Shown here: positions 1 through 31,088 of the stretch, one piece after another
How the letters are laid out: every line of letters begins with the position of its first letter
Position numbering within the stretch: position 1 is the stretch's first letter
Made by a program: the position numbers and the translations under genes
Source: a virus
IMG/VR virus record: IMGVR_UViG_3300033997_000568
Coordinates: 1-31,088 of that record
DNA: 31,088 nucleotides
Reading direction: 5' to 3' (one strand)
The notes under the pieces: generated by a model
Told to the model about the DNA's origin: nothing
Database searches by the model: none
The model's input: only the letters and a program-made list of their open reading frames with translations

Positions 1-792
1 TCAAAAAAGCCCGGAGGGTTCCTGGGCCACGTCCCAGCTGAAAATCACCACCTCGGCCCTCTCAGCCCCCTTGCCGCCGCCCACGGTATACCGGATGTCC
101 GTCGTCTCTATGTGAAACGCCCGGAATAGACGCCGTATGTCTGGGTGATCGTTCAGCGTGACGATCGCCTTCCCTTTCAACCTTGCCAGGGCTTCGGCCA
201 GCGCCTCATACTGCCTCCAGCCGAAGTCAACGCCGTAGCCCTCGGTTTCCCAGTACGGGGGGTCCACGAAGAAAAAGGTATGGGGCCGGTCATACCTGCG
301 CACGCAATCCTGCCAGGGCAGGTTCTCGATATATGCCCCTGCAAGGCGTAGGTGCGCGGCCGACAGGTTTTCTTCGAGACGCAACAGGTTGAGTCCCGGC
401 GGCGTGGTCGTGGCGGTGCGGAATGTCTGCCCATTCACCTTGCCGCCAAAGGCGTTTTGCTGAAGGTAGAAGAAGCGCGCGGCGCGCTGGATATCTGTCA
501 GTGTCTCTGGCCTGGTGATCTGGAGCCACTTGAACACATCGCGGCTTGTCAGCGCCCATTTGAACTGCCGCACGAACTCTTCAAGATGGTGCTGGACCAC
601 GCGATAAAGGTTCACAAGCTCACCGTTCACGTCGTTGAGCACCTCGACCTCAGCAGGGACCGAGCGCATAAAAAACATGGCTGCGCCACCGGCAAATGGC
701 TCGACGTAGCACTGGTGTGGAGGGAAGTAAGGAAGCAAGCGATCAGCTAGTCGGCGTTTGCCTCCCAGCCAAGGAATAATCGGATTAGTCAT
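1..792 (-). CDS. D12-class DNA N6-adenine methyltransferase (Dam-like)
   Basis: This 263-residue protein has the motifs of D12-class adenine methylases, which transfer a methyl group from S-adenosylmethionine to adenine N6 in DNA. The N-terminal PWLGGKRRL (residues 7-15) and VEPFAGG (30-36, motif I) form the AdoMet site, and DPPY at 177-180 is the catalytic motif IV. The stop codon is the first base triplet of the window, so the gene is complete. It is the last gene in the direction of transcription, after the tail fibre genes, and is separated from them by 139 bp holding a large hairpin. It occupies the position of mom in Mu, so a role in protecting phage DNA from restriction is a reasonable inference. 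The target sequence cannot be read from the protein. GATC sites are common in the window, so there is no obvious GATC avoidance. Confidence 0.93.
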   Translation of the reverse strand: MTNPIIPWLGGKRRLADRLLPYFPPHQCYVEPFAGGAAMFFMRSVPAEVEVLNDVNGELVNLYRVVQHHLEEFVRQFKWALTSRDVFKWLQITRPETLTDIQRAARFFYLQQNAFGGKVNGQTFRTATTTPPGLNLLRLEENLSAAHLRLAGAYIENLPWQDCVRRYDRPHTFFFVDPPYWETEGYGVDFGWRQYEALAEALARLKGKAIVTLNDHPDIRRLFRAFHIETTDIRYTVGGGKGAERAEVVIFSWDVAQEPSGLF

Positions 793-829
793 GCGTTAAA
801 TTGCTGCAAAACATGGTAGCCTTGGCCCG

Positions 830-841
830 CCTGTCGACAGG
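830..841. promoter_or_regulatory. 12-bp perfect palindrome upstream of methylase
   Basis: CCTGTCGACAGG is a perfect 12-bp palindrome lying 38 bp upstream of the methylase start codon, in the only noncoding gap of the terminal region. A regulator-binding role is a guess from position and symmetry. No clear -35/-10 pair was recognised beside it. Confidence 0.35.
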
Positions 842-881
842 TGACGCGGCCTTGGTTGCGCTTGCAGGACTGTCTGCGAGT

Positions 882-923
882 GCGGCGGCAGGCTTGGTGT
901 TCCACCACCAAGCCTGCCGCCGC
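882..923. terminator. Perfect 18-bp stem-loop after the late operon
   Basis: An 18-bp perfect inverted repeat (882-899 and 906-923) with a 6-nt loop (900-905) sits 8 bp beyond the stop codon of the last tail-fibre-region gene. The stem is very GC-rich. Read on the minus strand, the direction of late transcription, the stem is followed by ACTCGCAGAC and has no U-tract. Read on the plus strand it is followed by GTCTTTCAC, which is only slightly U-rich. It may terminate or slow transcription between the tail genes and the methylase, or protect the 3' end of the late mRNA. Confidence 0.6.
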
Positions 924-931
924 GTCTTTCA

Positions 932-1270
932 CTACTTGTCAGTTGGCTGGATGTCGGTCAACCACGCGGGCAGCGGTCCCCATCCTGGATAGCTGACATC
1001 CTGGCCTCCGATCGTCTCGACAGCACCGAGGACATACGGAGCCTTCGTAGCCGTGCCCCAGAGCGGCACAGCACGATGGTCCTGCACCGATTGCCACGTG
1101 TCGCCTACGCGTCGCGCAACGCTGCCGGCCGGCGACGAAGGCGGCGCGTCCTCATAAGCGCCATAGGGCACGTTGTAGACGCCTTCGTCGAGTCCCAGCT
1201 CCTGCGCTATGGTCTCATAGAGATAGATCCCGTCGCAGTCCGTCTGATAGACGATGATGTGCTTGTGCAT
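932..1270 (-). CDS. Small tail-fibre-associated protein, possible fibre assembly chaperone
   Basis: This 112-residue protein follows the tail fibre gene by 10 bp and begins at an ATG (MHKHIIVYQTD) preceded by a strong AAGGAG Shine-Dalgarno sequence. It is acidic and Trp/Pro-rich near the C-terminus (WGPLPAWLTDIQP). No catalytic motif is visible. In Mu-like and P2-like phages a small fibre-assembly protein usually follows the fibre gene, so the position suggests a chaperone or fibre partner. The sequence itself was not firmly recognised as any named family. Confidence 0.6.
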   Translation of the reverse strand: MHKHIIVYQTDCDGIYLYETIAQELGLDEGVYNVPYGAYEDAPPSSPAGSVARRVGDTWQSVQDHRAVPLWGTATKAPYVLGAVETIGGQDVSYPGWGPLPAWLTDIQPTDK

Positions 1271-1280
1271 ACGAGGCTCC

Positions 1281-2222
1281 TTAGATGTGGATGCGTGGAT
1301 GGAAAGCGACGTTAACGCCGCGCGTCTCGCTCGACACCCGCGCTGTACGTGCCGTGTCCATTTGGACTTGCGTGAAGCTCTGCGCCGGCGTGGGGCTTCC
1401 CGCGAACTGTGATGCGGTCCCCGGGAGCGCGGCAAATACGCCATTGATGCCAACTTCCTGTGGCGCTCCAAGTACGCCCACCAGCCGCTGACCAGCGTCC
1501 ATTTGCTTCGTGCCCAACGACCGAGCACCACCATCGGCATTAGCGCCTGTGAATCGCATGTGCATGTCGCGGAGATCCGGCACGCGAAACTGTGTGCTAT
1601 TCGCGTCGACGTAGTAGTGCGCACCGATATTTGCCGCCCAAGTTGATTGCGGCACAACCAAGCCAGCCTCCTGTGCGTAGCCCCACAGTGCCGGATATGC
1701 CGCTTTTGTTAGCAGTCCACCGACGGCGTCAACTTCGTTTACGAACGGCGTCGGCGTGTGCCCCAATAGCGGTCGGCCGCACAGTGGGGAACGGTATCCC
1801 TCGAAAAATGCGGTCTTGGTCCACAGCCACATTTCACCTGCCTCTGCGATCATGACCGGGCCGGCGTTATATGTAGGCACGCCCGAGATCGAGACCAGTT
1901 GAACGAACCCACCAAGAATCCGAGAGACGAACGCGGTCGTAGCGATCTTTGCCGAGTTGTCGCCCTGGCCCGGAGTGGGGGCCGTCGGCACCCCGGTTAG
2001 GGCCGGAGATGCTAGGGGCGCATAGGGTGCCAGCAACGCGCGAATTGCCTTGAGTAGCTGCCCATCGTCTGCCCCGTCGGGCAACAAGCCGGCGGCGACA
2101 AGCACGTTGCGCAGCTCTCGCAACCACGAATTCATCAGTGCGGAAGTCAAGATCGATCCAGGCTTTCCCGTAGTCGGATCGCCAGCGATAAACTCGCCGG
2201 TTTGTGTTTCGGGGATTCTCAT
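1281..2222 (-). CDS. Tail fibre protein
   Basis: This 313-residue protein starts by an ATGA overlap with the gp48-like baseplate gene, the usual place of the fibre gene. The N-terminal part (about residues 1-65) is likely to attach to the baseplate. A short segment, PLASPALTGVPTAPTP (about 69-84), is the kind of repeat common in fibre shafts. The C-terminal half contains motifs seen in phage tail-collar domains, such as FRVPDLRDMHMR, followed by a Gly/Ser/Thr-rich tip that would bind the host receptor. The protein is short compared with Mu gpS. Only one fibre gene is present, and no invertible alternative segment or invertase is seen beside it. Confidence 0.88.
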   Translation of the reverse strand: MRIPETQTGEFIAGDPTTGKPGSILTSALMNSWLRELRNVLVAAGLLPDGADDGQLLKAIRALLAPYAPLASPALTGVPTAPTPGQGDNSAKIATTAFVSRILGGFVQLVSISGVPTYNAGPVMIAEAGEMWLWTKTAFFEGYRSPLCGRPLLGHTPTPFVNEVDAVGGLLTKAAYPALWGYAQEAGLVVPQSTWAANIGAHYYVDANSTQFRVPDLRDMHMRFTGANADGGARSLGTKQMDAGQRLVGVLGAPQEVGINGVFAALPGTASQFAGSPTPAQSFTQVQMDTARTARVSSETRGVNVAFHPRIHI

Positions 2223-2794
2223 TGTTGCTCCGAGTAGTCAAAAACGACGAATGTGTGAGCAGGCTTCAGATCTCGAAAGTAGCCCTCGATCACAGCATCA
2301 GACAGAGATAGCAGGCGCTCATCAACAGACGAGGTGTCCAGGCAAAACGCATATGATCGGACGTGTCCACCCTTTATTGATACACGCCACACCCAGATCA
2401 CATCTGCGCCATAGAGCGCGTCTCGATCAAGTCGGCTGTAGTCCAAATAAAACGGCTCGAACTCGAAGATTTCGATGTCATAGCCAAGGCGCTTTGCCAA
2501 GCCTTTGAAGTACGGAATAGAAAGTCCACCCAGCTCCTGCAGCTTTGCGACAACCGCTTCCACACGCTGCTGCCGAGTTGATTCGGCTGGCGGCACAAGC
2601 CCGCAAACTCGCTCCCAATCTTGGAGCGTATCCACGGCGTCAAATGGTGTCACGCTATCGAGCGCGAGCCGTGCCAGCAGCTGCGCGCCGTCCAGCGCAG
2701 CACCCTCACCGGCAAGCTCTGCAGAAAGCGTGCTGCCATGCGGATCGTAGCTGCGGGGTGGCAATAGCTGCCCAAGTAGACTGCGGTGGTTCAT
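2219..2794 (-). CDS. Baseplate protein, Mu gp48 / YmfQ-like (DUF2313)
   Basis: This 191-residue protein sits between the baseplate J gene and the fibre gene, as gp48 does in Mu, and overlaps both by ATGA. The start chosen (MNHRSLLGQLLPP) is the ATG overlapping the stop of the upstream gene. The N-terminal LLGQLLPPRSYDP and the central region with DWERVCGLVP and TRQQRVEAVVAKL are typical of the DUF2313 family. These proteins link the baseplate wedge to the tail fibre. The assignment rests on motif recall and gene order. Confidence 0.87.
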   Translation of the reverse strand: MNHRSLLGQLLPPRSYDPHGSTLSAELAGEGAALDGAQLLARLALDSVTPFDAVDTLQDWERVCGLVPPAESTRQQRVEAVVAKLQELGGLSIPYFKGLAKRLGYDIEIFEFEPFYLDYSRLDRDALYGADVIWVWRVSIKGGHVRSYAFCLDTSSVDERLLSLSDAVIEGYFRDLKPAHTFVVFDYSEQQ

Positions 2795-3858
2795 GTCATC
2801 AGTTCCAGGCGGATCGCGCCAAGCCGCAGCCATTCGATAACATCGGCACTGACCGTAGGGATAACGTTGTTCGCAGGGGAGATGATCCTACGATCGCGTA
2901 CACCCGACACGTTCGATATGCGCGCTTCGGCCTGGCTGCGAATCCATGTCGCGCCTGGGGCCAGCTGCAAGAACTGGTCCTGCAGCGCCTGCTTTGCTCC
3001 TGCAGTTGCGGCTTCCAGCGTCGACCCTTGCAATGCGACCTGGATATCCATAGGCAACAAACGCAACGTCGGCACGACGACGAGAAAGTCCTTAGCCGTG
3101 ACGGGGCGAACGTCGTCAATGTGCTGTCGCACACGATCGACGGTGGCCTGCGATGGCAGACCATCGCCCGATACCACTGCAACATCCACGGTCCCCAGCC
3201 CACGGCGCAGCGGATACACGAACGCATCCGTTACGCCGTCGACCTCCATCGCCCACCGCCGATAGTCGTAGCGATTGCCACCAGCCGGGGGCCGCCGGAT
3301 CAGTTCGAGCAGGCGCGCCAGCAGCTCGCCGTCCGTCTCTTTCTCGACGCCACCGCGCATGGACAGCAGGGCCGCGCTGGAATTCAAACCGACCGGCGCA
3401 GCTTGTAGCGTGACGCTCATGCCGTCGACGGCATTCCCACTTCGGCCGATGGCCGTTGCTTCCGCTGGCACATCGACCACGCCGACTGCCGGCATCTGAG
3501 CAGCGCCCGTCGTGCGGTACATAGCACCATCCGCTCGCTTGGCTTGCAGCCCTTCGGGGATAGCTGCGCCTGGCTGTCCTCGGACTTGCAGCTTCCCGCG
3601 CGCCGGCACGCCTTGTTTGAGCGTTAGCCCGCGTACGGCCGCGTGCAGATACAGATACTCGGCGTCGGCCGTGTCCGGGAAGATCTGCCGGACGATCCAT
3701 TTCTGATGCTCGTACAGCCCTTCGACCGCGCTCGCTACCGATGTGGCGCGCACATAGAAGTCGCTGTCAGGCGTGACGTCCGCGTCCGGCAGTACGTTCT
3801 TGAGATCGCGCAGCAGCTTGTCGCGTATCAGCTGCAAGTTCGGAACGACGAATGCCAT
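2791..3858 (-). CDS. Baseplate J-like protein (Mu gp47)
   Basis: This 355-residue protein is the wedge protein of the contractile tail baseplate. It contains conserved features of the gp47/gpJ family, including DTADAEYLYLHAAVRGL near residue 60 and RRPPAGGNRYDYRRWAMEV near residue 190. The ATG at 3858 overlaps the upstream stop codon in TGATG; a GTG one codon earlier is possible but less likely. It follows gp46 and precedes gp48, the standard order of Mu, so the wedge is complete. Confidence 0.95.
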   Translation of the reverse strand: MAFVVPNLQLIRDKLLRDLKNVLPDADVTPDSDFYVRATSVASAVEGLYEHQKWIVRQIFPDTADAEYLYLHAAVRGLTLKQGVPARGKLQVRGQPGAAIPEGLQAKRADGAMYRTTGAAQMPAVGVVDVPAEATAIGRSGNAVDGMSVTLQAAPVGLNSSAALLSMRGGVEKETDGELLARLLELIRRPPAGGNRYDYRRWAMEVDGVTDAFVYPLRRGLGTVDVAVVSGDGLPSQATVDRVRQHIDDVRPVTAKDFLVVVPTLRLLPMDIQVALQGSTLEAATAGAKQALQDQFLQLAPGATWIRSQAEARISNVSGVRDRRIISPANNVIPTVSADVIEWLRLGAIRLELMT

Positions 3859-4208
3859 CACGCCACCCGCACGGGATGTTCATAGCGAGCCTCGCGCCCG
3901 CTCTGGTCTACCGCCCAGACGTTCAGGATCAGCCAGCTGTTCCGAGGGTGTGCCGTCGTGACGACGATGGATCGTGCCCGGCCGTCGTCAAGCAACGGCT
4001 GCAGCGCTTGCTCGGCGTACTGCTGCGCCAAGCGGCGCACGCGCATCACGTCCCGCTCGCGCTCCAGCTCATGCAGGCGTGACCCTAGCGACGTGTCAGC
4101 CCACCACGTTCCGAGCGGTGTTCTCAGGCGCAAATAAACGGCATTGGCGAGCGTGTTGATACGCTCGCCCGAATAGTCGCCCGTGGCGGGGTTCAGGTGC
4201 GGGTCCAT
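3858..4208 (-). CDS. Baseplate wedge protein, GPW/gp25 family (Mu gp46)
   Basis: This baseplate protein has the family signature LANAVYLRLRTPLGTWWAD followed by SLGSRLHELERERD. The start is uncertain. An ATG at 4253 would give 131 residues, but the ATG at 4208 (MDPHLNPATGDYSG, 116 residues) matches where the family usually begins. Neither ATG has a convincing Shine-Dalgarno sequence. The gap upstream of 4208 is unusual in a tail operon whose other genes overlap or nearly touch. It contains one of three copies of a dyad motif whose centre lies 43.5 bp from the ATG at 4208, so a promoter here may yield a leaderless message. The downstream gene overlaps by TGATG. Confidence 0.92.
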   Translation of the reverse strand: MDPHLNPATGDYSGERINTLANAVYLRLRTPLGTWWADTSLGSRLHELERERDVMRVRRLAQQYAEQALQPLLDDGRARSIVVTTAHPRNSWLILNVWAVDQSGREARYEHPVRVA

Positions 4209-4214
4209 GCGCGC

Positions 4215-4261
4215 ATTGTGAGCATCCCGGACGTGGCGCAGCAGGTGAAGCATTTCAGTAG
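4215..4261 (-). promoter_or_regulatory. Predicted late promoter, site C (before gp46)
   Basis: The plus-strand 16-mer TGAAGCATTTCAGTAG (4246-4261) is a near copy of two other sites at 16253-16268 and 23954-23969. On the minus strand it reads as a dyad, CTGAAATGCTTCA. CACAAT (4220-4215) lies where a -10 hexamer would fall if the dyad is centred at -43.5, as for Mor at Pm of Mu. The predicted start of transcription coincides with the A of the gp46 ATG at 4208. The site lies immediately after the stop codon of the gp45-like gene. Activator binding is inferred. Confidence 0.55.
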
Positions 4262-4262
4262 G

Positions 4263-4901
4263 TCAGGCCGAGGGCTTGCTCGTCTGTCCGCCGAGCGAGT
4301 CTTTATGCACATGCCCGACCTGGCTAATGCCGCGCGCCACGACATCCTCGGACACTTCCATCGTGCCGGCGATCCTGGCGGCGCGTCCGCCGCCGCGTTC
4401 ATTGGACATGGCGATGCCGCCTTTGCCCGTGACAAGACCGCCGATGTTCACGTTATCGCTTGCGTCCAGCGTCGGCGTGTTGATGCTAGTTTTCTCGCTG
4501 GCGTCGATCTGATAGCGCTTGCACTTGACCAGATAGTCGTCACATTCCACCTCGACGATGCGGCCATTCTTGAGATGGACGTAATGACCTTCGCGGTGAT
4601 ACAGCGAAACTTCACCCGTAGCCAGGTCGACACCGAAAGCTCCATGCTCTGTCGCGACGATCATCGCGTGCGACGACGCCCCGCCCAAGGCCACGGCGAC
4701 ACCCATCGTTCCGGCAGGCGGACACGAGCCGAAGCCGTAGTGCTGAAACAGTTCAGCGTCCCGCACTGCTTCGCCGGCCAGCGCTTCGCCCGTTACCTTC
4801 TTCACGCCCTTGCCGGCCGTCACGCCACCGATGAGCAGGCGAAAGGGCAGTCGCAGGCGGTTCATGAACCGCTGTATACGTCCGTCGATGTCTTTGATCA
4901 T
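4263..4901 (-). CDS. Baseplate assembly protein V / central spike (Mu gp45)
   Basis: This 212-residue protein is the central spike below the tail tube. It has the gp45 N-terminal half, including GFGSCPPAGTMGVAVALGG, then a beta-helical repeat region with regularly spaced I, V and N residues (INTPTLDASDNVNIGG). It ends with GHVHKDSLGGQTSKP. The HxH pair near residues 197-199 matches the metal-binding tip of Mu gp45. The gene overlaps the upstream P gene by ATGA. Confidence 0.95.
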   Translation of the reverse strand: MIKDIDGRIQRFMNRLRLPFRLLIGGVTAGKGVKKVTGEALAGEAVRDAELFQHYGFGSCPPAGTMGVAVALGGASSHAMIVATEHGAFGVDLATGEVSLYHREGHYVHLKNGRIVEVECDDYLVKCKRYQIDASEKTSINTPTLDASDNVNIGGLVTGKGGIAMSNERGGGRAARIAGTMEVSEDVVARGISQVGHVHKDSLGGQTSKPSA

Positions 4902-6031
4902 GGCAAGGTCCCAAGTTCCTGCGGGCTAAAGGCTCGCGTTTCAAGTTTGCGCTTGGGCCGCAGGACATCCGGGATCCAGACCTTGTCTTCTTTGAGCATC
5001 AGCGAAGTCGTGGACGGCGTCTGCCGGCCGCCGCGCAGACGCCGGGCCATCAAGAAGAGGATGCCGTCGAAATCGTGCCGCTCGTCGACGAGATGCACGC
5101 GCTGGCCAGGTGCCCATAGCAGGCCGTCGCTTGTGCGATGGCCGCGCACGTCGATCTCATATGTGAGGCCGTCCAGGCGGCCGTCCGCGAGCGCCTTCTT
5201 TGCGCGCTGTGCCAACGGAATGCCGGCCGCATCGCTGGCGGTGATGATCAGCGGCCGATGGAGCTTGACCTGGTCGTCTCGGACAACCACGCGCATCGCG
5301 TTGAGGCCATCCCATGCAAACGTGCCATGTGATTGCCCCAACACAGTGATCTCCGAATACCGCCGCGCGATCGATTTCCTACGCCGGATGCGTTCGACGT
5401 TGTTTCCCTTGCCGTCGCGTCGCATGATCAAGCTTGCGACCGGCGGTGCATCGTAGTCCGGCCCGCCGACCACCAGCGTCCCGTCCGGCGCGAACCAGGG
5501 CCACAGGCCATTTGCTTGGGCGGCTTTCTCCAGTGCCGACCAAGCCGTCTCGCCCGGCTCGATGTTGACCTTTTCTGCGACGCCACGGCCGCGAGGGTCC
5601 ACGCGCACCTTCGACACGCCCAGCGGATTGACGATCGTGCGAACGATTTGATCCAAGGTCATCTCTTTTGCGACGAAGATCGGCGCGCTGCAGTCGAGCA
5701 GTACGCTTGCGCCGTCCCGCCCCGACATGCCGAGCCGCGAGCTGCGGCCGTCGATGTCATCGCCCACGTCATCGACAAACCCGGTCATGACCGTATCGCG
5801 ACCGACCCGCACTTCGACGCGCGCGCCTTCTTCGACCACGGGCGGCAGCTCGCCATCGGGCAGGCCAAGCTCGACACTCCAACCCGCTGCCGGTTCCAGC
5901 AAATTGGAATCGACTTCGTAGCGGGTCCAGGCGTTATGGACCTTGCCACCGATCAGCAGGCTGACCGGCTCAATGTCTCGGGACAGATCCGGCCGGCCCG
6001 TGGTGTTCCTGGCGTCAGCGCTGGTAGGCAT
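4898..6031 (-). CDS. P: Baseplate hub protein gpP (Mu gp44, late-control-D-like)
   Basis: This 377-residue protein forms the hub between tail tube and spike. The N-terminal sequence VSLLIGGKVHNAWTRYEV and later GWSVELGLPDGELPP are typical of Mu gpP. It overlaps the end of the N gene by 17 bp, and its ATG is preceded by GGAG within that gene. It is about the length of Mu gpP. In Mu a late promoter lies upstream of P. No copy of the dyad motif was found here, and the nearest copy is two genes later, before gp46. Confidence 0.94.
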   Translation of the reverse strand: MPTSADARNTTGRPDLSRDIEPVSLLIGGKVHNAWTRYEVDSNLLEPAAGWSVELGLPDGELPPVVEEGARVEVRVGRDTVMTGFVDDVGDDIDGRSSRLGMSGRDGASVLLDCSAPIFVAKEMTLDQIVRTIVNPLGVSKVRVDPRGRGVAEKVNIEPGETAWSALEKAAQANGLWPWFAPDGTLVVGGPDYDAPPVASLIMRRDGKGNNVERIRRRKSIARRYSEITVLGQSHGTFAWDGLNAMRVVVRDDQVKLHRPLIITASDAAGIPLAQRAKKALADGRLDGLTYEIDVRGHRTSDGLLWAPGQRVHLVDERHDFDGILFLMARRLRGGRQTPSTTSLMLKEDKVWIPDVLRPKRKLETRAFSPQELGTLP

Positions 6032-7316
6032 TGATGATGTCTCCGACCTGCAGGTCGTTCGGGTTGCGCAGTCGCGGGTTCAAGCGTGACAGTTCCTCGG
6101 CACGGCGATAGTCCCCGTACAGATGGAAGGCAAGCAGATGCAAGTTGGTAGGCGCGGCAACGGTGTGACGCCCGAGCGGCGGCCGCGTCTCGATGATCGC
6201 GGCCCCGATCTCCTGAATCGCGAGCGCGGCGCTCTTGAGCGGTTCAGCAATCGGGCGGGACTCGTCGATCGGATAGATCTCGCGATGCGCGTCGATCGCT
6301 GTCTGTACCGCGTCGCGCACGTCGTTGACGATGGTCTCGATGTCGGCCGGGGAAAGCGTCGGCCGCTCCGCTTCCTGGCCCAGGATATCGCCTGCAGTCT
6401 CGATCAGCTCGCCGGCGACCTGGACCTTAACAACCGCCTCGATCGGCTTGAGGTCTTCCGACGCGATCGGGATCGGGCGTGTTGCGTCGACCTGCCCGCC
6501 GCCTGGCGTCGGTGCAACAGGAGCCGACGCCACACCGCCGCCCGCAAAGGACGCGGGGAGGTCTCCATTGGAGACGGATACGGGCAGCAGCACGACGTCG
6601 TTGAAAACCGATTTCACGCTCTTCCAGTCTGACACGCGACTCTCACGACTGAATCCACGCAGGTCGATCAGGCCGGACAAGCCCGACGACAGGTCAGACG
6701 CGAAGGCGCGGGGGAAGTCGATCAGGTCGAGCACCGTGCTTGTGCCATTCGTGACACTGCGGATTGCGCTCAGGACACGCGACATCGTCGATCGCATGCT
6801 GTTGAGTCGCCCGGTGATGCCAGACAGGCTGGTCATGTCCTTGACGCGCTTTGCCCACGCTTCCACACCCGCGCCGATGCCATCGTCCTTGTACTGCCGC
6901 GATACCGCTGCTTGCTGCGCCGGCAGCGATCGAACGAAGAACGGACTCCCCGGTTTTGTGTGCAGGAACTGCAGCGAGACGCGGCACGAATCCGTATTGT
7001 CCGCGTCGTGGTCGATCGTGTAGTCGAGCAGCTGCGCGAGCGGGATGGAGCCGTAGATCGGATGGATCAGTTCGCCGGGGCCTGGTTCTTCAAGAACGGC
7101 GACCAGCTCTTGCAGCTTCTTCTCGTAGTCCGGCCCCCAGAAGACGACAAGCATGTCGGACTGAATGCCATCGCGGCCCAGGTCTTCTGTGTCCTCGCCA
7201 TTGACATACGGGTACTGGTGCCGCTGGACGTCGCGTTGCGCGCCATCGCGTGTACGCATGCAGCTGAAGCCGACGCCTTTGAACGAGGCGTCCATGAGCG
7301 ATTCTTCCCAGGCCAT
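6015..7316 (-). CDS. N: DNA circularisation / tail protein gpN (Mu gp43)
   Basis: This 433-residue protein carries the gpN N-terminal domain (SFKGVGFSCMRTRDGAQRDV, then HQYPYVNGEDTEDLG), described in the Mu family as a DNA circularisation protein and also a baseplate/tail component. The C-terminus (LLAFHLYGDYRRAEELSRLN to VGDIINAY) is LysM-like and could bind peptidoglycan. The ATG at 7316 overlaps the stop of the tape measure gene in TGATG and is preceded by an excellent AGGAGG. A TTG one codon earlier is unlikely. Confidence 0.92.
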   Translation of the reverse strand: MAWEESLMDASFKGVGFSCMRTRDGAQRDVQRHQYPYVNGEDTEDLGRDGIQSDMLVVFWGPDYEKKLQELVAVLEEPGPGELIHPIYGSIPLAQLLDYTIDHDADNTDSCRVSLQFLHTKPGSPFFVRSLPAQQAAVSRQYKDDGIGAGVEAWAKRVKDMTSLSGITGRLNSMRSTMSRVLSAIRSVTNGTSTVLDLIDFPRAFASDLSSGLSGLIDLRGFSRESRVSDWKSVKSVFNDVVLLPVSVSNGDLPASFAGGGVASAPVAPTPGGGQVDATRPIPIASEDLKPIEAVVKVQVAGELIETAGDILGQEAERPTLSPADIETIVNDVRDAVQTAIDAHREIYPIDESRPIAEPLKSAALAIQEIGAAIIETRPPLGRHTVAAPTNLHLLAFHLYGDYRRAEELSRLNPRLRNPNDLQVGDIINAYQR

Positions 7317-9577
7317 CAATTCCTCCTGGCGTCGCGCGAGTTGATCTCGTTGACCGTGTTCGCGATCTCGCGGCCATCGATCGACAGGGTTGCCTCGACC
7401 TTGATCGGGGACTTGCGGTTGGCTTCGATCATGGCCTGCTGCAGTGCGGCGGGATCCATGCCCATCGTCGCGAGGTTCTTACCGCTCGCCATCCGTTCCT
7501 GGGCTTCGCCGGGACGCAACCACGCCGCACCGAGCTTTTCCCCCAGCCAGTCCCCGGCCAAGCTTCCGACGATACCGCCGCCGATCGCGCCCGCCGCCGT
7601 GCCATAAGGGCCGAGCCAGGAAAGGGCCTGCGCGCCCACGTAGGCGCCTCCCATGCCACCGCCCGTCCGCACGCCGACGCGCGTATATGCGGCGTTCTTC
7701 TCGTCTTGCGGGAGGTCGCTTGCGGCGACCTGAGCGGCCTCATAGCCGCCCAGGGCCACAGACGCGAGCGGCGCGGAGCGGGCGATTACGCCGCGCCCCA
7801 GCCACTTCTCCGGGCTGATCGCACCGATGCCTTTGCCCGCCAGCCGCGATACCGCGCTGGCGCTGCCCGACGCCAGCGCACCTGCGCCCGCGCCGACGCC
7901 CGCTCCCGTCACCATCTTGATGCCACCAAAGGCAAGCGCTGCCGCGCCCATGGCGGTGATGCCCGTCGTCGCCCCGGTGATTGCCGTGGTCAGCCCCGGA
8001 TACGTGTCCGCATACTTGACGATCTTGTCGGCCAGGTCGCCCATGACTTCTGTGATCGGCTGCATCGCCTTGTGAAGGGCGTCCGCCAGCGCCTGGCCGG
8101 CTTGGTTCACTTTCTCGCCGGCCGTGGCCATCATGACGGCGCTGCTGGTCTCCAGCGCGCCCACTCCTTTCCCTGCATACTCGCCGCGCAAGGTCTTGAT
8201 GTTCTCGCGCTGGCCCATATAGCCCGACAGCGCAAGCATGGAATCCCGGCCGATGCCGACGTCCCGCAGCACTGTCGATTCCAGCAGCGTTGCCATCTGC
8301 TCGCGGTCGGCTTGACCGCCGCCCTTGGCCAGGCGGGCGCGCAGCTGCTTGTACTGCTTGTTATTGCCCAGGGACTTGTCCAAGGTCGCCGCAAGCGTCT
8401 CCAGCGGATCCACACCGGCGAGCGCGCCTTTGCCCAGGGTGCCGGCCAAGTCCACGCCCTTGCCGCCGATGGAGAGCTTTTTCCCCACGGCCTGAGCGAC
8501 GCTGGGCTGCTTGAGCGTGTTGAGCAGGGACATGAGGGATTGCGCGGACTCCTGCGGCATGTTCGTCGCGGCCGTGATGCCCTGCATGTTCGCCAGGGCC
8601 ATCTCCAAGCCCTTCATGCCAGTCAGGCCGAATTCGTCGCGTTGGGTGGCCAGCAGCTTGGGCAAGCTCGAAATCATGTTCTCGATGCCGTAGCCGCCAG
8701 TCTCGCCGGCATACAGCATCTTGCCCAGGGCGTCCGGCATTTGTGCGACGGGAATGCCGTTCGCCTTGAGTGCGGACACAAGCGGCACAACTTCGCGAGA
8801 CGGCTTGCCCGCCGCCAGGCCCATCTGTTGTACGGTCGGAAGCATCTGGAAGGACTCTTCGCGGTTCAGGCCGCTACTGCCAAGCAGCGCTCCCAGGGCG
8901 TCGGCGGCTTCATCGCGAGAGCCGCCCTTGAGCTTTGCCTTGGAGATCACCGCATATATTTCATCCTGCCCAAGCTTTCGCCCTTCTGCATCGCGATCGG
9001 CGAAAGCAGTATTCGAAAGCGCGGCAATCTTCTGGTCGAAGGTCATCGTCTCCGACAGCGGGCGCTTCATGACGGCCGCGCCGGCCATCAGCCCGCCGCC
9101 GATGGCCGCCAGGCCCTTGCCGATCTCGCTGGGCGTCTTCAGCGTGCGCATCTCCCGCTGCAGCAGCTGGACCTTTTGCCGCGCCGCCTCGGCCGCGCGC
9201 GCCAGCTCGCGGCCGGAGACGTTGCCGGCTTGCTCCAAGCGCTTGTATGCGATCGCGGTCTGCACGATCTCGCGCTGCAGGGATTTCTCGGATCGGATGC
9301 CCAGCTGCTCGCGCGCGCGCTGCATGCGCTCGACATCGCGCAGGATGGCGGTGTTCGCGTTGCGCGACGATACGATCTGCTGCTGTGCCAGGACCGAACT
9401 AGCGCGCCGGCTCTGGTCGATCACGCGGCTGTGGGTCGCGCCCACGGATGCAATCGCGCGCTGCTGTACCCGTGCGGCTTCGTTCGACTTCTGCGCTTGC
9501 TGCGATATCGCCTTGCCGAGTTCGCGACTGCCTACATCCTGCGTAACGATGCGCAGCGCAACTTTCATGTCGGTCAT
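7316..9577 (-). CDS. Tail tape measure protein (Mu gp42)
   Basis: This 753-residue protein sets tail length and is expected to lie in the tail tube and pass through the host envelope during DNA entry. The first about 160 residues are Gln/Arg/Ala-rich and predicted coiled coil. A core from about residue 170 resembles phage minor tail (TP901-type) tape measures. A hydrophobic Ala/Gly-rich stretch lies near residues 535-565, followed by more hydrophobic Gly-rich segments. It begins by an ATGA overlap with the frameshifted extension of the tail chaperone, the standard arrangement. Confidence 0.95.
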   Translation of the reverse strand: MTDMKVALRIVTQDVGSRELGKAISQQAQKSNEAARVQQRAIASVGATHSRVIDQSRRASSVLAQQQIVSSRNANTAILRDVERMQRAREQLGIRSEKSLQREIVQTAIAYKRLEQAGNVSGRELARAAEAARQKVQLLQREMRTLKTPSEIGKGLAAIGGGLMAGAAVMKRPLSETMTFDQKIAALSNTAFADRDAEGRKLGQDEIYAVISKAKLKGGSRDEAADALGALLGSSGLNREESFQMLPTVQQMGLAAGKPSREVVPLVSALKANGIPVAQMPDALGKMLYAGETGGYGIENMISSLPKLLATQRDEFGLTGMKGLEMALANMQGITAATNMPQESAQSLMSLLNTLKQPSVAQAVGKKLSIGGKGVDLAGTLGKGALAGVDPLETLAATLDKSLGNNKQYKQLRARLAKGGGQADREQMATLLESTVLRDVGIGRDSMLALSGYMGQRENIKTLRGEYAGKGVGALETSSAVMMATAGEKVNQAGQALADALHKAMQPITEVMGDLADKIVKYADTYPGLTTAITGATTGITAMGAAALAFGGIKMVTGAGVGAGAGALASGSASAVSRLAGKGIGAISPEKWLGRGVIARSAPLASVALGGYEAAQVAASDLPQDEKNAAYTRVGVRTGGGMGGAYVGAQALSWLGPYGTAAGAIGGGIVGSLAGDWLGEKLGAAWLRPGEAQERMASGKNLATMGMDPAALQQAMIEANRKSPIKVEATLSIDGREIANTVNEINSRDARRN

Positions 9578-10142
9578 GATTCACCTGTCGGTCGGGGCTT
9601 GCCGCCGCCAGCGCGCGGTAGCTTGGGTTTGACGCTGCGCCCGCTGACAAACGTCCGGGTGGTTTGAGCGGAAGACGATGCGCCAGCCGGGTTGTTCAAC
9701 TCGGCCAGCGCATCCATGTAGCCCACGATCTGCGCCATCGTCAGCTGACGGACACGTTCCTCGGGGATTCCGTAGCGTCCGAGAACGAGGACGATCTTTC
9801 GGAAGACTCGGAGTCGAGACTCGGCCGCGTCAGCTTTTTTTTTGCCTCGGCCACTTGGGCGTAGATGACATCCGCGTCCGAGGGTTGCAGTTGGCACAGC
9901 AGCTCGAAGGTAAAGTCCTCTTCAGGAATCTCGCCCAGCTTGGTCATGCAAGCCGCGAACATGACCAGGTCCAGCCGTGCGGCGGACCCTTGCGGGAATT
10001 GCTCGGTCGCGTCGATGTTGTCGCCCATCGTCGGAATACGCATCTCGAAGTCGTAATGCCGCTTGCCGCCGTGGGCGACGCCGTAGACGAAGGTGCCGGT
10101 CACCAGCTCGGGCTGGTCATGCGATTGCTTGTTCTCGCCCAT
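9574..10142 (-). CDS. Tail assembly chaperone, -1 frameshift fusion product (G/GT-type)
   Basis: Ribosomes that slip back one base on the A-tract at 9840-9834 would join residues 1-103 of the upstream chaperone to 86 residues encoded at 9834-9574, giving about 189 residues. The extension (ADAAESRLRVFRKIVLVLGR onward) is not preceded by its own start or Shine-Dalgarno and ends overlapping the tape measure start. This matches the conserved frameshift between chaperone genes and tape measure genes of tailed phages, known in lambda (G/GT) and Mu. The fusion would bind the tape measure and recruit tube subunits. Confidence 0.88.
9741..10142 (-). CDS. Tail assembly chaperone, unshifted product (Mu gp41-like)
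   Basis: This 133-residue protein lies between the tail tube and tape measure genes, where tail chaperones lie in contractile and long-tailed phages. Its ATG is preceded by GAGGAG. Residues 1-103 are shared with the frameshift fusion. The final 30 residues (after KKK at 101-103) are Ser/Glu-rich and probably unstructured. It acts with the fusion product in tail assembly and is not expected in the virion. Confidence 0.88.
   Translation of the reverse strand: MGENKQSHDQPELVTGTFVYGVAHGGKRHYDFEMRIPTMGDNIDATEQFPQGSAARLDLVMFAACMTKLGEIPEEDFTFELLCQLQPSDADVIYAQVAEAKKKLTRPSLDSESSERSSSFSDATESPRNVSVS
9834..9843 (-). promoter_or_regulatory. Programmed -1 frameshift slippery site
   Basis: On the coding strand a run of nine A residues followed by G reads GCA AAA AAA AAG in the chaperone frame. 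The heptamer A AAA AAG (9840-9834) is a strong -1 slippery sequence in bacteria. After slippage the next codon is GCT, entering the second reading frame. Confidence 0.87.
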
Positions 10143-10145
10143 GCC

Positions 10146-10520
10146 TTACTCCTCGACCTTGCGGACGGCGAACATCTCCAGCGTGCGCCGCGCCTCATTG
10201 TTGACCGTGTACTGCTGTCCGACCTGCTGCGTGCAGCAGTCCAGGTAAGTGATCCGCTTGCCGCCCGGCGATGACGGCGAGATCGTGATCGTCGCGCCGA
10301 AGATCTTCTCCCACTTGATGTCGTCGTTGAATGGGATGACCACAGTCACGCGCATGGACCATTCCATGATGCCGCGCGCCACGCCCGCGATGACGCGGCT
10401 GCGGTTCATGGTCTTCACCGGGATCATGCCGGTGTTCTCGGTGACGTCCAGATCTTGGACCTCGACCTCGCGGCCGTCGATCTCCATGATGATCGCGCCG
10501 ACGTATTCCTTGATTGCCAT
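10146..10520 (-). CDS. M: Tail tube protein gpM (Mu gp40)
   Basis: This 124-residue protein follows the sheath gene, the place of the tube gene in Mu. It has the mixed beta pattern of tube subunits (DGREVEVQDLDVTENTG at residues 15-31, then VTVVIPFNDDIKWEKIFGAT). Its ATG is preceded by AGGAG. Stacked hexamers of this protein form the channel for DNA. The length agrees with Mu gpM. Confidence 0.93.
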   Translation of the reverse strand: MAIKEYVGAIIMEIDGREVEVQDLDVTENTGMIPVKTMNRSRVIAGVARGIMEWSMRVTVVIPFNDDIKWEKIFGATITISPSSPGGKRITYLDCCTQQVGQQYTVNNEARRTLEMFAVRKVEE

Positions 10521-10540
10521 GTGATGCTCCTGTTTGATGA

Positions 10541-11962
10541 TCAGACGTACAGGTCAATGCGCGCGGCAATGACGTGCAGGCCGTGGACGATAGGCGCCGG
10601 GATCTTCATCACGGTCATGCCCTTGTTCTGCGCGTGCGGCTGCACGACCAGGCGGTCTTTGTATTCGTCGATATTCTGCAAGATCTCCAGCTCCTCGCAC
10701 TGATACGAAATGCGCAGCCCGACGGTACGGATCTTGTCGCGCGTGCGCTGGGTTGCAAGCTCGCGCGGGAACTGCTGCGCCAGCGCCTGGCGAACGGCCT
10801 TGGCGACGTAGTGCAGGATCTGGAATACAGTGATGTCGAGGCAGGTATCGTCCGGGTTGCCCTGCTGGTCGACGAGATACGTTGAGATCGCGCGCACGAT
10901 CTGCACGCGGTTTCCAGGGCCGACTTCCAGCGGCGTGACGCCGTTGTGCAGGGCGTTCTCCTGCTCCTTCCGACCGGGGTAGTCTTCTTGGTCGATCAAG
11001 TCCAGGCCCTTGATCTCCAGATTGTTGAGCGGTCGGGCGGGGTGTTCCTCGCTCGCCATGACGGCCGCGTAGCCTGCGCCAATCTCGGCCGATCCCTTGC
11101 GCGATTTGTTGTACCAAGCGTAAGAAATGATGGGCGAGTTGATCTCGGCCGCGACCGTGGTCGCGCCGGCCAGCGTGCCCGGATAACCCGCGACGCCGAT
11201 CGTCTCGCGCTTCTCCATCGGGTTCGCCAGCGCTTCCAGGTGATCGCGGAAGGCCAGCAGCGATTCCTTGTCCGAGAATGGGCAGACGCGGATCTCATAG
11301 GACGAACCGAAGGCAGCGTCATACGCGGGGCGGAGGTCGGGATTACCCTGGCCGCCCGCGAGCGTGGCAGCGACCATCGTGGTCTCTCCGCCCGAGTAGC
11401 GCGTGCGCAGGCGCACCTTGATCTCGTTGCCCGCCTCGCCCTTGTGCTTGGCCTTGACGGTCAGCTTGCCGGCTGCGGCCGTCAGCGTGACGGGTAGCTC
11501 GACGAGTGAGGTTGCTGCTTGGGCGATGGCCGTCGCTTGGTCGGGGCCTGTCATGCCCGTTTCCAGCGCGATATCCACGGACTCGCTGCCGACAAAGAGC
11601 GTCAGCATGCCACGCCCGGTGGCAGCCGTGAGCGTCAGCTCGGCCTGGGCCTGGACGCCGGCCGCGTTGTCGTCAACGGCCACGATGGCGATTTGCGCAT
11701 ACGGATTCGCTTCGATCGCATGGATCGCCATGCGATGCGCCAGCGACCCCGCGCCGAAGTATTCAGCGGCCTGCTTGTCCGTGAAGACATCGACAATCCG
11801 CAGGGCTGGCACGCTGCCGGACGCCAGGCGCTGGCCGTAAAGCAGCACGCGGCGCAGGTTGATCGGCAAGGACGCGCGCGCGAGTCGGGTGTTGAATTCG
11901 GTATAGACCCCAGGCTTGAACGTGCTGCCCGGAATTTGATCGAGTTGGATCTGTTCGGCCAT
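10541..11962 (-). CDS. L: Contractile tail sheath protein gpL (Mu gp39)
   Basis: This 473-residue protein is the contractile sheath. It begins MAEQIQLDQIPGSTFKPGVY, and FKPGVYTEFN at residues 16-25 is typical of Mu sheath proteins. The C-terminal half carries DLIDQEDYPGRKEQENALHN and TRDKIRTVGLRISYQCEELE, which contribute to the conserved sheath core. The ATG at 11962 has AAGGGAG upstream and is one base from the stop of the previous gene. The long in-frame extension upstream of it is not coding. Confidence 0.96.
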   Translation of the reverse strand: MAEQIQLDQIPGSTFKPGVYTEFNTRLARASLPINLRRVLLYGQRLASGSVPALRIVDVFTDKQAAEYFGAGSLAHRMAIHAIEANPYAQIAIVAVDDNAAGVQAQAELTLTAATGRGMLTLFVGSESVDIALETGMTGPDQATAIAQAATSLVELPVTLTAAAGKLTVKAKHKGEAGNEIKVRLRTRYSGGETTMVAATLAGGQGNPDLRPAYDAAFGSSYEIRVCPFSDKESLLAFRDHLEALANPMEKRETIGVAGYPGTLAGATTVAAEINSPIISYAWYNKSRKGSAEIGAGYAAVMASEEHPARPLNNLEIKGLDLIDQEDYPGRKEQENALHNGVTPLEVGPGNRVQIVRAISTYLVDQQGNPDDTCLDITVFQILHYVAKAVRQALAQQFPRELATQRTRDKIRTVGLRISYQCEELEILQNIDEYKDRLVVQPHAQNKGMTVMKIPAPIVHGLHVIAARIDLYV

Positions 11963-11963
11963 G

Positions 11964-12233
11964 TCATTCTCCCTTGGTGCGGTTGGCGCCAGCCGGGCGC
12001 GCGGGTTTCGGCGGCGTGCTGTCCGCCGGGTCCGTGGTGTCGGCAGACGGTGCGGACTCTGCCGGCGCATCCGGTGCAGGCGCGGGGTCAACACGCACCA
12101 GGTCGCCGTCTGCGAGACGACGGCGGTAATACGCGGTGTTCGGAACCGACGTGGTGTCGGTGATGTACTTGCGCGCGTCCTCTTCCATCGGAACCTGCAG
12201 TCCGGGCGCGGCCTTGACGTTGATGTTGTCCAT
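11964..12233 (-). CDS. Small conserved protein, DUF2635 (Mu gp38-like)
   Basis: This 89-residue protein has a DUF2635-like N-terminal half: NVKAAPGLQVPMEEDARKYI, then NTAYYRRRLADGDLV. The C-terminal half is a Pro/Ala/Asp-rich tail of low complexity that is probably disordered. Its start is overlapped by AAGGAC from the end of the preceding gene. It lies between the gp37-like gene and the sheath, as in Mu. The function is unknown, although its position suggests a role in tail assembly or sheath handling. Confidence 0.83.
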   Translation of the reverse strand: MDNINVKAAPGLQVPMEEDARKYITDTTSVPNTAYYRRRLADGDLVRVDPAPAPDAPAESAPSADTTDPADSTPPKPARPAGANRTKGE

Positions 12234-12235
12234 CT

Positions 12236-12916
12236 TCAGTCCTTGTTGAGTTTCACCACGTCCGTGGTGTTTGGGGGATCGGTGTTTTGCCGGTGGGGCA
12301 GGCGGTACTGCACTTCGACGGCATCCAGGTAGGGATACGGCTCGTCTGTCTTGCCGCCGTGGTCGGGGAAGAGAATGTCCGGGTCTTCGGTATCGCCGGG
12401 CTTCGGATCCGGCCAGCGCCCGTTCTCCAGGGCCAGCTCCACCCACTCGACATCGAACTCCAGCGCGAACACCGACACCGCGTCGGACGCGACCACACCG
12501 TTAAAGAGCGTGCGAATCGCGCCGGGCTGCAGCGCGCCGACTTCTTCCAGGCCGAGATCCTGCTCGGTCAGCAGCCGCCGGACGGCATAGATCAGCTGAT
12601 ACGTGCCGACGCGGCGGGCGCTGCCCTTGCGCGGCGCGGACTCGTTGCGCAAGTTGCGCTGGCCCACCATCACCGAAAAGCGCCCCAGCGCCTTATGCTT
12701 GACCCGCGCGGTGTCCATGCGCTTGGTCGACAGCACGCCCGCGAATGTGACCCAGGCGGCGGGGAACTTGCGGACCACGGTCGGCAGCTTCTCGTCCAGC
12801 TCCCCGCCGTAGGGCTGCACGGACGTCACCATCTTGCCCAGGCCGAGCCGAAGGCGATCAACGATGGCGTCCTCGATCCGGGCGATCGGCACGTCGGTGT
12901 AGCCCGTTTGCGCCAT
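12236..12916 (-). CDS. Head-tail connector region protein, DUF1834 (Mu gp37)
   Basis: This 226-residue protein follows the gp36-like gene with a 1-bp gap. The start MAQTGYTDVPIARIEDAIVD is typical of the gp37 family, and RRLLTEQDLGLE near residue 115 is another conserved part. It probably functions in joining head to tail, by analogy with tail terminator proteins in the same position. It has a longer, acidic Pro-rich C-terminal region after about residue 165 (NGRWPDPKPGDTEDPDILFP). Confidence 0.87.
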   Translation of the reverse strand: MAQTGYTDVPIARIEDAIVDRLRLGLGKMVTSVQPYGGELDEKLPTVVRKFPAAWVTFAGVLSTKRMDTARVKHKALGRFSVMVGQRNLRNESAPRKGSARRVGTYQLIYAVRRLLTEQDLGLEEVGALQPGAIRTLFNGVVASDAVSVFALEFDVEWVELALENGRWPDPKPGDTEDPDILFPDHGGKTDEPYPYLDAVEVQYRLPHRQNTDPPNTTDVVKLNKD

Positions 12917-12917
12917 C

Positions 12918-13340
12918 TCAGTACGCTCCGGGACCACGCCGGACGAAGACCCGCTCGCCCTGCGTGAACTGCACCGCGTTGTCCGAGCTGGGCGTGATGC
13001 CGTTCTCGGCCGGCCCGAGCGTGACCTTGCCGGCGGCGACCAACTCAAGGTAGCGGATCGCCGCGTGATACCGGACGACGATCGGGTCGGTCTCTTGCCG
13101 ATCGTCGCCCGTCATACGATAGCGGGCGATATCGCAGCATAGGCGCGTGAGATGTCGCGGCGTGGGATCGAACGGCAGCCGGTAGCGGCCGGCCAGGTAG
13201 CCGTCGATCTCGGCCGAGGCGTCGGAGATCGCGGTGTCGAGCACGCCCTGGTCGAGCTGGCCCGAGTCCTCGGGGTCGGCCAGGGCGTAGACCTCGGCCT
13301 TTCCGAAGCGAACGATCATGTCGTCGGCAGTCGCGTACAT
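12918..13340 (-). CDS. Head-tail adaptor protein, DUF1320 (Mu gp36)
   Basis: This 140-residue protein has the DUF1320 pattern: MYATADDMIVRFG at the N-terminus, then DASAEIDGYLAGRYRLPFD and LCCDIARYRM. Members are head completion proteins in Mu-like phages, placed between head and tail genes as here. The start is the only reasonable ATG and lies 5 bp from the preceding stop. No strong Shine-Dalgarno is present, so it may depend on coupling to the upstream gene. Confidence 0.93.
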   Translation of the reverse strand: MYATADDMIVRFGKAEVYALADPEDSGQLDQGVLDTAISDASAEIDGYLAGRYRLPFDPTPRHLTRLCCDIARYRMTGDDRQETDPIVVRYHAAIRYLELVAAGKVTLGPAENGITPSSDNAVQFTQGERVFVRRGPGAY

Positions 13341-13344
13341 CGCA

Positions 13345-13629
13345 TCAGCCGCGGTTGTTGCGACGGTTGCCCGCGGGCTTGGTCGGCGTGGCGGTTTCGA
13401 GCGGCGTGGTTTCGCCGGTCTCGGTCGTGGTTTCGTCGTCGTCGATCAAGTCTTGTTCGTCGACTTCGATTTCCGTCGCGACCAGCAACCCGTCTGCGAC
13501 GATCGCAGCCAGTTGCTGTTTAGAAAGCGTATCCATCGGGATATCTTTCGGCTCGGCGCTGAATTGAAAACCTGCGCGACGAAAGCTGTCGGTGCGGGCA
13601 ACGACACGCAGGACTTTGATTTTGGCCAT
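13345..13629 (-). CDS. Small head protein, Mu gp35-like
   Basis: This 94-residue protein follows the major head gene after 113 bp and begins MAKIKVLRVVARTDSFRRAG, with GGAGAG upstream of the ATG. The first 45 residues contain a compact motif (PMDTLSKQQLAAIVAD) resembling the HI1506/Mu gp35 type. The rest is acidic and Thr-rich and probably flexible. The position between T and gp36 is as in Mu. Its exact role is unknown. Confidence 0.83.
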   Translation of the reverse strand: MAKIKVLRVVARTDSFRRAGFQFSAEPKDIPMDTLSKQQLAAIVADGLLVATEIEVDEQDLIDDDETTTETGETTPLETATPTKPAGNRRNNRG

Positions 13630-13742
13630 GTGGCTCTCCATCTGATTTGGTGATGCCGCCGCCCACACAGGCCAAGGGCGACGGGTTCGTCTTTGTCCCG
13701 CGCTTATGGCGTCGCGCGGATCAGCTGCGGCGGCGAGGGTGT
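13630..13742. other. Noncoding gap after the major head gene
   Basis: This 113-bp gap separates the major head gene from the gp35-like gene in an otherwise tightly packed region. It holds an 8-bp inverted repeat (13655-13662 with 13727-13734) with a long intervening sequence, which may be chance in GC-rich DNA. No copy of the late dyad motif and no convincing promoter or terminator were seen. A mRNA stabilising or processing role after an abundant capsid gene is possible but unsupported. Confidence 0.4.
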
Positions 13743-14636
13743 TCAGGCCAGCCAGGGCGTCGAGATAACGTCCACGACGTCGCGGTTGATGTTCGTCGCG
13801 CCGTTCGCGCTGCGTTCGGCTTTCGCGACTTCCAGGGCGGCCGCGCGGTCCTGGGGCGCGACCAGCAGAAGCTTGGGACGGATGCCCAGCGGCCGGCCGT
13901 GGTCGCCCTTGAACGCTTGCATCTGGGCGTAGGCGTCGTTGAACGCGTTGCCGTCGAGCTTTTCGCGGCTCGCGAACGCCAGCTGCCAGAGGCTGAAACC
14001 GACGTTCAGACGCGCGTCGACGCCGTAGACGTATTGGTCGCGGTCAAAGACGTTCGGATCCTTGGCTGCATCGGTCTTTGCGACGAAGTTGTATTCGCGG
14101 CGCTTTTGCACGATGAACGGCTTGATGACGCGGCTGGTGTCGAGCAAGAACCACGGTCGGCCGGTGCCGCCCTGGAAGTTGCTGACCGAGACCTCTTTGC
14201 CCTGTTGGCCGACCGGATGATCGGTGTCGAAGAAATACTGGCCGTCGTAGCATGCCGTCGAGAATCCGCGCTTGATCAGGTCGAACAGCAGCAGATCAGG
14301 ATGTTCCTTTGCGTCCTGGCCGAGCTGAGCGACCAGCGGCGTGAACGCACCGTACTGATCATCGTCGATCGCGTCGCGCGGAACGCTGACCGTGTTCTCG
14401 AACGTCTTGTTCTTGATCCGGTAGTCGTGCAGCTTCAGGTTCTGATGTACGCGGTCCCCGATCCACTCTCGGAACTGGGTTGATTGGCCGAGCCAGGGAT
14501 AGATGTTCTCGCCCGACGAGGACGGGACGTCCATCGCGATCTGATTCCAGACGACGGGCGCACCATCGAACGCCTGGCGGAAAGCCATGTTCAGCGCCTT
14601 GAAGATGATCGCGAGGTTTTGTGCATTGATGATCAT
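13743..14636 (-). CDS. T: Major head (capsid) subunit gpT (Mu gp34)
   Basis: This 297-residue protein is the major capsid subunit of the Mu type. Landmarks are NIYPWLGQSTQFREWIGDR at about residues 44-62, HDYRIKNKTFENTVSVPRDA soon after, and FFDTDHPVG near 135. The ATG has CTGGAGA upstream. The length agrees with Mu gpT. It follows protease/scaffold and decoration genes, so the head module is in canonical order. Confidence 0.97.
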   Translation of the reverse strand: MIINAQNLAIIFKALNMAFRQAFDGAPVVWNQIAMDVPSSSGENIYPWLGQSTQFREWIGDRVHQNLKLHDYRIKNKTFENTVSVPRDAIDDDQYGAFTPLVAQLGQDAKEHPDLLLFDLIKRGFSTACYDGQYFFDTDHPVGQQGKEVSVSNFQGGTGRPWFLLDTSRVIKPFIVQKRREYNFVAKTDAAKDPNVFDRDQYVYGVDARLNVGFSLWQLAFASREKLDGNAFNDAYAQMQAFKGDHGRPLGIRPKLLLVAPQDRAAALEVAKAERSANGATNINRDVVDVISTPWLA

Positions 14637-14672
14637 GCAGGTCTCCAGAGATATAAAGGTGTCGCGCGCAGG

Positions 14673-15065
14673 TCAGAATTCGACCCACACTCCGTCCGCG
14701 TCGACGGCGCGCACGATGCCAGCGACGATCGCGCCGGCATCGGCCAGTGCGACAGACTCGTCGTCGACGGCTTTCACGGGCTTGCCGTATGCGGCGTTCG
14801 TGAGGTTGGCCTGGCCGGCCTTGACGGCGAACGTTCCGCGCCAGATCGGCACCGGCTGGTCGCCGGCCTGGCCGTCGCGGTTGTCGACGTGTTGCTGAGC
14901 GATGCCGAGGACCGCAACGGTGCCGGCGGTGCCGGCCGGTATGGCCTGGCCATCGGCATTGATGCCGACGATGCTGCCAGCGTAGATACGCACGCCTGCG
15001 GCGGCGGGTAGGGTGAAACCCACGCCGTCGCGGCGCTTGGTGTCTCGGTCTTTTGTCAGAGCCAT
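14673..15065 (-). CDS. Head decoration-like protein (Mu gp33-like)
   Basis: This 130-residue protein starts at MALTKDRDTKRRDGVGFTLP, preceded by AAGGAATCC. It is rich in small residues and has a predicted beta pattern with VRIYAGSIVGINADGQA and AVDADGVWVEF. Small proteins of this kind lie between the protease/scaffold gene and the major head gene in Mu-like phages and are thought to decorate or stabilise the capsid. The role is assigned by position and character. Confidence 0.75.
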   Translation of the reverse strand: MALTKDRDTKRRDGVGFTLPAAAGVRIYAGSIVGINADGQAIPAGTAGTVAVLGIAQQHVDNRDGQAGDQPVPIWRGTFAVKAGQANLTNAAYGKPVKAVDDESVALADAGAIVAGIVRAVDADGVWVEF

Positions 15066-15096
15066 GAGGATTCCTTGAGAGGGTGGCGCGGCTGCT

Positions 15097-15642
15097 CTAG
15101 CCGCTGAACTTTGCGAAAGCGGCCGGGTCCAGGCCCATCGCGCGGCAGACGGCCAGTTCGTCGTCGGACAGCTGGCCATTGCCAGCGTCAGGCTTGCGGC
15201 CGCCGGTCTGCGTGCCGGACAGCGCCGCGATCGCCGGGGCTTGGTCGAGGTAGGCCTTGAGCTGGGCGGGATCCTTTTTGCCGAGGTCGCGCGCCCAGGT
15301 TTCGAGCGCCGGAATCAGTTTGCCGGCCGACAGGGCGGCCACGACCAGGCCGTCGACCTCACGCTCGCGCGCGGCCGTTGTCAGTGCGGCGACCTGGTCG
15401 TGCAGGCCGGAGAGCGCAGCGACCGGGACAAACTTCGCCGGGTCGGGTTTGCCGCTGCTGTTGGCCTTGAGCGCTACGACTTCCTGTTCCTTCCGCGTGA
15501 CGTCGGCCGTCAGGCTGGCGACCTTGTCCGCGTTTTCCTGCGCGGCGTCGGCGTATTCCTGCAGCTTCGCCAGGGCATCCTCTTCCGATGCGTCCTCGGG
15601 CAGGCCCAGCAGCGCGAGCAGCGCCTTGAGCAGTTCGTTCAT
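15097..15642 (-). CDS. Z: Internal scaffold protein Z, same frame as protease I
   Basis: A separate start inside the protease gene gives a 181-residue protein beginning MNELLKALLALLGLPEDAS. The internal ATG is preceded by AAGGAAAACACT, a good Shine-Dalgarno at proper spacing. The protein is Ala/Glu/Leu-rich and predicted to be alpha-helical with a coiled-coil segment (DALAKLQEYADAAQENADKV). This is the Mu I/Z arrangement, in which scaffold is produced both as the C-terminal part of the protease and as an independent product. Confidence 0.82.
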   Translation of the reverse strand: MNELLKALLALLGLPEDASEEDALAKLQEYADAAQENADKVASLTADVTRKEQEVVALKANSSGKPDPAKFVPVAALSGLHDQVAALTTAAREREVDGLVVAALSAGKLIPALETWARDLGKKDPAQLKAYLDQAPAIAALSGTQTGGRKPDAGNGQLSDDELAVCRAMGLDPAAFAKFSG

Positions 15643-16215
15643 AGTGTTTTCCTTGGGGGATTGGGCGGGAGGGGAAAAAAGCGCCCCGCCATGCGCCATG
15701 CAAGCAGCCGCGCGGCTGGCGGCGGCGAGGCGGACCTCGTCCATGCCATCCAGCGCCGGATCGTTTGTCAGTGCGACGTGGAGCAGGGCGAGGGGATAGC
15801 CCTGCTCGTCGTAGGTGAAGACCGGGGAGATGTAGCGATATTCCTTCGCGGTAATGTGCGTGCGCGCTGCAGCCGTCCAGTCGACGACAGCGAACAAGCC
15901 CTCGCCCTCGCGCCAATCCAGGCTCTTGATCCAGCCCGATGCGATAGCCTTGCGCCCCGTTTTCGCGGTCGTGAGAATCTGGTGGTCGTAGTCCACGGCG
16001 AGGTCGCGGCCGCGCGCTGCCATCCAAGCCTGGAGCCGTTTAGCCGTCGCCGCGTCCATTCGCCATGTGTCGACGTCTTCGGGACGGCCGTCATATGCCC
16101 TGAACTCGCCCGCCGGCAAAACCTGGATCACGGCCAGGCCCGACTCGGGTAGGGCCGGCAGCTCGACCGACAAGACGGCGACACGAGGGGACGGGGAAAG
16201 GATGCGAATAGCCAT
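15097..16215 (-). CDS. I: Prohead protease gpI with C-terminal scaffold region
   Basis: This 372-residue protein combines an N-terminal Mu protease domain (about residues 1-160) with a C-terminal scaffold. Conserved protease stretches are DLAVDYDHQ at about 72-80, IASGWIKSL shortly after, and KEYRYISPVFTYDEQGYPLA. The scaffold is also made separately from an internal start at 15642. The ATG at 16215 has no Shine-Dalgarno sequence upstream. A dyad motif centred 43.5 bp upstream predicts transcription starting at that ATG, so the message may be leaderless. Confidence 0.94.
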   Translation of the reverse strand: MAIRILSPSPRVAVLSVELPALPESGLAVIQVLPAGEFRAYDGRPEDVDTWRMDAATAKRLQAWMAARGRDLAVDYDHQILTTAKTGRKAIASGWIKSLDWREGEGLFAVVDWTAAARTHITAKEYRYISPVFTYDEQGYPLALLHVALTNDPALDGMDEVRLAAASRAAACMAHGGALFSPPAQSPKENTMNELLKALLALLGLPEDASEEDALAKLQEYADAAQENADKVASLTADVTRKEQEVVALKANSSGKPDPAKFVPVAALSGLHDQVAALTTAAREREVDGLVVAALSAGKLIPALETWARDLGKKDPAQLKAYLDQAPAIAALSGTQTGGRKPDAGNGQLSDDELAVCRAMGLDPAAFAKFSG

Positions 16216-16221
16216 GTCGGC

Positions 16222-16268
16222 ATGTTGCCGATGGCTAGGCGTCTAAATCAGTTGAAGGACTTCAGTAG
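16222..16268 (-). promoter_or_regulatory. Predicted late promoter, site B (before protease I)
   Basis: The plus-strand 16-mer TGAAGGACTTCAGTAG (16253-16268) matches the copies at 4246 and 23954 at 14 or more positions. The dyad centre (16258.5) is 43.5 bp from the A of the protease ATG, the same distance as at site C. CAACAT (16227-16222) occupies the expected -10 position and is a weak match. Mu has its late promoter PI in this place, upstream of I. Confidence 0.58.
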
Positions 16269-16488
16269 GTAGGCCGGGGAAATCGCGCTGGCCAGGTCGA
16301 CCAGGCCGGGGAAATTTGGGCGATTTCCGGGCTACCTGGGATTTCGGGACGGCCGTGGGCAATGCCGTGGCCGTTAAAACCGTTTTTAACGCGCCGTTAA
16401 CGGGGGGCAGGGCTGGAATTGGTAGCGATACCGCACCCCACCCCCCAAAAACGCGCCAGCGGGCCGATTTTCAAAAGCCGTCCGCCGG
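16269..16488. other. Structured mid-genome intergenic region, candidate strong gyrase site
   Basis: This is the longest noncoding stretch of the window. It lies between G and I near the centre of the element. It contains a 13-bp direct repeat, AGGCCGGGGAAAT, at 16271-16283 and 16303-16315. Between the copies is an 18-bp near-palindrome with one mismatched pair (16290-16307, centre GGTCGACC). An 8-bp inverted repeat follows (16372-16379 and 16384-16391, arms CGTTAAAA/TTTTAACG), then a 10-bp perfect palindrome CCGTTAACGG (16394-16403). In Mu the strong gyrase site lies between G and I at mid-genome, so this is the positional counterpart. Confidence 0.5.
16271..16315. repeat. 13-bp direct repeat flanking an 18-bp near-palindrome
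   Basis: AGGCCGGGGAAAT occurs at 16271-16283 and again at 16303-16315, 32 bp apart (about three helical turns). The spacer holds GGCCAGGTCGACCAGGCC (16290-16307), palindromic except for one pair. The first copy abuts the late dyad site B. Confidence 0.75.
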
Positions 16489-16995
16489 TCAGGATTTATC
16501 CCCGTTGATCGCCCCGGCCAGGTAGTCGGCCACCAGCCCCTCGACCTCCTGGCCATCAGCCGGCGATATCCCTAGATACGGTCGAGCAGGGATCGTGACG
16601 CTGGTCACAAAGCGACCACGTAGACTGAGTGCGCGGCCCTTCTTCGCTTGGATCTCCCCGCCGAATTGATGGATGGCCGCGTATTCGAGACTGCTGCCCA
16701 CAAGCAACTCGTCCGGGATGACCTGCCAGTGCAGAGTGTTCCGCAGATGACCGCGCAGAGTCAGAATCTTGTCCGCGTTCTGCGGCTTCTCGCGCTGATA
16801 CCAAGCTTGTAGCGGTTGCCAGGGCGTGCCATCCGGTGCCGTCTGCGTCTTGAATCGGTCCTGCGTCGTCCCGACCAGGTACTCCCCGATCCCGCGCAAC
16901 ACGGTCGTCATGTCTTTGGCACGGGCGGCCAGGCGCTCCATCGCATGACGAAACTGGCGGTCGTCGATCTCGACGACGAGCATTGTGCCGGTCAT
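16489..16995 (-). CDS. G: Virion morphogenesis protein gpG (Mu gp31)
   Basis: This 168-residue protein is of the gpG/phage virion morphogenesis family, which in Mu works in tail or head completion. Landmarks are a cluster near residues 45-70 (TTQDRFKTQTAPDGTPWQPL) and EYAAIHQFGGEI near 105-117, followed by IPARPYLGIS. The start chosen (ATG at 16995) is one base from the stop of F. An ATG at 16983 (MLVVEIDD) is also possible. Confidence 0.9.
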   Translation of the reverse strand: MTGTMLVVEIDDRQFRHAMERLAARAKDMTTVLRGIGEYLVGTTQDRFKTQTAPDGTPWQPLQAWYQREKPQNADKILTLRGHLRNTLHWQVIPDELLVGSSLEYAAIHQFGGEIQAKKGRALSLRGRFVTSVTIPARPYLGISPADGQEVEGLVADYLAGAINGDKS

Positions 16996-16996
16996 A

Positions 16997-18241
16997 TCAA
17001 GATCCGTCGGCCCACAGGTAGCCATTGCGCAAGCGGCCCAGCTCGACCTGGTCGGCAATCGGTACCAGGCGCCAGGACTCGAAGAAGCCCGCGCCGACCT
17101 GGGCGACCATGACCTGGTCGCCATCTGCTTGCCGATATCGCTTCACCAGCTGCGTGCGCAATACATAGGCCCCGCTCTTGCGCTCTCTGAACAGGTTCTG
17201 CCAGATCTCGGCCGGCTGCGTAAGCAGGTCTATCAGCAGCCCGAGCAAGCCGGCCGGCTCTGCCTGTCCGACGAGCGTGCGCGCGACGACGGCGGCGCTA
17301 GTGGCCACAGGGATGCCGCCAGGGCGAAATACCTGCAAGGGCGTCTCCAGAGCCTGCGTCGTGCCGACGACGAGCTGGGACAGGGAGGGACCGGCAGGCA
17401 GATGAAGGCCCGCCGGCGACGGCGGGGCGTTAAATGCGCGCAGCACCCCTGAGCGGGCCGCGCTGGCCAGCACTGGTGCCCACATGGAATGTCGCAGGTC
17501 CGGGGCTTGCTGGACCGCCTGCAGCGCCTGGCGAGCGAGCGGGCCATCCCCGAGGCTTGCGCCAGGCGCATATTCAAAACCCGGATCAATGCCGTCCGGG
17601 ATCGTGACGGTGCGCGGCGCGGGGCCGGTTGCGCCGATCGTGATCTCGCGCTCGGGAACGTCCGGGGCCTGGTCCGCCCCAACCTTGCCCATCGCGCGCA
17701 GCTGGCGCTCGGTCAGCGCCCGTATGCTGCACTGGCATCCCCACCCGTTGGGCGGGAAGAACGTATTCCAGAAGGGATCGTCCCAGCGCAAAACCAGGCC
17801 ATCCAGGGCCAAGTGCTCGGGCCTCGGGTGCTTCACGGCGTCCGAATGCACATACATCCAATAGGGATGCGTGTCGGTCATTTCCAGCAGCTGCTGGCGG
17901 CGGCCGGCGGCAAAGCTGGTGAAGAGATTGGTTTCGTAGATCACGCGGCTGCGCCAGTTGCGCGACCCGTTGTAGTCCCAGCCATGCGCCGCGACGATCC
18001 GGTCGAACTCTCGCTGAAACCAGTCCAGGGACTTTCCGTCCGCGATCGCCCGTTCGACGGCGATCTGAATGTCCCGCACCAGGGCTTCGCGCGTCGCGCC
18101 AGCCACAACAAAGGCGTGGTCATGGCCCGAGGTGTACAGCTGCGTCCAAGATTCGGACGGCAGCGCGACCTTCCGCCGGAAGAACGCGATCTGCTCGCGG
18201 AAGGGAATGCGGCCGATGCTGCCGCTCGGCACGTCAGCCAC
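16997..18241 (-). CDS. F: Minor head protein gpF (MuF) with C-terminal PBECR-type toxin-like domain
   Basis: This 414-residue protein has the Mu F head-morphogenesis domain in its first half: RSRVIYETNLFTSFAAGRRQ at about 98-117, then HLALDG and DDPFWNTFFPPNGWGCQCS at about 154-172. A linker of about 160 residues follows. The last about 72 residues (from PAEIW near 343 to GYLWADGS) look like the phage barnase/EndoU/colicin/RelE-like (PBECR) nuclease domains often fused to MuF. Key parts seen are P-EIW, a basic stretch with Arg and Lys (VLRTQLVKRYRQ), SWRLVP and a final LRNGYL. The toxin-domain call rests on pattern recall. MuF proteins sit in the capsid near the portal and could be ejected with DNA. 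Confidence 0.9.
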   Translation of the reverse strand: MADVPSGSIGRIPFREQIAFFRRKVALPSESWTQLYTSGHDHAFVVAGATREALVRDIQIAVERAIADGKSLDWFQREFDRIVAAHGWDYNGSRNWRSRVIYETNLFTSFAAGRRQQLLEMTDTHPYWMYVHSDAVKHPRPEHLALDGLVLRWDDPFWNTFFPPNGWGCQCSIRALTERQLRAMGKVGADQAPDVPEREITIGATGPAPRTVTIPDGIDPGFEYAPGASLGDGPLARQALQAVQQAPDLRHSMWAPVLASAARSGVLRAFNAPPSPAGLHLPAGPSLSQLVVGTTQALETPLQVFRPGGIPVATSAAVVARTLVGQAEPAGLLGLLIDLLTQPAEIWQNLFRERKSGAYVLRTQLVKRYRQADGDQVMVAQVGAGFFESWRLVPIADQVELGRLRNGYLWADGS

Positions 18242-19808
18242 GCGCCTCTCCGATGATGTCCGCGCGGCCAGCCAGGGAGGCGGCGACCAGCGCTTCGCTC
18301 ATGGCGTCTGCGAATTCGTCGAGCGACATATCCGGCGCGAGCGCGAGCAAGCCGTCTCGGATCTCGTCCAGGCTGCTCGCCTGCTCGACCAGGTCGCGGA
18401 TCTTGTTGATCCACGCATCCATCGTCGGCGCGGTATCGTGCGCCAGGCGTGCCGCCTGGCCGGTCGGTGCGGGTATGCCTGCAGGGGCCGAAGGGCGTGC
18501 AGCCAGCGCGGCCTGCGTGCCGGCCTGGCCCGTGGGTTCTGCCGGCAGGGCACCAGCCGGCCCCATCGTCAACACAGCTTGACCTTTCTCCGGCTTCGGG
18601 ATGTTCAGACGCTCATGCGCCCAATCCACGGGGATCGACATACCGACGCGCACAAGCTGGGGCAGCGCGGCGGCGAAGATCTTCATATCTTCCGCATGCC
18701 GCGTGTCGAAACGGAACTCAGGAGAGCGACGCGGATCGGCGCCTGGCACGTTCACGGCGCGCAGATGACCGATGACCTGGCGCGTGATCGTCCCCTCCAG
18801 CTGCCGAGCGTCAGCTGCGAGTAGATCGTGGCGCACGTCGTCATGCACCTTGCCCAGCGCGTTTGTCGACGACTTCCCGTCCGCCTGGCTCGTCAACGTG
18901 CCGCCGAGAATAATCTTGGATTGCGTGCGTTCGCACCAGCCGATCATGAACTCGAAGGGGTCTTGCGATCCCTCGGCCGCGTTCTTGAAGTCGATGTCCA
19001 TGCCATCCGGGATGATGCCGGCGGCGTTGTGTCCGATTCCGACGACGGCTGACAACAGCGTCGCGCGATCCTTATCGGTGGTGCCCGCCGGGTACTTGCC
19101 CAAGCGCAGCGGCAGGCCGTAGATTTCAAGAAACTCGGCCAGGTCGCGCGTCGCGTAGTTCTTGAAGAGATACGGCCAAGCCAATGACCGATGGAGTCCC
19201 GCACGCGCAATGTAGCCCGAGCGAGCTTTGTGTTGATGCACAATCCAGCCCAGCGGCCACAGTTGCTCGCCTTCTGCGGATCCGTTGCGCAAGCGCAGCG
19301 CGTTCCCGTCGTGCATCAAGGTCTGGAACCAGCGCTGCGGCCGGTGCGTCATCTTGCTGGGCAACCTCACCGCGCCGACGCGCTGCCATTCAAGCTCAAT
19401 GCCGACGAACGCATGGCCCACGGCATCCATGCAGTCGAGTAGAAAATCGTCAAACGACGGCAGCTCGCTGAACCACTCACGCATCATCGCGGTTTCCCGT
19501 TGCTCGGCCGGCGTGGCGTTTTTCGGTTCATGGATCTCCCAGGGCAGCGTCAGGATCGCGCGCTTGCGCTTGGACATCTCGGACATGATGTGGCCGTCCT
19601 TCTCTTCCATGTCTGCGAAGAGATCAGCCTGCGCGATCAAGTTGCCCTGTTCGGCATCTTCCATGATGCGCGCCATGCGCTGCGGAGTGATTCCGCGCGA
19701 CGGATGGTCGGCCCATTCTCGGGTAATCCATCCCAGCCGGGATGTCTGCGGTTCGGAGAGAGCGGCGCGCGAAATCGGGCGGCCTCGGGCGTCAAGAATC
19801 TGCGTCAT
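18234..19808 (-). CDS. Portal protein, DUF935 (Mu gp29)
   Basis: This portal-type protein of 524 residues forms the ring through which DNA enters the capsid. Conserved Mu gp29 parts include EEKDGHIMSEMSKRKRAILT near residue 70 (the typical D..l...l..rk.ai pattern), then FVGIELEWQRVG and IYGLPLRLGKYPAGTTDKD near 235-253. The ATG at 19808 was chosen. A TTG at 19820 would add four residues. Neither start has a clear Shine-Dalgarno. The 3' end overlaps the F gene by 8 bp. Confidence 0.94.
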   Translation of the reverse strand: MTQILDARGRPISRAALSEPQTSRLGWITREWADHPSRGITPQRMARIMEDAEQGNLIAQADLFADMEEKDGHIMSEMSKRKRAILTLPWEIHEPKNATPAEQRETAMMREWFSELPSFDDFLLDCMDAVGHAFVGIELEWQRVGAVRLPSKMTHRPQRWFQTLMHDGNALRLRNGSAEGEQLWPLGWIVHQHKARSGYIARAGLHRSLAWPYLFKNYATRDLAEFLEIYGLPLRLGKYPAGTTDKDRATLLSAVVGIGHNAAGIIPDGMDIDFKNAAEGSQDPFEFMIGWCERTQSKIILGGTLTSQADGKSSTNALGKVHDDVRHDLLAADARQLEGTITRQVIGHLRAVNVPGADPRRSPEFRFDTRHAEDMKIFAAALPQLVRVGMSIPVDWAHERLNIPKPEKGQAVLTMGPAGALPAEPTGQAGTQAALAARPSAPAGIPAPTGQAARLAHDTAPTMDAWINKIRDLVEQASSLDEIRDGLLALAPDMSLDEFADAMSEALVAASLAGRADIIGEARG

Positions 19809-19832
19809 TTTGGGATGCAAGAAATAGGGTTG

Positions 19833-21479
19833 TCACCAGCCGCCGACGTCGCGCCAGGCGACATCGTCGACATCGACGCTTTCGTCGATATCGCGGCCGG
19901 CCTTCGGGGCGGGGGTGTATTCAAATATGGGCAGCATCGTAGTAACGGCGAGCCATAGCATCTGCAGCGCGTCCGGGCCATCATCGTGGTCCGCCATCGG
20001 CCAATGTGTCAGCTGGCTGTTCAGTGTCTTCTGCGACGGATGCAGGCGGATCAGCCCGTTCGCGACGTGCGGCTGTATGGATGCGATGCGCAGATCTTTG
20101 TCGTCGCTGGGGTTGATCGGGCGGGCTGGTACTGGAATGCCCAACTGCGCTGAACGTTTGATTAGCTCGGTACGCAGGAATTCCTGGAACTGCACCGATT
20201 CCACCACCCATAGCAGGCAGCGGTACTCCCGCTGTAGCTCGATCACGTCGCTGATGATCTTGTCCGGCACCCGCTTGCCGATCTTCGCTTCGACCACATC
20301 GAGAATGCCTGTCCCACGGTTGAAGCCACCGACGAGCAATGCTGACGGATCGCGACGATTTCCTTTTCTACCTAAGCTGGGATCGGATGAGCCATAGAAA
20401 AGCCAGTCAGACAGACGGTTAACCCAGAACTGAATCACACCTGAAAAGGGCGCTTTGTCGCCAGCCACGGGATCATTCTGCAGCTCGGAGGCGAACGCAT
20501 CATGTCCATCACGAGCGCGGATGATCATCAGCGACAGCAACGGCCTGGCCGCCGGCCAGGACACGACCGCGCCGGCCAGCATCTCCAGCTCGTGGGCGGC
20601 ATAGAACAGCGTGGCGCTGTCCGGTCCCTCGTTACGCCAGATCTCTTCCCACTCGTCCCACAGATCCATCCGATCGGGCCACTGGATCACGGCCTGGAAC
20701 CGCTTGCCCCGCCAGAATGGGTTCTTGAGCAATCGCGCGAGGACCGAGTCGTAGTGCAAGACCGTGCCGATGTCGATCACGTCAAGCTTCTCGCCAGGGC
20801 CAGCGAGCTTCATCACAGACTTCGCCAGCCAGCCCTCCAGCTTGTCGCGCTGTTCCGGAGATTTAACGTGCTCGTCGTTCTCCAGGTCATCGCAAATGGC
20901 CAGGTCTGGGCGATGCGGACCGTGGCGTCGGCCACGCATGCGCTTGCCTGCCCCGAAGACCTCGACCATCCGGTCGTTGTTCGTGACGATCTTGCCGACT
21001 TGCCACGTGCGGCCCTTGCCGACACAGTCGGCATAGTCCAGGGCCAGGCGCGGATTGAATTCCAGCTCGGCCTTGATCGCTTCCAGCATCATCGCGGACT
21101 GCTCGAATGCATCCATGATGATGACCGGATACCACTTGCGCTCGGTCAGCACGCACCACAGCACGAAAATCTGGCTGGTGATCGTGGACTTCGCCTCGCC
21201 GCGCGGCGCGGCAATGGCGTCAGATTGCGACGTGGGGCTTTCGACAATCTCGACCAGGCGCGAATAGAGATAGTCGTGAAGAACGCTATTGGCGTTCTTG
21301 ACGTAGTGCGGGAAGTACGTGCGGGCGAAGAACTCCAGATCATCACGCGCGCGGGCGCGGCGCTCGCGGCTGGCGGCCGGGTCCGGGTCGAAGCCGTCGA
21401 CCTCGGACTCGATCATCGTGCGCAGGTTGATCGCCAGCGCGGCGATCTCCAGCATGAATTCTTTGCGCTTGAGTTTCAT
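19833..21479 (-). CDS. Terminase large subunit (Mu gp28)
   Basis: This 548-residue protein is the packaging motor: an ATPase and a nuclease. An adapted Walker A, APRGEAKST, lies at 91-99 and the Walker B, LAICDD, at 193-198. The nuclease half contains an acidic residue near SALLVGGFNRGTG and the late DDGPDALQ motif near 505, typical of the RNase H-like fold of terminases. The ATG follows the gp27-like gene by 9 bp with AAGG upstream. In Mu this enzyme packages by a headful mechanism from transposed copies, taking flanking host DNA. Confidence 0.96.
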   Translation of the reverse strand: MKLKRKEFMLEIAALAINLRTMIESEVDGFDPDPAASRERRARARDDLEFFARTYFPHYVKNANSVLHDYLYSRLVEIVESPTSQSDAIAAPRGEAKSTITSQIFVLWCVLTERKWYPVIIMDAFEQSAMMLEAIKAELEFNPRLALDYADCVGKGRTWQVGKIVTNNDRMVEVFGAGKRMRGRRHGPHRPDLAICDDLENDEHVKSPEQRDKLEGWLAKSVMKLAGPGEKLDVIDIGTVLHYDSVLARLLKNPFWRGKRFQAVIQWPDRMDLWDEWEEIWRNEGPDSATLFYAAHELEMLAGAVVSWPAARPLLSLMIIRARDGHDAFASELQNDPVAGDKAPFSGVIQFWVNRLSDWLFYGSSDPSLGRKGNRRDPSALLVGGFNRGTGILDVVEAKIGKRVPDKIISDVIELQREYRCLLWVVESVQFQEFLRTELIKRSAQLGIPVPARPINPSDDKDLRIASIQPHVANGLIRLHPSQKTLNSQLTHWPMADHDDGPDALQMLWLAVTTMLPIFEYTPAPKAGRDIDESVDVDDVAWRDVGGW

Positions 21480-21488
21480 GGCGCTGCC

Positions 21489-21989
21489 TTAGCCGAAATC
21501 GCGGGCCAGGACTTCCCCGAAAGGCTCAAGGATCTGGACGAAGACGCCCGCATGCTTCGGATGTTTCTGGTGGATGTAGTCCGCCAGTTTCTGCAAGACC
21601 TGCATCGCCGTGGCCAACTCGCTCGTCTCGGGCAGGATGCGCTTCGAAGCCGAGACGGTCTTGTTGTACGCGTCGGCCAGGCTGGCGAGCATCTGCACCT
21701 TGGCGGCCGGCGGAATGTCGCTCTCGGTCGTGATGCTCTCCATCGTGGCTTGGTACTGCGTGACAAGGCCGGCCAGCATCTGGCGGGCGATCGTCTCGAT
21801 GCCGCCACCGGATAGCAGCTGCGCCGCCTGGGCTTTCTCCCAGTCGTCGCCGGCATCCTCGGACTGTTTTTTCCAGCGTGCGGCCGTGGCGTAGGAAACG
21901 CGGGCCTTTGTCGCCGCGACTTCTAGCGACAGCCGGTCAAAAACATAGGCGCGGCGCACTGCGTCGCGCGTCTCTTTCGGGTGTGCCAT
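21489..21989 (-). CDS. DUF1804 protein, Mu gp27-like, probable small terminase
   Basis: This 166-residue protein immediately precedes the large terminase. The N-terminal half has an HTH-like segment (RLSLEVAATKARVSYATAARW at about 19-39) preceded by KETRDAVRRAYVFD, the typical start of DUF1804/gp27. The rest is helical (QMLASLADAYNKTVSASKRI). Its start shares bases with the upstream stop (TAATG). DNA recognition for packaging is inferred from position and HTH. Confidence 0.87.
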   Translation of the reverse strand: MAHPKETRDAVRRAYVFDRLSLEVAATKARVSYATAARWKKQSEDAGDDWEKAQAAQLLSGGGIETIARQMLAGLVTQYQATMESITTESDIPPAAKVQMLASLADAYNKTVSASKRILPETSELATAMQVLQKLADYIHQKHPKHAGVFVQILEPFGEVLARDFG

Positions 21990-22204
21990 TACAGGCCCAG
22001 CTTGGCCTTGATGATGGCAATGCCGGTCGCGACCAGGCCGCCGGCCACCGCGCCCGATGCCGCGCCGGCCGCAGCGCCATAGCGAGCGGCGGTCTTGGGG
22101 AGCGCGTCGAGCTTCTGGTCCATCAGATCCAGACGGCTGTCCATCCTGCGCAGCAGCCGCAGCTGCTCATCGCCTGCCTGGTCGACCTTGTTGTGCTGGG
22201 TCAT
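21989..22204 (-). CDS. Small membrane-associated protein of unknown function
   Basis: This 71-residue protein starts by an ATGA overlap with the upstream DUF2730-like gene. A charged N-terminal helix (GDEQLRLLRRMDSRLDLMDQ) is followed by a hydrophobic Gly/Ala-rich segment (about residues 42-66, AAAGAASGAVAGGLVATGIA) that could span the membrane. The family was not recognised. Its place between lysis and packaging genes resembles the small unknown membrane proteins of Mu in this region. Confidence 0.72.
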   Translation of the reverse strand: MTQHNKVDQAGDEQLRLLRRMDSRLDLMDQKLDALPKTAARYGAAAGAASGAVAGGLVATGIAIIKAKLGL

Positions 22205-22491
22205 CGTTTGTCCTGTTTGAAATCGAGTAGTTTGTCGTTCAGCCGGTCCAGCTTCATTTCGATCCGGGCGGCCAGCTCTTGGAATTCCGTGCGGTGTACG
22301 TAATTGCCGATCTCTCGGGCGAACTGCTCGCGCACTTGCGCAAGCTCTGCGCGCAGGGCCTGAGTCAGCTGATACGTCTCTTTCTGGTCTGCGTACAGCC
22401 TACGTACCCAATAGCCGAGCAGCGCCGACAGCACAGAAACGGTGATGCTGAAGACGTGCGCGCCCGTGATATCGATCGTCAAGCCCGTCAT
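22201..22491 (-). CDS. DUF2730-like membrane/coiled-coil protein (Mu gp25/26 region)
   Basis: This 96-residue protein has one predicted membrane segment near the N-terminus (about residues 11-28, HVFSITVSVLSALLGYWV) and a long helical coiled-coil tail (ALRAELAQVREQFAREIG and EMKLDRLNDKLLDFK). This layout matches the DUF2730 proteins found between lysis and terminase genes in Mu-like phages. It overlaps the Rz1 stop by ATGA. The function is unknown. Confidence 0.77.
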   Translation of the reverse strand: MTGLTIDITGAHVFSITVSVLSALLGYWVRRLYADQKETYQLTQALRAELAQVREQFAREIGNYVHRTEFQELAARIEMKLDRLNDKLLDFKQDKR

Positions 22492-22865
22492 CGCTCCGCC
22501 TTGCTTTCGTCGTAGTCGATGATGGCGTTGATCTGTTCGCGCATCCGCAAGCAGATCGTGGCGTTCGTGATGTGGGTTTCCAAGACGTCGGCTTGGCTGA
22601 CGGGGCTGCGCATGAGATCAGCGTCCGGCAGGGGCGACGACGTCGGTGCCTGGTCCTGCCAGGGCGTCAGCGGGACGAACGGCAGCGGCCGTTCCCGCAG
22701 CGCCGCCGGCAGACGCGGCCTGGCCGGACATTCCAAGTCCAAGGGCGGCGTTGTAGTCGCGCACCCAGCCAGCAGTGAAAGGACGATCAGGCAAGGGCGC
22801 AGGAGCCGCGCCCGGCTTTTCGATATAGACGGTTGAGACACGGGGAACTCGCTTCTTGATGTCAT
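22488..22865 (-). CDS. Outer-membrane spanin subunit, Rz1-like lipoprotein
   Basis: This 125-residue lipoprotein starts inside the Rz gene in another frame and continues 130 bp past its end. A short basic region and hydrophobic stretch (RARLLRPCLIVLSLLAGC) end at a lipobox LAGC with Cys35 as the lipid-modified residue. A Pro-rich segment follows, as in most Rz1 proteins. It would be anchored in the outer membrane and contact Rz across the periplasm to disrupt the outer membrane at lysis. The start codon is the least certain part because the ATG at 22865 lacks a strong Shine-Dalgarno. Confidence 0.88.
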   Translation of the reverse strand: MTSRSEFPVSQPSISKSRARLLRPCLIVLSLLAGCATTTPPLDLECPARPRLPAALRERPLPFVPLTPWQDQAPTSSPLPDADLMRSPVSQADVLETHITNATICLRMREQINAIIDYDESKAER

Positions 22866-23139
22866 CGGAGAGCCGAGCGTTCTCCGCGTTTGTGGAAAGC
22901 AGCTTCACGGACAGCGCGTCACCGCGCTCCTGTTCTGCGCGCAGCTCGGCCAGGTACTTCTGCAGCGTCGTCGCGCGCGCCTCGGCTTGCTGGGCAACAT
23001 ATGCAGCGTGTCGCGCGGTCCAGTCCGCGTTCGCATCACTCTTGCCCATCACGTAGGTCGCAATTGCAAGGACGGCAGCGCCAAGGACGCCGGCCACGGC
23101 CGGATGGATGCCGAGCATGGAGAGCAGGCGCGTGATCAT
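22618..23139 (-). CDS. Inner-membrane spanin subunit, Rz-like
   Basis: This 173-residue protein has a single N-terminal membrane segment (about residues 13-31, HPAVAGVLGAAVLAIATYV) and then a long periplasmic helix rich in Ala, Glu and Arg (AEARATTLQKYLAELRAEQE). The Pro/Ala-rich C-terminal part overlaps the Rz1 gene in another frame. It overlaps the holin by ATGA. This is the standard arrangement of a two-component spanin that completes lysis of a Gram-negative host. Confidence 0.87.
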   Translation of the reverse strand: MITRLLSMLGIHPAVAGVLGAAVLAIATYVMGKSDANADWTARHAAYVAQQAEARATTLQKYLAELRAEQERGDALSVKLLSTNAENARLSDDIKKRVPRVSTVYIEKPGAAPAPLPDRPFTAGWVRDYNAALGLGMSGQAASAGGAAGTAAAVRPADALAGPGTDVVAPAGR

Positions 23140-23393
23140 GATGGTTCGTCCTGGTTCTGGTCGGGGGCATCAGGGCGCAAGCAAGGCTGGTCGATGTAGC
23201 GCAACGCCGCGATCAGCACGCCCAAGATCATGGATACCCAGGCAAAGCGAGATTCAGCAACCAGCGAACGGAACAGCGGCAGTAGCTCATAGGCCGCTGA
23301 TGCGACTGCCAGCACAAGGCCGAGAATGACGGTGTACGAGCGATGCAACCGCCGCCAGCTGGCGGTCAAGCGCGGCTTGGGGATGCGCTTCAT
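23136..23393 (-). CDS. Holin-like small membrane protein
   Basis: This 85-residue protein starts in a TGATG overlap with the endolysin stop. It has a positively charged N-terminus (MKRIPKPRLTASWRRLHR) and two hydrophobic segments (about residues 19-40 and 51-67), followed by a polar C-terminus. The pattern ASWRRLHRSYTV resembles phage holin-associated DUF7940-type proteins. It probably forms the inner-membrane lesion that releases the endolysin. The call rests on size, topology and place. Confidence 0.8.
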   Translation of the reverse strand: MKRIPKPRLTASWRRLHRSYTVILGLVLAVASAAYELLPLFRSLVAESRFAWVSMILGVLIAALRYIDQPCLRPDAPDQNQDEPS

Positions 23394-23896
23394 CAAAGCC
23401 AACTCCCCGTCAAGAAGAGTTGACGCTCCGCACGGCGGCGACGTTCCAGGCCGCGCAGCGGCACGCCGCCCGAATAGATCCACTTGGGAAACTCGTTGGC
23501 GGCACCATCAAAGTCACGGGCAAGCACGCTACGAGCGAGCGTCGACGGCCGACCGCTGCGCAGCTCGAATAGTCCGTCTTTGCCGTCGTTGCTCCCGCGC
23601 TTCTTGCCGCCGCCGACGTTGTAGAGGAATGAAACGAGCGCATCGAACTGTCCGCGCGTGAGCGGGACGCCGGCAAAGAATGCCTTGATGGCCTTCTCGC
23701 GCGCGATCAGGTCCTGTTGCAGCAGGCTGTCTGCCACCGCTTGCGTGATGACCTGGCCTTCGTAGACGTCCGGCCCAGTGTGGCCCCAGCCTATCGTCCA
23801 GACCTTGCCCGTGGCGTCCCAATAAGCCTTGAGGCGGCAGCTCTCGAAATGCTCGATGAGCGAGACGCCGGCTTCGGATGTTTTGTCAGGGTGCAT
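23393..23896 (-). CDS. Endolysin, GH24 (T4-type) lysozyme
   Basis: This 167-residue enzyme cleaves the glycan strands of peptidoglycan. The catalytic triad of T4 lysozyme (Glu-Asp-Thr) aligns with E18, D27 and T34 in HFESCRLKAYWDATGKVWTI, followed by GWGHT. There is no N-terminal membrane segment, so it needs a holin to reach the cell wall. It is the first late gene after the Mor-type activator, and a predicted late promoter lies just upstream. The ATG has only a weak Shine-Dalgarno. Confidence 0.95.
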   Translation of the reverse strand: MHPDKTSEAGVSLIEHFESCRLKAYWDATGKVWTIGWGHTGPDVYEGQVITQAVADSLLQQDLIAREKAIKAFFAGVPLTRGQFDALVSFLYNVGGGKKRGSNDGKDGLFELRSGRPSTLARSVLARDFDGAANEFPKWIYSGGVPLRGLERRRRAERQLFLTGSWL

Positions 23897-23898
23897 AT

Positions 23899-23923
23899 TC
23901 GTGTCCGCATGTAGTGGACACGA
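23899..23923. promoter_or_regulatory. 8-bp inverted repeat in the lysozyme leader
   Basis: TCGTGTCC (23899-23906) and GGACACGA (23916-23923) form a perfect inverted repeat with a 9-nt spacer, ending 2 bp upstream of the endolysin start codon. It overlaps the predicted transcription start (about 23916). It could be an operator, or if transcribed from further upstream, a hairpin covering the ribosome-binding site. Confidence 0.55.
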
Positions 23924-23969
23924 GTATGTTTTGCGCGAGCGGTGCGCGCGTCCTGAAGGATTTCAGTAG
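23923..23969 (-). promoter_or_regulatory. Predicted late promoter, site A (lysis operon)
   Basis: The plus-strand 16-mer TGAAGGATTTCAGTAG (23954-23969) is a copy of sites B and C. On the minus strand the core is CTGAAATCCTTCAG, a perfect dyad around a 4-bp centre. CATACT (23928-23923) lies at the -10 position expected for a dyad centred at -43.5. The site lies between the Mor-type gene and the lysis genes, corresponding to a middle or lysis promoter in Mu. Confidence 0.6.
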
Positions 23970-23984
23970 ATAGGGGATCGGGGC

Positions 23985-24461
23985 TTAGAACAGCCCGAGC
24001 TGGCCGGCACTGCGCACGGCGTTCTCGGCCGGCTCGACGCGGTCCGGCATCTTGAGGATATTCCAGATGTGCCGATCTGAGTATCCGTGACGCAGTGCCA
24101 GCACCGCGACCGCGCGCGTGGCGGATATCTCGCGCGTGAGCTGGTCGAACGCGGCCCGTATCTTGCGATATTCGAACTCTGCCAGTGCAGCACGACATTG
24201 CGGGACGTACAACGGCTCGCCGCCGAAGTGGCGCACAAGCTCGGCAGCGGCTTCCGCTCCGATCAGCTCGGCAATCGCTTCATACTGAGCTTCGCCCTGG
24301 CGGGTTTCCCGCTTGGACACCGCAATCGTGGTGCCGCCGGCTAGACGGACCAGCTCCATCGTTGCGCGCAACCCGATGACGACGACGAGCGTCTGCACAA
24401 CGGGCGGCAGCAGGCCGGCGACGTCTGCGAAATCATCAGGGTGGGCGACGAGGTTTTGCAT
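23985..24461 (-). CDS. mor: Mor/C-family transcription activator
   Basis: This 158-residue protein belongs to the Mor/C family, which activates middle and late promoters of Mu by binding a dyad upstream of a -10 box. The conserved region begins with RHFGGEPLYVPQCRAALAEF (about 77-96), followed by AFDQLTREISATRAVAVLALRHGYSDRHIW, where the helix-turn-helix lies (about 115-140). It follows GemA exactly as mor does in Mu. It is the only member of the family seen in the window, so it may serve for both Mor and C. Likely targets are the three dyads at 23954, 16253 and 4246. Confidence 0.9.
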   Translation of the reverse strand: MQNLVAHPDDFADVAGLLPPVVQTLVVVIGLRATMELVRLAGGTTIAVSKRETRQGEAQYEAIAELIGAEAAAELVRHFGGEPLYVPQCRAALAEFEYRKIRAAFDQLTREISATRAVAVLALRHGYSDRHIWNILKMPDRVEPAENAVRSAGQLGLF

Positions 24462-24463
24462 GC

Positions 24464-24886
24464 TTATGCGCGTCCGTGACGCTTGGCGTCGATTGCTAGC
24501 GCGGCAACGAGCTTCCCCAGGGCCGTCTCGTCGCAGAATTCCAGCGCGTCGACCTTCGCTATGCGCTTGACCATACCGGCCAGGTATTCGCGGTCTCGGC
24601 CGGCTGCTGCCAACTGCGCATCGATCTTCGCGAGCAGCCGGTGGCGATCGCGACCGACGCGGTCACGCTTCCCACGGGCGACCGACTTGATGCCGAGCCG
24701 CGCGAACTGCTCCAGGACGCGGCGCAGCTCCCCGATTTCCATTTCCGCGCAGCTCGCTTTGCCCGTCTGTGCGACGAGCATGGTCCTGTAATCGTCATCA
24801 GGCATTGCAGCCTGCGCCTTGAGGACGTGAATTGCCGTGATGGCGCGCTTGCGCTCGACGACGAGATCTCGTTCCTGTTTACGCAT
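24464..24886 (-). CDS. gemA: GemA-like regulatory protein (DUF1018, Mu gp16)
   Basis: This 140-residue protein matches the GemA/DUF1018 family by its ITAIHVLKAQAAMPDDDYRT at about residues 16-35, then FARLGIKS and the central EYLAGMVKRIA. Mu GemA is reported to affect host gene expression and DNA topology through gyrase. The start at 24886 has GGAAAGAG upstream and overlaps the preceding gene by 8 bp. It lies just before the Mor-type gene, as in Mu. Confidence 0.9.
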   Translation of the reverse strand: MRKQERDLVVERKRAITAIHVLKAQAAMPDDDYRTMLVAQTGKASCAEMEIGELRRVLEQFARLGIKSVARGKRDRVGRDRHRLLAKIDAQLAAAGRDREYLAGMVKRIAKVDALEFCDETALGKLVAALAIDAKRHGRA

Positions 24887-25094
24887 CGTTCTCTTTCCGT
24901 TCGCGCTGTGCCTGCCGTCGCTGCCGCGCATAGTTCACCTGGTATTCGCTGCGGGCTTCCTTCACGCAAGCGCGGCAGATCAAACGCAGCCGGCCGTGAT
25001 CTGGATAGAAGAACTCAGCGTCGGCTGGCCAGAAGTTCAGGCAGGAGGCGCAGCGCACCTCCTTACCTAGCTCGGTCTCTATGCTCACCTGCAT
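24879..25094 (-). CDS. Small zinc-ribbon-like protein
   Basis: This 71-residue protein carries two CxxC pairs, C15-C18 and C40-C43, spaced like a zinc ribbon, then a basic Arg/Gln-rich helix (ARQRRQAQRERKEN). The pattern suggests a small DNA- or protein-binding factor made early. It lies between an unknown gene and gemA, with gaps or overlaps of a few bases. No specific family was recognised. Confidence 0.75.
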   Translation of the reverse strand: MQVSIETELGKEVRCASCLNFWPADAEFFYPDHGRLRLICRACVKEARSEYQVNYARQRRQAQRERKENDA

Positions 25095-25095
25095 G

Positions 25096-25368
25096 TCATT
25101 CCTCCAAGAGCAGATTTTTCCGCGTGCGGGACATCGGTTCGACGCGCTCAGGCGTCATATCGATCTGAGACGGCTTTACCAGCTCGAACTCGATACGCGG
25201 CTGTGTACCGGCCAGATAGCGCGGCGGCCACGCGCCGGATTCCAGATCGCACTCGACGGCGTGCTGCAGCAGCTTCAGCATCGCCATCCCTTGCTCGGCG
25301 GGCATGAGCAGCCGCGTATACCCGATCGTGACAAGGCTCGGCTGGGAAGTGGGTTTCCGGGTCGCCAT
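25096..25368 (-). CDS. Early protein of unknown function, 90 residues
   Basis: This gene starts at MATRKPTSQPSLVTIGYTRL, one base after the stop of the DUF3164 gene, and ends one base before the zinc-ribbon gene. The protein has a central helical part (GMAMLKLLQHAVECDLE) and no recognisable motif. Tight packing in the early operon supports that it is real. Confidence 0.7.
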   Translation of the reverse strand: MATRKPTSQPSLVTIGYTRLLMPAEQGMAMLKLLQHAVECDLESGAWPPRYLAGTQPRIEFELVKPSQIDMTPERVEPMSRTRKNLLLEE

Positions 25369-25369
25369 G

Positions 25370-25984
25370 TCACAGCACCGCGATATCAAGTGGCACGGCC
25401 TGGTACTGATCGCTGTCCCCGACGCGCTTGTAAACGCGGATGTAGACGGCAGTGCCGGCAGTCTGGATAGAGTCTTTCAGCGCTTCCATGGCCCGCTGCC
25501 AGTCTTCATCCTTGATTTCGAGGCGCAGCAGCTCAAGCACCGCGCCGGTTTTGATCTGCCCCTTGCTGTCGGTCCGGAACGCACGGTCGACAAGCGCCCG
25601 GATATTCGCGTTAGCGCCTTCGCTCCAGCGGATGATGCACTGATTGATCAGGGCCTTTGCCGCTTCGACTTCTTCCGTAAAGCTAATCCGCTCCGCGTAG
25701 CTGCGCAGCACTTTGTATGCGCCGTCATACGTGGCGGTCGTCACGTTGCCTTTCTCGCCGCCCAGCTTCACGCCATAGCGCTCGCCCGCAATCGCGACCA
25801 GGTCGGCAATGTCGCGTAGCGCCCGAGCCTTGAATGCAGCCAGGCGCTCGCTCAGTTCGACCGCCTCGGCGGCCAGTTCGCGCGCGACTTGATCGCGCAT
25901 CTTGTCGTGTTCGCGCACCTGGTCAGCTGGGACCAGGTGTCCGGCCGCGTTGCGCATGTAGCCGGAAGGGATGATGTCTTGCAT
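25370..25984 (-). CDS. DUF3164 family early protein
   Basis: This 204-residue protein starts with IIPSGYMRNAAGHLVPADQV, the characteristic beginning of DUF3164 proteins of Mu-like phages, followed by a long helical region (VARELAAEAVELSERLAAFK). Its function is not established. It should not be confused with Gam (the host-nuclease inhibitor), which is a different family in Mu. The ATG at 25984 has CCAAGG upstream. Confidence 0.85.
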   Translation of the reverse strand: MQDIIPSGYMRNAAGHLVPADQVREHDKMRDQVARELAAEAVELSERLAAFKARALRDIADLVAIAGERYGVKLGGEKGNVTTATYDGAYKVLRSYAERISFTEEVEAAKALINQCIIRWSEGANANIRALVDRAFRTDSKGQIKTGAVLELLRLEIKDEDWQRAMEALKDSIQTAGTAVYIRVYKRVGDSDQYQAVPLDIAVL

Positions 25985-25997
25985 GATGATCCTTGGG

Positions 25998-26375
25998 TTA
26001 TTGCAGAGTGGAAGTGGTGATGCCGGCCGGGCGTCCATAACCGCTGCTGACCGTGAAATCGCAGCCGTCCCACGGCAGCATCTTCTCGGCTGCGCGGCGG
26101 GCTGCAAAACCGCTCATGTGGTGCAGATGCCGGTCGGTGATCTGCCCGCCCGCGTGCAGCGCTTGTGCGATGCCCACGCTGTTGCCGAAGTTCTTCATCA
26201 CTTCCATGGGATGCGTCTCTGCCGGCAGATCGCTCTGCAGCCAGAAGTACGTGCGCAGACAACTATCGATGGTCGGCGTCCATTGCAGTGACTCGTCGGT
26301 CAGCTTCAGGAAGAAGTCCCGGTGCGTGATGTCTTCGCCGGCCAGGCCGGAGAGGTTCGTAGGTTGAGTGTTCAA
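25998..26375 (-). CDS. Early protein of unknown function with TTG start
   Basis: This 125-residue protein starts at a TTG preceded by AGGAGA at good spacing, one base after the stop of the preceding gene. It has a mixed composition with several aromatic residues (RTYFWLQSDLPAETHPMEV) and a C-terminal part with PWDGCDFTVSSGYGRP. No motif was recognised. The close packing and strong Shine-Dalgarno support the gene. Confidence 0.7.
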   Translation of the reverse strand: MNTQPTNLSGLAGEDITHRDFFLKLTDESLQWTPTIDSCLRTYFWLQSDLPAETHPMEVMKNFGNSVGIAQALHAGGQITDRHLHHMSGFAARRAAEKMLPWDGCDFTVSSGYGRPAGITTSTLQ

Positions 26376-26376
26376 G

Positions 26377-26586
26377 TCAGTCTCCTGTGATGGCGGCGCG
26401 TATTTCGTCTTTCAGCTTTGTCGTGAGGCGTCGGGCGATGGCTTCGAGTTGATCGTCATCGGCTTCCCGCGTGGCTGCGTCCAGTTCGACGGGGTAGTAG
26501 TAGGCCAGCCGCGCCAGGGCGTTGACTAGCACATCGCGGGCAGCGGGGTCATGGAGGCGCTGCAATTGGGTCTGCGATGTGATCAT
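26377..26586 (-). CDS. Small helical early protein, unknown
   Basis: This 69-residue protein starts by an ATGA overlap with the upstream gene. It appears mostly alpha-helical and acidic (READDDQLEAIARRLTTKLK). No family was recognised. Its place in the early operon is the only guide to function. Confidence 0.68.
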   Translation of the reverse strand: MITSQTQLQRLHDPAARDVLVNALARLAYYYPVELDAATREADDDQLEAIARRLTTKLKDEIRAAITGD

Positions 26587-26942
26587 TGCGGAATCTTCCA
26601 GAGAAGACGCACGCCGAACGCGGTCGCGCTGTCGAGACGCAACTCGGTGTTGCGCGTGCTGCCATCGGCGATGAGCTGGAGCTGGTTGGCCTGGTTCGGT
26701 GATAGGGCGGATAGGTAAATGCGCGCCCCGTCGCCATCTTTCGGCAGCGCCTCAATCGCGGCTGCGCGGATGCCCAGCGCTCGCAGCTCACGCAGCGCGT
26801 TATTGATCAGCGCCAGGCCCGCGCACACTTCCAGCGTTAGCACGTTGACGCGCAGCGTCCGGGCCAAAGCTGGATCTTTCGATTCCGCTGCAGGCCACGG
26901 CCGGGGCCTGTAGCAGCCATGGGAGACGTGGATGGGATTCAT
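26583..26942 (-). CDS. Early protein of unknown function, 119 residues
   Basis: This gene starts at MNPIHVSHGCYRP, with a strong AAGGAGG upstream and two bases after the preceding stop. The middle is Leu/Ala/Arg-rich and helical (VCAGLALINNALRELRALGI), followed by a polar region that ends AFGVRLLWKIPQ. No catalytic or DNA-binding motif was found. Confidence 0.7.
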   Translation of the reverse strand: MNPIHVSHGCYRPRPWPAAESKDPALARTLRVNVLTLEVCAGLALINNALRELRALGIRAAAIEALPKDGDGARIYLSALSPNQANQLQLIADGSTRNTELRLDSATAFGVRLLWKIPQ

Positions 26943-26944
26943 GC

Positions 26945-27319
26945 TCAATCCTCCTTCGCAGGCGCCTTGGGCGCGTACTTCGCTCGATGTGGGCAGTTCT
27001 GGCATGCGCGCCAGTGCCGCAACTCGCGGGGGTTGTTGATCGGCGGGGTCTCGCGGTCGGCGTGTTGCCTGCACTCCGCGCCCGTGATGACCGTAGACTT
27101 GCCGTGGAAATCGCTCAGGAACGGGCAATGGATCTTCGTGAGCGCCTGCACCGCTTTCTCCGCGATCTTTGCCACGCTGGCCTTTCCGGTTCCGTACGGG
27201 CCGCATTTGTTGATGATCTGCGATAGCGCGGAACGGGAGACGCCGATACGGATCGCGGTGGCCGAGATGCTGCCCGACGCGGCGACCTCGGCTTCGACCA
27301 GGTCAAGCCAGCTCGACAT
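26945..27319 (-). CDS. HTH protein with C-terminal Cys/His cluster
   Basis: This 124-residue protein has an N-terminal Cro-like helix-turn-helix (SISATAIRIGVSRSALSQII at about residues 17-36). The second half holds a Cys/His-rich segment, with HCPF, AECRQH and WRACQNCPHR, that could bind zinc. It overlaps the preceding gene by 17 bp, and the start codon has GAGG upstream. It is probably a small early regulator. No named family was recognised. Confidence 0.78.
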   Translation of the reverse strand: MSSWLDLVEAEVAASGSISATAIRIGVSRSALSQIINKCGPYGTGKASVAKIAEKAVQALTKIHCPFLSDFHGKSTVITGAECRQHADRETPPINNPRELRHWRACQNCPHRAKYAPKAPAKED

Positions 27320-27923
27320 ATTCCCGCCCCTCGTTGTGGTCGTAGACGCGGTTATGGGCGCGGCGCGTCGGCGCTGTCGGTCCAGTGTCACGGACCAGCA
27401 GGTAGCGTTTGTGGCCGTTGCTGCCCGGCTTGTCGCCGGCTTCCCGGCGCATGTCCGCGAGATAGCCCGTCAGCCGCAGCGCCCGCAGGTACTTCTGGAC
27501 GTTGTTCGTCACACCCTTGATCTGCATGACCGGCGCGTCGCCGTCGCAGAGCAGGCCGACGATCTCCGGCACCGATGCCTTCTGACGGATGCGCAGCAGA
27601 CGCCACACTTTGTCGCGCAGCGAACCCGCTGTGTTGCGCGGCTTCCCGTGCGGACCCTTCGGCCCGCTCTTGAGCTTCGCGCCCGCTTCCAGCGCAATGC
27701 GCCCGTCATGCGTGAGGGTGTAGCGGCCCGGCTTGACCTTGCCATCTGCGTAGAGCTGGCGCGCGAGATAGCCATGAGCTACGAGCTTGTCGCAAGCGTT
27801 CGCGACCTGCGTCCTGTCCAGGCCGGCCTCGCGTGCGACGTCCGCCAGGCTAACCTGGTCGGTCGCGTCGACGAGCTTGTGAAGGGCTGCCATGACGGCT
27901 TGCTGTGTCCAGAGGATGCTCAT
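27303..27923 (-). CDS. Tandem winged-helix DNA-binding protein
   Basis: This 206-residue protein starts by an ATGA overlap with the B gene. Two winged-helix-like segments are visible: residues 21-48 (DQVSLADVAREAGLDRTQVA, then a GYLARQ wing) and about 105-155 (DKVWRLLRIRQKASVPEIVG, then LRALRLTGYLADMRREA). A basic linker (KLKSGPKGPHGKPRN) joins them. It could regulate early genes or assist transposition. No exact homologue is recalled, so the role is open. Confidence 0.78.
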   Translation of the reverse strand: MSILWTQQAVMAALHKLVDATDQVSLADVAREAGLDRTQVANACDKLVAHGYLARQLYADGKVKPGRYTLTHDGRIALEAGAKLKSGPKGPHGKPRNTAGSLRDKVWRLLRIRQKASVPEIVGLLCDGDAPVMQIKGVTNNVQKYLRALRLTGYLADMRREAGDKPGSNGHKRYLLVRDTGPTAPTRRAHNRVYDHNEGREYVELA

Positions 27924-28660
27924 GCCATGGCCCTCCCCGGAACGCGGGCGCGACGGCCTTGCCAGTCGTGACACAGCGGGACATCACGGATATGGTCGGC
28001 GCGGACCTCGCTCAAGCCGTTGGTCTTCGCAAGGCGCTCAAGCGTGGCGATGCCGTTCATCACGAGCCGCATCCGCCCTTCTGACTGTCGGTACAGCTCG
28101 CTGACGACGTCCGTGCCGATATTGACGTCAGCGAGCTGTCGAGCAGTGAGCAGCACGTCCTGCTCGGTCAGCGGCGCGAAATGCACAACCTGCGCGACGC
28201 GGCTGGAGATCTGCGGGTAGCGCGCGATGCGGCTTTCGATCGTCTCCATGCCGACAAGCACCACCAGCACTTCAGTCAGGTCGGAGATGTCGCGCACGCA
28301 TTCGAGGATCGACGCTGTCGTGCGAACCGTGAATTCCGCTTCGTCAATGACGATCGGTGTCTGTCGCGCGGCGACGTGGCCGATGATGCGGGCCTGCACT
28401 TCTTGATTGCGCCCGCTGTTCGACAGCTTCAAGCAGTCGGCCATCTCGGTGAGCAGGCCGCGCTTGGTCCAGGTCTCTTTCGCGCGCAGGTAAATCGCGT
28501 TCGTGTCCATCGCGAAGCGATCGACGGTTTCGCTCTTTCCCAGGCCGGCCGGGCCGGTCACGAGCAAGATGGACGCCTCGCGCGCCCCGCGCTGCTCGAC
28601 GGCCTTGACCGCTTCCACAAAACGCACGTAATTGCTGTTTTGGACAAAGGCTTTTTTCAT
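27920..28660 (-). CDS. B: Transposition ATPase MuB-like (AAA+)
   Basis: This 246-residue protein is the AAA+ partner of transposase A, which selects target DNA and activates A. Walker A GPAGLGKS lies at 36-43 and Walker B IVIDE at 103-107. The start is MKKAFVQNSNYVRFVEAVKA, with AAAGGAA upstream; the longer in-frame extension is noncoding. At 246 residues it is shorter than Mu B (about 312) and begins directly with the ATPase region, lacking the N-terminal HTH domain of Mu B. It resembles the shorter ATPases of other transposable phages. Confidence 0.93.
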   Translation of the reverse strand: MKKAFVQNSNYVRFVEAVKAVEQRGAREASILLVTGPAGLGKSETVDRFAMDTNAIYLRAKETWTKRGLLTEMADCLKLSNSGRNQEVQARIIGHVAARQTPIVIDEAEFTVRTTASILECVRDISDLTEVLVVLVGMETIESRIARYPQISSRVAQVVHFAPLTEQDVLLTARQLADVNIGTDVVSELYRQSEGRMRLVMNGIATLERLAKTNGLSEVRADHIRDVPLCHDWQGRRARVPGRAMA

Positions 28661-28746
28661 CGTGTATATTCCTTTTGACTGTTGAAAGTCTGGTTTCTCG
28701 GCCCGGTTGGTGTTCCCGCACCGCCGGGCCATTTCGTTGATGGGCC
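28661..28746. other. A-B intergenic gap with a hairpin
   Basis: This 86-bp gap separates A and B, while most other early genes overlap. It holds a bulged stem: GGCCCGG (28700-28706) pairs with CCGGGCC (28724-28730), and inside it GGTG (28709-28712) pairs with CACC (28719-28722) around a 6-nt loop. No U-tract follows on the coding strand. It could adjust the level of B relative to A by mRNA stability or pausing. Confidence 0.55.
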
Positions 28747-30882
28747 TCACGCCACGCGGCGAGAAGGGTTGAAATCGTTCAGCTGCTGTTGATCGTTGTC
28801 CGTCCAACCGAAGCCCAGCAGCTCATGGCGTTGGGCGAAGAGCGCATAGCCGTCCGGGTCTAGGACGTAGTCGCGCAGGAAGTCGCGGTCGGACTCTTTC
28901 CATTCCTGTTTGTGTTCCATGAGCCACTCGTAGCGCGCGGCCGGCGTCGTGAAGAGCGGGCGCACAGGCGCTGCGGGTGCGGTGGACTGCGCAATCGGCT
29001 GTTCCGGTTGCGCAGGCGTCGTGATGCTCTCGACGTCGTGGACCTGCAGGAAGCTTGCAGCCGGTGACGGCGCGTTTTCGATGACGAGCGGGCCGTCTTG
29101 CAGTGATTCGTTGACGGCGTCGACCTTCGCCTGCAGGCGGCGTAGCTGGCCTTCGGCGCGCTTGCGGTTGGCCTGCTCCAGAACACTCTCGGGGAAGAAA
29201 TCCCGCTTGTTGCCATCGAGCTGCGCCTTGCAGATCAGCACCCCGTCTGCGTCGTACACCCAGACCATGCTCGGATCGTGGATGTCGTAGCCGACATTGA
29301 CGCCGTCGCCGTGGTATTCCGTCAGCTCGTGCGAAAAATAGATGTTGCTGAAGAGACGAATCTCGCCGCGCAGCACGCGGCACGGCTGCTGCGGGCGGAA
29401 CAGGTTGTCGGCCTCTTCTGGCTGCAGCATGATCAGCTGCGCGCCGTCGTCCAGACCCTTCTCCCATGCTTCGTCCGGTGTCATGTGTCGGCGTTTTCCC
29501 GTCGCCGGGTCCGAGATCATCGGTAAGCCGCGTTGCGGGCGGCTGTTGTAGCGGTCGACCTGCTCGGCGGCAAAGCGTACGAATTCGGGCCAAGGCAACA
29601 GCGCGCGGCTCGCGCCAAACGTTTTGATATCGCGTCGCGTCAGCTTGTGGATCTTGTTCTTTGCTTCGGGATCCATCGGTGCGCCGATGTAGGTCGGCAT
29701 TTCCTTAGCCGCGCGAACCCATACGGATTGATGCAGGCGTTCAATGACGCCACGCGCTTGCGAGTTGTACGGCAGGGAATGCTCCAGAGATGTTCCCAGC
29801 CTGCTAAGTAGACCGGTCCCTGGCGCGCTGATCAGTGCATTGCGATAGCCGGGGCCACGGTCGACATAGAAGATCGACGGGATGCAGCCGCGCATCGTTG
29901 CGACGCGCAGCGCATCAAGCACTGCAAGACCGGACTCGGCCAGATCGACGGACCAACCGACGATACGTCGGGTTGCGGCGTCAACTACGGATGTGATCTC
30001 GGGGCGGAACGGTCGGCCGTGGCGCGGGTGTGCGACTTCGGCGTCGAACGCATGGCCGTCAGCCATGAACACCTCGCCTGGCCAGAGCATCGACTTGTCT
30101 CGGCGGACAAAGGGCTTCAGGTTTTTCAGCTCGCGCGGCCCCATGCGGCCCGCCTGCAGGGCGACATTGCCCATGCTTGCCAGGAAGCGGCGCAGCGTGT
30201 CGTAGCTGGGTGGTGTGACGCCGGCAGGCAAGTGCTTGGGCAGTTCTTCTTCGACCCAGCGAATCGACGGCTTCTGCGGGCGCTGGTACAGACGCAGCGC
30301 GGCATCTGCCCAGGGCGACGCCGTCTCGCGCAGCCAATTGGCGCGTTTCGTCGCACCTGTGTTGCGCGGTGCAAGCTGGTCTACGGCGTTCGGCTGGTTG
30401 AGGTCGAACTTTGCGAGCCAGCGGTAAAGCGTGGCCCGTGTAAGCGTGCGCGACGTGCCGGCACGATGGTTTGCAACGGGCAGCAAAATAGCAAGGTCCG
30501 GCGGCAAGGTTCCCGCTTGGGCTTCGGCAACCACGCTTCTAATGGCCCGGTCCATGCCAACCTCCCGCGCGGATCTGTAGACGCGTATGAGGATTGCGGC
30601 GCGCGCCTCTGCAACTTGACGTTGGACTGAACTCAGTTCGTACGCTTGTGCGGCGGGGGCCGGCTGGCTTTGCGGGGCGGCTACTTGCGTTGTCTGGATC
30701 GCGGCTAGGACATATAGGGGCGGAACATAGAGACGCATGACGCCGCTCGCGCCGCCAGTCGCCTGCTCTTCACGAAAGCTCCAGCCTTCGCTAAGTGCAC
30801 GTCTCGTGACACCACGCTCAGTTTTCGGCAAAGAGGGGAGCGCCATCTTCGCAATCTCGGATGCAGAGAACGATTGGGTCAT
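28747..30882 (-). CDS. A: DDE transposase, MuA-like
   Basis: This 711-residue protein is the transposase that integrates and replicates the phage by transposition. The N-terminal part (about 1-55) resembles the winged HTH that binds the enhancer, and residues about 85-240 correspond to the end-binding domains. The catalytic DDE triad is D275 (VFMADGHAFD), D341 (IFYVDRGPGY) and E381 (ARGVIERLH). The C-terminal region after about 590 is where MuB contact would lie. The start chosen (MTQSFSASEI) overlaps the ner stop by ATGA and has AGGAG at good spacing. Confidence 0.96.
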   Translation of the reverse strand: MTQSFSASEIAKMALPSLPKTERGVTRRALSEGWSFREEQATGGASGVMRLYVPPLYVLAAIQTTQVAAPQSQPAPAAQAYELSSVQRQVAEARAAILIRVYRSAREVGMDRAIRSVVAEAQAGTLPPDLAILLPVANHRAGTSRTLTRATLYRWLAKFDLNQPNAVDQLAPRNTGATKRANWLRETASPWADAALRLYQRPQKPSIRWVEEELPKHLPAGVTPPSYDTLRRFLASMGNVALQAGRMGPRELKNLKPFVRRDKSMLWPGEVFMADGHAFDAEVAHPRHGRPFRPEITSVVDAATRRIVGWSVDLAESGLAVLDALRVATMRGCIPSIFYVDRGPGYRNALISAPGTGLLSRLGTSLEHSLPYNSQARGVIERLHQSVWVRAAKEMPTYIGAPMDPEAKNKIHKLTRRDIKTFGASRALLPWPEFVRFAAEQVDRYNSRPQRGLPMISDPATGKRRHMTPDEAWEKGLDDGAQLIMLQPEEADNLFRPQQPCRVLRGEIRLFSNIYFSHELTEYHGDGVNVGYDIHDPSMVWVYDADGVLICKAQLDGNKRDFFPESVLEQANRKRAEGQLRRLQAKVDAVNESLQDGPLVIENAPSPAASFLQVHDVESITTPAQPEQPIAQSTAPAAPVRPLFTTPAARYEWLMEHKQEWKESDRDFLRDYVLDPDGYALFAQRHELLGFGWTDNDQQQLNDFNPSRRVA

Positions 30883-31088
30883 TGCAGCCGCTCCTGATAC
30901 ATGCCGGGCCAAAGATCGGATAGCGGGATCGCCACTAGCTGCGCAATGCGCGATGCGATGCGGCGAGACTTGCCACGCCCATGGATGATGTGAGAAACGG
31001 CCATGCGCGACACGCGCAACTCAGCCGCAATCGCGGCCTGGGAGTGGCCCGCCTTTTTGATCGCCGCCTGGATATCCGCTGGGTGCAT
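30879..31088 (-). CDS. ner: Ner/Nlp-family DNA-binding regulator
   Basis: This 69-residue protein is a lambda-repressor-like HTH of the Ner/Nlp type. The HTH is SQAAIAAELRVSRMAVSHII at residues 16-35, followed by the conserved RGKSRRIASRIAQLVAIPL and LWP. Mu Ner (about 75 residues) turns down the early and repressor promoters after infection. It is the first gene of the early operon, directly before A. Its start codon is the last triplet of the window, so its promoter is not included. Confidence 0.93.
   Translation of the reverse strand: MHPADIQAAIKKAGHSQAAIAAELRVSRMAVSHIIHGRGKSRRIASRIAQLVAIPLSDLWPGMYQERLQ

Follow-up and report, generated by a model that had tools for sequence, protein, structure and literature searches.

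A candidate Mu-type strong gyrase site with a phased TTAA array beside a late promoter in the G-I gap of a Mu-like phage

Introduction

The strong gyrase site (SGS) of phage Mu has been characterized in considerable detail. Its right arm was reported to be essential and to contain bend-inducing repeats (PMC10052514), and cryo-EM of an SGS fragment placed the scissile step at T/GATTT (PMC11626157), which fits the gyrase cut annotated in the Mu GenBank record at 17879/17880 of 36717, 20 nt after gene G. The gyrase motif of Escherichia coli likewise comprises flanking arms, in which GC content is periodic at 10.75 bp (PMC6379681). Strong gyrase sites of Mu-like prophages were the subject of earlier work (Oram and Pato 2004, as cited in PMC10052514), and the phased feature discussed below may already have been described in other Mu-like prophages. 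For phage Ab30, a candidate SGS was published at positions 18736-18772 (PMC5977238). Late transcription in Mu depends on the activator C at four promoters, those of lys, I, P and mom (PMC4461284), and the middle activator Mor acts at Pm through a dyad centred at -43.5 relative to +1 (PMC4390567).

Here, we describe the interval between genes G and I in a 31,088-bp viral contig from a Mu-like phage (hereafter, the window). A sequence-only reading had proposed this interval as a candidate strong gyrase site; its argument was position alone, and it missed two features that lie far beyond chance, namely a phased TTAA array and the dyad of a late promoter. The G-I strong gyrase site is an already known kind of element, and the useful part of the present analysis is a general sequence signature.

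Gene order and the G-I gap

The genes of the window lie on the minus strand. From the right edge, their order is repressor, transposase A, B, GemA, a Mor-family activator, lysozyme (identified by Pfam), terminase, portal, F and G; downstream of G follow the gap, I and the major head, tail sheath, baseplate and tail fibre genes, with a methyltransferase gene at the left edge. Because the repressor gene and the adjoining transposase A lie at one edge and the DNA methyltransferase gene at the other, the window is nearly a whole phage, with the gap near its middle (centre at 16352 of 31088). In this transposable phage, the gap occupies the central G-I position that characterizes a Mu-type strong gyrase site.

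Most of what had been said of the position of the gap was borne out. Its bounds are exact, being set by the G stop at 16489 and the I start at 16215, both on the minus strand, and protein family matches confirmed the two neighbours as G and I (Table 1). It is also by far the longest stretch free of minus-strand ORFs of at least 60 aa, the runner-up measuring 139 nt, and its mid-window placement holds. The further claim, that the gap is unusually rich in symmetric sequence, fared less well: inverted-repeat seeds are slightly raised but barely above chance, a fraction of 0.035-0.14 of other windows or Markov simulations being equally rich or richer. With so marginal an excess, inverted-repeat richness was dropped as the signal of the gap. 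Scans with sigma-70 and terminator consensus sequences found nothing.

Table 1. Features of the G-I gap and related loci in the window
Feature	Coordinates	Strand	Evidence or remark
Transposase A	28747-30912	-	phrog_310
Mor-family transcription activator	23985-24461	-	PF08765, 44.4 bits
Sister dyad before lysozyme gene (P_lys-like)	23954-23970	-	-10-like CATACT at 23923-23928
Gene G homologue	16489-17124	-	phrog_26
G-I intergenic gap, 273 nt, proposed composite regulatory/topological region	16216-16488	-	no minus-strand ORF of at least 60 aa
Terminator-like stem after G, weak in window	16445-16478	-	fold z 1.14
Block GGGGTGCGGTATCGCTACCAATTCC between G and array	16415-16439	-	near-identical in nearest relatives L016-L018
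Helically phased A/T (TTAA) array, proposed wrapped arm of strong gyrase site	16370-16405	-	spacing, periodicity, conservation
TTAA sites of array	16397-16400, 16386-16389, 16374-16377	-	spacing 11 and 12 bp
Putative late-activator (Mor-type) dyad CCTACTGAAGTCCTTCA of P_I	16253-16269	-	three window copies, constant 25-nt spacing
-10-like hexamer CAACAT of P_I	16222-16227	-	25 nt from dyad
Gene I homologue (head maturation protease)	15097-16215	-	phrog_328
Sister dyad before baseplate gene	4246-4262	-	-10-like CACAAT at 4215-4220, ATG at 4208

A late promoter before gene I

The I-proximal end of the gap carries the dyad CCTACTGAAGTCCTTCA. When up to one mismatch was allowed, only two more matches were found in the window, before the lysozyme and baseplate genes, and the core of the dyad did not occur in any of 100 simulated windows. 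Each of the three copies is followed, at the same 25-nt distance, by a -10-like hexamer (Table 1). In two cases, I (16215) and 4208, the distance from the dyad centre to the ATG is 43.5 bp, which places the start codon at the predicted +1 and suggests leaderless late transcripts; at the latter locus, the longest ORF matches the baseplate wedge family (phrog_180) from residue 15 onwards. The -10 hexamer of P_I is six nucleotides from the ATG of I, with no Shine-Dalgarno sequence in view, and the I transcript is accordingly predicted to be leaderless, with its +1 at this ATG. Taken together, a dyad about 43.5 bp before an inferred +1, at a fixed distance from the -10 and repeated at late operons, was found at three sites. 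The closest transposase-bearing relative has three counterparts of the dyad: those of I and the baseplate gene, and one in the place where lysozyme is expected.

The window also encodes a suitable regulator, a protein of the Mor/C family, which we propose as the activator of all three promoters. The dyad position of -43.5 is as for Mor at Mu Pm, and the promoter set, like that of Mu, precedes lys, I and a tail gene, thus resembling three of the four C-dependent late promoters of Mu. The dyad sequence and the predicted leaderless start at I differ from the C and Mor promoters and, unlike in Mu, one Mor-family gene was found and no separate C was seen. The earlier proposal that the gap is a candidate strong gyrase site keeps the mid-genome position in its favour, and a phased signature as in Mu can be added to it. 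The segment next to I (about 16215-16269), which that proposal did not set apart, is more readily accounted for by the late promoter P_I; this promoter would be activated by the Mor-family protein of the phage.

The phased TTAA array

Closer to G, the sense (minus) strand reads CCCCGTTAACGGCGCGTTAAAAACGGTTTTAACGGC (16405-16370), an array of A/T (TTAA) tracts set one helical turn apart in GC-rich surroundings. The window contains ten TTAA sites, three of which fall within the array, and no three-site chain of such spacing arose in 150 simulated windows. When A/T amplitude at period 10.5-11 bp was measured across 36 bp, the array ranked first in the window, providing what an SGS arm calls for, namely A/T phased at about 10.5-10.75 bp. 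A leave-one-out weight matrix assigned it 24.4 bits, as against 10.8 elsewhere.

Since TTAA pairs with TTAA, the tracts could instead form a conserved RNA hairpin, and in the window CGTTAAAA-ACGG-TTTTAACG does constitute an 8-bp inverted repeat. This explanation is nevertheless very improbable: the 8-bp repeat is not retained in all of the nearest relatives, whereas the spacing of 10-11 bp and its multiples (21-22, 31) are, and stems of four A-U pairs are weak.

Two further segments lie between G and the array. The block GGGGTGCGGTATCGCTACCAATTCC is a possible cleavage core. The more G-proximal stem stretch of the window itself folds no better than shuffles, and strong hairpins occupy its place after G in L018, L006, L085 and L062. 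Two attempts to position a cut were abandoned. A simple A/T-phase template suggested TTCC (16415-16418), but this template fails on Mu, where it ranks the true cut only about 113th. The sequence GAAAATCGGCC, just after G, was considered as the counterpart of the AAAATC^AGCC cut of Mu and dropped as unproven, because relatives form a terminator-like stem there and the array would then be far away. As the template ranks the Mu cut low and the weight matrix also prefers other sites in Mu, whose SGS is not its best hit, an array is insufficient by itself to define an SGS.

Conservation in relatives

Relatives were identified in viral contigs and bacterial genomes by means of their G and I proteins, yielding 164 loci with G and I in order, most commonly separated by 200-400 nt; a gap of similar size is retained in most of them. 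Hosts of the loci from bacterial genomes include Burkholderia, Chromobacterium, Serratia, Morganella and Ralstonia. Across 124 non-redundant loci, TTAA is 3.5 times as dense in the gap as elsewhere, the density of TTAA chains with helical spacing is raised 20-34 times, and distances between TTAA pairs peak at 11, 10, 21-22 and 31. The leave-one-out matrix placed its locus-wide best hit in the gap at 77 of these 124 loci, with four expected. With the motif relaxed to T[AG]A[AC], 66 of 76 ordinary non-redundant gaps had two copies spaced by 10-12 bp in the zone 55-145 nt from the G stop, compared with 4.9% of control zones. Among the gaps listed, those bearing an array range from 28 to 61% GC. 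The homologous array lies at 0.49 of the record in the closest transposase-bearing relative and at 0.47-0.52 in three others, a mid-genome position in complete relatives.

The distance from the array to the G stop is tightly held (median 88 nt, interquartile range 82-95), and that to I is looser. This difference bears on a reading in which the whole gap serves transcription control only, with a terminator after G, P_I before I and the array as part of the terminator or as an UP-like element. A/T tracts can act as UP elements, P_I is well supported, and several relatives have terminator-like hairpins after G. Even so, we consider this reading unlikely. With about 155-190 nt between it and the predicted +1, the array lies beyond the reach of an UP element, and that role was rejected on distance; its spacing is constant relative to G rather than I, and inserted genes can separate it from I. 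Moreover, the hairpin downstream of G is distinct from the array and closer to G, and the array is absent from integrase phages in which G and I adjoin (L067, L068).

In eight loci (L103, L115, L124, L131, L144, L172, L185 and L236), the G-I interval extends to 0.5-2 kb while the array stays about 76-85 nt downstream of G, and the genes inserted between array and I have the appearance of a cargo locus. Secondary phased-TTAA hits were also seen near both record ends in two cases, near 980 and 36731 in G052 and near 1241 and 33925 in G013; these are possibly end or enhancer elements.

Association with transposition

A PF09299 transposase was detected in 28 of 31 array-bearing non-redundant viral records of at least 25 kb. 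As for the other three, L031 has a phrog_310 transposase, L211 has neither family, and L256 lacks PF09299, the only family searched for in it; the records of L211 and L256 are both shorter than 30 kb and may be incomplete. The integrase phages L067 and L068, in which no array was found, belong to a small set of non-transposable comparison phages. One cluster, that around L026, consists of phages shown to be transposable by phrog_310, but their gaps hold no array, and no strong array was found anywhere in three complete members. The correlation between array and transposase is therefore supportive rather than clean, and transposase presence was rejected as a clean discriminator, all the more so as PF09299 alone misses divergent transposases.

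The array-less transposable cluster of L264-L281 (records G057-G066) has short G-I gaps; its gyrase site, if any, would be of another form. Phage KS10, with a rearranged order that puts mor rather than G before I, was set aside as a confirmation of the signature, as the interval before I contains no TTAA array.

Discussion

The gap is probably an SGS-type gyrase-wrapping site adjoining P_I, arranged as in Mu. The array is read as an SGS arm because its place and form match those of Mu, without recourse to sequence alignment. In Mu, the TTAA tracts lie to the right of the cut, at gap positions 36, 57 and 69, and correspond to the right arm, such that the phased array overlaps the mapped strong gyrase site. 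As a candidate, the Mu-type strong gyrase site of the window is well supported, and the composite gap around it also holds a late promoter; we infer gyrase binding, cleavage and a role in end synapsis for its phage. In mechanistic terms, phased TTAA tracts in GC-rich DNA would favour bending in one direction, and a bend of this kind would promote wrapping on the GyrA C-terminal domain. Gyrase loaded mid-genome would then supercoil both halves of the prophage and bring its ends together, allowing the transpososome to assemble and replicative transposition to proceed.

Several proteins are drawn to phased A/T tracts, which bend DNA, and the array might consequently bind a nucleoid protein (of the IHF, HU or H-NS type) or a phage protein, creating a bend or domain boundary without gyrase. 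High-scoring TTAA arrays also occur close to the ends of some complete phages. We regard such an arrangement as improbable, given that the same place in Mu is a biochemically mapped gyrase site (PMC10052514) and that the array agrees with the gyrase motif in period and arm length (PMC6379681).

Beyond the window, a phased TTAA array about 88 nt after G may, on balance, be a general signature of the central SGS in a large share of the Mu-like phages of many proteobacterial hosts. Such an array can be read from sequence at a fixed place, making the proposal directly testable in many phages, and would explain why a gap is kept mid-phage despite poorly conserved letters.

The proposal also touches on the anti-CRISPR phages of Pseudomonas. 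In Ab30 (L095, locus 1739-2776), DMS3 (L097) and D3112 (L098), the space between G and a retained GTTAACCCCGTTAGAACCCCGTTAGAA-type array is occupied by accessory genes, which carry an anti-CRISPR annotation in DMS3 and D3112; in other phages, the inserted genes are instead between array and I. The published Ab30 candidate is at the G end of the interval, in the acr leader with its inverted repeats, and the array is found at about 19628-19660, some 0.9 kb beyond; the corresponding array lies near 18.89 kb in DMS3 and near 19.65 kb in D3112. The anti-CRISPR insertion locus would then adjoin a retained gyrase-site candidate. If the proposal is true, D3112-type phages kept their gyrase site when anti-CRISPR genes entered beside it, and the published Ab30 candidate marks the acr leader rather than the array.

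Comparison with known systems

The candidate SGS interval of Ab30 and the G-I intervals of D3112 and DMS3 share with the window their location and a phased array before I, and differ in that anti-CRISPR genes separate G from the array. Relative to the Mu SGS, the array of the window is more regular and set in GC-rich DNA, its letters cannot be confidently aligned, and G is 88 nt from the TTAA pair, as opposed to 56 nt in Mu. In both phages, however, helically spaced A/T (TTAA) tracts lie between G and I at mid-genome, in a gap that also contains the late promoter for I.
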